This document shows positions 1 through 64,000 of a DNA stretch of 64,000 bases, piece by piece. Made by a program: the position numbers and the translations under genes. The stretch's first letter is position 1. Every line of letters begins with the position of its first letter. The stretch covers positions 1,798,001 through 1,862,000 of the forward strand of contig CP112982.1 of assembly GCA_041875495.1 (NCBI GenBank). The letters are read 5' to 3'. Source of the stretch: Halomonas sp. CH40. Its GTDB lineage: Bacteria > Pseudomonadota > Gammaproteobacteria > Pseudomonadales > Halomonadaceae. Under the pieces are notes generated by a model, which was not told the origin of the DNA, did no database searches, and saw only the letters and a list, made by a program, of their open reading frames with translations.

Positions 1-88
1 CTTGCTGGGTAAGTACGAAGACTTTGCCGAGGAGTTCTACGCCATTCTGCACCGTAATCTTCAAGGGCGTGAGCCAAATACCCAGTAA
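1..88 (+). CDS. tolQ: TolQ, C-terminal end only (partial)
   Basis: The window opens inside a reading frame that encodes 28 residues ending in REPNTQ and a TAA stop at 86-88. The tail ([15 protein letters not shown]) resembles the C-terminal cytoplasmic helix of TolQ, and tolR follows 12 bases later, as in the standard tolQRAB-pal operon. TolQ is the inner-membrane stator that works with TolR to use the proton gradient and energise TolA during outer-membrane constriction. The identification rests mainly on position, since only the end is visible. Confidence 0.85.
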
Positions 89-100
89 GGGAGACGTGGT

Positions 101-538
101 ATGCAAGGTCCTTTTAATCGCAACAGCCAGCGTCGACCGATGGCAGAAATTAACGTTGTGCCCTTTATCGATGTCATGCTGGTGCTATTGGTAATTTTTA
201 TGATTACGGCTCCCATGCTGACACAAGGGGTGCAGGTTGAATTGCCGCAGGTATCCTCCCAGCCGATTGATACGCCTGAAAACACTGAACCGGTGATTGT
301 TGCGGTGGATCAGGAAGGGCAGTACCACATCACCCTCGGGGAAAGCAGCACACAGGTAACCCCTGATGAGCTTGCTCAACGGGTCGTGACAATACTCGAG
401 CGCAGCCCTGATTCTCCTGTTCTGGTACGCGGCGACCGTAACGTGGCCTATGGGCAAATTGTTACTCTGATGAGTACGCTGCAAGGTGCCGGGGTTGAGA
501 ACGTCGGTCTGATATCCGAGCCACCGAACAATGACTGA
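101..538 (+). CDS. tolR: TolR, inner-membrane proton-channel subunit of Tol-Pal
   Basis: A 145-residue ExbD/TolR-family protein with a short cytoplasmic start, one membrane helix near residues 20-40 ([20 protein letters not shown]) and a periplasmic domain. The Asp in 'FIDVMLVLL' is the conserved membrane residue on the proton path. With TolQ it converts proton flow into motion of TolA. A GGGAG ribosome site lies 9 bases before the ATG. The end overlaps the tolA start by 8 bases, so the two are probably translationally coupled. Confidence 0.96.
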
Positions 539-1667
539 AGGTAAGAAAACCATCGCTCTTTTGGGCCGCAAGCGTCACAAGTCCGACGTTGGCTATGGGT
601 TGCCATTGATTCTTGCGGTCATGCTACATGCCCTTGTCGTGGGGCTAAGTGTTATCAGCTTGCCTTCCCAGGATGACACACCGGAATCGTCATCCATTGT
701 GCAGGCGACTTTGGTGAGTACCGAAACCTTTACCGATCAGGCCCAGCAGCCTTTTGAGCAGCCTACGGCAGATGTGCCAGAAGAAAGCCAGGAAACAACG
801 CTGCCAGACCCTGGCCCTACGGCACAGGATATAGCCACTGAGCAAGCTGAGGCAGAAGCCGAAGCTCAGCGCCAGCGGGAAGCAGAAGCCGAGGCCCAGC
901 GCCAGCGGGAAGCAGAAGCCGAGGCCCAACGCCAGCAAGAGGCAGAAGCCGAGGCTCAACGCCAGCGGGAAGCAGAAGCCGAGGCTCAACGCCAGCGGGA
1001 AGCTGAAGCCGAGGCCCAGCGCCAGCGGGAAGCCGAAGCCGAGGCCCAACGCCAGCGAGAAGCCGAAGCTGAGGCCCAACGCCAGCGAGAAGCCGAAGCT
1101 GAGGCCCAACGCCAGCGGGAGGCTGAAGCTGAGGCCCAGCGCCAGCGGGAGGCTGAAGCCGAGGCCCAACGCCAGCGGGAAGCCGAAGCTGAGGCCCAGC
1201 GCCAGCAAGAGGCAGAAGCCGAGGCTCAACGCCAGCGGGAGGCGGAAGCCCAACGCCAGCGAGAGGCGGAAGTCGAAGCTCAACGCCAGCGGGAAGCCGA
1301 AGCCCAGCGCCAGCGAGAGGCCGAAGAAGCGCGTCGCGCCGCTGAACTGGCTGAAAGAGCACGTCAAGCTGAAGAGGCGCAAAACAGCTTTACCAACATA
1401 GTAAAAAATCTGGTGGAACAGACATGGATCATTCCGCCTGGAGCCAGCAATAATGCTGCGGTGACACTAAGCATTCGTCTGGGTCCATCGGGAGAGGTCC
1501 TGGCGACGTCAGTGGTTTCATCCAGTGGCGATGGAAGTTTTGACCGTTCTGCCCAGCAGGCTGTCGAACAGGCGGCGCCCTTCAGTGAGCTCCGCGATGT
1601 ACCTGCTGAATTTCAACGCAATCTGCGCCAGTTCAATCTGCGCTTTACTCCGGGGGATGTTCGCTGA
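531..1667 (+). CDS. tolA: TolA, periplasm-spanning Tol-Pal protein with a long repeat linker
   Basis: A 378-residue protein with one N-terminal membrane helix (about residues 22-43), an acidic Pro-rich stretch, a very regular helical linker from about residue 107 to 265, and a C-terminal domain III (from about residue 283, ending TPGDVR) that contacts TolB/Pal. The linker is about 16 near-identical units of [10 protein letters not shown], encoded by 30-bp tandem repeats, with two units shortened to 8 residues. Domain II of TolA is always Ala/Glu/Lys-rich and helical, but this degree of DNA-level identity suggests recent expansion. It starts inside tolR and ends one base into tolB (TGATG). Confidence 0.96.
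850..1318 (+). repeat. 30-bp tandem repeat array coding for the TolA linker
   Basis: About 16 in-frame direct repeats, mostly 30 bp with two 24-bp units, differ only at a few third positions (for example gaagcc/gaggcc and cgg/cga). They encode [10 protein letters not shown] with occasional QRQQ or EV variants. Because all units are multiples of 3, gain or loss of units would change linker length without breaking the frame. Confidence 0.95.
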
Positions 1668-2950
1668 TGTCAATGTTAAGACGAATAGGGATGTTGTTGG
1701 CTTTGTGTCTGTTGAGCAGCACAGCGTATGCTAACCTCACCATCGAGATTACGCGGGGCAGTGACCGTGCCTTGCCGATTGGCGTTGTGCCTTTTGAACA
1801 GAGTAACCTGTCTGAGGACGTGGCCCAGATTATTCAGGATGACCTGCAGCGCAGTGGCTATTTTGATCCTCTGGCACGTAGCGCCATGTTCGAACAGCCA
1901 GCCCGTGCCGACGAGGTGGAATTTGGCCCTTGGCGGTCCCTGGATGTTCGCTATCTGGTGGTCGGGAATGTCGAAGAAACGGCTGATGGATACCGGGTTA
2001 GTGCTGCCTTGATGGATATCAGCGGTCAGCGCCAGATGCTCACTGAAAGCGTCACCACCCAAGGTAATAATTTACGTAGCGCCGCCCACTACCTAAGTGA
2101 CCAGATCTTTGAAGCGATTACCGATATTCGCGGCGCTTTCTCAACACGGATTGCCTATGTCTCCGCGAGTGGCGTGGGTGATAATATGCAGTTTGCGCTT
2201 TATGTGGCTGATAGCGACGGACGTAATAATCAGGAAGTTCTCAGTTCGGATCAGCCCATCCTGTCGCCCGCATGGTCGCCAGATGGCGAGAAGCTTGCTT
2301 ACGTCTCCTTTGAGTCCGGGCGTCCAGCTATTTATGTGCAGCAGGTGGCCTCAGGCCAACGCGTCAAACTGACCGACTTTGAAGGAATCAACAGTGCTCC
2401 GGCCTGGTCGCCTGATGGCAGACGCCTGGCCATGTCGCTCTCCAAGGATGGCCAGCCTGAAATCTACATCATGAACCTGGCGGATCGCTCACTAACGCGT
2501 ATTACCAACAACAGCAGCATTGATACCGAGCCTTCATGGGCGCCGGATGGGCGCAGCCTGTTGTTCACCTCGGATCGCAGCGGGGGGCCGCAGATCTACC
2601 GCTATTCACTGGCAAGTCAAGAGTCACAGCGGCTAACCTTTACCGGCAACTACAACGCCAGAGGTCGCTTTTCACCTGATGGCGAGGATATCTTTCTGAT
2701 TCATCGTTCCAGTCGCGGCTATCAGGTAGCGCGACAGGATCTGTCCAGCAATCGACTCGTGGTGCTGAGCGACTCCTCCCAGGATGAATCTCCCAGCGTA
2801 GCGCCTAACGGTACTATGGTCATTTTCGCCACCCAGCGAGGAGGCAATGGAGTATTGAGTGCGGTTTCCGCAGATGGTCGATCGTCTTTCCGGCTACCGT
2901 CACCTCAGGGTGATGTACGGGAACCTGCCTGGTCACCGTTTATGGATTAA
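1667..2950 (+). CDS. tolB: TolB, periplasmic beta-propeller of Tol-Pal
   Basis: A 427-residue protein with a Sec signal peptide (residues 1-22, cleavage after AYA), an N-terminal mixed domain (about 25-160) and a six-bladed propeller made of WSPDG-type repeats (for example '[15 protein letters not shown]', '[15 protein letters not shown]', ending 'EPAWSPF'). TolB binds Pal and TolA in the periplasm. It overlaps the tolA stop by one base. Length and repeat pattern match the family. Confidence 0.97.
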
Positions 2951-3014
2951 TCCATAAATATTTTCAGCCAACTCAGGTTTCATTTCTTTTACTGTTCAGA
3001 CAAGGGGTCTGATA

Positions 3015-3590
3015 ATGCAAGTCAAATCACTGGTTCGTTTATTTGCTGTGGCGTTCTCAATCACCATCATTGCGGGCTGTTCCAGTACGGGGGGCACTCA
3101 GGGGAGTGATGCCTACGGCACCCAGCAAGGTTCAGGTAGCTCTTCCGGTAGCGGTTCGGCCGGTGCTTCGACCACAGGTATCAGCGGTACAGGGCAGTAC
3201 GGTTCGACATCTGGCAGCAGGTCATCAGCTGGATCAGCTGGGCAACAGGCAGATTCCAGAATTCCTTCTGCACGTACCATCTACTTTGATTTCGACCGCG
3301 ACACGATCAAAAGTGAATTTGAATCTGTTGTCATGGCTCACGCCCGTTACCTGCGCGCCAATCCAAGTGCCCAGGTCACCCTTCATGGTCATACCGATGA
3401 ACGCGGCACCCGTGAGTACAACCTGGCACTCGGTGAACGACGTGCAAATGCTGTTCAGCGTTTCCTGAATATTCAGGGCGTCTCCAACAGTCAGATGAGT
3501 GTGGTGAGCTACGGCGAAGAGCGCCCGGCAGCCCGTGGCAGCGATGAAAGTGCCTACTCCCAGAATCGTCGGGTTGTCTTTGATTATTAA
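3015..3590 (+). CDS. pal: Pal, peptidoglycan-associated outer-membrane lipoprotein
   Basis: A 191-residue lipoprotein. The signal peptide ends in the lipobox IIAGC (Cys22), followed by a Ser/Gly-rich linker to about residue 80. The C-terminal OmpA-like domain has the peptidoglycan-binding signature (YFDFDRDTI, HGHTDERGTREYNLALGERRA, NRRVVF). The Ser/Gly linker is longer and simpler in composition than in enteric Pal. The gene lies 64 bases after tolB, with AAGGGG upstream of the ATG. Confidence 0.97.
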   Translation: MQVKSLVRLFAVAFSITIIAGCSSTGGTQGSDAYGTQQGSGSSSGSGSAGASTTGISGTGQYGSTSGSRSSAGSAGQQADSRIPSARTIYFDFDRDTIKSEFESVVMAHARYLRANPSAQVTLHGHTDERGTREYNLALGERRANAVQRFLNIQGVSNSQMSVVSYGEERPAARGSDESAYSQNRRVVFDY

Positions 3591-3712
3591 GCGGCCAGTG
3601 CTGTTGACCGGCCAGTGAACTAAATATGTTGAGCAAAGGGCAGTGCTGTCTTGGATACGCGTTGGATCCACAGGTCAGTCACTGCCTTTTGTGTTTGAAT
3701 TAAGGTGGTTAT

Positions 3713-4645
3713 ATGAATCGCAGTCTCGCAGTATGGCGCCACAGCCTACCAGAGCCGAAAAGGCCTGCAGCCCATCATGGTAAAACGCTTTTTGGACTGC
3801 CCGCTTGTGCAATGGGGCTGACGTTTTCGCTGAGTTTGATGGCTGCTCCGATAGCGCTTGCCCAACAGCCCATCGTGCAGGACCTGTCGGCCTCATCGGC
3901 AAGCAGTTTCTATCAGCAGGCAGATACCCAGACAGCCACTGATGGTGCGCTGGTGATGTTTAATCAGGTTCAGGAGCATCAACGGGAAATTCAGGAGTTA
4001 CGCGGCCAGATAGAGGAATTACGCCACGAGCTTGAGCAGTTGCGTAATCAGGGCCAACAGCGCTATCTGGATACCGATGACCGTCTGGCAGCGTTGGAAA
4101 GTAGCGTTTCTGCCAGTAATGTCGAACAATCTCTGGATAGTGACGTTATACCTGTCAATTCTTCTGAGCTGGGTAACGCATCTGAAGCTAGCGACGAGAC
4201 AGCGGAGACTTCCACCGAAGAAAACGATACTCCTGTGTCTGACAGGCCTAGCGCTAGCACCACATCTCCAGAAGTACAGGAAGCCTATCAGGCAGCCTTT
4301 GCTTTTGTCCAAGCGCGTGAATTCGATGACGCAATTGGGGCTTTTAATGCGTTTGTTGCTGATTACCCGGATACTCGCCTGACACCCAACGGCTATTATT
4401 GGCTAGGTGAGTTGCACGCTGCCAATGACGACCTGGGTGAAGCTGAAGTATCATTTGAAAAGGTTATCAATGATTTTGACGGTAACAACAAGGTGGCAGA
4501 TGCGCTCTACAAGCTTGGCCTCGTGAAAGCCCGCCAGGGCGAAACTGAGCGTAGCCGCGAACTGCTGAACCGAGTACGTGAAGAATTTCCGGAAAGCAGC
4601 GCTGCCGGGCTTGCGGGTGATTTCCTGCGCCAGACGCCCGAGTAA
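3713..4645 (+). CDS. cpoB: CpoB (YbgF), Tol-Pal-associated TPR protein
   Basis: A 310-residue periplasmic protein with an N-terminal coiled coil (about residues 80-130, Gln/Glu/Leu-rich) that trimerises, a variable acidic middle and C-terminal TPR repeats (about 185-305) of the YbgF type. CpoB coordinates Tol-Pal with PBP1B-driven wall synthesis. From the ATG at 3713 the signal peptide has an unusually long basic N-region; the hydrophobic core begins only near Met34 (ATG at 3812), so the later start is possible. AAGGTGG upstream of 3713 favours the first. Confidence 0.93.
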   Translation: MNRSLAVWRHSLPEPKRPAAHHGKTLFGLPACAMGLTFSLSLMAAPIALAQQPIVQDLSASSASSFYQQADTQTATDGALVMFNQVQEHQREIQELRGQIEELRHELEQLRNQGQQRYLDTDDRLAALESSVSASNVEQSLDSDVIPVNSSELGNASEASDETAETSTEENDTPVSDRPSASTTSPEVQEAYQAAFAFVQAREFDDAIGAFNAFVADYPDTRLTPNGYYWLGELHAANDDLGEAEVSFEKVINDFDGNNKVADALYKLGLVKARQGETERSRELLNRVREEFPESSAAGLAGDFLRQTPE

Positions 4646-4705
4646 AGCCGTTCCGATAAGCTCATTTCAATAACGTCGTCTATCTATTCATTTAAAGGAA
4701 ATGCC

Positions 4706-5467
4706 ATGAGCTGCAAGATTGACTACCAAGCGCCTGCTGATCTTCTGGCAAATCGTATTATTCTGGTTACCGGCGCCGGTGACGGTATCGGCCGAGCAGC
4801 CGCTCTTGCCTATGCTCGCCATGGTGCCACCGTCATCTTGCTGGGCAGAACCATCGCTAAACTGGAAAAGGTTTACGATGAAATTGAAGCGGCAGGTGGC
4901 CCGCAGCCGGCTATCTTTCCGCTTAATTTTGAGGGCGCCACGCTCAAGGACTATCAGGACATGGCGCAGACGCTGGACACCGAGTTCGGGCGCCTGGATG
5001 GCATCTTACACAACGCAGGCTTACTGGGGCGCATCACCCCGTTTGAGCAATATAACCCTGAGCTATGGGCGCAGGTCATGCAGGTCAATATCAATGGCCC
5101 CATCTGGATGACCCAGGCACTCTTGCCTTTGACGGAAGCATCTGAGGATGCCTCCATCATCTTTACCTCATCAAGTGTTGGTCGTAAAGGCCGTGCCTAT
5201 TGGGGCGCTTATTCCGTCTCCAAGTTTGCCACTGAAGGCTTTATGGAAGTGCTCGCAGATGAGCTTGATAACCAACCTAACGTGCGGGTAAACACCCTGA
5301 ACCCAGGGGCGACGCTGACCCAGATGCGACGCACCGCTTATCCAGGCGAAGACCCGGAGACCCTGCGTACGCCGGAAGATATTATGCCCACCTATCTGTG
5401 GCTGATGGGCCCTGACAGCACGGGTATCAGCGGTGAAAAATGGGATGCCCAGCCGCCGCGTAGTTAA
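4706..5467 (+). CDS. yciK: Short-chain dehydrogenase/reductase, YciK family
   Basis: A 253-residue SDR enzyme. The NAD(P)-binding loop is TGAGDGIG near residue 23, and the catalytic Ser-Tyr-Lys set is visible as SSSVG and YSVSK. YciK-type SDRs are conserved beside mupP and ubiG in pseudomonads; the natural substrate is not established. AAAGGAA precedes the ATG. Here the gene faces mupP tail to tail. Confidence 0.9.
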   Translation: MSCKIDYQAPADLLANRIILVTGAGDGIGRAAALAYARHGATVILLGRTIAKLEKVYDEIEAAGGPQPAIFPLNFEGATLKDYQDMAQTLDTEFGRLDGILHNAGLLGRITPFEQYNPELWAQVMQVNINGPIWMTQALLPLTEASEDASIIFTSSSVGRKGRAYWGAYSVSKFATEGFMEVLADELDNQPNVRVNTLNPGATLTQMRRTAYPGEDPETLRTPEDIMPTYLWLMGPDSTGISGEKWDAQPPRS

Positions 5468-5525
5468 GACATGAACAGCTGGGGCCTGAAAAGTTAGGGC
5501 TTATAATATAGGTTAATGAGAAATA

Positions 5526-6182
5526 TCAGGATGGCTTCGGCAAGGCGTTGACCAGTTCAGCGCAGTCGGCAAACCACACATCCGCCGGCCATTTCCGGTA
5601 GTCATCCTGTTCGGCGATATAACCGTAACCCACTGCCACAGCATGCATATTGGCCGCTTTGGCGGCTTCCATATCGCGCAGATGGTCACCAACATACCAG
5701 CAGTCTGCAGGTGCGACGCCCAACCGGCGAGCGGCTTCCCATAAGGGCTCCGGGGCGGGTTTCTTGACCGCCAGGTCATCTGCACACAGCAGGGCACCCG
5801 GAGAGAGCGTCAAGGCCTGCAGTAAGGGTTCCGTATAGCGACGTGGCTTGTTGGTCACAATGCCCCAGGGCCTTTTCAGCGTTTCCCATTGATGCAGCCA
5901 CTCGTCCAGCGGCGAAAACACCCGGCTATGGGTGGCAACCGCCTGCTCGTAGGCATCCAGCAACCACTGCCTTGCCGCACCATGCTCTGGTGCACTGGCC
6001 TTCAGCCCCAGTGCCAGCGTAACCAAGGCGCTACCACCGTTGGACACTTCTCTGCGAATAGTTGCAAACGGCAGTGGCGGCAAGCCATGATGCCCGCGCA
6101 GCCGATTGGTTGCATTGGCCAGGTCGGGGGCGGTATCAACCAGGGTGCCGTCCAAATCAAACAGAATAGCCTTGGGCGTCAT
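5526..6182 (-). CDS. mupP: HAD-family phosphatase, probably MupP (MurNAc-6-phosphate phosphatase)
   Basis: A 218-residue haloacid-dehalogenase phosphatase with motif [10 protein letters not shown] (residues 9-17), motif II/III residues in 'GIVTNKP' and 'KKPAPEP', and motif IV '[12 protein letters not shown]'. Sequence alone would also allow phosphoglycolate phosphatase, but the order yciK-mupP-ubiG matches pseudomonads, where this gene encodes the MurNAc-6-P phosphatase of the cell-wall recycling bypass. The start overlaps the ubiG stop by 4 bases (ATGA), so it is read from the ubiG message. Confidence 0.82.
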
Positions 6183-6925
6183 GCGTTATCACCTCGACGA
6201 CAGTGCATCATGTAGTTGACCGATACATCATGCGGGTCGAGCCGATAGCGTTTCAGTAGTGGGTTATAGGTCAGGCCGGTTTGCTCGCTGACCTCAAGCT
6301 GGCTGGCTCGGCACCAGGTCGCCATTTCCGAAGGGCGAATAAACTTGGCATGTTGATGGGTGCCACGCGGTAGCAAGTGGAGCAGGTACTCGGCGCCTAC
6401 AATGGCAAAGGCATAGGACTTGGGAGTACGGTTCAGGGTAGAGAAGAAGACGTGCCCGCCCGGGCGTACCAGCTGGCTGCACGCGGCCACTACTGAAGCG
6501 GGGTCTGGTACGTGTTCGAGCATTTCCATGCAAGTCACCACATCGAACTCCCCAGGGTGCTGGCTGGCAAAGTCTTCGACGGCACACAGCTCATAGCGGA
6601 TCTCAACGCCGTTTTCTTCAGCATGCAGACGAGCCACATTAAGCGGGGCTTCCCCCATATCGATGCCGGTGACCTCGGCACCGCGGTGAGCCATGGACTG
6701 GCTGAGGATCCCGCCGCCACAACCAACATCAAGTACGCGTTTCCCGGCTAAACCGGCGCGCGCGTCAATAAAGTCAAGGCGCAGTGGGTTGATATCATGC
6801 AGCGGTTTGAATTCACCAGTCTTGTCCCACCAGCGGCTGGCCAGGGCTTCAAATTTTGCCACTTCAGCCGGGTCAACGTTGTTCTGAGAACCCGGTGCAG
6901 TGCTATCCTGAGGTATTGCTTGCAT
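6179..6925 (-). CDS. ubiG: UbiG, ubiquinone 3-O-methyltransferase
   Basis: A 248-residue SAM-dependent methyltransferase with motif [13 protein letters not shown] near residue 65, the acidic 'TGID' after it, and the UbiG-typical tail '[23 protein letters not shown]'. It carries out both O-methylation steps of ubiquinone synthesis at the inner-membrane face. AGGAAG lies upstream of the ATG. It forms a two-gene unit with mupP, and the 122-bp gap to the galU remnant must hold promoters for both directions. Confidence 0.96.
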
Positions 6926-7047
6926 TTTTAGCTTCCTGCGTCGTTAGACGAGCATGAACCCGTGTGTGGGTGTGTATAGATGTGTCGTGTATGATAACCA
7001 TTCTATCTAACCATTCCTGGGTCGTAACGCATAAAAAGGACCTTTGT

Positions 7048-7152
7048 ATGATTCGTAAGGCTGTACTTTCCGTAGCAGGCTTTGGCAATCGCTGTTTACC
7101 GGCTTCCAAGGCAATCCCGAAAGAGATGACTCGCTATGCCCGGGAGCCTTGA
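7048..7152 (+). pseudogene. galU: N-terminal remnant of UTP-glucose-1-phosphate uridylyltransferase (GalU-like), 34 residues
   Basis: A 34-codon open frame starts with ATG after AAAAAGGA and stops with TGA. Its product (MIRKAVLSVAGFGNRCLPAS, then KAIPKEM) aligns with the first residues of GalU (normally AAGLGTRFLPATKAMPKEM). The nucleotide-binding Thr of GTR is Asn here, and the remaining roughly 250 residues are gone. It ends 3 bases before the UDP-glucose-dehydrogenase-like gene. It may survive as a translated leader coupled to that gene, or simply be a fossil. Confidence 0.8.
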
Positions 7153-7155
7153 GCG

Positions 7156-8448
7156 ATGCGGATATTTATCTACGGTAGTGAGCTGAGTGCGGCAACGGCT
7201 GCCGCCGCGCTTTCCTGGGTAGGGCACCATGTGCATTGGCTTGCGCATGAATCTGAACCCTGGGAAAAGCTTGAGCAGGCTGGCTGGATGCACCGTGAAC
7301 CCCACCTGCTGAAACAGCTTGAAGAGAGCAGGGCAGAAGGCACCCTGACAATCGAGCAACAGGCAGACGCTATTTCTCAGGCGGATGTCATTTGGCTGGC
7401 GTTATCTCCCGAACAGCGCAGCGATGCGGCTAGTCTGATTACCCGCGCTTCCGCCAAGGCACCCGCCAGCCTGCTGCTGATCAACAATTCGACCTTTCCC
7501 GTTGGGGAAACCGAGCGCCTGCAAGGGCTTTTGCAAGAAAGCCAGCTGGGAGTTGCCCTGCCAGATATGCTGGAAGAAGGCCGCGCATGGCTGACGTTTA
7601 CACGGCCAACCCGCTGGCTACTCGGCTGCGACGATGCGGAAAGTGAACGCTTGGTCAGGGAATTACTGCGGGCTTTTAACCGTCGCAGTGAAATTTTTCA
7701 GAGCATGCCCCGTCGAGCTGCCGAACTTACCAAACTGGCGATTAACGGCATGCTGGCGACACGGATCAGTTTCATGAATGAAATTGCCGGGCTGGCAGAT
7801 ACACTGGGGGTGGACGTTGAGTACGTACGCCAAGGCATGGGCGCCGATACGCGTATCGGCTTTGAATACCTGTATCCTGGGTGCGGTTTTGGTGGCCCCA
7901 ACTTTTCACGCGATCTGATGCGCCTGGCGGATGTCCAGTTTTCCAGCGGCCGGGCGTCGGCATTGCTTGAACAGGTCATGGATATCAACGAAAACAAGAA
8001 AGAAACCCTGTTTCGCAAGCTGTGGGCGCATTTCGATGGCAACCTCCAGGGTAAGACTATCGCCATCTGGGGCGCTGCATTCAAGCCGGGCACAGCGCGC
8101 ATTGACCAGGCACCGGTATTGACGCTACTGGAGTCACTCTGGGCACAGGGGGTCAAGGTGCAACTGCATGACCCGGCGGCCATTCCTGCTCTGCTGGACG
8201 CCGTTGGGGAACGCGCCGATCTGACCACCTTTGAGGACGACCCCTACCTCGCTTGCGAGCAGGCTGATGCCCTGATGCTGGTAACCGAGTGGAAAGCCTA
8301 CTGGAATCCTGACTGGCAGAAACTGCGCCAATTGCTCAACGCCAAACTGATACTGGACGGACGAAACATCTATGATCCAGCATTTGTGGCAAGCTGTGGC
8401 CTAGACTATAGAGGTATCGGCCGCCGCGCCGACGTCACCGCCCATTGA
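7156..8448 (+). CDS. UDP-glucose/GDP-mannose dehydrogenase-like protein lacking catalytic Cys (probable pseudoenzyme)
   Basis: A 430-residue protein with all three domains of the family: N-terminal Rossmann (1-190), middle helical (200-290, 'KLAINGMLATRISFMNEIA') and C-terminal (300-425, 'IDQAPVLTLLE', 'DGRNIYDP'). Two essential features are missing. The GxGxxG loop reads YGSELSA, and the catalytic GGSCFPKD motif reads GGPNFSRD, with Asn249 where the thioester Cys should be. The frame is intact and otherwise well conserved, so it is probably made but cannot be a normal four-electron dehydrogenase. It follows a galU remnant, the usual partner of ugd. Confidence 0.85.
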   Translation: MRIFIYGSELSAATAAAALSWVGHHVHWLAHESEPWEKLEQAGWMHREPHLLKQLEESRAEGTLTIEQQADAISQADVIWLALSPEQRSDAASLITRASAKAPASLLLINNSTFPVGETERLQGLLQESQLGVALPDMLEEGRAWLTFTRPTRWLLGCDDAESERLVRELLRAFNRRSEIFQSMPRRAAELTKLAINGMLATRISFMNEIAGLADTLGVDVEYVRQGMGADTRIGFEYLYPGCGFGGPNFSRDLMRLADVQFSSGRASALLEQVMDINENKKETLFRKLWAHFDGNLQGKTIAIWGAAFKPGTARIDQAPVLTLLESLWAQGVKVQLHDPAAIPALLDAVGERADLTTFEDDPYLACEQADALMLVTEWKAYWNPDWQKLRQLLNAKLILDGRNIYDPAFVASCGLDYRGIGRRADVTAH

Positions 8449-8457
8449 GGAGAACCC

Positions 8458-9252
8458 ATGTCTGAATCCGCTGCGTCAAGACGTATTGTCCCTGATGTTG
8501 AACAAAGCGTCAGTGCACAACATCTGCGCTACCGGAAGGGCCCTGCCATCTGGCCGATCTGGCTGGCCCTGGTGGCCATATCAGCACTGCTCGCCGCCGC
8601 CGCCGCAGGGCTCTGGTATGAACGCGAGCGCCTGCTTGATGAGGTGAGTGGGCTTAGCGGCGAGGTCTCCAATATGCATGCTCGGCTGGATTCTGGTGAT
8701 ACTCAGGTAGAGGAGGCCATTACGCTACTGCAGGCTCAGATGGGCACCCTGTTTCAGGAGCAGGATCAGCTGGGTATGGCATTGAACGATACGCGTAGCG
8801 AGCTATTCAGTTTGATACCTGCCAGTGAAGATACCGTATCGGCAGAGACTCTGGATGAGCTGATGGAACAAATCAGCTCCCAGCAGGAAGCAGCCGCTGA
8901 GCGTGATCGCCAGCTGTCAGAACTTGACACGTCTCTTGAAACACTTGAACAGGCCAGCACCCAGGCTCGCCGAGAACTGGCAGATGAAATAGCCAGCCTG
9001 ATAGCACAGCTTGAACGTCAAGAATCTGGCCTGTTAGAAAACATAGAAGCGCTGAGAGCAGAGCAGCAAATCCTGCAAAATCGTGTACAGAACCTGGAAG
9101 AGACTAATATCGTCAGTCCTTCAGAGGTGACAAATCAGGTTGCCGCTGCACAACAAACCTGGCAGGAGGAACTGAATGCTCTGGAAAATGATCTACGTCA
9201 GATCAGGCAAGCGCAATTGGCCTTCAGCGCTCAGTTGGAAATGCTCAGATGA
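8458..9252 (+). CDS. Single-pass membrane protein with periplasmic coiled coil, unknown function
   Basis: A 264-residue protein of unrecognised family. It has a cytoplasmic N-terminus of about 30 residues, one membrane helix at about 31-55 (Ala/Leu-rich, ending GLWYERERL), then almost continuous Glu/Gln/Leu coiled coil to the end. The layout resembles envelope tethers or HemX-like proteins, but no catalytic motif is visible. GAGGAG precedes the ATG and the gap from the dehydrogenase-like gene is only 9 bases, so the two are likely co-transcribed; tamA follows after 35 bases. Confidence 0.8.
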   Translation: MSESAASRRIVPDVEQSVSAQHLRYRKGPAIWPIWLALVAISALLAAAAAGLWYERERLLDEVSGLSGEVSNMHARLDSGDTQVEEAITLLQAQMGTLFQEQDQLGMALNDTRSELFSLIPASEDTVSAETLDELMEQISSQQEAAAERDRQLSELDTSLETLEQASTQARRELADEIASLIAQLERQESGLLENIEALRAEQQILQNRVQNLEETNIVSPSEVTNQVAAAQQTWQEELNALENDLRQIRQAQLAFSAQLEMLR

Positions 9253-9287
9253 CAACCGGCCGAGCCATTTAGCTAGGAAACGAATGC

Positions 9288-11165
9288 ATGGATAATTCTT
9301 GCCGAGGAAAGGCAATCAAGCGATTACTGACGGGCAGTGTGTTATCGCTGGTATGCGTCTCACCTTCGCTATGGGCGTTTGATGTTAACGTCGAAGGGGT
9401 TGAAGAAGAGGTCAGCGACAACATCAGTGCCTATATCAAAGCGCTCAAGGCGAGTGAGTTTACCGAGGCGCGCCTGGAAGGCGAAATTCGCCGCCGAGTG
9501 GCCGAAGCCATGCGGCCCTTTGGGTATTACGAACCTGATATCAATTTGACGCTGGAAGACGGCAAAAGTGGCGTCAACATACGGGTTGATCCCGGTCAGC
9601 CGGTGACGATTGAAGTCTTATCCCTCAAGCTTAATGGCGACGCCAGCGAGGATACCCCCTTTGTCAGGGCTGTTGAGGATTTTCCGCTTGAACAGGGCGA
9701 TGTGCTGCGCCACAGCCCTTGGGACAGCCTGCGCGATCGGCTATCGACCCTGGCTCTGGAGCGCGGCTACTTCAACTGGCAGTTTGCTGACAGACGTATG
9801 GAAGTACGACCCTACTTGAACAGTGCGCGCCTTTATATGGACTTCGATAGCGGGCAGCGCTACCGCTTTGGTGATATCCATATAAAAGGAAGTCACATAG
9901 AACCCGAGCGCCTGGAAAAAATGCGTCCCTTTGAGCTGAACGAGCCATACCTTGCCGAATCAATCGCCGAATACAATCAGCGCCTGTCAGAAACCGGCTG
10001 GTTCAAAGCCGTTTCTGTACGCCCACGCTTAGCTGATCCGGCAGAACTGATGACAGTGACACCGACGGAACAATCCGCTTCCATGTGGTGGCAGGAAGCG
10101 ACCGGGCGTGAAATAGCCGATAGCTCACCGTTAATTGAAAATATCAGCCTGGATGCCATGCGCAGCGCCCTGAACGTCAGTCCTTCGGACAATGTCTCAA
10201 TGCCCATTGATATCAGCGTTGAACCCGCTGATCGCCACCAGTTCGAGGTGGGTGTCGGATTTGCTACGGATGTCGGGCCGCGGATGAGCTTTTCCTGGCA
10301 GCAGCCCTGGGTCAACCGCTTTGGCCATAGCCTTGACAACGACCTGTATATTTCGGCACCTGAACAGCGATTCTCCGGTGAATACACTATTCCACTGGAT
10401 GACCCCCTCAAAGATAGCTATCAGTTGCAATACGGGATCAAGCATCAGGATGACAATGATACTCGTACCCTTGAAGGTTCCTTGCAGATTGCAAGACGCT
10501 GGCAGTTTGATAATGACTGGGAACAGTCTATCTATGTACGCACTACTTACGAAGATTTTACCCAGGGCGGGGAATCCGATCAGGTATGGCTACTTTATCC
10601 CGGTGTGCAATGGACGCGTATCCGCACCCGTGAACAGCGCTTTCCTGTCTGGGGTGATCGCCAGAAACTGTCGATCGAGTACTCAGATACGTTCTGGGGG
10701 TCTGATGCCCAATTCCTGCGGGTCAACGGCGATACCCAGTGGATCCGCATGATTGGTAACGACAATCGTTTTGTCGGTGGCGTGGGTATCGGCGCTATTG
10801 AAACGGATAACTTTGACCGTATCCCTCCCTCCTTGCGCTTTTTTGCCGGGGGGGACCGCAGCGTGCGGGGTTACTCCTATGAAAGCCTTTCACCGCGCAA
10901 TGCCGAAGGGCGGCTGCGCGGCGGACAACAGCTGCTGACAGCCAGCCTTGAATATCAACGCAGAGTGACAGGCAACTGGTGGGGGGCGGCGTTTGCTGAT
11001 ACCGGCGATGCCTTCGACAATTGGGGCCCTGACAGCCTGAAGACCGGCGCCGGACTCGGCGTACGCTGGGTCTCGCCGGTTGGGCCCATTCGTCTTGATG
11101 TCGCCCATCCCTTTAATCACGAAGACGATTGGCGATTGCATTTCTCTATCGGGCCTGAGTTCTAG
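9288..11165 (+). CDS. tamA: TamA, Omp85-family outer-membrane assembly factor
   Basis: A 625-residue protein with a signal peptide (about 1-30, SPSLWA), three POTRA domains (about 31-270) and a C-terminal 16-strand Omp85 barrel (about 330-625). The lid-lock motif 'FFAGGDRSVRGY' and the 'RLDVAHPF' strand are clear, and the last residue is Phe (IGPEF), as required for recognition by BamA. With TamB it forms the translocation and assembly module. The tamB start follows directly. Confidence 0.95.
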   Translation: MDNSCRGKAIKRLLTGSVLSLVCVSPSLWAFDVNVEGVEEEVSDNISAYIKALKASEFTEARLEGEIRRRVAEAMRPFGYYEPDINLTLEDGKSGVNIRVDPGQPVTIEVLSLKLNGDASEDTPFVRAVEDFPLEQGDVLRHSPWDSLRDRLSTLALERGYFNWQFADRRMEVRPYLNSARLYMDFDSGQRYRFGDIHIKGSHIEPERLEKMRPFELNEPYLAESIAEYNQRLSETGWFKAVSVRPRLADPAELMTVTPTEQSASMWWQEATGREIADSSPLIENISLDAMRSALNVSPSDNVSMPIDISVEPADRHQFEVGVGFATDVGPRMSFSWQQPWVNRFGHSLDNDLYISAPEQRFSGEYTIPLDDPLKDSYQLQYGIKHQDDNDTRTLEGSLQIARRWQFDNDWEQSIYVRTTYEDFTQGGESDQVWLLYPGVQWTRIRTREQRFPVWGDRQKLSIEYSDTFWGSDAQFLRVNGDTQWIRMIGNDNRFVGGVGIGAIETDNFDRIPPSLRFFAGGDRSVRGYSYESLSPRNAEGRLRGGQQLLTASLEYQRRVTGNWWGAAFADTGDAFDNWGPDSLKTGAGLGVRWVSPVGPIRLDVAHPFNHEDDWRLHFSIGPEF

Positions 11166-11174
11166 GAGTTGCCT

Positions 11175-14100
11175 GTGTCCCAAGATAAACAGACCGTGAT
11201 CAAACGGCATTATTTCTCAGCCCGAAAACGCCTGTGGCTGCTGGTCTGGAGCCTGATACGCCTAGTGATTGTACTGCCTATCTGGCTGATTTCACTGGTG
11301 TTGGTAGTCCTTGGCTGGGCACTGTCCCCCTGGGGAACCAGTGTGCTTCTGGATCAGGCAGAACAGCGCAACTGGGTTCAGCTGGAAGATCATCAGGGTA
11401 GCCTTCTTGAACACCTCAAACTGAAAGGCTTTGGCCTGGATGTGGCGGGATTTTCTCTCTCATTGGGCGAATTTGAACTGGCTTGGGCAGAGGATTGCGT
11501 GCTTTCCGGCCGTCTGTGCATTGATAAACTGAGATTGGTCGATGCTACAGTTCGCCTGCCGGCTAGCAGCAACAAACCTGAGGAGGAGCCGCAGGACTCG
11601 GCGCCGCTGGAAGAAATTCGCCTGCCTTTCCCAGTTGAACTGCGCGAACTGGTGTTGGAAAACATAGATGTACGCCTTGGCGATGGTACCCGAATCCGCT
11701 GGGAAAGCTTTACCTCTGCCATCAGCGCAGAAGAGAGTCTTATAAAGATTGCGCCCACCCACCTGGAGCGCCCTCAGGTCTATTTACCCCCAAGCCCGGG
11801 TGTTTTGCTGGCAGGCGCACAGGACTCGCCGCTTTCCAGTGCGGCCATTGATGCCGCCATTGAATTGCAAGTCCCGCTTGAACCTGTCAACGAGGTTTCG
11901 CCCGCAGAGGCCATCGCCAACCGCGAGCCGCTTGAGTTACCTGCTATCAGCCTGCCAATCAGCCTGGAGCTGCCTGCGTTCAGCGTGAATGAATTCACGC
12001 TTTCAGGAGTTACCGAATACACAGTGAACAGCCTGCAACTGGGACTGACAGCCAAGGGTAGCCAAATTAACTTAACCCAATTTGATGTCACGACGCCTGA
12101 TGCCTCAGCGCAGCTGAGCGCCGAGGTGGAACTTCAGGAAAACTACCCGCTGAATGCTCAGCTTGATGCTCAACTCTTCCTGCCGGAGATAATGCCGGAA
12201 CTGGCCGGAGAGGAGATATCCCTACGGCTGGACGGCAACCTGAATGATCTGAACGCAACGCTCAACGCCCAAGGGCCAATTGCGGCGAACCTGACCGCTA
12301 ACCTGGATGCCCTGGCGCCGACCCTGCCTTTCCAGATAACGCTGGACAGCGATCAGCTGCGTTGGCCGTTAACCTCACCGGCTGCCACACAGGACAGTGA
12401 GTCAGCGGATGAGCCTTATGTGCTTGAAGGGCTGGCCTTGACCGCCGAAGGTGATCTTGAAGACTACCGGCTTGATCTTCAGGTTGACGCTCAAGGCCCC
12501 CAGGTACCGCCCAGCCGATTGGCGTTGAACGGCCAGGGGAACCTGAGCACGTTTAATTGGGCGCCACTGACCCTGAACGTAAATGACAGCCAGATATCCA
12601 GCAGGGGCAATGTCTCCTGGCAGGATGGTTTGGGCGTTGATGCGATTGTTGAGCTGTCCAATCTCAACCCCAATGACCTTGCGCCATCGGTTGAAGGGCA
12701 GCTGAATGGGCTTTTGGATGTCTCTGTGCGCCAGCAGGGCGAGCTATGGACAGTGGCACTGCCTGTGCTCGATATCAACGGTGAGTTGCAGGGCTATCCA
12801 CTCAACCTGAAGGCAGCCCTCAACGCAGACAGTACGCTTAACGTAGATCTTCAGCAGCTGGACTTTGCCCAGGGCGAAAATCGGCTTAATGCCAGCGGCC
12901 AGGTCAGCCCGGACAGCATGAATCTGGACGCCACTATTGATATGCGCGGCTTGCAAACCCTGGCCCCCGGGTTACAGGGCGCGCTGACCGGGCAGATTCA
13001 GGCACGGGGAAGCCTAGAGCAGCCGCAACTTGCCGCCAATCTTGAAGGCCAGGGCCTGCAGTTTGGCGAAAATCGTCTGGATGCCCTACAGCTGGATGCG
13101 GATGTCAGTGGTATTGAAGACCCGCAGCTGGATATCCGCTTGGCAATAGATAATGCTGTTGCTGGTGGGCAAGCATTTGAAAATATCGCACTTTCACTGG
13201 ATGGCAGGCTTTCTGAACATAACCTGTCGCTGGATGTGGCAGGGGGCGCAGATAATGAACTGCTTGAAAATGTCACTCTGGCGCTTGATGGCCAGTTTGA
13301 TCAGCCGGGGCAGCGCTACCAGGCTACGCTGTTACCGCTTGAGGTAGTGTCTGCGTTCGGCACGATAGGCCTTGAAGCCCCTCTGGATCTTGGTTATCGC
13401 CTGGATAGTGGTGAAGCCCGTCTATCAAGGTTTTGCTTGCGCCGCGAGGAAGGCGGCGTTATCTGTTCCGAGGAGGCTATTAATGCCTCTGCCGATGCAG
13501 GTAACGCTGTCTTGTCTGTCAGCGAAGTGCCTATGCAGATGTTGGCTCCTTTTCTACCTGATGGCTGGTCGCTACAAGGTGATACCACCGCTGATATGGC
13601 TGCTTCCTGGCGACAGGGCGGTGCCCGCTGGCAGGCCGATCTGGGGCTGGACAGCAGCCTGGAAATCACCGCACTGAATGATTTTGGCCAGCCAGTGGCC
13701 CTGCCGCGCCTAAGGCTTGAAACCCGCATAGAAGCTAATCCACAGCAGGTGGATGCCAATGCCACTCTGGCGCTGGGCAATACCGGTGATATCAACCTCG
13801 ATCTGGCCATTACAGATCCACTCGGCGCCGCAGGTCTCGACGGTGATCTAAGGGTCGTAGGCGTTCGCCTGAACCCATACCGCGAGATGGTTGTTGGGCT
13901 TGACACCATGGAAGGGCAGTTAGACGGTAATGTCAGCATCAGCGGTTCGGTGGCACAACCGGATCTTCAAGGCCAGTTAAGCCTCAATCAGCTACAGGTC
14001 GCCGGCGCCGACCTGCCCATTGTAATTCCCGATGGGGAAATCAACGTCGATTTCGACGGTGATTCAGGCCGGATTGACGGTTATGTGGATGCCGAACGTG

Positions 14101-15197
14101 GACGCCTGAATATTCAGGGCGAGGCCGTCTGGCCCGGAGATGATGACTGGGGCATTGGCATTGACCTGAAGGCAACAGAGAACCCATTATTGGTGTCCTT
14201 GCCACAGTTTGGCCGCCTGGAAGCCGCACCGGATATTCGCATTCGCGTTGCCCCCGATCGCTTGCAGGTGCGGGGCGATGTCAACGTGCCCTGGGCGCGT
14301 CTGGAGGCAGGCGAGCTGCCTGCTTCGGTGATGGGGCCCAGTAGCGACGAGATCATTATAACCGAGCGCGACGATCAGGAAGCCGAACAGTTGGCCGCGC
14401 AACGGGCTGAAAATGGCGGGCCAAGCGCTGCAGAAAGCCTTGAGCAGGGCGGAATGGCCATGGATGTACAGATCAATATCAACCTCGGCCAAGACATGCA
14501 ACTCTCCGCTTATGGGCTGAATTCACGCCTTCAGGGTACCCTTGAAGTCGACCAGAATAGCGGCGGTTTACAGCTGTTTGGCGATGTCAATCTGGCGGAT
14601 GGCCGTTTTAAATCCTTTGGTCAGGATCTGCTTATCCGGCGTGGCGCCATTCTTTTCAGTGGCCCGCCGGGGGCGCCATCACTTGATTTTGAAGCAATCC
14701 GTAATCCCGACGTCACTCAGGACGATGTCATTGTCGGGGTTAGGGTAACCGGACTGGCGGAATCACCCAACCTGGCCATTTTTTCCAATCCGGCTATGAA
14801 TGAAACCCGTGCGCTTTCCTACCTGTTGCGCGGTAGGGCGCCGGACGAATCTGGCAGTGGTTTTAGCAGTGCAATGACCACTGCGCTGATCAGTATGTCG
14901 TTAGGCCGCACAGGAGGTGCTGTCGGTTCTATCGGTCAGGCCTTTGGCATTGATGACCTGCGTCTGGATACCGCAGGCGCCGGCGACAATAGTCAGGTAG
15001 CGTTAAGTGGCCAGCTAACCGATGACATCAGCATCAGCTATGGCGTTGGTATCTTTACCCCAATAGCAGAACTTACCCTGCGCTACACCTTATGGCGTGA
15101 CCTGTATCTGCAGGCTGTTTCGGGTGCCAATCAGGCGGTTGACCTGATTTACCAATTCAGCCGCAGTGGTAACCCTTCAACGTTTCAAGCGAGGTAA
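11175..15197 (+). CDS. tamB: TamB, periplasm-spanning AsmA-like bridge protein
   Basis: About 1340 residues. An N-terminal membrane helix (about 20-50, LIRLVIVLPIWLISLVLVVL) is followed by a very long repetitive beta-groove and the C-terminal DUF490 domain ('DGRFKSFGQDLLIRRGAILFSG', 'RYTLWRDLYLQAVSG'). TamB carries phospholipid or nascent outer-membrane proteins between membranes together with TamA. A GTG at 11175 is preferred: AGGAG at 11164-11168 is 6 bases upstream, whereas the alternative TTG at 11169 sits directly against it. Confidence 0.94.
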   Translation: MSQDKQTVIKRHYFSARKRLWLLVWSLIRLVIVLPIWLISLVLVVLGWALSPWGTSVLLDQAEQRNWVQLEDHQGSLLEHLKLKGFGLDVAGFSLSLGEFELAWAEDCVLSGRLCIDKLRLVDATVRLPASSNKPEEEPQDSAPLEEIRLPFPVELRELVLENIDVRLGDGTRIRWESFTSAISAEESLIKIAPTHLERPQVYLPPSPGVLLAGAQDSPLSSAAIDAAIELQVPLEPVNEVSPAEAIANREPLELPAISLPISLELPAFSVNEFTLSGVTEYTVNSLQLGLTAKGSQINLTQFDVTTPDASAQLSAEVELQENYPLNAQLDAQLFLPEIMPELAGEEISLRLDGNLNDLNATLNAQGPIAANLTANLDALAPTLPFQITLDSDQLRWPLTSPAATQDSESADEPYVLEGLALTAEGDLEDYRLDLQVDAQGPQVPPSRLALNGQGNLSTFNWAPLTLNVNDSQISSRGNVSWQDGLGVDAIVELSNLNPNDLAPSVEGQLNGLLDVSVRQQGELWTVALPVLDINGELQGYPLNLKAALNADSTLNVDLQQLDFAQGENRLNASGQVSPDSMNLDATIDMRGLQTLAPGLQGALTGQIQARGSLEQPQLAANLEGQGLQFGENRLDALQLDADVSGIEDPQLDIRLAIDNAVAGGQAFENIALSLDGRLSEHNLSLDVAGGADNELLENVTLALDGQFDQPGQRYQATLLPLEVVSAFGTIGLEAPLDLGYRLDSGEARLSRFCLRREEGGVICSEEAINASADAGNAVLSVSEVPMQMLAPFLPDGWSLQGDTTADMAASWRQGGARWQADLGLDSSLEITALNDFGQPVALPRLRLETRIEANPQQVDANATLALGNTGDINLDLAITDPLGAAGLDGDLRVVGVRLNPYREMVVGLDTMEGQLDGNVSISGSVAQPDLQGQLSLNQLQVAGADLPIVIPDGEINVDFDGDSGRIDGYVDAERGRLNIQGEAVWPGDDDWGIGIDLKATENPLLVSLPQFGRLEAAPDIRIRVAPDRLQVRGDVNVPWARLEAGELPASVMGPSSDEIIITERDDQEAEQLAAQRAENGGPSAAESLEQGGMAMDVQININLGQDMQLSAYGLNSRLQGTLEVDQNSGGLQLFGDVNLADGRFKSFGQDLLIRRGAILFSGPPGAPSLDFEAIRNPDVTQDDVIVGVRVTGLAESPNLAIFSNPAMNETRALSYLLRGRAPDESGSGFSSAMTTALISMSLGRTGGAVGSIGQAFGIDDLRLDTAGAGDNSQVALSGQLTDDISISYGVGIFTPIAELTLRYTLWRDLYLQAVSGANQAVDLIYQFSRSGNPSTFQAR

Positions 15198-15200
15198 GAC

Positions 15201-15812
15201 ATGAGCTTTTTTGATCGTGTACCGACCGGGCGGGATACGCCTATTAAAACCAGTGAGCACCATGCCATCAGCGGTGAAGCCCTGAAGCCAGTATATCGTG
15301 AAGGCTATGTCACTCTGGTCGTTGGCATGGGATGTTTCTGGGGCGTAGAGCGCCTGTTCTGGCCAGTGCCGGGAGTTCTAGTCACGGCGGCAGGCTATGC
15401 AGGTGGAAAAACGCCCAACCCAAGTTATGAAGAAGTCTGCACTGGGCAGACTGAACACGCGGAAGTGGTACTGATCATTTATGATCCGGCCGAGGTCAAC
15501 CTGACCTCGCTGTTAACCATATTCTGGGAAAACCATGACCCCACCCAGCTGAACCGCCAGGGGAACGATATTGGTTCCCAGTACCGCTCAGCTATCTACA
15601 CAACCAATGACGAACAGCTTGCAGCTGCCCGGCACAGCGCCGACCTTTTTCAGCAGCAGCTGGATAAGGCCGGGCGAGGGCAGATCACCACGGAAATCAA
15701 ACCGCTGGATACGTTCTACTACGCTGAAGCTTACCACCAGCAATACCTGCACAAGAACCCGGGTGGTTACTGTGGCTTAAAAGGCACCGGTGTTAGCTGC
15801 CCACTGGTTTGA
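15201..15812 (+). CDS. msrA: MsrA, peptide-methionine (S)-S-oxide reductase
   Basis: A 203-residue enzyme with the catalytic GCFWG motif (Cys45), '[26 protein letters not shown]' and 'SQYRS'; the resolving Cys residues lie in the C-terminal '[11 protein letters not shown]'. It repairs oxidised methionine using thioredoxin. The ATG lies 3 bases after the tamB stop, with GAGG inside tamB, so it is probably the last gene of the tam operon. Confidence 0.95.
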
Positions 15813-15846
15813 GGACACTATTTTTCGACGAGGACAAACGATCAAA

Positions 15847-16374
15847 ATGAGAAGCTTATGCTTATCACCAGGGCATATCACCTTACTTGCCTGCACAGCT
15901 GTCATAATGGCTCTCTCACTGGGTGCTGTCTCGTCCCAGGCCAGCGCAGATGAGCGCTGGCCATCGCCGCCCGCCAGCGCTGACGATACTCCTTTTGCTG
16001 ATCAACGTGAGGCGGTAATCTGGCGTCAGGATACGTTCAAGGAAACCGAAACCCTGGTACGCCAACTGCGATTTGATATTGTCAATCAGCGTGATCTGTC
16101 TGCCGCTGGGCCACGTATTGAAACTCTCAGGCAAATGGTCAGCGCTGATAACATGCTGCCCGCGTTCATTGAAGGCAGTCACGGTCCCGGGTCTGATGCC
16201 AGGCCGGAAATCTGGGAGGAGTGGGATCGCTACCGCGAAGGCTTTGACCGCCTGGATAGCGAAATCGCCACCCTGATGGAGGCTGTCAAAAATGAAGATT
16301 TAAGGGCGGCCGCCAAGGGACTGTCCAAAGTTGGAGCAAGTTGCAAAAGCTGCCACCGTGGCTATCGCTACTGA
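15847..16374 (+). CDS. Cytochrome c' family protein (first copy)
   Basis: A 175-residue periplasmic haem protein. A signal peptide (about 1-35, cleavage near SSQASA) precedes a four-helix domain with the haem-attachment motif CKSCH near the C-terminus (followed by RGYRY), typical of cytochrome c'/c-556. Such proteins bind NO or act as small electron carriers. The ATG at 15847 gives a proper signal peptide; the frame is open further upstream into msrA but without a good site. A paralogue lies at 38363-38833. Confidence 0.87.
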   Translation: MRSLCLSPGHITLLACTAVIMALSLGAVSSQASADERWPSPPASADDTPFADQREAVIWRQDTFKETETLVRQLRFDIVNQRDLSAAGPRIETLRQMVSADNMLPAFIEGSHGPGSDARPEIWEEWDRYREGFDRLDSEIATLMEAVKNEDLRAAAKGLSKVGASCKSCHRGYRY

Positions 16375-16406
16375 TTGATGCTTGGAGGCTAGGGCGCCAT
16401 CTTGAT

Positions 16407-16674
16407 TAGGGTCTGTTGACGTTTCCTCACGGCCGCGACAGAGGCCCTTTTGGTGCAGAGCAAGGCGTGAGGAGCGTGGTTGGGTGGTTCCCAATTAGCG
16501 ACGAGCAACGCAGGGCTGTGCCAAAAGGGCCCTGTCCCTTCGGGTTGCGCGCCAAAGGGCGCCATTCGGCGTTGCGCCACTCGGTAAGGGCACCACCATT
16601 GCCGTCGTGTCGCGCCTTGCCTGACGCCCTTTGGCGCAGCAACGCGGTTCGCGATGAAACGTCAACAGACCCTA
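16407..16674. mobile_element. 268-bp MITE-like element, copy 1
   Basis: The element is bounded by perfect terminal inverted repeats (TAGGGTCTGTTGACGTTT at 16407-16424 and its complement at 16657-16674), with TA at both outer ends as expected for TA-target insertion (IS630/mariner type). There is no transposase; reading frames through it are accidental. A second copy of the same length lies inverted at 44325-44592. Its right end forms the stop codon of the carbonic anhydrase gene. It fills most of the 297-bp gap between the cytochrome c' gene and that gene. Confidence 0.88.
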
Positions 16675-17319
16675 GTCGCCTGCTTCAAGGCGGTCAATCC
16701 GATAAAGGGTCTCGACCTGGGATAAGTCAGATACTGTGCAGTGAAGATCCTTCACCAGCCCATCCTCAAGCCCATATACCCAACCGTGCACGGATATCTG
16801 CTCACCCCGCTGCCAGGCGCGTTGCAGGATTTTGGTGCGGCAAAGGCTGTTAACCTGGGCTTTGACATTCAGTTCGCACATGGTGTCTATCTGTTGACTT
16901 AGAGACAAATGCTGCATTGAGGCACGGTGCTGATTATAAAGTTCGCGTACCGAGTGCAACCAGAAATCGACCATGCCGCATTCACCACCGGTGACAGCGG
17001 CCTTGATGCCGCCGCAGCCATAATGGCCAACAATCATGATGTGCTTCACCTTAAGCACATCAACGGCAAACTGAACCACAGACAGGGCGTTCATATCAGT
17101 ATGATGAAGCAGGTTGGCAACATTACGGTGGACAAAGACTTCGCCAGGGGGAAGGGCAATAATCTGGTTCGCCGGAACCCGGCTGTCGGAGCAGCCAATC
17201 CACAGATAATCGGGATTCTGCTGCCGCGACAGGCGGGCAAAGTAGTCCGGATCTTCCTTGCACATTCGCTCAGCCCAGGCGCGATTATTGGCTAACAGTT
17301 TATTAATGGAATCTGACAT
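16672..17319 (-). CDS. can: Beta-class carbonic anhydrase
   Basis: A 215-residue enzyme with the zinc ligands and catalytic pair Cys43, Asp45/Arg47 (GCSDSRV), His99 and Cys102 (GHYGCGG), as in E. coli Can. It interconverts CO2 and bicarbonate in the cytoplasm. The final codon is followed by TAG at 16672-16674, made from the TA target and the first base of the MITE, so the C-terminus was probably trimmed by the insertion. Length is only slightly below the usual 220, and all catalytic parts are intact, so it should be active. Confidence 0.95.
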   Translation of the reverse strand: MSDSINKLLANNRAWAERMCKEDPDYFARLSRQQNPDYLWIGCSDSRVPANQIIALPPGEVFVHRNVANLLHHTDMNALSVVQFAVDVLKVKHIMIVGHYGCGGIKAAVTGGECGMVDFWLHSVRELYNQHRASMQHLSLSQQIDTMCELNVKAQVNSLCRTKILQRAWQRGEQISVHGWVYGLEDGLVKDLHCTVSDLSQVETLYRIDRLEAGD

Positions 17320-17481
17320 CTAGGTTCTCGTTGGCGAAGAAGCGGTCATATACAGAAAATGATTAGCGTTTTAACCTTTCCGTTTTTTAACCTAGCTTAT
17401 CATGAGATTAATCATTGGCTTGATGGAAAAGTGGACAGAAAACTTTTTTAACGTACTGATATTTAATGAAAGGAGCATAGC

Positions 17482-18876
17482 ATGACGGAAAAAACCGCTT
17501 ATGAATACGATCTCTTTGTTATTGGCGCCGGGTCTGGCGGTGTACGTGCTGCCAGAATGGCGGCGGCAGAAGGCGCCAAAGTCGGGATAGCGGAAAACCG
17601 TTATCTGGGTGGCACCTGCGTCAATGTGGGCTGCGTACCTAAAAAGCTGTATTCCTACGCTGCGCACTTTCACGACAGCTTTGATGATGCGGCAGGTTTT
17701 GGCTGGCAATTACCCGGCCCAGCCACCTTTGACTGGGCAACCCTGAGGGAAAACAAGAAAGGCGAGATCAAGCGCCTGAACGGTATCTACCATCGCTTGC
17801 TCGAAGGCGCTAACGTATCGCTCTACAATGCCCATGCCAGTTGCAGAGATGCCCATACCGTCATTCTGCATAACGATGAAGGTGAGCATCAGATCACCGC
17901 ACAGAGGATTCTGGTGGCCACCGGCGGCTGGCCGTGGCTGCCGGATTTTCCGGGTAGCGAGCATATGCTCAGCTCCAACCAGATTTTTGATCTGGAACAC
18001 TTCCCCAAGCGTTTTTTGACCCTGGGCGGTGGGTATATTTCGGTTGAATTTGCCAGCATCTTCAATGGTCTGGGCAGTGATACCCATCTTATCTATCGGG
18101 GCGACCTGTTCCTGCGTGGCTTTGATCAGGAGGTGCGTGAATTTACCCGCGATGAAATGTCTCGCAAGGGCGTTAACCTGCATTTTAATGTCAATATTGC
18201 CCAGATCGACAAAGTGACCGGAGATACTGGCAACGATGAATATCGGGTGACACTGACTGACGGCCAGGTAATGCACGTGGATGCAGTATTGGCGGCCACC
18301 GGGCGCCATGCCAATATTGAAGGGTTAGGGCTGGATACGCTGGGCATTCGCCTGGATGCGCAAGGCAAGGTACCTGTCAATGAGCGCTTTGAGACCAGCG
18401 TGCCCTCGATCCTCGCTCTGGGCGACCTGATTGCCGGTCCAGAACTGACGCCGGTTGCATTGGCTGAAGCCATGCAGTTGGTGGATGTTCATTTCCGTAA
18501 CGCTGATGCGAAACCGATGGATTACGCCAATATTCCCACTGCTGTGTTCTGCCATCCCAATATAGGAACGGTGGGCCTCTCAGAAGAAGAGGCCAGGGAA
18601 AAAGGCAATATCCGTGTCTACCAGGCTGATTTTCGTGCCATGAAGCACACCTTGTCAGGTAGCCAGGAACGCACCTTGATGAAGCTGATTGTTGATGATG
18701 CAACAGACGTGGTGCTCGGTGCGCATATGGTAGGAGACGATGCGGGAGAAATTATCCAGGGCATAGCGATTGCGGTCAGGGCTGGCCTTACCAAGGCTGA
18801 CTTTGATCGCACCGTTGGCATTCACCCGACAGGTGCTGAAGAATTTGTCACTATGCGCAGCGTAACCCGTCGCTAA
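17482..18876 (+). CDS. gor: Glutathione-disulfide reductase
   Basis: A 464-residue FAD-dependent disulfide reductase. FAD loop GAGSGG (residues 15-20), redox pair Cys46/Cys51 in GGTCVNVGCVPKK, NAD(P)-binding 'TLGGGYISVEFA', and the C-terminal catalytic His in 'GIHPTGAEEF'. 'CVPKKLY' together with the GIHPTGAEE motif fits Gor rather than lipoamide dehydrogenase. AAAGGAG lies 8 bases before the ATG. Confidence 0.93.
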   Translation: MTEKTAYEYDLFVIGAGSGGVRAARMAAAEGAKVGIAENRYLGGTCVNVGCVPKKLYSYAAHFHDSFDDAAGFGWQLPGPATFDWATLRENKKGEIKRLNGIYHRLLEGANVSLYNAHASCRDAHTVILHNDEGEHQITAQRILVATGGWPWLPDFPGSEHMLSSNQIFDLEHFPKRFLTLGGGYISVEFASIFNGLGSDTHLIYRGDLFLRGFDQEVREFTRDEMSRKGVNLHFNVNIAQIDKVTGDTGNDEYRVTLTDGQVMHVDAVLAATGRHANIEGLGLDTLGIRLDAQGKVPVNERFETSVPSILALGDLIAGPELTPVALAEAMQLVDVHFRNADAKPMDYANIPTAVFCHPNIGTVGLSEEEAREKGNIRVYQADFRAMKHTLSGSQERTLMKLIVDDATDVVLGAHMVGDDAGEIIQGIAIAVRAGLTKADFDRTVGIHPTGAEEFVTMRSVTRR

Positions 18877-19122
18877 CGGTTGCTAGTTAGCTACTCTAGT
18901 TAGCTACTGATAGAGGTTTTAGGCGCTTTTTATAATTTTTCGTTATGGCTTGGCCACATCAACTGCCTGATTGTTTGATGTGGTCATAATTAACCGTTAT
19001 AGTATTTATACATAGTTTTTAATATAGTGATTAATAGACTCTGATCGACTAGGGTAATTATCGTTCAAGCTACTAAACAAACAGCGTAGCACTTAACAAA
19101 ATCGCAGAAGCGAAGCATAACC
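18877..19122 (+). promoter_or_regulatory. Region upstream of ectA
   Basis: There is no gene in this 246-bp gap. It is clearly more AT-rich than its neighbours, contains a perfect 13-bp tandem duplication (CTAGTTAGCTACT at 18883-18895 and 18896-18908), and should hold the promoter of ectA. Several TATAAT-like boxes can be found but I cannot choose between them by eye. Ectoine promoters are normally induced by salt stress. Confidence 0.5.
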
Positions 19123-19707
19123 ATGACAACGCCGATACCGCCTTTTACACCCTCTGCTGACCTGATTCGTCCCACTGTTGCGGATGCTGTGGTGGGGCAT
19201 GCAGAGACGCCCTTGTTTATTCGCAAGCCAAATGCTGACGACGGCTGGGGAGTATACGAGTTAATCAAGTCCTGTCCGCCACTGGATGTCAATTCTGCCT
19301 ATGCCTATCTGCTATTGGCTACGCAGTTCCGTGATACCTGTGCCGTGGCCATCAACGAGGAACGCGAAGTGGTTGGTTTTGTCTCCGGGTACGTCAAGGA
19401 TAATGCCCCGGATACGTATTTCCTCTGGCAGGTGGCTGTGGGGGAGAAGGCGCGCGGCACGGGCTTGGCCCGTCGTCTGGTTGAAGCCATCATGACACGC
19501 CCTGAGCTTCAGGACGTTCATCACCTTGAGACTACCATCACACCAGACAATCAGGCTTCATGGGGGCTATTTCGTCGGCTTGCAGCACGCTGGCATGCAC
19601 CGTTGAACAGCCGTGAGTATTTTTCTACCGAACAGCTCGGGGGCGAGCACGACCCTGAGAATCTGGTCAGGATTGGCCCTTTCCAGACAGAAACCATTAC
19701 GGGTTAG
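19123..19707 (+). CDS. ectA: EctA, L-2,4-diaminobutyrate acetyltransferase
   Basis: A 194-residue GNAT acetyltransferase with the EctA signatures 'DGWGVYELIKSCPPLDVNSAYAYLLL', 'FVSGYVKD', 'WQVAVGEKARGTGLARRL' (acetyl-CoA site) and 'TTITPDNQASWGLF'. It makes N-gamma-acetyl-diaminobutyrate, the second step of ectoine synthesis. Its substrate is produced by EctB, whose gene is normally next but is absent here; ectC follows after 60 bases. Confidence 0.96.
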   Translation: MTTPIPPFTPSADLIRPTVADAVVGHAETPLFIRKPNADDGWGVYELIKSCPPLDVNSAYAYLLLATQFRDTCAVAINEEREVVGFVSGYVKDNAPDTYFLWQVAVGEKARGTGLARRLVEAIMTRPELQDVHHLETTITPDNQASWGLFRRLAARWHAPLNSREYFSTEQLGGEHDPENLVRIGPFQTETITG

Positions 19708-19767
19708 AGTTCGTTAACGTACTATTCTATTGACGCTATCAATGGCTACACCGATAAGGAAACTATT

Positions 19768-20160
19768 ATGATCGTTCGCAATATTGAAGAAGCGCGCCAG
19801 ACAGATCGTCTTGTCAAAGCTGAAAATGGCAACTGGGATAGCACGCGCCTGGTGTTAGCCGCTGATGGTGGTGATTTTTCCTTCCACATCACGCGTATCT
19901 ACGAAGGCACTGAAACGCATATCCACTACAAACATCATTTTGAATCTGTGTATTGCATTGAAGGAGAAGGGGAAGTCGAAACGCTGGCAGACGGCAAGAT
20001 CTGGCCAATCAAGCCGGGCGATATCTACGTCCTTGATCAGCATGACGAGCATCTGCTGCGGGCCCACAAGACCATGCATCTGGCCTGCGTTTTCACGCCG
20101 CCGATTACCGGCACTGAAGTACACCGTGAAGATGGCTCCTATGCACCCGCCGATGAGTGA
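19768..20160 (+). CDS. ectC: EctC, L-ectoine synthase
   Basis: A 130-residue cupin that closes the ring of N-gamma-acetyl-diaminobutyrate to ectoine. Full length, with metal- and substrate-site features of the family ('[22 protein letters not shown]', '[26 protein letters not shown]', 'REDGSYAP'). AAGGA lies 7 bases before the ATG. A strong hairpin terminator at 20184-20220 closes the unit, so ectA-ectC is a two-gene operon. Confidence 0.97.
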
Positions 20161-20183
20161 AATAGAGTAGCTATCTGATAAAT

Positions 20184-20220
20184 AAGCCCGCCTGTCGATA
20201 CTGGCGGGCTTATCTTTTTT
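20184..20220 (+). terminator. Intrinsic terminator after ectC
   Basis: AAGCCCGCC and GGCGGGCTT form a perfect 9-bp stem with a 10-base loop, followed by a T-rich tract ending TTTTTT. It separates ectC from the convergent DUF3833 lipoprotein gene. Confidence 0.9.
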
Positions 20221-20761
20221 AGCGCTTTTCAAATACCAGAGTGATTTCACCCAGCGTCAGACCAAATTTACGCATGGCAGTGCGGTTGATCAGTTTTCCA
20301 TCGGGTTGCAGGTACATCCAGTCATCCATGGTGAAGGTCAGCGTTCGACCACTGACTTCGATATCCAATGGGTAGCGCATGTGAAAGGCATTACCGTATT
20401 GCTTAGCTTCTACGTTGCCTTCTACATCATTGGCTGAGCCATTCCAGGTGTGCTCGTCAATCCGTTCGAATGTCCATACCCGTCGATCGGTTTCACCGTT
20501 GGCAAACACAAAGGCTTCATCCAGCACCAGGGTATCGCCATCGTAAGTCCCTTGGATATCAACGGTGAATTGGCGCTGAATTTCACCGCTATAGTCCTGT
20601 ACGATTCCCCAGGCGCGGGTGTCGCCTTCAAAGTAGTCGGCGATATCCAGGGTGGGCGTGTTTTCTGCATATTGTTCGATATCAACACTGGAGCAACCGG
20701 TTAACAGCACGATTGCCAGCGCCAACACGTTCCAACGCCAAAAACGGTTTAACTGGGCCAT
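20219..20761 (-). CDS. DUF3833-family lipoprotein
   Basis: A 180-residue predicted lipoprotein. The signal peptide ends in LLTGC, followed by a DUF3833 domain ('DIADYFEGDTRAWGIVQDYSGEIQ', 'FVFANGETDRRVW', 'DDWMYLQPDGKLINRTAM'). The function of the family is unknown. The ATG at 20761 has AGGAG 8 bases upstream; a longer frame to 20830 has no such site and would bury the signal peptide. Confidence 0.88.
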   Translation of the reverse strand: MAQLNRFWRWNVLALAIVLLTGCSSVDIEQYAENTPTLDIADYFEGDTRAWGIVQDYSGEIQRQFTVDIQGTYDGDTLVLDEAFVFANGETDRRVWTFERIDEHTWNGSANDVEGNVEAKQYGNAFHMRYPLDIEVSGRTLTFTMDDWMYLQPDGKLINRTAMRKFGLTLGEITLVFEKR

Positions 20762-21006
20762 GGGGTTCTCCTGATGACAGCCAAGGTTAGATGTTTCAAA
20801 ACCATACATTGTACAGGAGTTGTCGAGCAATGCTTTACCTGAGTGATGCTTATAAATGGATCACCCATTAGTTCGCATAATGTATATTATGTTAAATAAG
20901 ATAGTGTGATCTACCACTTGTTCATAATATAATCATGATGGCGTTGGACAAGCTTGCCATCAACTCCTTATCATTCCTTCTTCGTTGATCAAGGATATCG
21001 TCTACT
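20762..21006. promoter_or_regulatory. Divergent intergenic region, AT-rich
   Basis: There is no coding frame of substance. The region contains several TATATT/TATAAT-like stretches between 20870 and 20935, and should carry promoters for the DUF3833 lipoprotein (leftward) and the protease-like lipoprotein operon (rightward). No clear operator is recognised. Confidence 0.4.
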
Positions 21007-21921
21007 ATGCGCAAAGGTTGTTCATGGATGGCCGTCTTGCCTACCTCCATCAACAGACGTGCCCCCAGCCTCTTGCTGGGAACCCTGCTAGCCGCCCTGC
21101 TAACCGGGTGTGCCGCTTTTATACCTGAGCAACCTCAGGACGACGCGCCCAAGCCGCTGAGCACAGAAGCGTTTGATCGGCGGATTGATGAATTAGCGTT
21201 ATCCCTTCAATCGCAATGTGATACCTCCACGCTGTTAGATAATCAGCAGCGCCAGGCGCAGCGCATGACGGCTGATGTGCGTGAAATTGGCAGCTTGCTA
21301 AGACGACTCAACGATAAAGTGGATGATCTGGCGTTGGCGGCGCCTCAAATAATTGCGTCGGGCGCTCAACAAGTAAGCGTCGGCGAAGCATGCAGCCAAG
21401 AGAATTCACCCAGTGGCGACAAAACCCTGGTGGGCCGCAGTGAATGGATCGGTTTGCCTCATTTAGGCACCTACCTTAAAGCGCGTATTGATTCTGGTGC
21501 CAATACGGCATCGCTTTCTGCCAGGGAAATCACCCCTTTCGAACGTGACGGCGAGGATTGGGTACGTTTCAAATTGGCACTTAATGACGATGATGTCGTC
21601 GTAGAGAGTGTTAAGGATAAATGGTTTGAAGCCCCGGTTGAACGTCGGGTCAAGGTGTTACAGGCGACAGGTGAAGATTCGCGCCCAGTAATTTCACTAC
21701 TGATCACCTTGGGGCCGATTCGTCAGCATGCCGAATTTACCCTCAACGACCGTACTCACCTCAATTTCCCTGTACTGCTGGGCAGGCGCTTTTTGCTTGA
21801 TATTGCGCTTATTGATGTGGCCGAGAGCTACCTGCATGAGCGGCCAGAATTTTCTGGCGGCGCTCCCTCTGAACAAGCGGTCAATGATCAGTCATCAGAC
21901 ACGGATATGAGCGACGAGTAA
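21007..21921 (+). CDS. Lipoprotein with RimK-associated protease-like (retropepsin-type) domain
   Basis: A 304-residue protein with a lipobox (LLAALLTGC, Cys35), a coiled linker and a C-terminal domain of the ATP-dependent zinc protease/RimB family (about 140-285). The Asp-Ser-Gly active-site-like motif is 'KARIDSGANTASLSA', with 'FPVLLGRRFL' near the end. Family members sit beside ATP-grasp peptide ligases. The two genes downstream complete the set, so a role in trimming or processing a ligated peptide or protein tail is an inference. The lipobox places it in the envelope. Confidence 0.82.
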   Translation: MRKGCSWMAVLPTSINRRAPSLLLGTLLAALLTGCAAFIPEQPQDDAPKPLSTEAFDRRIDELALSLQSQCDTSTLLDNQQRQAQRMTADVREIGSLLRRLNDKVDDLALAAPQIIASGAQQVSVGEACSQENSPSGDKTLVGRSEWIGLPHLGTYLKARIDSGANTASLSAREITPFERDGEDWVRFKLALNDDDVVVESVKDKWFEAPVERRVKVLQATGEDSRPVISLLITLGPIRQHAEFTLNDRTHLNFPVLLGRRFLLDIALIDVAESYLHERPEFSGGAPSEQAVNDQSSDTDMSDE

Positions 21922-21962
21922 CCGCCTAATGTTCTGATTGGCTACCTAACCAAGGAAGCAAG

Positions 21963-23483
21963 ATGTCACGTCTCCCCTTCTATTTTATCGTTGGGCTTTT
22001 ATTGGTCGCCGGCATCGCCATGAGTGTACAGCGCCATTTGCAGTTTGAAATCCCCTGGTTGCCTGGCAAACAGCAAGAAGTCTGGGAGGTTGAAGCCATG
22101 ATCAACTTCAACGCCCAGAATGGGCCGGTTGAAGTCAACTTTGCGCTGCCTTCCCATCAGCAAGGGTTTCGGATACTGACTGAAAATACCGCGTCGTCCG
22201 GTTATGGGCTCGCCTACCAGGTCAATGAGTTGGGCCGCCGGGCACAATGGTCGATTCGCCAGGCCAGTGGCTCCCAGCAGCTGTATTATTCAGCCCAGAT
22301 ACTGATATCACCGGATGCGCGTGCGCCTCAGCAATTACCACCAGAGCTCCCTACTGCAACAGTTTGGGAACGCCCCTATGACACGGCTGCCAGTGAAGTC
22401 ATTGAACGCGCCTGGTCACGCAGTGCCAATAATGCGTCGTTTGCACGGGAATTAATCCGCGATGTGAATGGCGAGCAGCAAGGTGAAAACGCTCGGTTGC
22501 TGCTGACCCAGTTTGAGCCCGGCGAACTGATCGTAAGGCTACTGGGTCAGGCTGATGTCAAAGCGCGCACCATCAGTGGCCTGTTGCTTGAAGACGGCCG
22601 ACGCCGCCAGACATTGACCGACTGGATTCAGGTCTACAGCGAAAACGATAAACAATGGTGGTTATTTGACCCGGAAACCGGCGAACAGGGAAAACCTGAC
22701 AATTTATTGTTATGGGAAACAGGCGGCCAAGCCGTACTGGAAGTATTGGGCGGAACGAATTCGCGGGTGACCTTTTCCATGTTGACCCACTCCCAGCCTG
22801 CTTCTGCGGCGGTGCGCAACCATCTCTCTGAAGACACCCTGCTCAACTTTTCAATTCACAGCCTGCCGCTTGAGGAACAGGCGCTGTTTCAGACAATCCT
22901 ACTGATTCCGATTGGCGCGCTGATGGTGGTTTTCCTGCGTGTACTGGTAGGCATCAAGACATCCGGTACCTTCATGCCTGTGCTGATTGCGCTGGCCTTT
23001 ATCCAGACCACGCTTCTGACCGGGCTAATTGGCTTTTTGCTAATTGTTGCAGTGGGCCTAGTGATCCGTAACTACCTGTCCTATCTCAACCTGCTGTTGG
23101 TCGCCAGGGTTTCAGCGGTGATTATTACAGTGATAGCGATTATCTCGATCTTTTCGGTTGTCGCCTACCGGATGGGGCTTAATGCGGGGCTTACGATTAC
23201 CTTTTTCCCGATGATCATCCTGGCCTGGACAATAGAGCGCATGTCGATCCTGTGGGAAGAGGAAGGCCCCAAGCAGGTGCTGATTCAAGGGGGCGGCAGC
23301 CTGATTACCGCTGTTTTGGCCTTTCTGGCGATGAACAATCCTATCGTACGCCACATTACTTTTAACTTTTTGGGCGTCCAGTTAATCTTGATGGCGCTGA
23401 TCCTGTTGCTGGGGAACTATACCGGTTACCGCCTGCTTGAACTGCGGCGTTTCAAGCCTATCACCGATGATGAGCCCTCGTGA
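21963..23483 (+). CDS. Inactive transglutaminase-like protein fused to 7-TM domain
   Basis: A 506-residue protein with an N-terminal membrane anchor (about 1-22), a periplasmic domain (about 30-310) resembling transglutaminase-fold proteins lacking the catalytic Cys-His-Asp set, and seven hydrophobic helices (about 310-490) containing 'TSGTFMPVLIALAF' and 'FFPMIILAWTIERM'. This architecture recurs in bacteria between a RimB-like protease and an ATP-grasp ligase. Molecular function is not established. The stop overlaps the next start (TGATG). Confidence 0.82.
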   Translation: MSRLPFYFIVGLLLVAGIAMSVQRHLQFEIPWLPGKQQEVWEVEAMINFNAQNGPVEVNFALPSHQQGFRILTENTASSGYGLAYQVNELGRRAQWSIRQASGSQQLYYSAQILISPDARAPQQLPPELPTATVWERPYDTAASEVIERAWSRSANNASFARELIRDVNGEQQGENARLLLTQFEPGELIVRLLGQADVKARTISGLLLEDGRRRQTLTDWIQVYSENDKQWWLFDPETGEQGKPDNLLLWETGGQAVLEVLGGTNSRVTFSMLTHSQPASAAVRNHLSEDTLLNFSIHSLPLEEQALFQTILLIPIGALMVVFLRVLVGIKTSGTFMPVLIALAFIQTTLLTGLIGFLLIVAVGLVIRNYLSYLNLLLVARVSAVIITVIAIISIFSVVAYRMGLNAGLTITFFPMIILAWTIERMSILWEEEGPKQVLIQGGGSLITAVLAFLAMNNPIVRHITFNFLGVQLILMALILLLGNYTGYRLLELRRFKPITDDEPS

Positions 23484-24493
23484 TGGGGATTTTGAATCAG
23501 CTGACGCTGCAGTGGACATCGCCTTCACGCCTGCGTGATAAAGGCATTATCGGCATGAATCGGCGTAATATCCGCTATATCGGCCGCTACAATAACCGTC
23601 GTCTCTATCCGCTGGTGGATGACAAACTCAAGACCAAACTGCTTGCCCAGTCCCATGGCGTCACCTCACCGGCTTTAATTGGCACGGTGGAAACCCAGTT
23701 CGGTATCAAGCGGCTGGGAGCCATCTTGCAAGGGCACAGGGGCTTTGTCGTCAAACCGGCCAAGGGTAGCGGAGGCAAAGGCATTCTGGTGATCGAACAG
23801 TGTGACGGCCAGGCATTTATCAAGCCTAGCGGCGCCCGGCTATCGCTGGTTGATATAGAGCGCCACGTATCGAATATACTTTCTGGCCTTTACTCTCTGG
23901 GCGGTTCACCGGATGTTGCCGTCATCGAAACCCTGATCAATTTCGACGAGAGCCTGCTGGCCTACACCTATGAAGGCGTGCCGGATATTCGTGTGATCAT
24001 TTTCAAAGGCTACCCGGTAATGGCCATGATGCGCCTTTCAACCGCCGCATCAGATGGCAAGGCCAACCTGCACCAGGGGGCGGTCGGTGTCGGGCTGGAC
24101 ATTGCCAGCGGATATGCACTGCGCGGCGTGCAGTTTGACCGTCCTTGTCAGCGCCACCCGGATACGGATCATGATCTGGCCGGGCTTAAGGTGCCGCATT
24201 GGCAAACCCTGCTCAACCTGGCGGCCAGCTGCTATGAAATGACAGGTTTGGGTTATCTGGGCACCGATATGGTACTTGATCGTGATCATGGCCCTATGCT
24301 GCTGGAACTGAATGCGCGCCCGGGGCTGGCGATTCAGATGACCAACGGGGAAGGTTTGCGACCGCGCCTGGGTCTGATCGAACGTCAACCGGAAGGCGTG
24401 GAGCCTCAGGCCAGAGTCGCTTTTGCCCAGCACCACTTTGCGCGGCGCAGCGAGCTCGTCAGCAGCACTGACACGCTGGGCGTAAACACGTAA
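23483..24493 (+). CDS. ATP-grasp ligase, alpha-L-glutamate ligase-like
   Basis: A 336-residue ATP-grasp protein with the ATP-binding stretch 'GFVVKPAKGSGGKGILVI', 'DIRVIIFKGYPVMAMMRLST' and the metal-binding 'MLLELNARPGLAIQMTNG'. It lies in the group of sugar-transfer-associated/RimK-related ligases expected to form an amide bond to an amino acid or peptide; the substrate is unknown. The ATG at 23483 overlaps the upstream stop by one base (a GTG at 23480 is the alternative), so it is tightly coupled to the 7-TM gene. Confidence 0.83.
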   Translation: MGILNQLTLQWTSPSRLRDKGIIGMNRRNIRYIGRYNNRRLYPLVDDKLKTKLLAQSHGVTSPALIGTVETQFGIKRLGAILQGHRGFVVKPAKGSGGKGILVIEQCDGQAFIKPSGARLSLVDIERHVSNILSGLYSLGGSPDVAVIETLINFDESLLAYTYEGVPDIRVIIFKGYPVMAMMRLSTAASDGKANLHQGAVGVGLDIASGYALRGVQFDRPCQRHPDTDHDLAGLKVPHWQTLLNLAASCYEMTGLGYLGTDMVLDRDHGPMLLELNARPGLAIQMTNGEGLRPRLGLIERQPEGVEPQARVAFAQHHFARRSELVSSTDTLGVNT

Positions 24494-24534
24494 ACTGATT
24501 TTGATTTTTTTATTTAGCCACCTAGAGTCGTTGC

Positions 24535-24981
24535 ATGCCTCAGACTACTGCCTTGATCCAGCAAGCTGCTAACCAATGCCAGTCACGTGGCGTACGCTTC
24601 ACCCCTATACGCCGTAAAGTGCTGGAATTGATAGCCCACAGCGGTGGCGGTCTGAAAGCCTATGATCTGCTCGATCAGCTCTCGACTGAGCATGCGGCCG
24701 CCCGTCCGCCAACGGTTTATCGTGCGCTGGATTTTCTGATAGAACAGGGCCTGGTGCATCGCATTGAATCGCAGAATGCCTATGTGGCCTGCGCCTGCCC
24801 TGAGCATACCCACGGTTTTCAGCTTTTGATCTGCCGCGTTTGCGGCTACGTGGAAGAGCTGCATCTTGACGATATCGGGGCGCAACTGGCGGCCAAGGCG
24901 GATGATAAGGGTTTCAAGGTAGAGCGCCAGACCATAGAACTGCAAGGCCTGTGTGCTCGCTGCCAGCCAGCGGCTGAATAA
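24535..24981 (+). CDS. zur: Zur, zinc-uptake regulator (Fur family)
   Basis: A 148-residue Fur-family repressor. An N-terminal winged helix ('RFTPIRRKVLELI', 'PTVYRALDFLIEQGLVHRIES') and a C-terminal metal domain with two CxxC pairs (CRVC, CARC) and a His/Cys segment (CACPEHTHGFQLLIC) fit Zur better than Fur. It would repress zinc-uptake genes when zinc is plentiful. Confidence 0.87.
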   Translation: MPQTTALIQQAANQCQSRGVRFTPIRRKVLELIAHSGGGLKAYDLLDQLSTEHAAARPPTVYRALDFLIEQGLVHRIESQNAYVACACPEHTHGFQLLICRVCGYVEELHLDDIGAQLAAKADDKGFKVERQTIELQGLCARCQPAAE

Positions 24982-25040
24982 ATCAATCCAATATCGGCAG
25001 CCCCGCACTTTCGCTATCATCATTATTTTAAGAGAGTCTT

Positions 25041-25484
25041 ATGTCGACCCTGTTCAAACAGCTAGAGCCGACCGAACCAGCCATTGACCTGCCTGACCTG
25101 AATACTCTGCTGGATGCCATTAAGTTCAACGAGCAGGGCCTGATTCCCGCTATTGCCCAGCAGTTTGATAGCGGTGAAGTATTGATGATGGCCTGGATGA
25201 ACCGAGCAGCGCTGGATGAAACGCTGCGTACCGGGCGGGTTTGCTATTATTCGCGTTCACGCGGGAAGCTATGGCGTAAGGGGGAATCTTCCGGTCAGCA
25301 GCAGCGCTTGAAATCAGCGGCGCTGGACTGTGATGGTGACACCCTGCTGGTTCAGGTGGATCAAACCGGCCCTGCCTGCCACTCGGGGCGACGCAGCTGT
25401 TTCTATATTGAGCTTGCTGATAACAGGGTGGAAATTAATGCCCAGCCGCTTATCGACCCCGCTGAGCTGTATGGCAAGGCTTGA
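25041..25484 (+). CDS. hisI: HisI, phosphoribosyl-AMP cyclohydrolase
   Basis: A 147-residue single-domain enzyme of histidine biosynthesis. Signature segments: '[32 protein letters not shown]', 'GESSGQ', and the metal-binding '[19 protein letters not shown]'. There is no fused HisE domain. The last 14 bases overlap the yidD start. Confidence 0.95.
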
Positions 25485-25854
25485 GTTCTCACTACCGAGA
25501 GTATGGCGTGCAGTCACTAAGGGGCTAAAACGCGCCTTGGTGCTATTGCTGGTTGGGCTGATCCGCCTTTACCAGCTGGTGATCAGCCCGCTGCTTGGGC
25601 CGCGCTGCCGGTTCTGGCCGAGCTGCTCGTCCTACACTATAGAAGCGCTACAAGTACATGGCCCGTTCAAGGGCGGATGGATGGCGATCCGGCGTATCAT
25701 CAAATGCCATCCGGGTAACCCCGGCGGCATGGATCCTGTGCCCGGTGGGCGCAGCGAAGAACTATGCAGTGAAGAACTATGCAGTGAAGAACTACGCCGG
25801 GAAGATAATTGCGCGGATAACCATCAAGAGGCTTCAGACAGGAAAGCGCCTTAG
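25471..25854 (+). CDS. yidD: YidD-family membrane protein insertion efficiency factor with repeat-extended tail
   Basis: A 127-residue protein. Residues 20-91 are the YidD domain ('[31 protein letters not shown]', '[19 protein letters not shown]', 'GGMDPVP'), including the conserved Cys residues. The remaining 36 residues are not part of the family and are built on three copies of a 15-bp repeat. YidD helps YidC-dependent insertion and normally sits in the rpmH-rnpA-yidC cluster, so a location after hisI is unusual and may be a second copy. The stop overlaps the convergent sufE stop by 4 bases. Confidence 0.85.
25751..25795 (+). repeat. Three 15-bp tandem repeats in the yidD tail
   Basis: Three adjacent copies of GCAGTGAAGAACTAT (first copy GCAGCGAAGAACTAT, third ending TAC) encode repeated S-E-E-L-C units in the 3' extension of yidD. 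Confidence 0.9.
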
Positions 25855-26261
25855 CTTGACTGTTTAGCAACGCTATAAATACGTTCCAGCATGGCATTCA
25901 GGCCATTACTGCGGGTCGGCGACAGATGCTTGTCTAGCCCCAGATCCGCCATGAAGTGGGGCGGCGTATTCTGAATGTCATCCGCGCTGCGTTCGCTATA
26001 GATACGCAGCAATACGGCAATTAGCCCAGAGACAATCGCAGCATCGGACGTCGCCTTGAAGGTCAGCTTGTCGCCCTGCTGTTCATGGATCATCCAGACA
26101 TTGGATTGACAGCCCTGAATCTTGTTTTCCTCTGTTTTCAATGTGTCTGGAAATTCAGGCAGCTGCTTGCCCATATCAATAATGTATTGATAACGATCCA
26201 TCCAGTTATCAAATATCTCGAACTCTTCAACTAACTCTTGCTGGGCTTGCTCAGTACTCAT
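25851..26261 (-). CDS. sufE: SufE-family cysteine desulfuration protein
   Basis: A 136-residue SufE/CsdE-type sulfur acceptor. The active Cys is in '[11 protein letters not shown]'; '[18 protein letters not shown]' and '[13 protein letters not shown]' are family motifs. It takes persulfide sulfur from a cysteine desulfurase for Fe-S cluster building. No suf operon is present. Instead its ATG overlaps the stop of an upstream tyrosine recombinase by 4 bases (ATGA), so its translation is probably tied to that gene. SufE or CsdE cannot be told apart here. Confidence 0.9.
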
Positions 26262-27502
26262 GATAGCTCTCTACTCGTGTCAGTTGGATGCTTTATAAAC
26301 GACTTTGTGAACTTGGGGAGATTATAACGCGTATCGCCTAACTCGGGCGATGTTGAGTGTAAACGGTGGCGCTGTTGTTCATGGTGCCACTGCTCGTCTT
26401 CGTTGTGTAAATATCGGGAAGTGGTTTCCAGCCGCGCATGGCGGGCACTTTCAGCCAGGTAGCGCAAACTGATACCGGCCTGGGCCTGGTGGGTAATTGC
26501 CGTATGACGCAGCCAGTGAGGCGTGGCATGGCGTAATGCCTCTATCTGGGCCTTGCCGCCGCCCTCCTGTTCCAGCGCATCCGCCGCTTGCTGAAAGGTG
26601 GCGCGGATCAGACGATAGAGCTGATTATCGCTGATGCTGCGCTGGCCATTCAGTGAGCGCAACAAGGGGGTGTCTTCCTGGAATAGCGGCTGGGGCGTCA
26701 ACCCCAGTGCTTCTCTCCATTGTGCCAGGTGGCGCATGAAATCATCCGGAACTGGCACCTGGGCCAGTTTGGCGCCCTTGCCGGTCACCTCCCACCACCA
26801 GCGCCCTTCCCTTTGGTAGATATCGCCCATGTTTGCCGCGGCCATTTCGCTGATGCGCGGGGCCAGCAGATAGGCAAAGGCGAAGATGATCCGGCGGCGC
26901 GCCTGCTCAAATTGAACGCGCGAGTGGCCGTCTACCTCCCGCTGTAACCACATCCACAGCCAATCCCACAGGCTTTTTTCCAGATAGCGCTCAATCCTCG
27001 GCGCCTGATTGTTCAGGCGCCGGGATTTATCGCGCATCAAGCGAAACGGGTTGTGGCTCACCCAGCCAGCTTCTACCAGCCAACTGAACATACCTTGCAG
27101 TATAACCAGGCTCTGGCGGCGGCTGGAGGCTGACAACGGGCCGCGAAAAGGTCGCCACTCTGGGTGCTGCCTGGGTTTTGAAGGCCCAACCCATAACGTA
27201 CTTGGCTGCGGGTCTGCCAGAAAGGCCTCAAACGCCTGAAGCACTGCACGATCAACATCATTCAGGCTCAGCTGTTGCGGGGCAAGCCATAACAGCAAAC
27301 GTTCCGCTTCGCGCTGGTAGGCGCGCCAGGTTTGCGGGCTGGCAGTATATTCACTTAACCAGTGGGTGACAGCATCGACGTCGCTGCGGGCCTTGATACG
27401 CAAAGCCGCGTGACGGTGCGGCTTGCCAGGCAACCATTCGGTGCGTAACGCATTGTTTTTACTGAAACTGACAGCACCTTGAGATTCCAACCCTGTATCC
27501 AC
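26258..27502 (-). CDS. Tyrosine recombinase (phage-integrase family) of chromosomal KfrA-linked type
   Basis: About 414 residues from the GTG at 27502, which has AAAGGGGC upstream; a TTG at 27604 would give 448 residues but an unlikely N-terminus. There is an N-terminal SAM-like core-binding domain and a C-terminal catalytic domain with Arg in 'LAPRISEMA', the HxxR box in 'TPHWLRHTAI', His in 'SARHARLETTSRY' and the nucleophile Tyr in 'SRYLHN'. All catalytic residues appear intact. No att repeats or cargo are visible, so it is probably a resident recombinase rather than an integrase of a nearby island. It faces a KfrA-like gene and is coupled to sufE. Confidence 0.82.
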   Translation of the reverse strand: MDTGLESQGAVSFSKNNALRTEWLPGKPHRHAALRIKARSDVDAVTHWLSEYTASPQTWRAYQREAERLLLWLAPQQLSLNDVDRAVLQAFEAFLADPQPSTLWVGPSKPRQHPEWRPFRGPLSASSRRQSLVILQGMFSWLVEAGWVSHNPFRLMRDKSRRLNNQAPRIERYLEKSLWDWLWMWLQREVDGHSRVQFEQARRRIIFAFAYLLAPRISEMAAANMGDIYQREGRWWWEVTGKGAKLAQVPVPDDFMRHLAQWREALGLTPQPLFQEDTPLLRSLNGQRSISDNQLYRLIRATFQQAADALEQEGGGKAQIEALRHATPHWLRHTAITHQAQAGISLRYLAESARHARLETTSRYLHNEDEQWHHEQQRHRLHSTSPELGDTRYNLPKFTKSFIKHPTDTSRELS

Positions 27503-27596
27503 GCCCTGCCCCTTTGAATGCTGGTGTTTTGATAACCTGAAGATCTCTATCACACCTATGAACCATACATTACGGACAGTGCCATTACTGCTGAAT

Positions 27597-27672
27597 AAAT
27601 TCAAGATAAGAAGGGTAATCTTGAATTTATCTTTTTAAAATAAATATTATTACATAATACGTAATATGTAAT
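27597..27672. promoter_or_regulatory. Two palindromes in the recombinase/kfrA-like divergent region
   Basis: A perfect 11-bp inverted repeat (AAATTCAAGAT at 27597-27607, complement at 27618-27628, 10-bp spacer) is followed by a 24-bp near-perfect palindrome at 27649-27672 centred on TACGTA. Both lie in an AT-rich 246-bp gap between divergent genes. KfrA proteins autoregulate by binding palindromes in their own promoters, so these are good operator candidates. Confidence 0.6.
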
Positions 27673-27748
27673 TTACGCTATTTGTGCACCATCGCTAGCA
27701 AAAATCCGTTATAATCACGGCTAAATCCAGCTGCCTCAGGAGCAACGA

Positions 27749-28834
27749 ATGGCGCGCAATGGCATCCAGTACAGTGACGTACAACAGGCAATCGATGAAC
27801 TTCTGACCCGGGGCGACACCCCCAGCGTGCAGCGTATCCGCGATGTATTGGGCACCGGCAGCTTTACCACCATCAGCGAGCATTTCCGCCACTGGCGTCA
27901 CGAACGCGAACAGAACAAGGATGTCCCTCCGCCTAAAGGCGTGCCTGAAGTGGTGGTAACGACAGCTTCAGAACTATGGCGTCAGGCACAGGAAGCCGCC
28001 CACCAGGGGCTTTTGCATTACCGGGAAGAAGCTGACAGGAAGGTGGCTGATGCACAGCAGACCGTTGAGCAGGAAAAGCAGAAAGCGGCGAATGCTGAAC
28101 AGCGGGAAAATGCGCTGACGGCGCATTTACGCCATATCGAGGAACAGCTAAGCAAGGCCACCGCGGCGCTGGCCCAAGCTCAGGCCCATGCCCAGCACTG
28201 GGAAGTGGAATCCCAGCGCCATGCCAGTGCCCATGATCAGGCGGTGAAACAGCTCAATGACGTACACCAGCAACTGCAGGACAGCACAGATCGCCATCAG
28301 GCAGAGATGCACCAACAAGAGCAACGCCTGGAACAACAGCTAAAGCAGGAACAGCAGCGTAATGAAACCACTGAAGCCAGACTGATGGGCCTGCTGGATA
28401 ACACACGCCAAGAGCGTGCCACTGAACAAAAAGCCCTGAATAAAAAGTTACAGCAGCAGGAAGAACGTCTCGTAAAGCTTCAGTCCTCTTTAAAAGACGA
28501 GCAGCAGGCGCGCCAGGAGTTAGCATCCAGGCTGGCGCTGACGGAGCAATCGCTGGAAGAAAAATCACGCCTGAACGAGCAGTTGCAACACCAGCTAGCG
28601 CAACATCAGACTCAACTGGAATCGGCCCGGCAGGAACAAGAGCGTTGGCAGCAGCAGTATACTGCGGCGCTCAAGCAGCAGGATGACCAGTGGCAGAAGG
28701 ACATTATGCATAGCGTGCAGGCGTTACAGCGCCAGATGTCGACACTGCCCACCCGCCTGAGCGGTGACGGCAAGCCGCAGGATGCTGAGGAATCATCCGA
28801 ACAGACAGTCAATAATGAGCCATCAAAGTCATAA
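27749..28834 (+). CDS. KfrA-like DNA-binding coiled-coil protein
   Basis: A 361-residue protein with an N-terminal KfrA_N helix-turn-helix (about 1-50, 'VQRIRDVLGTGSFTTISEHFRHWR') and a long Gln/Glu/Ala-rich coiled coil from about residue 75 to 330. On plasmids KfrA supports stable maintenance; here the gene is chromosomal and divergent from a tyrosine recombinase. CAGGAG precedes the ATG by 6 bases. The pairing suggests control of the recombinase or DNA architecture, which is an inference. Confidence 0.83.
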   Translation: MARNGIQYSDVQQAIDELLTRGDTPSVQRIRDVLGTGSFTTISEHFRHWRHEREQNKDVPPPKGVPEVVVTTASELWRQAQEAAHQGLLHYREEADRKVADAQQTVEQEKQKAANAEQRENALTAHLRHIEEQLSKATAALAQAQAHAQHWEVESQRHASAHDQAVKQLNDVHQQLQDSTDRHQAEMHQQEQRLEQQLKQEQQRNETTEARLMGLLDNTRQERATEQKALNKKLQQQEERLVKLQSSLKDEQQARQELASRLALTEQSLEEKSRLNEQLQHQLAQHQTQLESARQEQERWQQQYTAALKQQDDQWQKDIMHSVQALQRQMSTLPTRLSGDGKPQDAEESSEQTVNNEPSKS

Positions 28835-28866
28835 AAAAGGCGCCAAGCTTTTAAAAGCAGGCGCCT
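28833..28866 (-). terminator. Terminator hairpin between kfrA-like gene and nfuA
   Basis: AGGCGCC and GGCGCCT, extended by GCTTTT/AAAAGC, form a strong hairpin at 28838-28866. On the minus strand it is followed by six T residues, so it is best read as the nfuA terminator. On the plus strand the T tract is missing, but it may still help end the kfrA-like transcript. Confidence 0.8.
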
Positions 28867-28927
28867 GATTTGAACTAGATTTGAACTTTTGAACTATTGG
28901 CTCAGCCCATAGCGGCTGGCGTGACGC

Positions 28928-29536
28928 CTAACGGTAATAGGCGTTGGTGGTGTCGGTATGGTCGGTCACATCGCGGATACCCGCCAATTCAGGGATGCGT
29001 TCCATCAGGGTTTTTTCCACGCCATCCTTCAGGGTCAAATCCACCGCAGCGCACCCTTGGCAACCGCCGCCAAAGGCCAGAACCGCCACATTATCACCGG
29101 TCAGCTCAATCAGCTTGATTTCGCCACCATGAGCAGCAAGGCCAGGGTTGATCTCGCTGTATAGGGTATAGTTGATGCGATCTTCCAACGGGCTATCGGC
29201 GTTGACCTTGGGCATCTTGGCATTGGGTGCCTTGATGGTCAGCTGGCCACCCATGCGGTCGGCGTTGAAATCGACAACCGCTTCTTCCAGAAATGCCAAG
29301 CTGTTCTTGTCCAGAAAGGCATTGATCTTCTCAAGCTCAAGCTTTTCGTCGGTGGGCTCTTCTTCCCCCGGACGGCAGTAGGCCAGGCAGGTTTCTGCAT
29401 AGGGCGTCCCTGGCTGAGTGATAAAGATACGCACGGCAATGCCTTCAACGTTCTGCTTTTCAAGCAGTTCGGCCAGATATTCCTGTGCGCTGTCGGTGAT
29501 TTCAATACCTTGGAGTTCTGTTTCGGTCGTACTCAT
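28928..29536 (-). CDS. nfuA: NfuA, Fe-S cluster carrier protein
   Basis: A 202-residue protein with an N-terminal degenerate A-type (IscA-like) domain (about 8-105) and a C-terminal Nfu domain with the CxxC cluster-binding motif '[17 protein letters not shown]'. It delivers 4Fe-4S clusters to client enzymes, especially under oxidative or iron stress. It is read alone, leftward, from the gap shared with metH. Confidence 0.94.
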
Positions 29537-29763
29537 GGGGGTCTATTCCTCTCGTGGCGGTGGCGAAAACCACTTTCACATCAGATTTTTCTCTATGGTA
29601 AGCAAAACTCACCGCTGACACAATCCCGAGTATTTTAGTAGGCTTTATACTATGGATACTGTGTCAGGCGCCGCGCTCTGGTAGTATCATGTTTACACTT
29701 TTGCTAATTATTAAAATTTTACCATCCTTTTGATGATGGTGATGCTGGAGACTTATTCCTGCC

Positions 29764-32700
29764 ATGTCTGCTAGTGCCTTGACTGCGACTTTAAACGAAC
29801 GCCTTTCTCAACGTATTCTGATCCTTGATGGCGGCATGGGCACCATGCTGCAGAACGCCGAATTAAGTGAAGCGGAGTTCCGTGGTGAGCGTTTCCAGGA
29901 TTGGCCCTCTGATCTCAAAGGCAATAATGATCTGCTGGCGCTTACCTGCCCGGATGTGGTGGCACGTATTCACCGTGCCTATCTGGAATCCGGTGCAGAT
30001 ATCATCGAGACCAATACTTTTAACAGCACACGGCTATCGCAATCAGATTATGGCATGGAAGATCTGGTGGTCGAGATCAACCGTGAATCCGCCCGCATTG
30101 CCCGAGAAGTTTGCGATGCAGTGGCTCAGGAAACCGGTCAGCCACGTTACGTTGCCGGCGTGCTCGGGCCAACGTCGCGTACCGCCTCACTGTCGCCGGA
30201 TGTTAACGACCCGGCAAAGCGCAACGTTACCTTCAATGAGCTGTGTACAAACTATATTGAAGCCGCTACTGCTCTGATCGAAGGTGGGGCCGATCTGATT
30301 CTGATCGAAACCATTTTCGATACCCTGAATGCCAAGGCGGCCATCTACGCCCTTGAGGAGCTGTTTGATCAGCGTGGTGAGCGTCTGCCGGTGATGATAT
30401 CCGGCACGATTACCGATGCCTCGGGCCGTACTCTTTCCGGGCAGACCACAGAGGCCTTCTGGAACTCGGTCAGGCATGCCCGACCGCTGTCTATTGGCCT
30501 TAATTGCGCGCTCGGTGCTGAAGAGCTGCGCCCTTATCTGGAAGAGCTGGCGACCAAGGCAGACACCTTTGTCTCGGCCCACCCCAATGCTGGCCTGCCC
30601 AACGAATTTGGCGAGTATGACCAGACGCCAGAAGAAATGGCCAGCATTGTCGGCGAATTTGCCAGCAGTGGCCTGGTGAACATTATTGGCGGCTGCTGTG
30701 GATCCACCCCGGAGCATATCCGGGCGGTGGCTGAGGCGGTATCCGGCGTCAAACCACGCCAGGTGCCCAAGCGCCCGGCGGCCTGCCGTTTGTCGGGGCT
30801 TGAGCCTTTCAGTATCGCTTCCGATTCCCTGTTCGTTAACGTGGGTGAGCGCACCAATGTGACCGGTTCGGCGCGTTTCAAGCGGCTGATCGTTGAGGAA
30901 GATTACACCACCGCTCTGGAGGTGGCGCTGGAACAGGTTGAAAGCGGTGCCCAGGTGATTGATATCAACATGGATGAGGGGATGCTCGAATCCCAGGATG
31001 CCATGGTGCGCTTTCTGAACCTGATTGCCGGTGAGCCGGATATCGCCCGCGTGCCCATCATGATCGACTCTTCCAAGTGGGAGATTATCGAAGCGGGTCT
31101 GCAATGTGTTCAGGGCAAGGCAGTGGTTAACTCGATTTCCCTTAAGGAAGGAGAAGCCGCCTTTCGTGAACAGGCCACCAAATGCCGCCGCTATGGGGCT
31201 GCTATCGTAGTGATGGCGTTTGATGAACAGGGCCAGGCGGATACGTTTGCACGCAAGACTGAAATCTGTGAACGCGCCTATCGCGTGCTGGTCGATGATA
31301 TCGGCTTTCCGCCGGAAGACATCATCTTTGACCCCAATATCTTTGCCATTGCCACCGGTATTGAAGAGCATAACAATTACGCCGTTGACTTTATCGAGGC
31401 AACCCGCTGGATCCGTGAGCACCTGCCCTACGCCATGGTGTCCGGCGGCGTCTCCAATGTGTCGTTCTCGTTCCGGGGCAATAATGCCGTTCGCGAGGCG
31501 ATACACTCCGTCTTTCTCTATCACGCCATTCGCGCCGGACTGTCGATGGGAATCGTCAATGCCGGCCAGCTGGCGGTCTATGACGACCTCCCCGGTGAAC
31601 TGCGCGACGCCGTCGAAGATGTGGTGCTTAACCGCCGCGACGACGGGACCGAGCGCCTGCTTGAGATTGCCGACCAGTTCAAAGGTGATGGCAGCGGCAA
31701 CGCCCGCAAGGAAGACCTTGAATGGCGCGAGTGGCCCGTCAACAAGCGCATTGAGCACGCCTTGGTTAAAGGGGTTACCGCCTATATCGAGGACGACACC
31801 GAAGAGGCCAGAGCCCAGGCCGAACGCCCCATTGAGGTGATTGAAGGCCCGCTGATGGATGGCATGAATGTGGTCGGCGACCTGTTTGGTGACGGCAAGA
31901 TGTTTTTGCCTCAGGTGGTCAAGTCCGCGCGGGTAATGAAACAGGCGGTTGCCTACCTGATCCCCTATATCGAAGCGGAAAAGACTGAGGCTACCAAGGC
32001 CAAAGGCAAGATCGTCATGGCGACCGTCAAGGGCGACGTGCATGACATTGGCAAGAATATTGTCGGCGTCGTGCTGCAATGTAATAACTACGAGGTCATT
32101 GATCTGGGTGTGATGGTGCCCGCAGAGAAAATCCTGCAGGCCGCCGAAGAGCATAACGCCGATATTATCGGCCTTTCCGGACTGATTACTCCTTCTCTGG
32201 ATGAAATGGTTCACGTCGCCAAGGAAATGCAGCGACGCAAGATGAACTTGCCGCTACTAATCGGTGGCGCTACGACGTCAAAAGCGCACACCGCTGTCAA
32301 GATCGAACCTCAGTATGAACACCCGGTGATCTACGTCACCGACGCGTCCCGCGCCGTTGGGGTGGCCGGGCGCCTGCTGACAGACTCGCTTAAACACAAC
32401 TATGTGGTTGAGATCCGTAGCGAATATGAAAAGGTGCGTGAACGTAATGCCAAGCGTCGCCCGAAAGCGGCGGATCTGAGTTACGAACAAGCGTGTAAAC
32501 GGCGTTTCCGCACGGACTGGACGACCTACACCCCGCCTGTTCCAGGGTTTACCGGCATCAAGGTATTTGATGAATACAACCTTGCAGAGTTGGTCGAACG
32601 GATTGACTGGACACCGTTTTTCATGAGCTGGCAGCTGGCGGGTAAATACCCGAAAATCCTGGATGATAACGTCGTAGGGGAAGCGGCACGTAACCTGTTC

Positions 32701-33480
32701 AGTGATGCCCAGGCAATGCTCAAGAAGCTGATCGATGAAAATCTGATCAAGGCTCAGGGCGTGGTAGGCTTCTGGCCAGCCAACAGCGTTGACGATGACG
32801 TGATCGAAGTTTATCGCGACGAGAACCGCCAGGACGTCATCAAGCGCTTGCATCATATTCGTCAGCAGACCACCAAGGGCCGCGATGGCCTGTGCTATAG
32901 CCTGGCTGACTTTATTGCTCCGAAAGAGACAGGCACCCCAGACTGGATCGGTGGCTTTGCAGCGACGACCGGCCACGGCGTACAGGCACTTACTAAAGCC
33001 TATGAAGCAGCCGGCGATGACTATAACGCTATCATGGTGCAGGCATTGACCGACCGCCTGGCGGAAGCCTTTGCCGAACGCCTGCATGAACGGGTGCGCA
33101 AGGAATTCTGGGGCTATGTGCCTGAAGAGTCACTGGATAATGAGGCACTGATTGCCGAGAAATATCAGGGCATCCGCCCTGCCCCCGGCTATCCTGCCTG
33201 CCCGGATCATACTGAGAAAACGGCCCTTTTCGAACTGCTTGATGCGCCTCGCCATACCGGCCTTGAGCTGACGGAAAACTTCGCCATGTGGCCCGCCGCT
33301 GCGGTATCCGGCTGGTATTTCTCGCATCCGCAATCGAAATATTTTTCGACCGGCAAGATTACCCGCGATCAGGTAGAGGTGCTGGCGCAGCGTAAGGGCA
33401 TGCCACTCTCCGACCTGGAACGTTGGCTATCACCGGTGCTTTCCTATGAGCCTGCCGAAGAAAAGGCACCCGTGGCGTGA
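29764..33480 (+). CDS. metH: MetH, cobalamin-dependent methionine synthase
   Basis: A 1238-residue four-module enzyme. The homocysteine domain (about 1-330) has zinc Cys residues in 'GLNCALGA' and '[11 protein letters not shown]'. The methyl-tetrahydrofolate domain (about 355-620) contains 'INMDEGML'. The B12 domain (about 650-890) has the cobalt-ligand motif 'DVHDIGKNI'. The C-terminal AdoMet reactivation domain (about 920-1230) contains '[12 protein letters not shown]'. It transfers a methyl group from methyl-THF to homocysteine. The ribosome site is weak. I see no recognisable cobalamin riboswitch in the 227-bp upstream gap. Confidence 0.97.
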
Positions 33481-33592
33481 GAGATCGTCAATCATTGCGA
33501 AGACATCGCCCTGATAAACAATAAAGTAATAAAAAAATAATTATATATTACTTTGAAGTATATATAGCCCTTGTTAGAGTGTCATGAACCAC

Positions 33593-33624
33593 GCATGGCG
33601 TTGAAAACTTTCTCAACGCCATGC
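33593..33624 (+). other. Perfect 12-bp hairpin between metH and cysI
   Basis: GCATGGCGTTGA and its exact complement are separated by an 8-base loop. No T tract follows, so it is not a classical terminator. It lies about 50 bases before the cysI start and could shape the cysI leader RNA or end metH transcription with Rho. Confidence 0.55.
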
Positions 33625-33674
33625 CAATGACACCTGCACAGCCTTAATGTGCATTCAGCAGGGTTCAGCCATTT

Positions 33675-35330
33675 ATGTACCGTTACGATATTCACGACCA
33701 GACCCTGGTTGACGAACGCGTTGCCCAATTCCGCGATCAAATGAATCGCTATCAAACCGGCCGGCTGGGAGAAGAAGAATTTCGCCCGCTACGCCTGCAA
33801 AACGGCCTGTATATTCAAAAACATGCCCCCATGTTGCGGATCGCCATCCCTTATGGAATGTTGGCGGGATACCAACTGCGCGCCCTGGCGGCAATTACCC
33901 GACGCTATGACCGAGGTTACGGCCACTTTACCACCCGCCAGAACCTGCAGCTTAACTGGCCAGCGCTGGAGGATATTCCCGATATCCTGGCAGATCTGGC
34001 CAAGGTGCAGATGCATGCCATTCAGACCAGCGGCAACTGTATCCGTAATACCACCAGCGACCAGTTCGCAGGGATTGCCGGCGACGAGGTAGAAGACCCA
34101 CGCCCCTGGTGTGAACTGATTCGCCAGTGGTCAACCTTGCACCCTGAGTTTGCCTATCTGCCGCGCAAGTTCAAGATTGCCGTCAGCGGCGCATCCGAAG
34201 ATCGTGCCGCCATTCAGGTACACGATATTGGCCTGCGTTTCTGGCGCAATGCCGAGGGCGAGCTGCGCATAAAAGTGCTGGCGGGTGGTGGCCTTGGGCG
34301 CACTCCCATGATTGGCGACGTGGTACGGGAGGATCTGCCCTGGCAGCATCTGTTGACCTACCTGGAAGCCTGTGTGCGCGTGTACAACCAGTTTGGTCGG
34401 CGTGATAACAAGTTCAAGGCGCGTATCAAGATTCTGGTCAAGGCACTCGGCATTGAGGAATTCCGTCGTAGGGCAGAAGAAGAGTGGATGCATCTCAAGG
34501 ATGGGCCGCAAACCCTCAATAAACCCGCGGTTGACGCTGCCAAAGCGCATTTCCCCGACCCGGAAAGGCGCGCCGTTGCTGAAAGCGCTCTTCAGGAATA
34601 TGAACAGCTGCGCAGCGAAAACCGTGCTTTTGCCCGCTTTGTGACCAATAACGTCACTGAGCATAAGGTGCCAGGCTATAAAGCGGTGACCCTCTCTCTC
34701 AAGCGTCGCGAACATGCCCCAGGTGACGTGACGGCTGACCAGATGGACGCCGTGGCGGATCTGGCCGACCGTTACAGCTTTGGTGAAGTGCGAGTGACCC
34801 ACGAACAGAACCTGGTGCTGTCGGATGTTCCCGTGGATGAACTGCAAGCCCTCTGGCAGGAACTTGACGCCCTCGGAATGGCCAACCCCACGGTAGGCAC
34901 CCTCAACGATATCATCTGCTGCCCAGGCGGTGACTATTGTGGCCTAGCGAACGCGGTCTCCATCCCCATCGCTCAGGCACTGCAGGAGCGTTTTGAGGAT
35001 CTGGACTTCCTCTATGACCTCGGCCCGCTGGATCTGAATATTTCAGGCTGCATGAACGCCTGTGGTCATCACCATGTCGGCCATATCGGGATTCTCGGGG
35101 TCGATAAAAAAGGCGAAGAGTACTACCAGATTTCGATTGGTGGTAATTCAACCGACGACGCCTCGCTTGGCAAGATTCTTGGCCCGTCTTTCTTCCGCGA
35201 AGACGTGCCTGCTGTGGTCGAGAAGGTATTGGAAGTCTATGTTGCCGAACGCCACGATGATGAGCGCTTTCTGGATACCTACCGCCGTATTGGCCTGAAA
35301 CCCTTCAAGGAGCGTGTTTATGCCCAGTAA
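33675..35330 (+). CDS. cysI: Sulfite reductase haemoprotein (CysI type, single-gene form)
   Basis: A 551-residue nitrite/sulfite reductase with two ferredoxin-like and two sirohaem domains. The 4Fe-4S/sirohaem Cys ligands are in 'CCPGGDYCGLANA' and 'NISGCMNACGHHHVGHIG'. It matches the pseudomonad-type CysI paired with a DUF934 protein rather than the enteric CysJI pair. It reduces sulfite to sulfide in assimilation. The start codon has only a weak ribosome site. The end overlaps the DUF934 gene by 11 bases. Confidence 0.93.
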   Translation: MYRYDIHDQTLVDERVAQFRDQMNRYQTGRLGEEEFRPLRLQNGLYIQKHAPMLRIAIPYGMLAGYQLRALAAITRRYDRGYGHFTTRQNLQLNWPALEDIPDILADLAKVQMHAIQTSGNCIRNTTSDQFAGIAGDEVEDPRPWCELIRQWSTLHPEFAYLPRKFKIAVSGASEDRAAIQVHDIGLRFWRNAEGELRIKVLAGGGLGRTPMIGDVVREDLPWQHLLTYLEACVRVYNQFGRRDNKFKARIKILVKALGIEEFRRRAEEEWMHLKDGPQTLNKPAVDAAKAHFPDPERRAVAESALQEYEQLRSENRAFARFVTNNVTEHKVPGYKAVTLSLKRREHAPGDVTADQMDAVADLADRYSFGEVRVTHEQNLVLSDVPVDELQALWQELDALGMANPTVGTLNDIICCPGGDYCGLANAVSIPIAQALQERFEDLDFLYDLGPLDLNISGCMNACGHHHVGHIGILGVDKKGEEYYQISIGGNSTDDASLGKILGPSFFREDVPAVVEKVLEVYVAERHDDERFLDTYRRIGLKPFKERVYAQ

Positions 35331-35901
35331 TCACTCAGCCGCCCATGCAACGCAAGCAGGTGAAACGGATGTTATCCCGGCACATGCAGATCACCTGATC
35401 GTTAACGGTGAACTTGCAGACATCAATGCCTGGTGTGTTTCCTATACTGAAGAGACATTGCCCGAGCAACGCCCTGCTTTCGTTCCCTTGGCCTTATGGC
35501 AAGCCCATCGTACTGAAGAGGAGTTGGCGCCCTTATTGGCCAGCGACACCCTGATCGGCCCTGCATTGGCTGCAGAACTTGACCGAGCCAGCGCTATTGC
35601 GATTGATTTTCCGGCCTTTACCGATGGCCGAGGCTATACGCTGGCGCGCCTGCTACGTGAGCGGTTCGGCTACCAGGGTGAGATTCGTGCCGTTGGCGAT
35701 GTTCTGGTTGACCAGCTGGACTATATGCGCCGCTGTGGGTTCACCGCCATGGCGCTGCGCCATGATCAGCATCCTGAAGACGCACTGCGCGCCATTAACG
35801 CCATCAGCGTGCGTTACCAACCGGATGTCGAGCTGCGTCAGGCAATGTTTGAAAGACGCCAAGCCCAGCCTGCCGAGCGGGAAATGCTTGCATGCAGTTA
35901 A
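35320..35901 (+). CDS. DUF934-family protein, sulfite-reduction partner
   Basis: A 193-residue protein with the DUF934 core ('AIDFPAFTDGRGYTLARLLRERFGYQGEIRAVGDVLVDQLDYMRRCGF'). Members are found almost always directly after this type of cysI and are annotated as probably involved in sulfite reduction; the precise role is unknown. The ATG at 35320 has AAGGAG 7 bases upstream, inside cysI; an in-frame GTG two codons earlier is too close to it. Confidence 0.9.
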   Translation: MPSNHSAAHATQAGETDVIPAHADHLIVNGELADINAWCVSYTEETLPEQRPAFVPLALWQAHRTEEELAPLLASDTLIGPALAAELDRASAIAIDFPAFTDGRGYTLARLLRERFGYQGEIRAVGDVLVDQLDYMRRCGFTAMALRHDQHPEDALRAINAISVRYQPDVELRQAMFERRQAQPAEREMLACS

Positions 35902-35963
35902 TCTAGGTAGCCAGTGTAAACAGCTATTTCAAGCATAGCTGGTTCAACATTTAGATATTATGT

Positions 35964-35989
35964 CACAGGGCAGTTGAAACTGCCCTGTG
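35964..35989 (+). terminator. Hairpin after the cysI operon
   Basis: A perfect 12-bp inverted repeat (CACAGGGCAGTT and complement) with only two bases between the arms is followed by a moderately T-rich TCACTTCTTT. It lies between the converging DUF934 and Smr genes and probably ends transcription from one or both sides. Confidence 0.65.
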
Positions 35990-36030
35990 ATCACTTCTTT
36001 GCGGTATTCCCAATAACTGAACCTTAGCCT

Positions 36031-36621
36031 TTAACCACGCCGTTTCTGTTGGCGTTCACGGTTACTGGCTTTTGCGCGTTCGCTTTTGCGCAGCATCACC
36101 CAGGTGGCGCCTAATCCGCCATCTGAGGATTGCGCGGAAGTATAGGCCTGAACCTCATCAAACTGCTGGAGCCATTTGGCCAGGTAGGAGCGCAGCACAT
36201 TCGCCGGGCTGTCCATTTCCCTTCCACGCCCATGCACAATCATGACGGAGCGCAGGTCGTGGCTGTAAGCGTCATGCACAAAAGGAAACAGCAAACGGCG
36301 ACATTCTGCCAGGGGCCGTCGAATCAGGTGCAGCTGGGCCTGAACGGGATAGCCACCCTGCCTGAGTTTGTCCACCACGGCTTGCTGAACGCCTTCGCGC
36401 AGAAACTCCATGGGGTCAAAAGGGGGCAACAGATCAACAAAATCATCAGAGAGGAAGTTACGCTCATCCAGCACGGCCTGGGCCGCTTCACGCCGAGCCT
36501 GCTGAGCTTCTGTTGCCTGCGAACGCTTTTTACCAGTATCGGCCAGGTTAGTGCGGCCAAGCGGCTGCACATCGCCAACTAAAGCCTTGAAATCCATGTC
36601 ATCACGCATAGGCTGATTCAT
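36031..36621 (-). CDS. Smr-domain protein (SmrA/YdaL-like)
   Basis: A 196-residue protein with an N-terminal DUF2027-like helical part and a C-terminal Smr domain ('LIRRPLAECRRLLFPFVHDAYSHDLRSVMIVHGRG', 'VQAYTSAQSSDGGLGATWVML'). Smr domains are small nucleases of MutS2 and related proteins. The HGRG motif is intact. GGAGG lies 8 bases before the ATG. DNA or RNA as substrate cannot be decided from sequence. Confidence 0.87.
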   Translation of the reverse strand: MNQPMRDDMDFKALVGDVQPLGRTNLADTGKKRSQATEAQQARREAAQAVLDERNFLSDDFVDLLPPFDPMEFLREGVQQAVVDKLRQGGYPVQAQLHLIRRPLAECRRLLFPFVHDAYSHDLRSVMIVHGRGREMDSPANVLRSYLAKWLQQFDEVQAYTSAQSSDGGLGATWVMLRKSERAKASNRERQQKRRG

Positions 36622-36741
36622 ATTGAATTCCTCCGGCGGGTGGAAGCCTTATGCTAACAAAAACTTTCCCCATTAAGTAAGGAAAGTGTTGGCACAGGGA
36701 TTTAGCCCTGTGTGATAAACCTGATGGGAGCAGCGTAGATA

Positions 36742-37854
<1,113 letters not shown>

Positions 37855-37855
<1 letters not shown>

Positions 37856-38250
37856 TGCGCGAATGGCTGGATGGATTGGAAGAACAGTATGGTCTTGACC
37901 GCCTGACCTATTGGTCGCGTCAGCTGGTATTGGCAAGCTTTGTGACGCTTTTGCTATTAACGGTTTATCGTGGCTTTCTCCTTCAGGGAGATACGTTCAA
38001 TTGGCGCCCCATTGTCGCCTTCGTGCTACCGCTGATATTGTTTCTGCCTACTATTATCGGTCGTCGTCCGCGTGGGCATGCCTGGCTGTCATTTGTTAGC
38101 CTGCTCTATTTTACCCAGGGCGTGATGGTGGCGACTTTGCCGAGCCAGGCGTTCCGCGGGGTCGCTGAAGCACTGGTGTCACTGGCTCTATTTGTTGGCT
38201 GCATGGGATATGCACGTTTTCGCAGCCGTCAGCTACAACAGACACCCTGA
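37855..38250 (+). CDS. DUF2069 membrane protein
   Basis: A 131-residue protein with four predicted membrane helices and the DUF2069 pattern ('WLSFVSLLYFTQGVMVA'). Function unknown. The start overlaps the wrbA stop (TGATG), and the pairing with wrbA is conserved in gammaproteobacteria, which points to a shared role in the respiratory membrane. Confidence 0.87.
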
Positions 38251-38362
38251 TCACCATCAAAAAATTTACAAGGATATAACTAACAGGACATATTTTGCTG
38301 CTAGTCTTATGCTGAAGCATCAACAGATGCTGACGACGACCACTGCAAAGGAAAACATCATA

Positions 38363-38833
38363 ATGCAATTGATGAAAGGAATGACAATTGTCACTGCGCT
38401 GGCAGCAGCTCTCTCTACTACCGCCCTGGTTCAGGCGGCTGACCCTGAAGATGCAATTGAGTATCGACAGTCAGCTTTCAGCGTTATGGCCTGGCACTTT
38501 GGCCCGATGGGGGCGATGGCACAGGGCAAGATTGATTATGATCCTGAAGAGTTCGCACGGCGCGCCGAGGCAGTCAACGCGGTTGCTGGCATGCCTTGGG
38601 AAGGTTTTGTTGAAGGCTCCTATATGGGCGACAACCACGGCGTTGAAACGGATGCCATGGCCAAGATAGCCGATAATCAGGACGATATTCAGCAACGCGT
38701 GGAAACTTTCATGGAAGAAACCGCGACCTTGGCTGAGGTTGCCCAGGAAGGCGACTTCGAATCATCGCGGCGCGCTTTTGCAACTGTCGCAAACTCCTGT
38801 AAAGGCTGCCACGATAATTATCGCGATAATTGA
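38363..38833 (+). CDS. Cytochrome c' (second copy)
   Basis: A 156-residue periplasmic haem protein with a signal peptide (1-25, ending LVQA), helices typical of cytochrome c' ('EYRQSAFSVMAWHFGPMGAMAQG') and the C-terminal haem motif CKGCH. The ATG at 38363 follows AAAGGAAAA; longer frames run back into the DUF2069 gene and lack a signal peptide. A convergent cytochrome b561 gene follows, a frequent partnership in which the b cytochrome supplies electrons. Confidence 0.92.
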   Translation: MQLMKGMTIVTALAAALSTTALVQAADPEDAIEYRQSAFSVMAWHFGPMGAMAQGKIDYDPEEFARRAEAVNAVAGMPWEGFVEGSYMGDNHGVETDAMAKIADNQDDIQQRVETFMEETATLAEVAQEGDFESSRRAFATVANSCKGCHDNYRDN

Positions 38834-38861
38834 TCACAGCATTTTTGCGCTTAAACATATC

Positions 38862-38898
38862 AAGAGCCAGTACCCGTACACAGGTGCTGGCTCTTTTT
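38862..38898 (+). terminator. Intrinsic terminator after cytochrome c' gene
   Basis: AAGAGCCAGTACC and GGTGCTGGCTCTT form a 13-bp stem (one G-T type mismatch) with an 8-base loop, followed by a T tract. It stands between converging genes and may act in both directions. Confidence 0.9.
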
Positions 38899-38927
38899 AG
38901 TCAAATAGTCACTTAAAGCTGATTGAA

Positions 38928-39599
38928 CTAAAGCCAAAAGAAAGCGCTGACGCCTACGCCGGCCAAAAGAGCCATTAAAGCACTGATAACCGGTAACCTG
39001 ATTGAAGTATTGATGGCGTCAACAGGTGTTTGGGTAAATGTCTTGACGCCAGTAAACATTGCCTTAACAAGTCTTTCACCCAAAACTGCATGAACAGCGA
39101 TAGCGACAAGATGCAATCCAATCAGAATCATCAGTAGTTGGGCATTGAGTTCGTGCCAGCTTACCAGTGCACTGCTGAACTCATTACCCAGGCTGCCATA
39201 TAGTGGGCCTGAGAAAAAAATATCATCGCTTAAAAATAACCCGCTGATCGCCTGAAAGGTAAGTGACAGCATCAGAATCAACACCGCCCAGCCGCCGAGT
39301 GGGTTATGCCCGGCATAAGGGGCTGGCTGGCGCTGGATAAGGCTTTGAGCATAACGTGCAGAGGTCTTGGGTGAGGTCAGAAATGCACGAAAGCGGGCGT
39401 AATGAGTGCCAAAAAAAGCCCATATCCAGCGAAACGTCAATAAACCAAGTACGACATAACCTGCCTGGGCATGGATTTCAATCGGAAAAAGAAACGGAGC
39501 ACCATCGGTTTTCATGGTGTAAAAGGAAAGCAGGACAGCAACCACCAATCCCCAGTGAAAAATACGTACCAGCACATCCCACACGTGAACAGCTTGCAT
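38928..39599 (-). CDS. Cytochrome b561-type diheme membrane protein
   Basis: A 223-residue protein with four main membrane helices and His haem ligands in 'RIFHWGLV', 'EIHAQAGYV', 'SWHELNAQ' and 'GLHLVAIAVHAVLG'. It belongs to the bacterial cytochrome b561/Ni-hydrogenase b group. It probably carries electrons from quinol to a periplasmic acceptor such as the neighbouring cytochrome c'. The C-terminus adds a further hydrophobic helix. Confidence 0.87.
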   Translation of the reverse strand: MQAVHVWDVLVRIFHWGLVVAVLLSFYTMKTDGAPFLFPIEIHAQAGYVVLGLLTFRWIWAFFGTHYARFRAFLTSPKTSARYAQSLIQRQPAPYAGHNPLGGWAVLILMLSLTFQAISGLFLSDDIFFSGPLYGSLGNEFSSALVSWHELNAQLLMILIGLHLVAIAVHAVLGERLVKAMFTGVKTFTQTPVDAINTSIRLPVISALMALLAGVGVSAFFWL

Positions 39600-39711
39600 A
39601 GTTCAGATCCCTTTGAATGGCGATGATAGGAAGACTATTTTCGCATTTCTTAACCTTTTCTCATAGAATGCATCTCGTTTTATTATTAAAACATGAACCA
39701 AGGAGTCAGAT

Positions 39712-40407
39712 GTGATCAGTTCGGCCTGGCGCTATGCCAGCCAACAAACCTTGCCCGTTATGTTTGGTTATCTACCGCTTGGGGCTGCCTTTGGCATTCT
39801 GGCTATCGAAGTAGGTATCAGCTGGTATGCTGCTCTCGCGATGTCCGTATTTATTTATGCAGGAGCGGGGCAATTTCTGGCACTGGCTTTGTTAGCTGCA
39901 GGCGCGGGTTTGACTGAGGTGGCTGTCGCTACCCTGATGCTGAACTCCCGGCATGTTTTCTATGGCCTGTCGCTGCTTAAGCGTTTTCAGGGTGCCGGCT
40001 TAATGAAACCTTACCTGATTTTTGCGCTGACCGATGAAACCTATTCTTTATTGACCAGCCAACCTGCCGAAGACAAGCCTTCCCATGGGCTGGATTTGCG
40101 TATTAGCCTGCTGAATCAGACCTGGTGGGTACTTGGCTCCCTGATGGGAGTCGCGCTGGGCAGCGCGGCGCTGTTTGATAGCCAGGGGATTGAATTTGCC
40201 CTGACGGCCCTGTTCATTGTGTTGACCTTGGAGCAGGCGTGTCGCTTGCGACAGTCGCGCCCCTTTGTCATTGCTTTGGTAACGGGTATCGGTGCCCTTC
40301 TATTGCTGCCTGACCGCCACTTGCTCTTAGGTGCCATTGCCAGCACCTGTTTGCTGCTACTGGCTGACTATTTTCGGCGTGACACCCGCAGGAGAGCCCA
40401 ATGCTGA
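39712..40407 (+). CDS. azlC: AzlC, branched-chain amino acid exporter large subunit
   Basis: A 231-residue AzlC-family permease with 'LPVMFGYLPLGAAFGILA', 'FIYAGAGQFLALALLAAGAG' and 'LNSRHVFYGLSLL'. GTG start at 39712 with AAGGAG 7 bases upstream. With AzlD it forms a two-part branched-chain amino acid (or analogue) exporter. The frame overlaps azlD by 7 bases. Confidence 0.93.
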   Translation: MISSAWRYASQQTLPVMFGYLPLGAAFGILAIEVGISWYAALAMSVFIYAGAGQFLALALLAAGAGLTEVAVATLMLNSRHVFYGLSLLKRFQGAGLMKPYLIFALTDETYSLLTSQPAEDKPSHGLDLRISLLNQTWWVLGSLMGVALGSAALFDSQGIEFALTALFIVLTLEQACRLRQSRPFVIALVTGIGALLLLPDRHLLLGAIASTCLLLLADYFRRDTRRRAQC

Positions 40408-40754
40408 ATGATCCTGTGTGGCAGCTGATTATTGTTTGCGCGTTAGCCACCTTTGCCACTCGAGTCGTGCCCTTTGTGGCCCTTTCCAGGCAGGCAGATC
40501 ACCCTTTGATTATCCATTTGGGCCGCTATCTTCCCCCGGCCGTGATGCTGATTCTGGTTATCTATGCTTTACGTGACCTGCGTCCATTGACACCGAACCT
40601 GGCGTTCAATTTAAGTGCCAATGGCTTACCCCTGATAATGGCAAGTTTAATGGTGGCGGCCTTGCATCTTTGGCGACGCAACGCCTTGCTTTCCATTGGG
40701 TTAGGTACCGCCAGTTACATGCTGATGGTTCAACTGGGTGGTACCAACTTATAA
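40401..40754 (+). CDS. azlD: AzlD, small partner of AzlC exporter
   Basis: A 117-residue AzlD-family protein with four membrane helices ('ATFATRVVPFVAL', 'YLPPAVMLILVIYALRDL', 'LPLIMASLMVAALHLWRRN'). AGGAG lies inside azlC just before its ATG. Needed together with AzlC for export. Confidence 0.92.
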   Translation: MLNDPVWQLIIVCALATFATRVVPFVALSRQADHPLIIHLGRYLPPAVMLILVIYALRDLRPLTPNLAFNLSANGLPLIMASLMVAALHLWRRNALLSIGLGTASYMLMVQLGGTNL

Positions 40755-40822
40755 CTGAAAGAGCGCTTGAGGTTTTTCTTTAGAGCGGCGAACATAGGTA
40801 AAACACTCCAAGGAGTTACCCG

Positions 40823-41467
40823 ATGAAACGTGAAATCGCCGATATTAGACGCGACTATGAAGGTGGGCAGCTCGAAGAAGCCCAGACACCAGACGATCCC
40901 ATTGCACTGTTTGATGAATGGTTCACCCTGGCTATCGAGAATGATGAACAAGACGGTAATGCCATGACTCTGGCAACGGTCGACAACCAGGGGCGCCCCC
41001 ACGCACGCGTTGTGCTGTTAAAAGACTTTGATGAAAACGGCATGGTGTTTTTTACCAACTACCATAGCCACAAAGGGAACGAGCTGAACGCTGTGCCTTT
41101 TGCCGCACTGACGTTCTGGTGGCCGTCTCTCTCGCGTCAGGTGCGCATTGAAGGGCGAGTTGAGCAGGTATCTGCCGATGAGTCAGACGAGTATTTCGAT
41201 AGCCGCCCGCGCGGTAGCCAACTGGGTGCCTGGGTCGCTACCCAAAGTGTTGTGATTCCAGGCCGGAACTGGATTGAAGAACGCCAGCACCGTTTCGAGC
41301 AGGCCTATGAAGGTCAGGAAATCCCACGCCCGATTCATTGGGGAGGCTATCGGGTTATACCGGATATGCTGGAATTCTGGCAGGGCCAGCCCAGCCGATT
41401 GCACGACCGGATTCGCTACGAACGCCGTGATGGTGGCCAGTGGCACCGTTTCAGGCTAGCGCCCTGA
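40823..41467 (+). CDS. pdxH: PdxH, pyridoxamine/pyridoxine 5'-phosphate oxidase
   Basis: A 214-residue FMN enzyme that makes pyridoxal phosphate. Recognisable segments are 'NAMTLATVDNQGRPHARVVLLKDFDENG', 'SRQVRIEGRVEQV', 'SRPRGSQLGAWVATQS' and the C-terminal 'RIRYERR...WHRFRLAP'. AAGGAG lies 8 bases before the ATG. Confidence 0.96.
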   Translation: MKREIADIRRDYEGGQLEEAQTPDDPIALFDEWFTLAIENDEQDGNAMTLATVDNQGRPHARVVLLKDFDENGMVFFTNYHSHKGNELNAVPFAALTFWWPSLSRQVRIEGRVEQVSADESDEYFDSRPRGSQLGAWVATQSVVIPGRNWIEERQHRFEQAYEGQEIPRPIHWGGYRVIPDMLEFWQGQPSRLHDRIRYERRDGGQWHRFRLAP

Positions 41468-41541
41468 TAAGCAATAGCTCACAACAGAAAAGTTCTGGGG
41501 CGGCCTGTGGAAAGGCCGCCCTTTGACATTCAAAGCAGGCG

Positions 41542-44289
41542 TCAATCGGGCTGGCTTTCCAGACGATGGCGCTGCCATTCACTTTCCGGCTCATTAAGCA
41601 GCATGGTCGCATCAATGACCTGTTCTTCCATGTTATAACGAATCTTGAACCCCAAGTGCTTCATCAGTGCTCGCATAGGATGGTTATCGGCCATTATCTT
41701 GCCGATCATTTCCAGAGTGCCAATGTTACGGCAGTAATCAATCATCTTTTTCATCAACAGGCTGCCAATCCCTAACCCCTGCAGATCATCGCGAATAATC
41801 ACTGAAAACTCGGTACGGATATTATCCGGATCGTTCCAGACCCTCACGACACCCAGCATTTCCTTACTGCCATCTTCCAGTTGATGTTCAGCAATAAAGG
41901 CCATCTGACGGTCATAGTTGATATGCGACAGCATTGAAAGATCACGGTTGGTAAGATCCGATTTGTTATGAAAGTAACGGAAACGGATGCTTTCCTCGGA
42001 TAACTGGCGATGAAAGGTGGTAATCAAGGGCGCATCTTCAGCACGAATCGGGCGCACTTCAACCTGCCAGCCATTTTTAAGCGTTACCCATTCTCGCAAC
42101 TCTTCAGGGTACGGCATGATAGCAAAGCGCGCCGGGCTACCCAGATCGATAGCAAAATCCACCGCTATCATGCCATCACGATTGAGCAGTAAGGGGTTGA
42201 TCTCCAATCCGCAGAGTTCAGTAAGATCCGACGCCATCTGTGACAACTTGACTAGCAGCTGGCAAAGGCGATGAATATCGCGCTGAGGGTCTGCTGAGTG
42301 CTCTCGCAGCAGTGAGGCTGCATGGGTACGCCCGACAACATCAGCTGCCAGGCTCATGTTCAACGGCGGTAATGCCACCTGGCGGTCAGCGAGAATATTG
42401 ACCTTGTAACCACCAATACCAAAGACGATCAAGGGGCCAAATACAGGGTCACGGGTAATGCCCGCACAAATCTGCATGGAGTGCTTGCCCCGCTGCATTG
42501 GCTGAAGGCAATACTCGCGCACCTGATACTGGGGGAATTTTTCATTAACTTTTTCGCCCAACCGCTCGACCCCATCGGCCACCTCCTGGGGTGTTTCCAG
42601 ATCCTGAAGCAGCCCGGCCGACACCTTGTGAGGATGCTTGCGGTAGCGATAAGGCCGGCAGTTACCTTCATGAACCACTTTGAGTGCCTTGGGGCCCTTG
42701 AGCTTACCAGCGGCCTCGAGCGCCTCCTCACGGTTATGCACGTAGATACTCGGAGCCGTAGGAATACCGTATGCTTCGAGTACTTTGGCTGCCTCTGAAT
42801 GAAAGAGTGTCTGGCGGCCCTCTTCCTTGGCTTGCTTGATCAGGGTGCGGCATTCCGCACGAATTTCCGAGCTGGTCGTAAATGGTAGGCTAGGCGGAAT
42901 TTCCTGCAACAATAGCTGCACGCGCTGATAATCCACCATGTGCATAAAGGCTTTGACGGCTTTTTCCGGCGAGGTATAAGTCGGAATTCCCGAGATATTG
43001 CATTCATGGCGGGCATTCAAAGCTTCTTTAAGCCCCATCCAACTGGTCAGCAGGTTACGCCGGAACTTCTTGCGGTTAGCCACCAGCGCCTGAGCTGTTT
43101 CCAGGGAGGGGGCCAGGCGCGTTGGCGCATGCACCACCAGCACCGCATCCACATTGGGGTCAGCGGCTACAATCTCCAGAGCATCCACAAAGCGCTGCGG
43201 CGTGGCATTTCCCCCCAGGTCAACCGGGTTTTCACCCGGCTTGGTGATATCCACGTGACGTTCGTTCAGCAGGTGCTGGGTATCAACGCTGAATTTTGCC
43301 AGTTTACCGCCCGCACTGATCAGCTTATCAATCGCCAGCATGGCCGGCCCTAAACCATTGGAAACAACCGCCAGGCGATCGCCTTTCAAAGGCTTCATGC
43401 GTGATAAGGTTTCCAGCGCATCAATAAGCTCATCGGAATCATCCACCCGCACCACACCAGCGCGGGCAAAGGCGGCATCGAAGACCGTATCGCGATTGGT
43501 AATACCAGGCGTGGGCGGCATGCCAGAAATATCTGACTCTACGGTGCGCCCACTCTTGATAGCCACGACCAGGCGATTACGGGAGGCATCCCTTAATGCC
43601 GTCATAAAGTGCTGAGCATCATTGACCCGCTCAAGGTGCAAGAGAATCGCCTGGGCGGGCGAAAACTGATTCACGTAGTCAATCAGGTCAGGGAGCAGGA
43701 CGTCCACACTGTCACCCACGGTAATCAGGTGCGAGAAGCCCACATCACGCCCGGCTGCCCAATCAATCATGCCATTGGCCAGCATGCCTGATTGGCCAAT
43801 ATAAGCCACCCTGCCCGCTTTTACCGGATGACTGGCGTAGGAGGCATTGAGTTTTTTACCCGGCACGATAACGCCCATGCATTCAGGCCCTAGCAGGCGT
43901 ATGCCCGAAACCCGGGCGGCCTTGAGCATGCGCTCACGGATGGAGCCCTTGTTGCCCTTTTCACGATCAAGATAAGCCCCACCGGACAGCACAACCGCTG
44001 CCTTGACGCCAAAATCACCCAGTTGGCGAATCAGTTTGGGAACCCCTTCAATGGGAGAACAGACAACCGCCAGATCAGGAATCTCCGGCAAATCGTCGAC
44101 GTGGCGAACACAATCTTCTCCATGTACCTGAGCATATCCGCGCAGATTCACCGCCCATATCTTGCCCTTGAAACCACCCTCCTGAATATTGCGCAGGACG
44201 AGCCCACCCAGGGATTCAAGTTTTTCCGAAGCTCCAAAGACAGCGAGTGTGCGCGGCTCAAAGAAGTGATGTAAAAAGCGTGTACTCAC
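41542..44289 (-). CDS. patZ: PatZ-type protein lysine acetyltransferase (acyl-CoA synthetase-like/GNAT fusion)
   Basis: A 915-residue protein with an ADP-forming acyl-CoA-synthetase-like body (CoA-binding 'RTLAVFGASEKLESLGGLVLRNI' near the start, 'YIGQSGMLA', ATP-grasp part around 610-740) and a C-terminal GNAT domain (about 760-900, 'DDLQGLGIGSLLMKKMIDYC'). This layout is that of YfiQ/Pat, which acetylates acetyl-CoA synthetase and other proteins. The GTG at 44289 follows GGGAG. The open frame continues to 44583, but only because it reads through the MITE, so the extra 98 residues are not real protein. Confidence 0.9.
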   Translation of the reverse strand: MSTRFLHHFFEPRTLAVFGASEKLESLGGLVLRNIQEGGFKGKIWAVNLRGYAQVHGEDCVRHVDDLPEIPDLAVVCSPIEGVPKLIRQLGDFGVKAAVVLSGGAYLDREKGNKGSIRERMLKAARVSGIRLLGPECMGVIVPGKKLNASYASHPVKAGRVAYIGQSGMLANGMIDWAAGRDVGFSHLITVGDSVDVLLPDLIDYVNQFSPAQAILLHLERVNDAQHFMTALRDASRNRLVVAIKSGRTVESDISGMPPTPGITNRDTVFDAAFARAGVVRVDDSDELIDALETLSRMKPLKGDRLAVVSNGLGPAMLAIDKLISAGGKLAKFSVDTQHLLNERHVDITKPGENPVDLGGNATPQRFVDALEIVAADPNVDAVLVVHAPTRLAPSLETAQALVANRKKFRRNLLTSWMGLKEALNARHECNISGIPTYTSPEKAVKAFMHMVDYQRVQLLLQEIPPSLPFTTSSEIRAECRTLIKQAKEEGRQTLFHSEAAKVLEAYGIPTAPSIYVHNREEALEAAGKLKGPKALKVVHEGNCRPYRYRKHPHKVSAGLLQDLETPQEVADGVERLGEKVNEKFPQYQVREYCLQPMQRGKHSMQICAGITRDPVFGPLIVFGIGGYKVNILADRQVALPPLNMSLAADVVGRTHAASLLREHSADPQRDIHRLCQLLVKLSQMASDLTELCGLEINPLLLNRDGMIAVDFAIDLGSPARFAIMPYPEELREWVTLKNGWQVEVRPIRAEDAPLITTFHRQLSEESIRFRYFHNKSDLTNRDLSMLSHINYDRQMAFIAEHQLEDGSKEMLGVVRVWNDPDNIRTEFSVIIRDDLQGLGIGSLLMKKMIDYCRNIGTLEMIGKIMADNHPMRALMKHLGFKIRYNMEEQVIDATMLLNEPESEWQRHRLESQPD

Positions 44290-44690
44290 GTGTGGCTCTC
44301 CCGCTTCAATAGGTGCTGTTAGCTTAGGGTCTGTTGACGTTTCATCGCGAACCGCGTTGCTGCGCCAAAGGGCGTCAGGCAAGGCGCGACACGACGGTAA
44401 TGGTAGTGCCCTTACCGAGTGGCGCAACGCCGCATGGCGTTCTTTGGCGCGCAACCCGAAGGGACAGGGCCCTTTTGGCACAGCCCTGCGTTGTTCGTCG
44501 CTAATTGGGAACCACCCAACCACGCTCCTCACGCCTTGCTCTGCACCAAAAGGGCCTCTGTCGCGGCCGTGAGGAAACGTCAACAGACCCTATCAGTCTG
44601 CAGGATTAATTGACCAATTACGACTTATTGACACTGTCCTATGACACCTTGTCGCGATTAAGGTGAAGCCTGCTATTTTGGAGCACTTGA
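44290..44690. promoter_or_regulatory. patZ/deacetylase divergent region, mostly MITE
   Basis: Only about 35 bp on the patZ side and about 98 bp on the deacetylase side are not MITE. The patZ promoter must lie in or beyond the element. The deacetylase promoter can lie in 44593-44680; TTGACA at 44627-44632 could serve as a -35 box (with TATTTT near 44673 rather far for its -10), so the assignment is weak. Confidence 0.4.
44325..44592. mobile_element. 268-bp MITE-like element, copy 2 (inverted)
   Basis: Same length and nearly the same sequence as the element at 16407-16674, in opposite orientation, with the same 18-bp terminal inverted repeats and TA at both ends. It has inserted 35 bp upstream of the patZ start, inside the 400-bp region that separates patZ from the divergent deacetylase gene. 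It contains no transposase. Confidence 0.88.
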
Positions 44691-45638
44691 ATGATCACTG
44701 CCTATTTGACACACCCCCACTGCTCACTGCATCACATGGGGCCTGAACACCCGGAAAATCCACAGCGTCTGGAGGCTATCAGTGCTCGTCTCGCGCTATC
44801 TGGCCTACTGCAACAGACAATGCAGGGCGATGCCAAGGAAGCCAGCGATGAAGATCTCGCCCGTGTTCATCCTATGCGCCACCTCAAGGCGTTGGAAAAG
44901 TGTGTCCCTGAACAGGGCATAGTGACGCTCGACAGTGACACCATGATGAACCCCGACAGCCTGAAAGCGGCCAGAATGTCCGCTGGAGCCGTCATCAAGG
45001 GGGTTGATCAGGTTTTCAAACGTCAGGCGGATAATGTGTTCTGCGCTGTCAGGCCGCCAGGCCACCATGCAGAAGCCTCTGATGCCATGGGCTTCTGCTT
45101 TTATAACAATGTGGCAGTGGGCGCGGCCTATGCCAGAGAAAAATATGGCGCCCGCAGAATTGCTATCCTGGATTTCGATGTGCACCAGTGCAACGGCACC
45201 ATCGATATTTTCAAGAATGACCCCGATATCCTGGTATGCAGCAGTTTCCAGTACCCCTTCTATCCTTGGCGTTATCTGCGTAGCGAGTGGCAAAATATTG
45301 TCAATACCCCACTGGAAGTGGGCACTGATAGCAAGGAATTCAGACGCACCATCGAAAATCACTGGTTACCGGCCCTACATGCTTTCAAACCGGAGTTGGT
45401 AATGCTCTCCTCAGGGTTTGATGCCCATCGCGAAGACCCGATGGCAGACGTGTGTCTGGAAGATGAAGACTTTTACTGGATTACCCACATGGCGATGGAA
45501 ATAGCGACTCTTTACGCCAATAATCGCGTTGTTTCAGTCCTCGAAGGTGGCTATAACCCTGATACCCTGGCACGCGGCGTTGAGGCACATATGAAAGCCT
45601 TACTGGGTATGCCATTCAGTGATGCCCCCAACGCCTAG
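44691..45638 (+). CDS. Histone-deacetylase-family protein (class II-like, probable protein or amide deacetylase)
   Basis: A 315-residue arginase/deacetylase-fold enzyme. 'VRPPGHHAE' is the charge-relay His pair, 'LDFDVHQCNGT' holds zinc ligands Asp and His, and 'SSGFDAHREDPM' carries the third Asp. The usual HHGNGT is HQCNGT here; the zinc ligands are kept. GGAG lies 8 bases before the ATG. Being divergent from a PatZ acetyltransferase suggests an acetylation/deacetylation pair, but small-molecule deacetylation is also possible. Confidence 0.88.
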   Translation: MITAYLTHPHCSLHHMGPEHPENPQRLEAISARLALSGLLQQTMQGDAKEASDEDLARVHPMRHLKALEKCVPEQGIVTLDSDTMMNPDSLKAARMSAGAVIKGVDQVFKRQADNVFCAVRPPGHHAEASDAMGFCFYNNVAVGAAYAREKYGARRIAILDFDVHQCNGTIDIFKNDPDILVCSSFQYPFYPWRYLRSEWQNIVNTPLEVGTDSKEFRRTIENHWLPALHAFKPELVMLSSGFDAHREDPMADVCLEDEDFYWITHMAMEIATLYANNRVVSVLEGGYNPDTLARGVEAHMKALLGMPFSDAPNA

Positions 45639-45720
45639 CCTGTCTGTTGGCTCAATATGATGGTCTTCATGGTATAGTCGTGGCTGATTGTTGAACCTTA
45701 TGACCTTTGAGTGTTGAGCC

Positions 45721-46350
45721 ATGTCGGCAACGTCAGAAGAAAATGCGGCATTAAAGATTGCTTCAGGTAGCAAACCTTTCGTAGAACCGCTGCGTCTGGG
45801 AGAACGCCTGAAGCAGATACGCCTGGCTAACCGTTGGACACTGGAAGAAACCAGCCAGCGTACTGGGCTTGCCCGGTCTACTCTTTCCAAGATTGAAAAC
45901 GATCAGATATCCCCCACTTTCACAGTGGTTCAGAAGCTGATTTCCGGCCTGGATATTGATCTACCACAACTCTTTACTCCGCCCAAACGCGAAAAATATA
46001 CGCTAGGGCGTCGAGACCTTACCCGCAAGGGAAAAGGCAAATTGCATCCAACACCCACATATGAGCACGAATTATTGGGTCACCAGTTGGCTCAGAAGCG
46101 TATGATTCCATTTAAGACAGTTGTCAGGGCACGCAGTTTTGATGAATACCATCAATGGGTTCGTCATGATGGCGAAGAGTTCTTGATGGTGCTTGACGGA
46201 GAAATTTCACTATATACCGAGTTTTATGCTCCCTTGCATCTGACACAAGGAGACAGCATCTATTTCGACAGTGAGATGGGGCATGCTCTGGTATCGGTTA
46301 GCGATGAAGACGCAACGGTTCTTTCTGTTTGCACTCGGGGCGATTCTTAA
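45721..46350 (+). CDS. XRE-family regulator with cupin domain
   Basis: A 209-residue protein with an N-terminal helix-turn-helix ('LGERLKQIRLANRWTLEETSQRTGLARSTLSKIENDQISPTF', about 28-70) and a C-terminal cupin (about 140-205, 'EEFLMVLDGEISLYTEF', 'GDSIYFDSEMGHAL'). This class senses a small ligand and often controls the neighbouring metabolic gene, which here would be the deacetylase-family gene 82 bases upstream. The ligand is unknown. Confidence 0.88.
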   Translation: MSATSEENAALKIASGSKPFVEPLRLGERLKQIRLANRWTLEETSQRTGLARSTLSKIENDQISPTFTVVQKLISGLDIDLPQLFTPPKREKYTLGRRDLTRKGKGKLHPTPTYEHELLGHQLAQKRMIPFKTVVRARSFDEYHQWVRHDGEEFLMVLDGEISLYTEFYAPLHLTQGDSIYFDSEMGHALVSVSDEDATVLSVCTRGDS

Positions 46351-46385
46351 ATTTATTTATTGAAATAGGATAACGGTATAATATT

Positions 46386-46682
46386 TCAATGCCATGTAAT
46401 AACCTGGCCATGCTGTGCTGTCAACGCCACAAACTCTTGGGTATCTATAACTTGAAAACCATTCAGGTAACCATCGTCTATTTTATCTGCCAAACCTCTT
46501 GATAACAGGTCTTCGTATAAAATAGATACCTGACCAACCAATGATTTCCACTTATCATCAATGATTAAGGCAGCTGTAACGGCCTCTTCGATCAGGAGTA
46601 AATGATCCTCAGGATTAATGGCGCTAAGCGCTTGCGAGGCTGCGGGATAGGACGCAGATTGGTTAAGAATGTGCAACGTCAT
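46386..46682 (-). CDS. tusB: TusB, sulfur-relay subunit
   Basis: A 98-residue DsrH/TusB protein ('TLHILNQSASYPAASQAL', 'DHLLLIEEAVTAAL', C-terminal 'HGQVITWH'). It forms the TusBCD hexamer that passes sulfur to TusE/MnmA for 2-thiouridine in tRNA. It is last in the tusDCB order; tusE (dsrC) is not in this window. Confidence 0.88.
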   Translation of the reverse strand: MTLHILNQSASYPAASQALSAINPEDHLLLIEEAVTAALIIDDKWKSLVGQVSILYEDLLSRGLADKIDDGYLNGFQVIDTQEFVALTAQHGQVITWH

Positions 46683-46695
46683 CAGTCAATCACCT

Positions 46696-47073
46696 TCAAA
46701 ATGTCAGTATATGACTGGCATTGGAAAAACATGCCCTGAGCTGGTCGTCATCAATAACAGATACCCCCGCCATCAAGTCTTTCTGGCCAATATTCAGGTT
46801 TGCCAGGTCACTGCTTGGCACTAGCAGTTCCTTGATACCGTACATTTCCAATGATTCCAGTATGGCTGAGGTACTAAGGGGTTTACCCAGAGCATCATGT
46901 TGGCCCGGGATTAAACCCATAATGCCCTGCCCCATAAATAAGAGTTTTACTTCCTGGCCAAAAACAGCGCCGACCAGAGCGACGTCAAGCCCCTCTGCCA
47001 GCCAACGCTCATCATGTGGCGAATGACGAAGCACTATTAGCGTAGTTGGCAACATAGTAGTTTGGGTTTCCAC
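46696..47073 (-). CDS. tusC: TusC, sulfur-relay subunit
   Basis: A 125-residue DsrF/TusC protein ('VLRHSPHDERWLAEGLDVALVGAVFGQEVKLLFMGQGIMGL'). The start is GTG at 47073, 5 bases after AGGAG; the ATG two bases upstream is out of frame. It lies 8 bases after tusD and 13 before tusB, in one operon. Confidence 0.9.
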   Translation of the reverse strand: METQTTMLPTTLIVLRHSPHDERWLAEGLDVALVGAVFGQEVKLLFMGQGIMGLIPGQHDALGKPLSTSAILESLEMYGIKELLVPSSDLANLNIGQKDLMAGVSVIDDDQLRACFSNASHILTF

Positions 47074-47081
47074 ATCTACTC

Positions 47082-47474
47082 CTAAGGCGCAAAGCTGATA
47101 AAACGCTCACAGCGATTTTGCAGATCAACCAGTTGCCCGATACCGGTTAATTCAAACGGCGCCACAACATTGTGCCAATCAAGATGCTGACGTGTCGCTT
47201 CTGCTTGATTGATAAGACCGCGCTGCATCGCGGCTGACACACATACATCCAGGGTGACACCGTACTTTTCGTTCAAGGCGCACCACTGCTGATATAACTC
47301 AGCGTGTGGAGGCATGTCGCCAAGCTGGGTCGATGCATTAAAAACACCATCGTGATGAAAGAAAACGCCTTCCAGCTGATGCCCTTCCTTGAAGAGTGCC
47401 TCAGCAAAACGAAGCGCTGAACGCGGCGCCTCACTGCTAAAGGGCGCACCAAGCACTAACAACCCATATCGCAT
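47082..47474 (-). CDS. tusD: TusD, sulfur-relay subunit with active Cys
   Basis: A 130-residue DsrE/TusD protein ('RYGLLVLGAPFSSEAPRSALRFAEALFKEGHQLEGVFFHHDGV'). The sulfur-carrying Cys is in 'LDVCVSAAMQRGL'. First gene of the tusDCB operon. Confidence 0.92.
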   Translation of the reverse strand: MRYGLLVLGAPFSSEAPRSALRFAEALFKEGHQLEGVFFHHDGVFNASTQLGDMPPHAELYQQWCALNEKYGVTLDVCVSAAMQRGLINQAEATRQHLDWHNVVAPFELTGIGQLVDLQNRCERFISFAP

Positions 47475-47495
47475 GAAAGCCTACCCTATTAACAA

Positions 47496-47523
47496 ACAGG
47501 CTCCATCATGAGATGGAGCCTGT
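47496..47523 (-). terminator. Hairpin terminator between the Bax-inhibitor gene and tusD
   Basis: A perfect 12-bp stem (ACAGGCTCCATC and complement) with an ATGA loop lies just beyond the 3' end of the Bax-inhibitor-1 gene and 22 bp before the tusD start. The T tract on the minus strand is short (TTGTTAAT). Confidence 0.75.
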
Positions 47524-47561
47524 AAATTTCAGCTTATACTGCTAATTACATGAAGGCGAAA

Positions 47562-48242
47562 TTAATCGCTGCTCATGATACCCAACAAGGACAGCAAGCT
47601 TATAAACAGATTGTAGATTGATACGTATAGCGTGATGGTTGCCAGAATGTAATTTGTTTCTCCAGCGCGATGAACTATTTCACTGGTCTGATAGAGAATC
47701 ACCGCTGATGAGAACAGTACAAAACCAGCGGAGACCATCAGGGACAGCGCAGCAATGTTAAACACTAGACCAACGACCATGGCCAGTACCAGTACGATGG
47801 CACCCGCCAGCAGGAAATTACCGAGGAAGCTGAAATCCTTTTTGGAAATCAGTGCCACTGCAGATAGGCCGATAAAGGTGGCTCCCGTCATCGCAAAGGC
47901 GGTCATGATCAAGGACGCACCGTTCGGCAATGCCAAATAGGCTGAGAGAATCGGCCCTAGGGTGAACCCCATGAAGCCAGTAAACGCAAATGTAGATAAC
48001 AGGCCAATAGCAGAGTTAGCGGTTTTGTGAACCAGGAACATCAATCCGTAGGCGCCGATGAAGAACACAAAAATATTCATGCGTTCGACACCCATTGCCA
48101 TCGCTGCGCCAGCGGTGACCGCAGAGAACAACAAGGTCATCGCCAATAACGCGTAGGTATTACGCAACACTTTGTTGGTGCTAACGCCAGTCGCCTTGCC
48201 AGTAGCTACAGACGGTGAAGTACGCGCATCATTGTAAGCCAT
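47562..48242 (-). CDS. Bax inhibitor-1/YccA-family membrane protein
   Basis: A 226-residue protein with seven membrane helices and the family features 'LRNTYALLAMTLLFSAVTAGAAMAMG' and 'ALSLMVSAGFVLFSSAVILYQTSEIVH'. Relatives include YccA, which modulates FtsH, and BsYetJ, a calcium-leak channel. The ATG at 48242 has GGAG 8 bases upstream; the frame extends 8 codons further without a better site. Confidence 0.9.
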   Translation of the reverse strand: MAYNDARTSPSVATGKATGVSTNKVLRNTYALLAMTLLFSAVTAGAAMAMGVERMNIFVFFIGAYGLMFLVHKTANSAIGLLSTFAFTGFMGFTLGPILSAYLALPNGASLIMTAFAMTGATFIGLSAVALISKKDFSFLGNFLLAGAIVLVLAMVVGLVFNIAALSLMVSAGFVLFSSAVILYQTSEIVHRAGETNYILATITLYVSIYNLFISLLSLLGIMSSD

Positions 48243-48467
48243 GTAACTTGCTCCATAAGGTTTCAATTACTCACAATTGACAAGGATGCCGTCGTCTAGT
48301 TCCCGACGCAAGCATTGTCTTTCACTCTGTTTCCACGCAAGGTGTGGTTAGAAAGCATGCAAAGGGTTTAACAATCCTCTACGTTGTATAGTCTGAAGTA
48401 AATAATTTTGCCAATTCCCGTACGCTATCAACAGCAAAACGCCCCGTAGACCATTAAGGAATGTCCA

Positions 48468-49232
48468 ATGAACACCCATTATTCTCGCGTCATACTTGGC
48501 AGCCTATTAACACTTGGCGCCCTGCCAGCATTCGCCTTCTCACCGGCTGGGCAGGATCTAAGCTATCAGATAGGTGATGAGGCTTTTGAAGGCTATTTTG
48601 TTGAAGCAAACGGCGAAACCAAAGGTTCAGTACTGATTGTGCATGATTGAGATGGCCTTGATGACTATGAACGTCAGCGTGCCGACATGCTGGCAGAACA
48701 AGGCTACGATGCTTTTGCGGTTGATCTTTATGGAACAGGCAATCGGCCTCAAGCACTCGAGGATAAGCAGGCTGCGACCAACCGGCTGTATGAAGACCGT
48801 GAGCGCATGCGGCACTTGACCGAGGGTGGCATGGAGGCAGCGTTAGCAGAAGGCATGGACAGCGGCAGCGTGATTCTCGGCTACTGCTTCGGCGGCACAG
48901 TCGCCTTGGAGATGGCTCGCGCCAACAGCCTGGAAAATGTAACGGGCTATGCCAGCTTTCACGGCGGGCTGGATACACCAGAAGGCCAATCCTATGATGC
49001 TGACATAGCGCCAATCTTTATTGCCCACGGCGGTGGCGACCAGATTGTCAGCCTTGAAGACGTGGCAACATTATCTGCCACACTTGAAGAAGCAGACGTC
49101 AGCTATGAAGTGGGTATCTACTCAGGTGCTCCCCACGCCTTCAGCGTCTTTGGCAGCGACCGCTACGAAGAACAGGCTGACCAACGATCTTGGGCAACCT
49201 TCTCTGCCTGGTTGGAATCACATACGGATTAA
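48468..49232 (+). pseudogene. Dienelactone-hydrolase-family protein interrupted by one in-frame TGA
   Basis: The frame encodes a signal peptide (1-23, ending AFA), then 'GEAF'-like beta strands and 'KGSVLIVHD', and stops at TGA (codon 61, 48648-48650). It resumes in the same frame with 'DGLDDYERQRADMLAEQGYDAFAVDLYGTG', the nucleophile elbow 'GYCFGG' (Cys) and the catalytic His in 'SGAPHAFSV', through to 49232. Relatives have Trp in VVHDW, so the change is probably TGG to TGA. Both halves are otherwise intact, so the mutation (or a sequencing error) is recent. Confidence 0.88.
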
Positions 49233-49316
49233 TCGCCTGTTCGTGCAAAAATGAAAGCGTTATTTATCAACAGCGTTGACTTCCAAGGAAAAGCTGGTAG
49301 TATACGCAGCCAAGTC

Positions 49317-49407
49317 GGAGGGATGGCAGAGCGGTTGAATGCACCGGTCTTGAAAACCGGCAAGGGTCAATAGCCCTTCCAGGGTTCGAATCCCTGTCCC
49401 TCCGCCA
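49317..49407 (+). tRNA. serT: tRNA-Ser(UGA)
   Basis: A 91-nt type II tRNA. The acceptor GGAGGGA pairs with TCCCTCC (49397-49403), followed by G and an encoded CCA. The anticodon stem-loop is CCGGT CTTGAAA ACCGG with anticodon TGA, there is a long variable arm, and the T loop is GGTTCGAATCC. Its 3' end (49394-49411 with flank) is the attachment site of the satellite element that follows. Confidence 0.96.
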
Positions 49408-49411
49408 GAAC
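49394..49411 (+). repeat. attL: left copy of the 18-bp attachment core
   Basis: CTGTCCCTCCGCCAGAAC covers the 3' end of tRNA-Ser and 4 bases beyond the CCA. An identical copy (attR) lies at 60166-60183. Integration has kept the tRNA gene complete. Confidence 0.92.
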
Positions 49412-49453
49412 AATGTTTCAGGCATTCCCAGAGATACCAGAAACACAGCAACC

Positions 49454-49475
49454 AAGCGCCCTAGGGCGCTTTTTT
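49454..49475 (+). terminator. Terminator just inside the left end of the island
   Basis: AAGCGCCC and GGGCGCTT form an 8-bp stem with a two-base centre, followed by six T residues. It stops transcription from the tRNA-Ser gene before the integrase. A very similar sequence lies after the antitoxin gene at 61351-61370. Confidence 0.85.
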
Positions 49476-49520
49476 GTTTTCTATACGTCTCATTCCTTCC
49501 TTGACTTCCCACCCCCAAAA

Positions 49521-49569
49521 GGGGCATATCTGGGGGCATACGTTAAAATGCCCCCGAAAGGTGCCCCCA
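49521..49569. promoter_or_regulatory. Probable integrase arm sites, left
   Basis: The motif GGGGGCAT occurs at 49532-49539, with a shorter form at 49521-49527, and in inverted orientation at 49549-49556 and about 49562-49568, all just before the integrase start. Two more direct copies lie near attR (60084-60091 and 60096-60103). Shared motifs at both ends of an integrated element suit arm-type integrase or AlpA binding. Confidence 0.6.
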
Positions 49570-50796
49570 ATGACCCGAGCGACAAACAAGCTCTCAGCTA
49601 CCGCCGTGCGCAGCGCCAAGCCAAAAGAGAAAACCTACAAAATTTCTGATGGTGGTGGCATGTATCTGGAAGTCACCCCGAGCGGTGGTACCTATTGGCG
49701 AATGAAGTACCGCTTCAATGGTAAGGAAAAGCGGCTGGCGCTTGGCATCTACCCCGACACCACCCTCGCCCAGGCACGCGAACGCCGAGATGAAGCACGT
49801 CGTCAGCTCGCCCAAGGCGTTGACCCCAACGCCGCGCGTAAAGCCGAGCGCCGCGCCAACAAGATAGCGGCCGCCAATACCTTGACGGCCGTGGCGAATG
49901 AATGGCTCGAGGTACATAAGGGCAAAGTGGTAGAGGATCACTACCGCCATGATAAACGCCGCCTGGAGCTTCATTTGCTGCCTTGGCTCGGCAATCACCC
50001 AATCGCCGAGATCAACGCGGCCGATCTGTTGGACTGCCTGCGCAAAATCGAAAAGCAAGGCAAGCTCGAAACCGCCAAGCGGGTGCGCACCTTGGCAAGC
50101 CTAATTTATCGCTATGCGATTGCCACAGAACGCGCCGAGCGTGACCCCGCCGCCGATCTGAAAGGTGCACTACGGGCGCCCAAGGTCAACCACCACCCGG
50201 CAATCACTGACCCCGAAGAAGCGGCCGCCCTGATGCGCGCGATCTACGCTTATACCGGCGAACCGGTGACACTGGCAGCGCTCAAGCTCTCCGCGATGGT
50301 GTTTGTTCGCCCTGGTGAGCTTCGCCGCGCTGAATGGGATGCTATCGACCTGGACGCAGCTACCTGGACATTTCAGCCCAGCAAGAACAGCCCACCGCTG
50401 ATCGTGCCACTTGCCTCACAAGCTGTAGAGGTGCTGGCAGAGCTTCATTGTCTGACCGGACGCGGCCGCTATGTTTTCCCGGGTGCGAGAAGTCGGGAAC
50501 GACCAATGAGCGAGAACGCGATTACCGCCGCCCTGGCTGGCATGGGCTACAAAAACAGGATGACTGCCCACGGTTTCCGCGCGATGGCCAGAACGATACT
50601 TGAAGAACGGCTTAACTATCCGCCCGCCTACATCGAACAGCAACTCGCCCACGTCGTAAAAGACGCCAACGGCCGCGCCTACAACCGCACCGCGTACCTG
50701 GACCAAAGGCGCGAAATGTTGCAGGCGTGGGCTAACTACCTGGATGCGCTGCGCGATGGTGCGAGCAATGTCGTACCTATCAGGGGGCAAGCGTGA
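49570..50796 (+). CDS. int: P4-type tyrosine integrase of the satellite
   Basis: A 408-residue integrase with an N-terminal DUF4102 arm-binding domain ('KLSATAVRSAKPKEKTYKISDGGGMYLEVTPSGG'), a core-binding domain and a catalytic domain with Arg in 'FVRPGELRRAEWD', HxxR in 'AHGFRAMART', and Tyr in 'NRTAYLDQR'. It should integrate and excise the element at tRNA-Ser. The ATG at 49570 gives the normal family N-terminus; the longer frame to 49474 runs through the arm repeats. The stop overlaps the next start (GTGA). Confidence 0.94.
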   Translation: MTRATNKLSATAVRSAKPKEKTYKISDGGGMYLEVTPSGGTYWRMKYRFNGKEKRLALGIYPDTTLAQARERRDEARRQLAQGVDPNAARKAERRANKIAAANTLTAVANEWLEVHKGKVVEDHYRHDKRRLELHLLPWLGNHPIAEINAADLLDCLRKIEKQGKLETAKRVRTLASLIYRYAIATERAERDPAADLKGALRAPKVNHHPAITDPEEAAALMRAIYAYTGEPVTLAALKLSAMVFVRPGELRRAEWDAIDLDAATWTFQPSKNSPPLIVPLASQAVEVLAELHCLTGRGRYVFPGARSRERPMSENAITAALAGMGYKNRMTAHGFRAMARTILEERLNYPPAYIEQQLAHVVKDANGRAYNRTAYLDQRREMLQAWANYLDALRDGASNVVPIRGQA

Positions 50797-51407
50797 ATAA
50801 TGATGATCTGAGAGCATTTCAAGCAGAGTGTGAAGCTGCAGATGATTATTGGCATGAGTGGCAGTTCCGCTCAAAACGTATTCGAATGCCTGCTGACCCC
50901 CTGGCCTGGCTTAATAGGATTGAAGAGAGTCTACCTTCCAGTCTCGAGAGCCTACCTCTTGAAGCAAGAGCAGACTTTCAGCATTTGATCGAAGAGCAGC
51001 TACTTCAATGCCGACACCACATAGCTCGCAATGAACAAGATGCCACTAACGTGAGCTTTGCTGTGTTGGCAGAAAATATAGAACGTCTGAACTACAACAT
51101 TTCTCTTTACCGCATCAAAAGCGCACAAGCCCAGCGCACCGCCGCTTCACGCAATCACCGACCAAAAGCAAGATCAGTGCTCAAAGCCAAGGTAATCGAC
51201 GTAATGCGCCAACATAGGGCTGCTGGCATGGACTTCGTTTCATTCATTGAAATGTGGGAATCTGATCCGCTTGATGGCCTGAGATTGACGCCAATGAACG
51301 ATAGTTATCTGGTAGAAGATGAAGATGCTATTTTTGAAAGTAGTCAGATATACAAGTACTCGACAATAAAAGACAAGCTTTGGCCCCTCGCTAAATCCAA
51401 CCGCTAA
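50793..51407 (+). CDS. Unknown satellite protein after the integrase
   Basis: A 204-residue, mostly helical, acidic-basic mixed protein that I do not recognise. It begins at a GTG overlapping the integrase stop and ends 66 bases before alpA. Codon use is less GC-biased than its neighbours (AAT, GAT, GAA rich), suggesting a different origin. Its position suits an accessory cargo or regulatory gene, but no motif supports a function. Confidence 0.7.
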   Translation: MNNDDLRAFQAECEAADDYWHEWQFRSKRIRMPADPLAWLNRIEESLPSSLESLPLEARADFQHLIEEQLLQCRHHIARNEQDATNVSFAVLAENIERLNYNISLYRIKSAQAQRTAASRNHRPKARSVLKAKVIDVMRQHRAAGMDFVSFIEMWESDPLDGLRLTPMNDSYLVEDEDAIFESSQIYKYSTIKDKLWPLAKSNR

Positions 51408-51473
51408 CGCCGTTAAAGGTGGACTGGCGCTCATCCTGTCCCTGTCATCCCAAGACGAACAGGAGAAGTACAG

Positions 51474-51689
51474 ATGGCCCAGCCAACCCGCAAAGCACTC
51501 ATAAAGCGCCGTGAAGTACAGGCACGCACCGCCCTGGCCAACTCGACACTTTACCGGCTAATGCAAAAAGGCGAGTTTCCGCAGTCTATTCAAATCGGCC
51601 CGCGATCTGTTGCGTGGGTAGAAGATGAAGTCGATCAATGGATCGAAGAGCGCATTGAAGCCGCCCGTAAAGAAAAGGGGGCCGCGTGA
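51474..51689 (+). CDS. AlpA-family regulator
   Basis: A 71-residue MerR-like winged-helix protein of the AlpA/excisionase type ('KRREVQARTALANSTLYRLMQKGEFPQSIQIGPRSVAWVEDEVDQWIEERI'). AlpA proteins activate excision and, in Gram-negative PICIs, are the key activator. AGGAG lies 8 bases before the ATG. The stop overlaps a downstream ATG (TGATG at 51687-51691), so RNA made here continues into the leader. Confidence 0.92.
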   Translation: MAQPTRKALIKRREVQARTALANSTLYRLMQKGEFPQSIQIGPRSVAWVEDEVDQWIEERIEAARKEKGAA

Positions 51690-51779
51690 TGTTGACTTTA
51701 TCCCATACGTTCCCCTATGCTTCATTTGCTGGCGCAAAATCGTCAGCAACTACAGACCTTGGCCGGTCTCAATCACAAA

Positions 51780-51814
51780 GGCGCACCAGCGCCCCAAATG
51801 ACGGCGCTTTTTTT
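51780..51814 (+). terminator. Terminator with competing upstream hairpin (attenuator-like)
   Basis: AGCGCC (51788-51793) and GGCGCT (51803-51808) followed by seven T residues form an intrinsic terminator. The left arm can instead pair with GGCGC at 51780-51784 (ACCA loop), which would abolish the terminator. The two structures exclude each other, as in an attenuator. Confidence 0.65.
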
Positions 51815-51827
51815 ATGCCCGTCAGTT

Positions 51828-51909
51828 ATGGCGGCTGTGCGTGGGACACCCTCGGGTGTGCCGGTTTCCTTTGTGACCGGTCGGCCAACCTGCGTACAGT
51901 CGCCCCCAT
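51828..51909. ncRNA. C4-like structured antisense RNA candidate
   Basis: The segment can fold into three helices: outer arms pairing (ATGGCGGCTGTGCG against TGCGTACAGTCGCCCCCAT), an inner ACACCC/GGGTGT hairpin (51846-51859) and an inner CCGGT/ACCGG hairpin. The GGCTGTGCGTGGG start, two hairpins and CCAACCTGCGTACAG end closely resemble the C4 antisense RNA of P1/P7/P4-like elements, which controls their lytic genes. I am working from memory of the family and cannot fix the strand with certainty. Confidence 0.5.
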
Positions 51910-51961
51910 CCGTTGCTTGGCCGCAACCGGGGACGACTCCAAACACAAAGGAGTCACACCC

Positions 51962-52168
51962 ATGGCACAACTACGCCTATCCAACCTCATCAATCGCAGC
52001 CTCGAAAGCCGCGCCGCTGCCCACCGTGCAATGGCAAAGTCTGCCTTATTTGCTGACTCGAGCGCTCGAGCCCGCCTCGCCCGCTACAACGCCCACATCG
52101 AAAAAGCGGAAGCCCTGGAAGCCCGCGCCCTGGAAGCTGCCAAGCGCAGCGCTGGCGGTGTGGCATGA
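51962..52168 (+). CDS. Small basic satellite protein (possibly the end of an Ash/Icd-like frame)
   Basis: From the ATG at 51962, which has AAAGGAG 8 bases upstream, the frame encodes 68 residues, Ala/Arg-rich and helical ('SRAAAHRAMAKSALFADSSARARLARYNAHIEKAEALEARALEAAK'). The same frame is open from the ATG at 51689 that overlaps the alpA stop, giving 159 residues with an Ash/Icd-like middle ('APNDGAFFMPVSYGGCAWDTLGC'), but that version runs through the terminator and structured RNA. Function unknown. The stop overlaps the next ATG (ATGA). Confidence 0.55.
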   Translation: MAQLRLSNLINRSLESRAAAHRAMAKSALFADSSARARLARYNAHIEKAEALEARALEAAKRSAGGVA

Positions 52169-52578
52169 ATACTTTTGATTTGACACTTCATGCTGAAACC
52201 GTTTTTGAACTGGCTGAACAGTTAGCAGCCATTGCAAACGACATAAATACCAAAGGCGGTAATACGATCCCTGAGCCTGGCGAAGAACTCACTGTGCTGG
52301 TCGGCGGTGAAGTCGTGGGCGCCATATCAAGCCCAGGCGGAATGACAGACGCCGACCGCGCCAACCTTGCCCGCGCCGCCTTGTGTGGGGATTGCAGGAC
52401 GATGGATAGAGTTTCCATTGCTCAAATGGCCGTGATTAAGACGTTGCAATATCAACGGCTGGACGAATTCACCCGCGATGGCCTGCTGATAGCCCTGGAT
52501 GAATTGGCCGGTTCACTGGCTGAACGCGCTAGTTTTCTAGAGGAAGAATACTTCTCGGGAGAAGATCATGGAAACTAA
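52165..52578 (+). CDS. Unknown satellite protein
   Basis: A 137-residue acidic protein that I do not recognise. It is helical at both ends, with a central 'GEELTVLVGGEVVGAISSPGGMTDADRANLARAALCGDC'. The start overlaps the previous stop by 4 bases and the end overlaps the next gene by 11, so it is part of one translated unit. Confidence 0.65.
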   Translation: MNTFDLTLHAETVFELAEQLAAIANDINTKGGNTIPEPGEELTVLVGGEVVGAISSPGGMTDADRANLARAALCGDCRTMDRVSIAQMAVIKTLQYQRLDEFTRDGLLIALDELAGSLAERASFLEEEYFSGEDHGN

Positions 52579-52864
52579 AGGCGCCCCCACTATAGCCAGA
52601 TTCAAACAGGCCGCTATTAACGATTATTCGCAGCACTTGGAACAGTTGACGCTTGCGGGTGAAGACTTGTTGAAAATGGAGTCTTTATTCAAGGCCGTTA
52701 CAGCCGTGCTTGAAAAGGATGGGTTCGACTTAGCTAAAGATGCTGAAAGGCTCGCTTCTATTGGCCATGAACTGGCCAAGCAAAAAGCGGAATACTTTCT
52801 GGATGAAGCCGACGGCCTGGAAGCAACGATTGGGCAACTAGAAGATGAAGAAGGGGGCATTTGA
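52568..52864 (+). CDS. Small acidic helical satellite protein
   Basis: A 98-residue, largely alpha-helical protein rich in Leu, Glu, Ala and Lys, with no recognised domain. It starts inside the previous gene and ends just before the helix-turn-helix gene. It could be an adaptor or coiled-coil protein; no function is inferred. Confidence 0.6.
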   Translation: METKGAPTIARFKQAAINDYSQHLEQLTLAGEDLLKMESLFKAVTAVLEKDGFDLAKDAERLASIGHELAKQKAEYFLDEADGLEATIGQLEDEEGGI

Positions 52865-52866
52865 TT

Positions 52867-53157
52867 ATGGTCGCTCAAGTTACAAAAGGGCTCGGCTTTG
52901 GGGAAAGCCGAACCCTCGAACACCAACTACCGACGACGCCTTGCGGCAAAGTAAAGCCTAACACTCAGCAATGTATGGTGCTAGAGCTTTTACGTCGGCA
53001 GCCAATGAGCGCCGCCGAGCTGCAATGGGAACTGCCCATAGCAGACGCCCGCGCCGTCGTGCGTGATCTACGCGCCAAGGGGTATGACATCCAAACAGAG
53101 ATACACCCGCACCCAGGCGAGCCGAAAAGGCGTATCAAGCGTTACCGCCTGAAATAA
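52867..53157 (+). CDS. Small winged-helix protein of the satellite
   Basis: A 96-residue protein whose second half is a helix-turn-helix of the kind seen in phage regulators ('QQCMVLELLRRQPMSAAELQWELPIADARAVVRDLRAKGYDI'). The ATG at 52867 is preferred over the TTG two codons upstream. The tail is basic (RRIKRYRLK). It probably binds DNA; target unknown. Confidence 0.7.
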   Translation: MVAQVTKGLGFGESRTLEHQLPTTPCGKVKPNTQQCMVLELLRRQPMSAAELQWELPIADARAVVRDLRAKGYDIQTEIHPHPGEPKRRIKRYRLK

Positions 53158-53169
53158 GCGACGTAATCA

Positions 53170-53192
53170 GGGGGCCTCAATACGAGGCCCCC
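53170..53192 (+). terminator. Hairpin before the winged-helix replication gene
   Basis: GGGGGCCTC and GAGGCCCCC pair perfectly with a 5-base loop, followed by TGTTT. It may partly end the upstream small-gene transcript. Confidence 0.6.
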
Positions 53193-53207
53193 TGTTTGGA
53201 GGATGCC

Positions 53208-53609
53208 ATGCCCAAGAAAAAACGAGAACGGGTATCAACCCCCGGCGGTTTTCTTGCGCTGCCCAAACTGCTGATGGAACAGCGCGATTTTCGGGAACTG
53301 TCACCCTCGGCCCTGAAAGTACTTATGGTGCTGGGGAGCCAGTACAACGGCCGGAACAATGGTGATCTGTCTGCCACTCATTCAATGATGGATGATTGGG
53401 GAGGCATGGCCAAGGCTACGCTTGCAAAGTCGCTAAGGGAGCTGCAAGACAAGAACCTGATCGTGAAGACACGCGAGAACAGGCACGGCCGAGAAGGCGC
53501 GCGCTGTGCGCTGTTTGGCCTGACCTGGCAGACGATCGACGATTGCCCAGGCAAAGACTTGGACGCACCGCCAAGCATTGTACCCAGGCGCAAGCTGTCC
53601 AAGGGGTGA
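53208..53609 (+). CDS. Winged-helix protein, candidate replication initiator
   Basis: A 133-residue protein with a basic start (MPKKKRERV) and a winged helix ('ELSPSALKVLMVLGSQYNGRNNGDLSATHSMMDDWGGMAKATLAKSLRELQDKNLIVKTRE'). This helix-turn-helix type resembles plasmid Rep and phage replication proteins. Four iteron-like repeats begin 75 bases after its end, which supports an initiator role; regulator is the alternative. GGAGG lies 5 bases before the ATG at 53208. The product is followed by a strong terminator. Confidence 0.65.
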   Translation: MPKKKRERVSTPGGFLALPKLLMEQRDFRELSPSALKVLMVLGSQYNGRNNGDLSATHSMMDDWGGMAKATLAKSLRELQDKNLIVKTRENRHGREGARCALFGLTWQTIDDCPGKDLDAPPSIVPRRKLSKG

Positions 53610-53634
53610 AACTGCGCTTTTCTGTGCATTTACC

Positions 53635-53660
53635 AACCGGCCCAATGAGGCCGGTTTTTT
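53635..53660 (+). terminator. Intrinsic terminator after the winged-helix gene
   Basis: AACCGGCC and GGCCGGTT form a perfect 8-bp stem with a 6-base loop and a run of T residues to 53660. It isolates the early genes from the iterons and the capsid operon. Confidence 0.92.
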
Positions 53661-53683
53661 AATGCCCGTTCAATAAATACCGC

Positions 53684-53820
53684 GTTCAAAAATTGAACCC
53701 TATAGGGTCAAAAATTGAACCCTTATCGGAATATCAGCGCCAGCCGCTTAAATAAGGGGTCAAAAATTGAACCCTTATCCCCTTATTTCGATTTTTACCG
53801 CGTTCAAAAATTGGACACCC
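53684..53820. repeat. Iteron-like repeats, candidate replication origin of the satellite
   Basis: Four direct copies of a motif built on TCAAAAATTGAACCC: 53684-53700, 53705-53722, 53756-53774 and 53802-53820 (the last reads TTGGACACCC). Core starts are 22, 52 and 44 bp apart, and short AT-rich stretches lie between them. The cluster fills the 355-bp noncoding gap between the winged-helix gene and the capsid operon. Iterons next to an initiator gene are the usual form of PICI and plasmid origins. Operator sites for the late promoter are an alternative. Confidence 0.65.
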
Positions 53821-53964
53821 TTCTAGAGTTACCATCCCAGGGGGGTATAAGGCACAGCGTTAAGGCTTATTGGTGTGAGTCCATGTAATGATATAACATT
53901 GTATTATCACCGCTGGCGCCAAGTGTCAAAGGTGATGCCATCAACCCGACAATGGTGAAACCGA
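53821..53964 (+). promoter_or_regulatory. Leader before the capsid operon
   Basis: No gene is visible. An AT-rich stretch near 53888-53910 (TATAACATTGTATTAT) could carry the promoter of the head-gene operon. GGTGA lies about 6 bases before the capsid ATG. Confidence 0.4.
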
Positions 53965-55185
53965 ATGAAACTATCAGCACTCCGAGAACAGCGAAGCGCC
54001 AAAGTTGCAGAAATGAAAACTTTGGTAGACACCGCCGCCAGTGAAGGCCGCGATCTGTCAGCCGATGAAACAAGCCAGTTTGACGCGCTCAAGAAAGAAG
54101 AACGCAGCCTCGCCAACCAGATCGACCGCGCTGAATATGTCGCTGATGTGGAGCGCCGCAGTGTAGCGGCCCCTGTTGGTGGGAATACCGCTGGCGCTGA
54201 CTTCACCAAGCTGGCCAGCCAAGTAAGCGTAATGAAGGTTATGCGCGCCCAGATGGAAGGTCGCAGCCTGGACGGTGCTGAAGCCGAGTATGCTCAGGAA
54301 GCCGAGCGCCGCAGCGGCCGTAAAGCTCAAGGCGCGTTTGTACCGATGGCCGCCCTGGAAACCCGCGCCAATACGACCAGCTCAGCTGGCCAGATCACTC
54401 CAACTGATCACCGCCCCGACCAGTACATCGACGCCCTACGTAACCGCCTGCTGGCGCGTCGGCTTGGTATCCGCATTCTGTCCGGTTTGTCGGGTGATGT
54501 GAGCATCCCGAAGCATGGCACTGGCTTGGCGACTGGATGGGTAACTGAAGGTGGTGCCGTGCCTGAAGGTGATATGACCTTTGGAGAGGTGACGCTTTCA
54601 CCCAAGCACGTCGGCGGTAAAACTGAGATGAGCCGTCAGCTTATCCAGCAATCAAGCCCAGACATTGAACAGCTTGTACGTGGCGACCTCTCCGCACTGA
54701 TTGCCCAGCAGATCGACAACGCCATCCTGAACGGTGCCGGCGCAGCCGGTGAGCCACAGGGCATTATTGGCGCATCCGGTGTGCAAACCGCCAACATGCC
54801 GACCACCTGGCAGGAAGTGCTCGGACTCTCCGAGCTGTTGGAGCTCGAGAACCTGGAAGGCGCTGGCTGGCTTTCGGCCCCTGGTGTGAAAACCACCCTC
54901 GGCAGCACTGAAAAAGTGGCTGGCAGCGGTTCCGGTTTCCTGCTGGAAAATGGCCAGATGGATAGCCGCCCCTATTGGAGCACTAACCAGATGCCGGTAA
55001 ACACCCTGCTGTATGGCGACTTTTCGCAAGTGATGCTTGGGGTGTGGAGTGAAATCGACATCCTGGTAAACCCATACGCTGAACCGGCTTATTCGCGTGG
55101 TGGCGTTCAAGTGCGCGCAATGGCGACTTGTGATGTGGCTTTACGCCATCCGCAAGCGTTTGTTGTGGCCACCCCGGTGGTCTAA
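53965..55185 (+). CDS. HK97-fold major capsid protein
   Basis: A 406-residue phage capsid protein. Residues 1-60 form the coiled delta/scaffolding region ('QRSAKVAEMKTLVDTAASEGRDLSADE'), removed by the protease in this family. From about 110 the HK97 fold follows ('ITPTDHRPDQYIDALRNRLLARRLGIRIL', 'EGDMTFGEVTLSPKHVGGKTEMSRQL', 'AEPAYSRGGVQVRAMATCDVALRHPQAFVV'). It is the first gene of the head operon; the protease starts 5 bases later. Owning a capsid gene is what separates cf-PICIs from classical PICIs. Confidence 0.95.
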   Translation: MKLSALREQRSAKVAEMKTLVDTAASEGRDLSADETSQFDALKKEERSLANQIDRAEYVADVERRSVAAPVGGNTAGADFTKLASQVSVMKVMRAQMEGRSLDGAEAEYAQEAERRSGRKAQGAFVPMAALETRANTTSSAGQITPTDHRPDQYIDALRNRLLARRLGIRILSGLSGDVSIPKHGTGLATGWVTEGGAVPEGDMTFGEVTLSPKHVGGKTEMSRQLIQQSSPDIEQLVRGDLSALIAQQIDNAILNGAGAAGEPQGIIGASGVQTANMPTTWQEVLGLSELLELENLEGAGWLSAPGVKTTLGSTEKVAGSGSGFLLENGQMDSRPYWSTNQMPVNTLLYGDFSQVMLGVWSEIDILVNPYAEPAYSRGGVQVRAMATCDVALRHPQAFVVATPVV

Positions 55186-55189
55186 CACT

Positions 55190-55711
55190 ATGGAACGCCG
55201 CGCAAGTAGTGAGTTAACGCCCAAGGGCCGCAAGCTGACCGGCTATGTGGCCCGCTTCGATGAACCCGCCGACCTTGGCGAGTTTGTCGAGGTTATCCGC
55301 GCTGGCGCATTTGCTCGCACCCTCAACGCCGACACAGCCCGGAATATCCGGGCTATCTATGAGCACGATGGCCGCGCCCTTTTGGGCCGGTTCGGTGCCG
55401 GTACATTGAGATTAAGCGAGGATAACGTCGGCTTGGCTTTCGAGATCGACCTGCCCGACACCACCCTCGGCCGTGACCTGGCGCATTTGGTCGAGCGTGG
55501 CGACGTTGGCGGGTGCTCTTTTGGCTTTCTGCCTGTGAGTGACGCCTGGACAGAGCAGGACGGTCGGCCGGTGCGAGAGTTGCGCGATGTGGATCTGTTC
55601 GAGGTAACAATCACCGCCTCGCCCGTGTATGACGCAACCACAGTGCAAGTACGTAGCAGCCTGCCCCGCTCTATTCGCCTCGCCCGCCAATACCTGGAGG
55701 CTTGCCAATGA
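55190..55711 (+). CDS. HK97-family prohead protease
   Basis: A 173-residue serine protease of the U35/HK97 type. The catalytic His is likely in 'IYEHDGRALLGRF' and the Ser in 'GGCSFGFLP', with 'VDLFEVTITASPVYDATTV' near the end. It trims capsid delta domains during head maturation. The ATG at 55190 removes a spurious extension into the capsid gene. Placing the protease after the capsid is reversed from phage HK97 but known in satellites. The end overlaps portal (ATGA). Confidence 0.93.
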   Translation: MERRASSELTPKGRKLTGYVARFDEPADLGEFVEVIRAGAFARTLNADTARNIRAIYEHDGRALLGRFGAGTLRLSEDNVGLAFEIDLPDTTLGRDLAHLVERGDVGGCSFGFLPVSDAWTEQDGRPVRELRDVDLFEVTITASPVYDATTVQVRSSLPRSIRLARQYLEACQ

Positions 55712-56865
55712 AGCTCTTTCGACGCCTATTCGAGAAACGCGCCGATACTTACGACACCTATTGGGATAAGTTCGCCCTGGCGCAAGACGTGGCCGGTGTG
55801 AGCGTGACCCCCAGCAGTGCCGAAGGTATCAGCGCCGTCTATGCGGCCGTGTCGGCCATTGCTGAAAGCGTGGCGAGCTTGCCCCTGGACATTTACCGGC
55901 GAACAGACGACGGCCGAGAGAAGGCCCGCAAGCACCCGCTTTACAAGGTGCTTCACGATACGCCCAACGATCAGCAGACCGCGCTCGAGTTCCGCGAGAT
56001 GTTGCAGCGCCACGTTTTACTGAGGGGCAACGCATACGCCGAGGTGAAGTGGAACGCAGCCGGCCGTGTCGAAAGCCTGAAAGCACTTCACCCGGATAAC
56101 GTCACTGTGCTGATCACCACAGAGGATACGCTGCTATACGACGTGACCGACAGGCACGGCAGGCGCCGCCGGCTTCTGCCCTCTGAGGTGCTACACCTTC
56201 GCTACCATAGTGACGATGGCATCCTCGGCCGCAGCCCGATCCAAGTGGCTCGAGATACTGTTGGGCTGGCGCTGGCAGAACGAACCCACGGCGAGCGAAT
56301 GTTTGCCCAGGGTACCAAGCTATCAGGCGTGATCCAGACGCAAGCGGGAACCACCAAGGCCCAGGCCGGCGAGATTCGTGATAGTTGGGCCGCTGGCCAA
56401 GCTGGCGTTAACAACCACGGTAAAACCGCAGTGCTACCCGCTGGCGCCGAGTTCAAGACCGTCAGCATGACACTCGAAGATGCTGAATGGATAGAAGCCC
56501 GCCGGATGAGCGTTGAAGAAGTAGCGCGCCTTTTCAGGGTGCCCCCGGTGCTGATTGGCGACCTACGAGAGGCCAACTATTCGAACGCCGTGGAGCTCGG
56601 CCGCTACTTCGTGACCCATACACTCCGCCGGCATTTGGTGATGTGGGAGCAAGCTGTCAGCCGCACTCTGATCAATGACACAGCCAGCTTTTACGCAGAG
56701 CACAACGTTGAAGGGCTACTGCGTGGCGATAGTCTGAAACGTGCCCAGTTCTACGAGCGTGGCATTACTGATGGGTGGATGATGCCCAGCGAGGTGCGCC
56801 GCCTGGAGAACCTGCCCACTATCAAGGGTATCGACGATGAAAAAGCGGCGCCACCTACCACTTAA
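55708..56865 (+). CDS. Phage portal protein, HK97 family
   Basis: A 385-residue portal protein ('AVYAAVSAIAESVASLPLDIYRR', 'EFREMLQRHVLLRGNAYAEV', 'DDGILGRSPIQVARDTVGLALA', 'VARLFRVPPVLIGDLREANYSNAVEL'). It forms the dodecameric ring through which DNA is packaged and to which the neck attaches. The start overlaps the protease stop by 4 bases; the end overlaps the HNH gene by 29. Confidence 0.95.
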   Translation: MKLFRRLFEKRADTYDTYWDKFALAQDVAGVSVTPSSAEGISAVYAAVSAIAESVASLPLDIYRRTDDGREKARKHPLYKVLHDTPNDQQTALEFREMLQRHVLLRGNAYAEVKWNAAGRVESLKALHPDNVTVLITTEDTLLYDVTDRHGRRRRLLPSEVLHLRYHSDDGILGRSPIQVARDTVGLALAERTHGERMFAQGTKLSGVIQTQAGTTKAQAGEIRDSWAAGQAGVNNHGKTAVLPAGAEFKTVSMTLEDAEWIEARRMSVEEVARLFRVPPVLIGDLREANYSNAVELGRYFVTHTLRRHLVMWEQAVSRTLINDTASFYAEHNVEGLLRGDSLKRAQFYERGITDGWMMPSEVRRLENLPTIKGIDDEKAAPPTT

Positions 56866-57148
56866 TAACGCTGCCTGGTCACGCCTACGTGCCCAGGTAC
56901 TCGCTGATGAGCCGTTATGTCGCCACTGTATGGCAAGCGGCATTGTCACCCCTGCTACTCAAGTGGATCACATACGCAACGGTGAAGGCGACTACACAGA
57001 CGACAACAGCAGAGAGAACCTGCAACCGCTGTGCTGTGAATGCCACAGCCGCAAGACCCGCGCCGAGATGGAAGGCAGCGGCCTTGTGGTACCTGGATGC
57101 GATGCCAGCGGCCGCCCTTTTGATCCTAACCACCACTGGAACCGTTGA
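56837..57148 (+). CDS. HNH endonuclease
   Basis: A 103-residue HNH nuclease with zinc CxxC pairs ('PLCRHCMASG' and 'LCCECHSRK') and the catalytic 'VDHIRNGEGDYTDDNSRENLQPLC' (DH, N, H). In HK97-type phages and cf-PICIs an HNH protein beside the terminase is needed for cos cleavage and packaging. The start lies inside the portal gene. Confidence 0.93.
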   Translation: MKKRRHLPLNNAAWSRLRAQVLADEPLCRHCMASGIVTPATQVDHIRNGEGDYTDDNSRENLQPLCCECHSRKTRAEMEGSGLVVPGCDASGRPFDPNHHWNR

Positions 57149-57212
57149 AAAAATCACCAGCAACCGGCCCAGCACGAACCGCCGCCTAACCTCTTTTTTA
57201 TTGGTAACTGCC

Positions 57213-57674
57213 ATGAAAACCACCGCACGCCGCCACCGATCCGACAGCGCCAAGGCAGCCATATCCGCCGCGCAATCGGCGAGTAAGGGGGCAATCAACC
57301 CCCCGGCATTTGTGCGCCTGAGAGAGCAGGACGCGCCGTATTGGGAGGCAATCGTCACCGCTCGCCCGCGCGATACGTGGACAGAAGCCGACATGCTTCT
57401 CGCTGCGCAGCTCGCCCGCGCCTACGGTGATATGGCCGAGCTGGAAGCCTACATCGACCAGCATGGCATGATCCAAGGCGACCAGATCAACCCGGCTTGC
57501 ACACTGCTGGACAAGATGAGCCGCCGCGCCCTGGCAATGGCTCGGCAGCTGAAGATCGACACGATCAGCGTGGTAGGCAAGTCACAGGACATTCACAAGG
57601 GGGCCGCGCTTGAGCGAGACGCGCGCCAAGGCGTTGACGATGACGACGGCTTGATACCGAGAACGTTGCAATGA
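57213..57674 (+). CDS. Small terminase subunit, P27 family
   Basis: A 153-residue protein ('INPPAFVRLREQDAPYWEAIVTARPRDTWTEADMLLAAQLARAYGDMAELEAYI', 'GMIQGDQINPACTLLDKMSRRALAMARQLKI') matching P27-type TerS, which recognises the packaging site. The ATG at 57213 gives a typical basic N-terminus but lacks a good ribosome site. The 16 bases before it occur again at 60614-60629 outside the island. Confidence 0.88.
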   Translation: MKTTARRHRSDSAKAAISAAQSASKGAINPPAFVRLREQDAPYWEAIVTARPRDTWTEADMLLAAQLARAYGDMAELEAYIDQHGMIQGDQINPACTLLDKMSRRALAMARQLKIDTISVVGKSQDIHKGAALERDARQGVDDDDGLIPRTLQ

Positions 57675-57744
57675 TTGTGGAGCGCGTTGCAATAAACCCT
57701 GTAAGCGCAAGTTCACAAAGAACTTTCTTCAAGAGAGCGTTGCA

Positions 57745-59241
57745 ATGACCCGAGCCGAGCGCATTATCAAATTTATTGAACGCTATTGCATTACGCCAGA
57801 AGGGGCCGGCGTGGGTAAGCCGATGGTGCTCGCTGACTTCCAAAAAGCGTTTATCTGCGACGTGTACGACAACCCGGCAGGCACTCGGCGCGCGATCCTA
57901 TCGGTAGGCCGCAAGAACGGCAAGACCGGCCTGATTGCTGCGCTACTGCTGGCGCATCTTGTCGGCCCTGAAGTAAAGCAAAATAGCCAGCTGGTTTCCG
58001 GTGCAATGTCGCGTGATCAGGCCGCGCTTGTGTTCAACCTGGCTTCGAAAATGGTTCAGCTTTCGCCCGAGCTCTCCAAGATCGTGCGCATTGTGCCCAG
58101 CGGAAAGCGGCTTATTGGTCTGACAATGAACACTGAATTTAAAGCGCTGGCAGCTGATGGGAAGACTGCCCACGGCCTTTCACCAGTGCTCGCCATCCTG
58201 GATGAAGTGGGACAAGTACGCGGCCCGCAGTCGGACTTTGTGGACGCGATCACCACTTCACAGGGCGCCCACGAAAACCCGCTGTTAATCACGATCAGCA
58301 CCCAAGCGGCCAACGATGCCGACCTGTTAAGCGAATGGATCGACGACGCACAGCGTTCCAACGATCCGCGCACAGTTTGCCACCTGTACACCGCGCCTAA
58401 TGACTGCGATCTGATGGACGTGGACGCCTGGAAAGCTGCGAATCCAGCGCTTGGCATTTTCCGCAGTGAAGACGATATGCGCGAACAAATGGCCCAGGCT
58501 GAACGAATGCCCAGCATGAGTAACAGCGCGCGTAACCTGCTACTGAATCAGCGCGTCAGCCTCGACAGCCCATTTATTAGCCCTGATGTGTGGAGCGCTT
58601 GCGCTGATGAGCCGTTGCCCTTTGATGGCCCTGTATACGGTGGCCTCGACCTCTCCGCGCGTACTGACCTTACCGCCCTGGTACTGGTTGGACAGGTTAA
58701 AGGCGTCTGGCAGGTTCGCCCCTACTTCTGGACGCCAGAGCAAGGCGTGATCGACCGCGCAAAAGCCGACCGCGCACCCTATGACGTTTGGGCTCGGCAA
58801 GGGCACCTTCTCACCACCCCAGGCGCAACCGTGGACTATGAAGCGGTAGCCGCTGACCTTGGCGACATCTTGCAAGATGTTGACCTTCACGCCCTGGCGT
58901 TTGACCGCTGGCGAATCGACATTTTCCGCAAGGAGCTGGATCGACTCGGCATGGAGTTGCCCCTGGTACCCCACGGCCAAGGCTTTCGAGATATGGCCCC
59001 CGCGCTCGACGCGCTCGAGGCCGAGCTGCTGAACGGTCGCATTGCCCACGGAAATCACCCCGTGTTGACGATGTGCGCCGCCAACGCCGTAACCACCACT
59101 GACCCGGCTGGCGCTCGCAAGCTCGACAAGTCACGCCGTACCGGCCGGATTGACGGTATCCAAGCCCTTGCAATGGCGATGGGTGCAGCCCAGGGCGCCG
59201 AGGAACCCACTGAAATAGAAACTGAGGTGTTATTCGTATGA
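57745..59241 (+). CDS. Large terminase subunit
   Basis: A 498-residue packaging motor/nuclease. The ATPase Walker A-like loop is 'SVGRKNGKTGLIAALLLAHL', Walker B 'PVLAILDEVGQV', motif III 'TISTQAAN', and the nuclease domain has Asp in 'YGGLDLSARTDLTALVLVG' and a late 'RRTGRIDGIQALAMAMG'. It is of the Terminase_1 type with HK97-like heads. The 70-bp gap before it carries repeated GTTGCAAT. The end overlaps the connector gene by 4 bases. Confidence 0.95.
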   Translation: MTRAERIIKFIERYCITPEGAGVGKPMVLADFQKAFICDVYDNPAGTRRAILSVGRKNGKTGLIAALLLAHLVGPEVKQNSQLVSGAMSRDQAALVFNLASKMVQLSPELSKIVRIVPSGKRLIGLTMNTEFKALAADGKTAHGLSPVLAILDEVGQVRGPQSDFVDAITTSQGAHENPLLITISTQAANDADLLSEWIDDAQRSNDPRTVCHLYTAPNDCDLMDVDAWKAANPALGIFRSEDDMREQMAQAERMPSMSNSARNLLLNQRVSLDSPFISPDVWSACADEPLPFDGPVYGGLDLSARTDLTALVLVGQVKGVWQVRPYFWTPEQGVIDRAKADRAPYDVWARQGHLLTTPGATVDYEAVAADLGDILQDVDLHALAFDRWRIDIFRKELDRLGMELPLVPHGQGFRDMAPALDALEAELLNGRIAHGNHPVLTMCAANAVTTTDPAGARKLDKSRRTGRIDGIQALAMAMGAAQGAEEPTEIETEVLFV

Positions 59242-59522
59242 CAACCACCGTGACCCTGCAAGAAGCCAAAGATCACCTGCGTATCTTGGATGATGACGAG
59301 GATCCGCATATCACAGCGCTGATTGAAGCGGCTGAAGGCTATATCAGTGAGTACCTGGCGGACAATCTACCCGAACCAATGCCCGCTCCGATCCGCGCGG
59401 CCGTGCTGCTGCTAGTTGCCGACCTTTTCGAGAATCGAGAGCGGCAGGGAGAAAGGGCGCTATATGAAAACGCTACTTTTCAGCTGCTGTTGAACCCCTA
59501 CCGCTCGAGCGAGGTGCTGTAA
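59238..59522 (+). CDS. Head-tail connector protein (gp6-like)
   Basis: A 94-residue helical protein of the phage connector family ('TLQEAKDHLRILDDDEDPHITALIEAAEGYISEYL', 'IRAAVLLLVADLFENRE'). It forms the ring under the portal. It overlaps both neighbours (ATGA with the terminase, TAATG with head closure). Confidence 0.92.
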   Translation: MTTTVTLQEAKDHLRILDDDEDPHITALIEAAEGYISEYLADNLPEPMPAPIRAAVLLLVADLFENRERQGERALYENATFQLLLNPYRSSEVL

Positions 59523-59860
59523 TGAGAGCCGGTGAGCTGCGCTACCTTGTTGCGATACAAAAGCAAGCCACTGAGCAAGACCCAATGACTGGCGAGATGA
59601 TCGTCAGTTGGATAACCGTCGGCTATGATTGGGCCAGTATCGAAGGCATTAAGGGCCGTGAATACATTGCTGCCAGTGCGCCCCAGGCAGAAGTAACCTA
59701 TAGGGTAAAACTACGTTACCGGCCTGACCTTTATGCGGGAATGCGGCTTATAGACGATCAAAACGACCAGCATTTTTTCGAGGTTACGGCAGCATTGCCC
59801 GACAAGCGCCGCCGCAAACTCAAGTGTATGTGCATTTTAAGGCCGGCATCCTCGGCCTAA
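59522..59860 (+). CDS. Phage head closure protein
   Basis: A 112-residue head-tail joining protein ('MRAGELRYLVAIQKQATEQDP', 'WASIEGIKGREYIAASAPQAEVTYRVKLRYRPDL', 'DQHFFEVTAALPDKRRRKLKCMC'). It closes the filled head and is the surface to which a tail docks. It is the last gene of the satellite; no tail gene follows, so tails must come from elsewhere. Confidence 0.92.
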   Translation: MRAGELRYLVAIQKQATEQDPMTGEMIVSWITVGYDWASIEGIKGREYIAASAPQAEVTYRVKLRYRPDLYAGMRLIDDQNDQHFFEVTAALPDKRRRKLKCMCILRPASSA

Positions 59861-60165
59861 AGAACGAGCCGTTCGGTTCGTGCCGCTGCCAGAGCGGGCC
59901 TCTTAGCTGGGGAGTTTCTGGACTAGGATCAGTCGGCGAGTGCCTAGCATACAAAAACCCCGACAGCCGGCAGGCTTGGAAGGCTTCGAGCCGTGGCCGG
60001 CCCCGATCTGGATAGGCGGAATTCCGCCTATTGGAATTAGTGCGGAACCCGGCCGGGTGCTAACCCCTTATCACTCAACCAATGGGGGCATTTCTGGGGG
60101 CATCTTTGAGTGATGGATAGCGGAATACCGCTATCGGTGCGGTTCTCAGGTCGCTTTGTGAGAGA
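59861..60165. promoter_or_regulatory. Right end of the satellite with palindromes and arm sites
   Basis: No gene is visible. The region contains a perfect 20-bp palindrome (60012-60031, centre GGAATTCC), two direct GGGGGCAT arm motifs (60084-60091 and 60096-60103), and an 8-bp hairpin (GATAGCGG/CCGCTATC, 60116-60135). The two palindromes share the ATAGCGG-type arm. These are plausible binding sites for integrase, AlpA or host factors. Confidence 0.55.
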
Positions 60166-60183
60166 CTGTCCCTCCGCCAGAAC
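60166..60183 (+). repeat. attR: right copy of the attachment core
   Basis: Identical to 49394-49411 (CTGTCCCTCCGCCAGAAC). It marks the right boundary of the satellite; host sequence resumes with GAAATTAAGGG. Confidence 0.92.
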
Positions 60184-60191
60184 GAAATTAA

Positions 60192-60240
60192 GGGCATGTC
60201 TTTGAGGCTTTTCGAGAGCTTAGAGGACATGCTTTTTCGT
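60192..60240 (+). terminator. Probable original tRNA-Ser terminator
   Basis: GCATGTC at 60194-60200 and GACATGC, followed by TTTTT, form a stem with a long loop. Before integration this sequence would have followed the tRNA-Ser gene directly. Confidence 0.6.
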
Positions 60241-60269
60241 TTATTTACCATCTCCTTTTACCACATTAC

Positions 60270-60539
60270 TCAGCCCTTCCCCAGAACGGTATAACGCTTT
60301 CGCCTATCCCTCGGATGCAAGTAGAAATATGGAAACTGTCTACTACCTTCTAAACCAAAGCCAATGTTGAGGCTCTCAACCGTCTCCAGTACATCGATGG
60401 TGTTCCCGCCCAGGCGGTCAATAGCGTAGCCGATGACGGCGTCACCCTTGCTAACGTAGCTCAGGAGTTCCCCGAGCTCCTTCCTGTTCTTCGCCTTAAT
60501 GACTCTCGAAGTCGCCTCGTCGACGAACCAGCGGTTCAC
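60270..60539 (-). pseudogene. Serine recombinase (resolvase/invertase) fragment
   Basis: The frame encodes 89 residues. Only 'VDEATSRVIKAKNRKELGELLSYVSKGDAVIGYAIDRLGGNTIDVLETVESLNI' matches the middle of a resolvase catalytic domain; the N-terminal strand with the catalytic Ser and the whole DNA-binding domain are missing, and the last 30 residues are unrelated. It begins at a GTG. It is a remnant of an older mobile element beside the satellite and should have no recombinase activity. Confidence 0.75.
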
Positions 60540-60644
60540 CTTGGACCCTCTGAGATGGAGGCTTGCTGTGTGCTAGTGGACTGCGGGGCAGACACACCGC
60601 CAACAAAACGCGCTTTATTGGTAACTGCCGAAAAAATACGACAA

Positions 60645-60685
60645 GCGCAAAATTGCGCCCGTTCATTAAGCACCAATGGTGTATT
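60645..60685. promoter_or_regulatory. Palindromes upstream of the toxin-antitoxin genes
   Basis: An imperfect palindrome with perfect GCGCAA/TTGCGC arms at 60645-60658 and a CACCAATGGTG near-palindrome at about 60671-60681 precede the toxin gene. Autoregulation by the antitoxin through such operators is typical. Confidence 0.45.
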
Positions 60686-60705
60686 TTTTAAGCTACAATA
60701 ACCAT

Positions 60706-61047
60706 ATGACAGCTATTACCCACTACCTCACCGCTGATGGCCACGATCCATTTCAAGCTTGGCTGGATGCGACCAAGGCCAAAGACCAACAAGCCGCTAT
60801 GCGTGTGCTGACACGAATTAACCGGTTGGTAGTGGGTAATGCAGGCGATACCAAAGCTGTAGGCGATGGCGTTTGGGAGTTGCGTATCACCTATGGGCCT
60901 GGCTACCGCGTTTACTACGCCAGAGTAGGCGCACGCCTTGTAATGCTTTTAATAGGTGGCACCAAGCAGCGCCAGCAATCCGATATAGAACAAGCTAAAG
61001 CATTTCTGGCTGACCACAAAAGGAGAACGCGACATGAAAAGCCATGA
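60706..61047 (+). CDS. HigB/RelE-type toxin (addiction-module killer)
   Basis: A 113-residue protein of the phage Gp49/HigB-like RelE superfamily ('LTADGHDPFQAWLDATKAKDQQAAMRVLTRINRLVVGNAGDTKAVGDGVWELRITYGPGYRVYYARVG', 'LLIGGTKQRQQSDIEQAKAFLAD'). Such toxins cleave mRNA on the ribosome. Toxin-first order with a helix-turn-helix antitoxin fits the HigBA-like group. The ATG at 60706 has no clear ribosome site, so translation may be weak. The end overlaps the antitoxin by 14 bases. Confidence 0.88.
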   Translation: MTAITHYLTADGHDPFQAWLDATKAKDQQAAMRVLTRINRLVVGNAGDTKAVGDGVWELRITYGPGYRVYYARVGARLVMLLIGGTKQRQQSDIEQAKAFLADHKRRTRHEKP

Positions 61048-61348
61048 TGAAGCCGTTATCGAGATGCTGCGTGCCGACCCAGATATGGCACTGAACTATC
61101 TGCGCACCGCCTTTGATGAACTGGACGAAGAAGGCGGCGAATCAGCTTTCCTGCTGGCGCTGCGTCACGTAGTTGAAGCCAAAGGCGGCATGGGGCTAGT
61201 GGCCGAACGTGCGCAAGTATCACGCGAAAGCCTATACCGTGCCCTTTCACCCAAAGGAAATCCGACGCTTCGCACCATGACTGCGGTTATTAAAGCAACG
61301 GGAATTCACTTCCACGACCTCGCCAACTCGACACCGAAGGCAGACTAA
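61034..61348 (+). CDS. HigA-type helix-turn-helix antitoxin
   Basis: A 104-residue antitoxin ('MGLVAERAQVSRESLYRALSPKGNPTLRTMTAVIKATGIHFHDLA' is the DNA-binding domain). AAAGGAG lies inside the toxin gene 9 bases before its ATG, so this gene is translated well and coupled. It probably binds the toxin and represses the operon. Confidence 0.88.
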   Translation: MKSHDEAVIEMLRADPDMALNYLRTAFDELDEEGGESAFLLALRHVVEAKGGMGLVAERAQVSRESLYRALSPKGNPTLRTMTAVIKATGIHFHDLANSTPKAD

Positions 61349-61350
61349 CC

Positions 61351-61370
61351 AAGCGCCTTAGGGCGCTTTT
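61351..61370 (+). terminator. Terminator after the antitoxin gene
   Basis: AAGCGCC and GGCGCTT form a 7-bp stem with a short loop (TTAG) and TTTT. The sequence AACCAAGCGCC-TAGGGCGCTTTT is shared with the terminator near the left end of the satellite (49454-49475). Confidence 0.85.
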
Positions 61371-61456
61371 AGCAGCCACTTTTCCAGACTAAAAAGAGTC
61401 AGATAACCATAGAGCTGGCAATTTCAGGACAGTCGGCGTTGCGCCTAGTAACACCT

Positions 61457-61921
61457 TTACTGCCAGCGCATGATGTCACTATACAGTGGGGCCAAACGGC
61501 TCAGCATGTCATTACGCGCCGCAAGTGGTACCCCTTCCTCCTGCATGGCAGCGTCCAGATATTCGACAACACGATTGAAGTGCGCGTCAGTGATTCCCAT
61601 CGTCTGATGTGAGCGATCCATAGGTGGGCCATCGTAATGACATGGACCATTACTGATATCACAAAGCTGAGTAGCGAAAGACGTTGCAAATAAATCAATA
61701 TTTGTATTTGCAAAATACGTCACGATATCTTCATCATCTGCTATCTGATACAGCATATTTTCAACAATGGCATCAATAGCGGATTGACCACCCAAACGCT
61801 CGTATAGAGAGGAAGAGGCGCCATGCTGCTGAGCACAACCACTGATCAGAACAGTTATCAGTAAAAAACCACTGAACACTACTTTTATTGGTATCTTTAA
61901 AGGCAACATTTTAATCATCAT
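61457..61921 (-). CDS. Truncated haemoglobin (group 1) with lipoprotein signal
   Basis: About 154 residues. A signal peptide with lipobox (LLITVLISGC) is followed by a group 1 truncated globin ('SLYERLGGQSAIDAIVENMLYQIADDEDIVTYF', 'LCDISNGPCHYDGPPMDRSHQTMGITDAHFNRVVEYL'). The proximal His lies in the 'RSHQTMGI' segment. Such globins bind O2 or NO; an envelope-anchored version is less usual. The ATG at 61921 is chosen; a GTG two codons upstream is possible. Confidence 0.88.
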   Translation of the reverse strand: MMIKMLPLKIPIKVVFSGFLLITVLISGCAQQHGASSSLYERLGGQSAIDAIVENMLYQIADDEDIVTYFANTNIDLFATSFATQLCDISNGPCHYDGPPMDRSHQTMGITDAHFNRVVEYLDAAMQEEGVPLAARNDMLSRLAPLYSDIMRWQ

Positions 61922-61994
61922 GGACACAACACCCCGCGCACCGTCAATTGTCTACCACCGCTTTTTGAAGCAAGCCTGCTGATACACCTAATCA

Positions 61995-62852
61995 TTAAAA
62001 CGCCGCCTGCAAGGAGATATACCCTCCTCGCTGGGATGAAAAACCGGCAATATCCCCCAGATTCAGCCAAGCGGCTGTCAACGATAGATGTTTACTGAAA
62101 AAGTAAGCGCTATATACACTGTACCAATCCTCTTCTTTAACAGCGCTCAGGTTATCAGGCTTTTGACGGTATTCACTGCCCACTACCCATTGCGGCGTGA
62201 CAAACACCCCCATACTTCCTTCGGCTAGCCAGTGATATCCCCCTTGATCACCCGCAAACCCGAGTAACCCTCCCTGGTTGGCCGAACTGCGCCTCAATGT
62301 CGCGTTAAGCAGCAGGTTGCGACCATAAACAGCATCCAAAAACAGTTTGCTAGCACTGATATATGCCTCTCGTCCCTGGGCATGACGAGCTCCCAGTGCG
62401 TCGGGAACGGTGTTATCCGCCAATTGCTTGTACATCATACCTGCACTCCAGATACCCAGACGATGGTAAAGGAGATCGCCAAAAAGGCGGATTTTAGTCG
62501 CATAGATATCCTGCTCGAGCTCCCCTCCCAGCGTTGATAGCTCAAGGTTCTGACGAGCAACTGAAAATTCAACGCGGTCGTAAAAATTAATACTGGCTGA
62601 CATCACATTTAACTGAAAGTCATCCACGCCTGCATAAGAGGTTGACGCTGTCACACCAACTTCAGTGTCGCTTGCCGTACCTGACAACACAGCCCAAGGC
62701 GATAGACCTCCTCCTGCGGCGCCTTCAATCGCACTCACCCCTCCAGTGCCCAGGATGCGGCTTCCTGCGTGAGCATAAGACAATGTCATTAACAGGAGTC
62801 CAGCGATCATCACCGCCAGCGCGCTGGGTCGAAACCAAAAGAGTCGATTCAT
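61995..62852 (-). CDS. DUF3034-family outer-membrane-like protein
   Basis: A 285-residue protein with a signal peptide (1-29, ending AHA) and a DUF3034 pattern ('ILGTGGVSAIEGAAGGGLSPWAVLSG', 'LGIWSAGMMYKQ', 'LLNATLRRSSANQGGLLGFAGD'). It ends in Phe after alternating hydrophobic strands, as outer-membrane barrels do. Function unknown. It stands between a globin and a cyclic-di-GMP gene in the same direction. Confidence 0.88.
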   Translation of the reverse strand: MNRLFWFRPSALAVMIAGLLLMTLSYAHAGSRILGTGGVSAIEGAAGGGLSPWAVLSGTASDTEVGVTASTSYAGVDDFQLNVMSASINFYDRVEFSVARQNLELSTLGGELEQDIYATKIRLFGDLLYHRLGIWSAGMMYKQLADNTVPDALGARHAQGREAYISASKLFLDAVYGRNLLLNATLRRSSANQGGLLGFAGDQGGYHWLAEGSMGVFVTPQWVVGSEYRQKPDNLSAVKEEDWYSVYSAYFFSKHLSLTAAWLNLGDIAGFSSQRGGYISLQAAF

Positions 62853-62879
62853 GGTAAAGCTCTTTGCTTGATTGATAGT

Positions 62880-64000
62880 TCAGGTGTCTTCTGCGAAAAA
62901 GACAAAGGTATTCATCCAGGCGATGACATCCGTTGCTGGCATGGGCCTGGCGATCCAGTATCCCTGCAAATAGTCACAGCCAAAGGTTTTGAGTAGCCAG
63001 GCACCGGCAGCGTTCTCCACCCCCTCTGCCACAATCTTTAATCCCAGGTTGTGCCCCATCTCAATCGTTGAGTGCACAATCGTCACATCGTCTTCCTGTG
63101 TATCCAGCCTGAGAACAAATGATTTATCGATTTTCAACTCATCAACAGGGAGCCGTTTGATCTGCGCCAGAGAGGAATAGCCTGTGCCATAGTCATCAAT
63201 GGCTAGCCTTATGCCGATTTTTCCCAATTCAAAAAGATTCTGAGTGGCAGCATCAATATCCTGCATTACAGCACTTTCAGTCACTTCCACTGAGAGTTGG
63301 TGCGGGTCCAGATGATAGCGTTTCAATATGCCGCTGATTTTTTCCGATAGCCCAACGTTAACAACATCGCTGGCTGACAGATTAACCGCCACAGAAAGTT
63401 TGCTTCCCGATGCATTCCAATCGCTCAACTGCTGACAGACATTATCCAGCATCCAGTTGGAAAGACGCCCGATATTGCCTGAGCGTTCTGCCAAGCCGAT
63501 AAATTCATCCGGTGGCACAAACCCTAGCGTTGGATGCCGCCAGCGCATCAGTGCTTCAAATTGATGGATACTGCCGGTCAGCGCATCCACTTTAGGCTGG
63601 TAGGCCATCCATAGTTCGTTGTTGTTGATAGCCTCGTTAAGATCCCGGATCAGCATTAGCTTACGCAAATGCTGTTCATCTTGACCGTCACTATAACGAG
63701 CGTGGCCTTGAGGGTGCTGCCGGGCCTGATCAAGGACAATATCAGAACGCCTGAGTAACAACTGAGCGCTTTCACCATGCGTCGGGTAGGCCACTTCACC
63801 GGTTGAAAGAGACGGGATGATCATGGTTTTTTTCAGTTCGACCGGTTCATTGAGCGTCTTCATCAAGGCTTCACGCACAGGCTCGTCAACGCTTTCCTGA
63901 AGAATCAGCAGCATCCACTCATTTCCATCAAGTCGATAGCCTGAAACGACTGGAAAGAGCAGTACCCGGATACGCTCAGCAAATTTCATCAGCAGGCGGT
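62880..64000 (-). CDS. GGDEF-EAL protein, 3' part (5' end outside window)
   Basis: The visible 373 residues comprise the end of a degenerate GGDEF domain (the signature region reads 'YRLDGNEWMLLIL', DGNEW in place of GGDEF) and a complete EAL domain ('FEALMRWRHP', 'AVNLSASDV', 'VEVTESAVMQD', 'AIDDYGTGYSSLAQIKRLPVDELKIDKSFV', 'VAEGVE'). The EAL residues needed for cyclic-di-GMP hydrolysis are present, so a phosphodiesterase with an inactive, perhaps regulatory, GGDEF domain is likely. The frame is open to the window edge. Confidence 0.92.
   Translation of the reverse strand, partial: RLLMKFAERIRVLLFPVVSGYRLDGNEWMLLILQESVDEPVREALMKTLNEPVELKKTMIIPSLSTGEVAYPTHGESAQLLLRRSDIVLDQARQHPQGHARYSDGQDEQHLRKLMLIRDLNEAINNNELWMAYQPKVDALTGSIHQFEALMRWRHPTLGFVPPDEFIGLAERSGNIGRLSNWMLDNVCQQLSDWNASGSKLSVAVNLSASDVVNVGLSEKISGILKRYHLDPHQLSVEVTESAVMQDIDAATQNLFELGKIGIRLAIDDYGTGYSSLAQIKRLPVDELKIDKSFVLRLDTQEDDVTIVHSTIEMGHNLGLKIVAEGVENAAGAWLLKTFGCDYLQGYWIARPMPATDVIAWMNTFVFFAEDT

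Follow-up and report, generated by a model that had tools for sequence, protein, structure and literature searches.

The 10.8-kb element at positions 49394-60183 of the window (the whole stretch of 64,000 nucleotides that was analysed) is very probably, at roughly 90%, a phage satellite in its integrated state that functions in the manner of a cf-PICI. The initial annotation had read this halophile element as a capsid-forming satellite, and that reading is supported by its gene content, its att repeats, a gene order shared with relatives and low dN/dS. Since the element carries head and packaging genes of its own but no tail, it most likely spreads via the tails of other phages; both its mobility and its dependence on a helper tail are inferred from sequence.

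Boundaries and gene content

The element is bounded on both sides by an exact 18-bp direct repeat, CTGTCCCTCCGCCAGAAC, whose left copy overlaps the 3′ end of tRNA-Ser(tga) and covers its last 14 nt. The following features were recognized:

49317..49407 (+): tRNA-Ser(tga), attachment site (ARAGORN; RF00005)
49394..49411 (+): attL, 18-bp core, exact repeat
49474..50796 (+): tyrosine integrase with arm-binding domain (PF13356, 4.4e-29; PF00589, 3.2e-12); start codon uncertain
49515..49539 (+): left arm-type repeat, an 88% match to its right-hand counterpart
50793..51407 (+): gene of no matched family, overlapping the int stop by 4 nt; iolg of PICMI is its positional analogue
51474..51689 (+): AlpA regulator/excisionase (PF05930, 2.8e-20)
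51824..51910 (+): C4 antisense RNA (RF01695, 78.4 bits, cut-off 45)
51957..52168 (+): small ORF, orf4; the ORFs it matches in islands L199-L202 are at 50-61%
52165..52578 (+): ORF with no Pfam or PHROG match
52568..52864 (+): ORF with no PHROG match and one sub-threshold match
52861..53157 (+): winged-helix protein (PF14090, 4.8e-10)
53208..53609 (+): O-like replication initiator, 133 aa, single winged helix (phrog_678, 1.8e-7)
53683..53823 (+): four palindromic iterons, probable origin (4 found against a mean of 0.12 in shuffles)
53965..55185 (+): major capsid protein (MCP), HK97 family (PF05065, 4.3e-36; phrog_617, 1.1e-66)
55097..55711 (+): prohead protease S78 (PF04586, 1.5e-42)
55702..56865 (+): portal (PF04860, 2.9e-103)
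56837..57148 (+): HNH endonuclease (PF01844, 1.6e-8; phrog_2323, 2.8e-29)
57178..57208 (+): predicted cos site, HK97 type, by motif; cut predicted after 57189
57213..57674 (+): small terminase subunit, TerS (phrog_5601, 1e-34 for the longer frame)
57745..59241 (+): large terminase subunit, TerL (PF20441, PF03354; 66% to HK97)
59238..59522 (+): head-tail adaptor Ad1 (phrog_40, 2.1e-26)
59522..59860 (+): head closure Hc1 (PF05521, 1.5e-20; phrog_25, 1.7e-22)
59883..59968 (+): Proteo-phage-1 RNA (RF03044, 68.1 bits, cut-off 42)
60079..60103 (+): right arm-type repeat (repeat search)
60166..60183 (+): attR, exact repeat

The left end thus holds the integrase and AlpA, and the right end the operon for heads and packaging. 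Neither the 16 Pfam families detected among the 77 ORFs of at least 50 aa inside the element nor the first 25 of the 54 families from a PHROGs profile search included a tail, lysis or primase family. These results bear out what the initial annotation had described, namely repeats at the tRNA-Ser 3′ end and 10.8 kb away, integrase and AlpA at one end, and no tail, lysis or primase gene. In two relatives (loci L010 and L011), copies of the core CTGTCCCTCCGCCA lie 10.7 kb apart at this same tRNA-Ser gene; a comparison for empty sites yielded no clean one. The winged-helix gene, the O-like initiator gene with its iteron array, the two RNA genes and the cos site had been absent from that annotation.

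Head operon, relatives and rival explanations

The claim of a complete, overlapping head operon held for the gene set, which runs from capsid to head closure, but not for TerS and TerL, which are separated by ~70 nt in this copy; in most relatives listed the two genes overlap or abut. Different short TerS-TerL insertions occur in about ten listed loci. The TerS start is probably the ATG at 57213, which is conserved in nine aligned satellites. When inactivation of the head genes was looked for, as had been proposed, the element’s frames proved open and dN/dS against seven satellites was low: 0.05-0.15 for MCP, protease, portal and TerL, 0.08-0.21 for TerS and HNH, and 0.19-0.23 for Hc1 where computable.

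Related TerL genes were found in 102 loci, 70 of which have the capsid-first order, in hosts that include Halomonadaceae, Pseudomonas, Stutzerimonas, a Burkholderiales MAG and a Lysobacterales MAG. MCP identity is 47-87% among these 70 relatives; against phage records it is at most 35.6% in the 30 listed of 87 matches and below 60% in all 87, and E. coli DNA gave no match to the capsid-portal segment. Tail content beyond the neck is judged in 36 of the 70, whose contigs reach at least 1 kb past TerL and hold no tail module there, because the other 34 end within 1 kb of TerL; in relatives long enough to show, the operon stops after the neck genes. When linked tail genes were sought with 14 HK97 and H4907 tail proteins, 4/70 full-order relatives matched, each by a single lambda-I-like gene within the head operon, versus 16/23 phage-type or unassigned loci. 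In the TerL tree, 23 of the 30 satellites used form one clade apart from HK97-like phages (95/99), and this, with the order common to 70 of 102 loci, speaks against a remnant unique to this strain. Judged from these alignments and gene orders, the lineage of capsid-first satellites is widespread and long conserved.

The predicted cos motif lies between HNH and TerS and matches that of HK97 in sequence, place and exact length. The pattern, composed after the sequences had been seen, occurs in 48 of 79 satellites (31 are without it) versus 0.03 expected; because the chance figures for LexA boxes, iterons and cos come from simple shuffles, with patterns partly post hoc and loci that are related, such counts are not independent events. 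Apart from HK97 itself, L025 is the sole carrier among the phage-order loci listed, and of four HK97-like prophages of Halomonadaceae one carries the motif and three lack it. The Proteo-phage-1 RNA, considered as a cos site, was dropped, being missing in 9 of 25 assessable satellites, with the HK97-like motif lying between HNH and TerS.

Three other explanations were weighed. It is improbable, though the least so of the three, that the element is a genuine satellite of this lineage whose present copy is dead and can no longer be mobilised: the 70-nt TerS-TerL insertion contains partial repeats of GTTGCAATGA and is found in no other listed locus, and no helper is seen in the strain’s own genome, but the head and packaging frames are open, the TerL start is kept, the att repeats are exact, and the cos motif and iterons are present. 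Less probable still is that a full HK97-like prophage was cut down by deletion to this remnant. The head genes are indeed homologous to those of tailed phages, with TerL at 66% to HK97, yet the capsid-first order is unlike that of HK97 and of the four Halomonadaceae prophages examined and is found in 70 loci, the low dN/dS counts against a fresh remnant, and exact att repeats are found at both ends; phage gene order together with a close full-length relative was not found. Least of all do we expect head genes domesticated like a gene transfer agent and packaging host DNA: in a published structure-based tree, the capsid of an E. coli cf-PICI neighbours that of the Rhodobacter GTA (PMC12846349), but the presence of integrase, att sites and an HK97-type cos motif argues that it is the element itself that is packaged, and a tail would still be required.

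Replication, neck and proposed life cycle

Homologues of the initiator number 85 and span 83-165 aa, mostly about 130. Its structure model has a pLDDT of 85.8 and gave no Foldseek match below 0.001. The iteron array could serve as origin or as an operator of the capsid promoter, both being possible; we prefer the origin because the repeats of relatives stay beside the initiator gene even when the capsid gene is 592-1741 nt away. The predicted origin, a compact wHTH initiator with four iterons, is unusually minimal; in L061, L069 and L099, helicase/primase-like genes occupy the replication slot. An exact iteron match in two viral contigs, a single copy in each, was read as chance. The phage-type head genes of these two contigs are shared by both, with no difference in identity, and viral contigs gave no match to Hc1 or to a consensus piece of Proteo-phage-1, an RNA on which a literature search found no paper.

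Hc1, searched against 5.8 billion proteins, returned besides itself one relative (73%), from only 6 candidates. Among 253 phage records, Halomonas phages QHHSV-1 and H4907 rank first and third, with a Klebsiella phage second (40.6%). The nearest relatives have a different gene where Hc1 would be. In six loci an 80-aa protein takes the place of Hc1. It was at first read as a different neck protein, a role that is now in doubt: PHROG profiles give it no clear match, phage records give none, and the islands that hold its distant homologues lack the element’s head genes.

For the satellite we propose the following cycle. A helper phage would relieve repression through AlpA, possibly via the C4 antisense RNA, and Int with AlpA would produce an excised circle. 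The O-like protein, bound to the four iterons, would recruit the helicase and primase of host or helper, since the element brings none. The satellite would assemble its own heads, its HNH, TerS and TerL would fill them with concatemer DNA cut at the satellite’s own cos, and Ad1 and Hc1 would close the neck and offer the joining surface for a long-tailed helper, which would provide tail and lysis. Siphophages whose necks are HK97-like or of Halomonas type are the likely helpers. No helper prophage was found in the strain’s own genome, where PF04860 and PF05521 occur only inside the element and PF13550, PF10145 and PF04984, families that do not cover all tails, are missing. The cf-PICI EcCIEDL933 also used non-native helpers, as described in the relevant part of PMC11389934.

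A broader reading, which we hold tentatively and as a whole at somewhat below even odds, is that of a capsid-forming satellite lineage outside the listed cf-PICI hosts, in which a head-cos-terminase core stays fixed while the cassettes around it are exchanged. One such cassette would be the replication slot, filled by a helicase/primase module in some members and in others by a mini-initiator with iterons but no primase; elements like this one would then borrow both tails and helicase loading. A single tail-facing gene would be swapped to change helper. Some other members have LexA-type boxes on the head operon, whose heads would therefore form directly on SOS. The analysis adds halophiles and Pseudomonas-type bacteria to the hosts of capsid-making satellites, defines a testable cos, origin and neck at sequence level, gives the Proteo-phage-1 Rfam RNA a genomic home, and suggests how helpers may be changed through the last neck gene and how small a satellite replicon can be.

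Comparison with known systems

P4-like satellites have no capsid genes and redirect the capsid size of a P2-like helper, whereas the element carries a full head operon. It is closer to the cf-PICIs, defined in a passage of PMC10690885 by their own capsid, protease, portal, connectors, HNH, TerS and TerL and by the use of helper tails: the element has MCP, protease, portal, head-tail connectors, TerS, TerL and HNH, lacks tail genes, and is an att-bounded island with integrase and AlpA. This comparison, with the EcCIEDL933 type, is by description. At 10.8 kb it is smaller than the cf-PICI mean of 14 kb, and its host does not belong to the groups in which cf-PICIs are said to be ‘primarily found’, a list that, as given in the cited section, names neither Halomonadaceae nor Pseudomonadaceae (both PMC10803314). 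Strict PICI membership is unclaimed because Pri-Rep, the replication initiator given as the cfPICI signature gene in a passage of PMC10448857, is missing from the element, whose Pfam scan contains no primase family and whose sole initiator-like product is the 133-aa O-like protein. Gram-negative PICIs have a primase and initiator followed by ori (PMC6092414), while the element has initiator and iterons without primase.

PICMIs share int, an int-overlapping gene, alpA and small size, but have a primase, no capsid genes and a location beside fis (as stated in part of PMC10803314). The Streptomyces satellites MulchRoom and MiniFlayer resemble the element, by description, in having their own capsid and packaging genes; a passage of PMC10690885 reports no significant homology between them and cf-PICIs. 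LR881103 (vB_KppS-Ant, a 16.5-kb ‘induced prophage’) has, in our reading, the look of a cf-PICI from enterobacteria. Its record begins at TerS and closes behind HNH; it shares the capsid-protease-portal order, an integrase and a regulator, but differs in having both a primase (phrog_864) and a gene for a tape measure protein (phrog_2854, 2e-176), and gave no tblastn match to the element’s MCP. HK97 and the HK97-like prophages of Halomonadaceae share with the element TerL at 60-68%, the HNH-TerS-TerL arrangement and an HK97-family head; they differ in their terminase-portal-protease-capsid order, and HK97 has a full tail, while the four Halomonadaceae prophages continue into a gp10-like tail gene.

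Boundaries, gene content and insertion sites

The window represents bases 1798001-1862000 of a single source contig of 3.668 Mb, and the features discussed here lie at the following window positions:

49394-60183, all genes on the + strand, the element
51824-51910, C4 antisense RNA
59883-59968, Proteo-phage-1 RNA

The initial annotation placed identical 18-bp repeats at the tRNA-Ser 3' end and 10.8 kb away; both copies proved exact, the left one covering the tRNA-Ser end, and just within both ends lie 25-bp arm-type repeats, 88% alike. The left part encodes, in order, an integrase, an integrase-overlapping gene, AlpA, three small ORFs, a winged-helix protein and an O-like initiator, and the right part the capsid protein (MCP), S78 protease, portal, HNH, the terminase subunits TerS and TerL, a head-tail adaptor (Ad1) and a head-closure protein (Hc1). 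Family matches confirmed the proposed layout, with integrase and AlpA at one end and a full head and packaging set at the other. The reported lack of tail, lysis and primase genes also held: a Pfam scan of the element's 77 ORFs (at least 50 aa, both strands) matched 16 families, none of these kinds, and a PHROGs scan of the same ORFs revealed none among the 25 families listed of 54 matched. When eight small proteins (six from the element, two from the flank) were submitted to PADLOC, no defence gene was detected besides one borderline match (E = 0.01). Outside the element, 60184-61370, from attR to a second tRNA-Ser terminator piece (61359-61370), holds a resolvase fragment and a HigBA-like pair, and is probably the remnant of another island; HigBA also adjoins satellite L011 and lies within island L200.

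Two satellites (loci with capsid-first order and a related TerL), L010 and L011, lie in or beside tRNA-Ser with repeats. Other satellites lie in or beside tRNA-Pro (L012, L014, L020), tRNA-Thr (L015) and tRNA-Arg (L016), and the repeats bounding satellites at tRNA sites measure 15-57 bp. The element's head genes found no match in three tRNA-Ser islands from other genomes of the genus (L199, L200 and L201; 11.8 kb between repeats in L200, 9.0 kb in L201); these islands have a C4 RNA and orf4 in common with the element, and an 80-aa end protein in common with other satellites. At the same tRNA-Ser gene as the element, genome G042 carries a ~38-kb prophage-like region (L194-L195) in which an integrase and head genes were recognised, together with a C4 RNA and a 36% head-closure homologue.

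Satellite lineage or prophage remnant

As judged from sequence comparisons, the element belongs to a lineage and is not a prophage remnant. A TerL search yielded 102 loci (22 in genome contigs and 80 kept of 131 in IMG/VR), 70 of which present the order MCP-protease-portal-HNH-TerS-TerL, and this common capsid-first order argues against a remnant unique to this strain. The remaining 32 comprise seven fragments without MCP, two permuted contigs and 23 phage-type or unassigned loci, a few being short fragments. Identity to the window across the 70 is 47-87% for MCP and 74-93% for TerL. In a phage collection, MCP matched 87 of 50,697 records, all below 60%, the top value being 35.6% among the best 30 of the 87; the window's TerL is 66% identical to that of HK97. 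Among 146 related genomes, MCP gave 16 matches (the own genome, three satellites at 74-87% and twelve at no more than 38%), and TerL gave 52 in 275 family genomes: six at 90% or above, counting the own genome, four at 61-68%, which are HK97-like prophages in phage order (terminase-portal-protease-capsid), and the rest at or below 44%.

Tail genes linked to such loci, or inactivated head genes, would have spoken against the satellite reading. Downstream of TerL the satellites encode Ad1 and Hc1, beyond which no more recognisable phage genes were found, in contigs running past TerL by at least 1 kb in 36 of 70, 2 kb in 27 and 5 kb in 12, the other 34 ending sooner. Tail proteins of HK97 and H4907, fourteen in all, matched just four of the 70 satellites, with one gene each, as against 16 of the 23 loci that are phage-type or unassigned. 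In those four satellites, L015 and L016 (Pseudomonas) and L042 and L051 (IMG/VR), the gene is lambda-I-like, shares 42-43% identity with tail protein I of HK97 and sits between capsid and protease. Against seven satellites, dN/dS was 0.05-0.15 for MCP, protease, portal and TerL, 0.08-0.21 for TerS and HNH, 0.07-0.11 for Ad1 and 0.19-0.23 for Hc1, with dS high throughout and several values not computable. A TerL tree was built from 49 rows, 30 of satellites and 19 of phage-type loci, after exclusion of L029 for its short length. It groups 23 of the satellites together (95/99) and 16 phages in a separate clade (85/85), and on it the satellite label has to change three times, vs 15.4 by shuffling. 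Seven satellites lie outside the main clade, near the two phage fragments L102 and L103, and the tree is therefore not proof of a single satellite origin.

Putative replication, regulatory and packaging sequences

The O-like protein has 85 homologues of 83-165 aa, the majority of ~130 aa, and thus constitutes a free-standing family. Its AlphaFold model is a winged helix (pLDDT 85.8), for which Foldseek returned nothing below 0.001; the best 26 matches include CodY, 4pql, the Rep-DNA complex 5kbj and the initiators 4pt7 and 4pta, which is compatible with an initiator role, not decisive. Four palindromic iterons lie 3' of the gene (0.12 expected), and gene and iterons together can be read as a putative origin module, for which we take the lambda origin to be the apt comparison. 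In 16 of the 56 satellites with enough sequence (1.1 expected), the 450 nt leading up to the capsid gene contain an exactly repeated 11-mer. Just 3' of the O-like gene in 12 more distant satellites, repeated 10-mers were seen in 11, mostly starting 22-51 nt past the matched part, with the capsid gene 592-1741 nt away; copies number four or five in L039, L045 and L065 and two or three elsewhere, L019 having just one 10-mer, twice. The repeat sequence varies from satellite to satellite. L035 carries an unrelated repeat and a 158-aa winged-helix gene weakly matching replication-initiation families, and the replication slot is occupied by AAA_25 genes resembling helicase/primase families in L061 and L069 (in L069 downstream of a DnaG-type zinc ribbon protein), by a VapE-type helicase in L099 and by a DUF3631 protein in L101, which also has a short tandem repeat.

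Of 31 satellite sources scanned, seven contain the C4 RNA, which also occurs in the prophage regions L194 and L196 and in islands L199-L201 and is therefore not special to satellites. Proteo-phage-1 was detected in 16 of these sources and missed in nine (three lacking Hc1); the remaining six contigs stop at the neck genes, too early to allow a judgement. None of the phage, prophage and island sources scanned contained it above cut-off, island L199 having 53 nt at 81% to part of it. Among 369 genomes of the class, just the own genome scored above cut-off; G442 scored below, and nothing in the 9.4 kb around its match matched a gene of the element. Of 60 satellites, 20 (0.13 expected) have LexA-type boxes in the 200 nt preceding the capsid start; the window has none there. 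The box CTGT(N8)ACAG stands 52-55 nt before the start in 15 (L035, L050, L064, L066, L067, L069, L070, L073, L076, L078, L079, L080, L082, L085 and L091), five more having it at other distances.

Alignment of nine close satellites revealed a short HNH-TerS gap with conserved blocks, including a 31-nt pattern that matches the HK97 genome ends (right ACCGCCGCCAAA, left GTTTGAATTTAACGCTAAC). This cos pattern is present in 48 of 79 satellites tested vs 0.03 expected from simple shuffles, a figure that overstates independence, since the pattern was composed after viewing these related sequences. All 48 were exactly 31 nt long, other lengths also being allowed, and all satellite contigs, on both strands, gave 50 matches in total; the remaining 31 satellites do not fit the pattern, several missing it by a single base on visual inspection. 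The pattern appeared solely in L025 (Xenorhabdus) among 14 phage-order loci listed besides HK97, and solely in L241 among four Halomonadaceae prophages. A passage in PMC10448857 describes HNH and the HK97 terminase as acting together to cleave cos. Between TerS and TerL, a 70-nt insertion (57675-57744) holds partial copies of GTTGCAATGA; it is absent from the other loci listed, some having different short insertions there.

Neck genes, possible helpers and known satellites

The nearest relatives of the window by capsid and TerL are L010 and L011 (MCP 86-87%, TerL 92-93%), which the TerL tree groups with it (99/97); its portal is slightly nearer L014 and L035 (87%) than L010 and L011 (84-85%). 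L010, L011, L012, L032, L033 and L034 encode an 80-aa protein in place of Hc1; the window's Ad1 is 76-80% identical to that of Hc1-bearing L013, L014, L035 and L037, and 73% to that of L010 and L011. Among 253 phage records matching Hc1, the Halomonas phages QHHSV-1 (45.7%) and H4907 (39.4%) rank first and third, and a Klebsiella phage (40.6%) second. Prophages of the same genus match Hc1 at up to 43%. These likenesses point to siphophage tails, although a helper cannot be singled out by Hc1 identity alone. Outside the element, the own genome gave neither a portal (PF04860) nor a head-closure gene (PF05521), and three tail families searched in that genome gave no match.

Among openly available papers, judged by title and abstract start, no matching report was found on Halomonas satellites, on SatelliteFinder with Pseudomonas, on LexA with PICIs or on Proteo-phage-1. 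A 16.5-kb record labelled an induced prophage (L114, LR881103) looks like a cf-PICI, a capsid-forming PICI, yet encodes a tape measure protein:

2036-4333 of L114, tape measure gene (phrog_2854, 2e-176)

A plasmid-borne capsid-forming relative in Vibrio is mentioned in a passage of PMC13230959. Because Pri-Rep, the cf-PICI signature initiator, was sought and not found, we do not file the element as a strict PICI; its lineage is probably an unlisted one of the cf-PICI kind, and the element very probably works like a cf-PICI.
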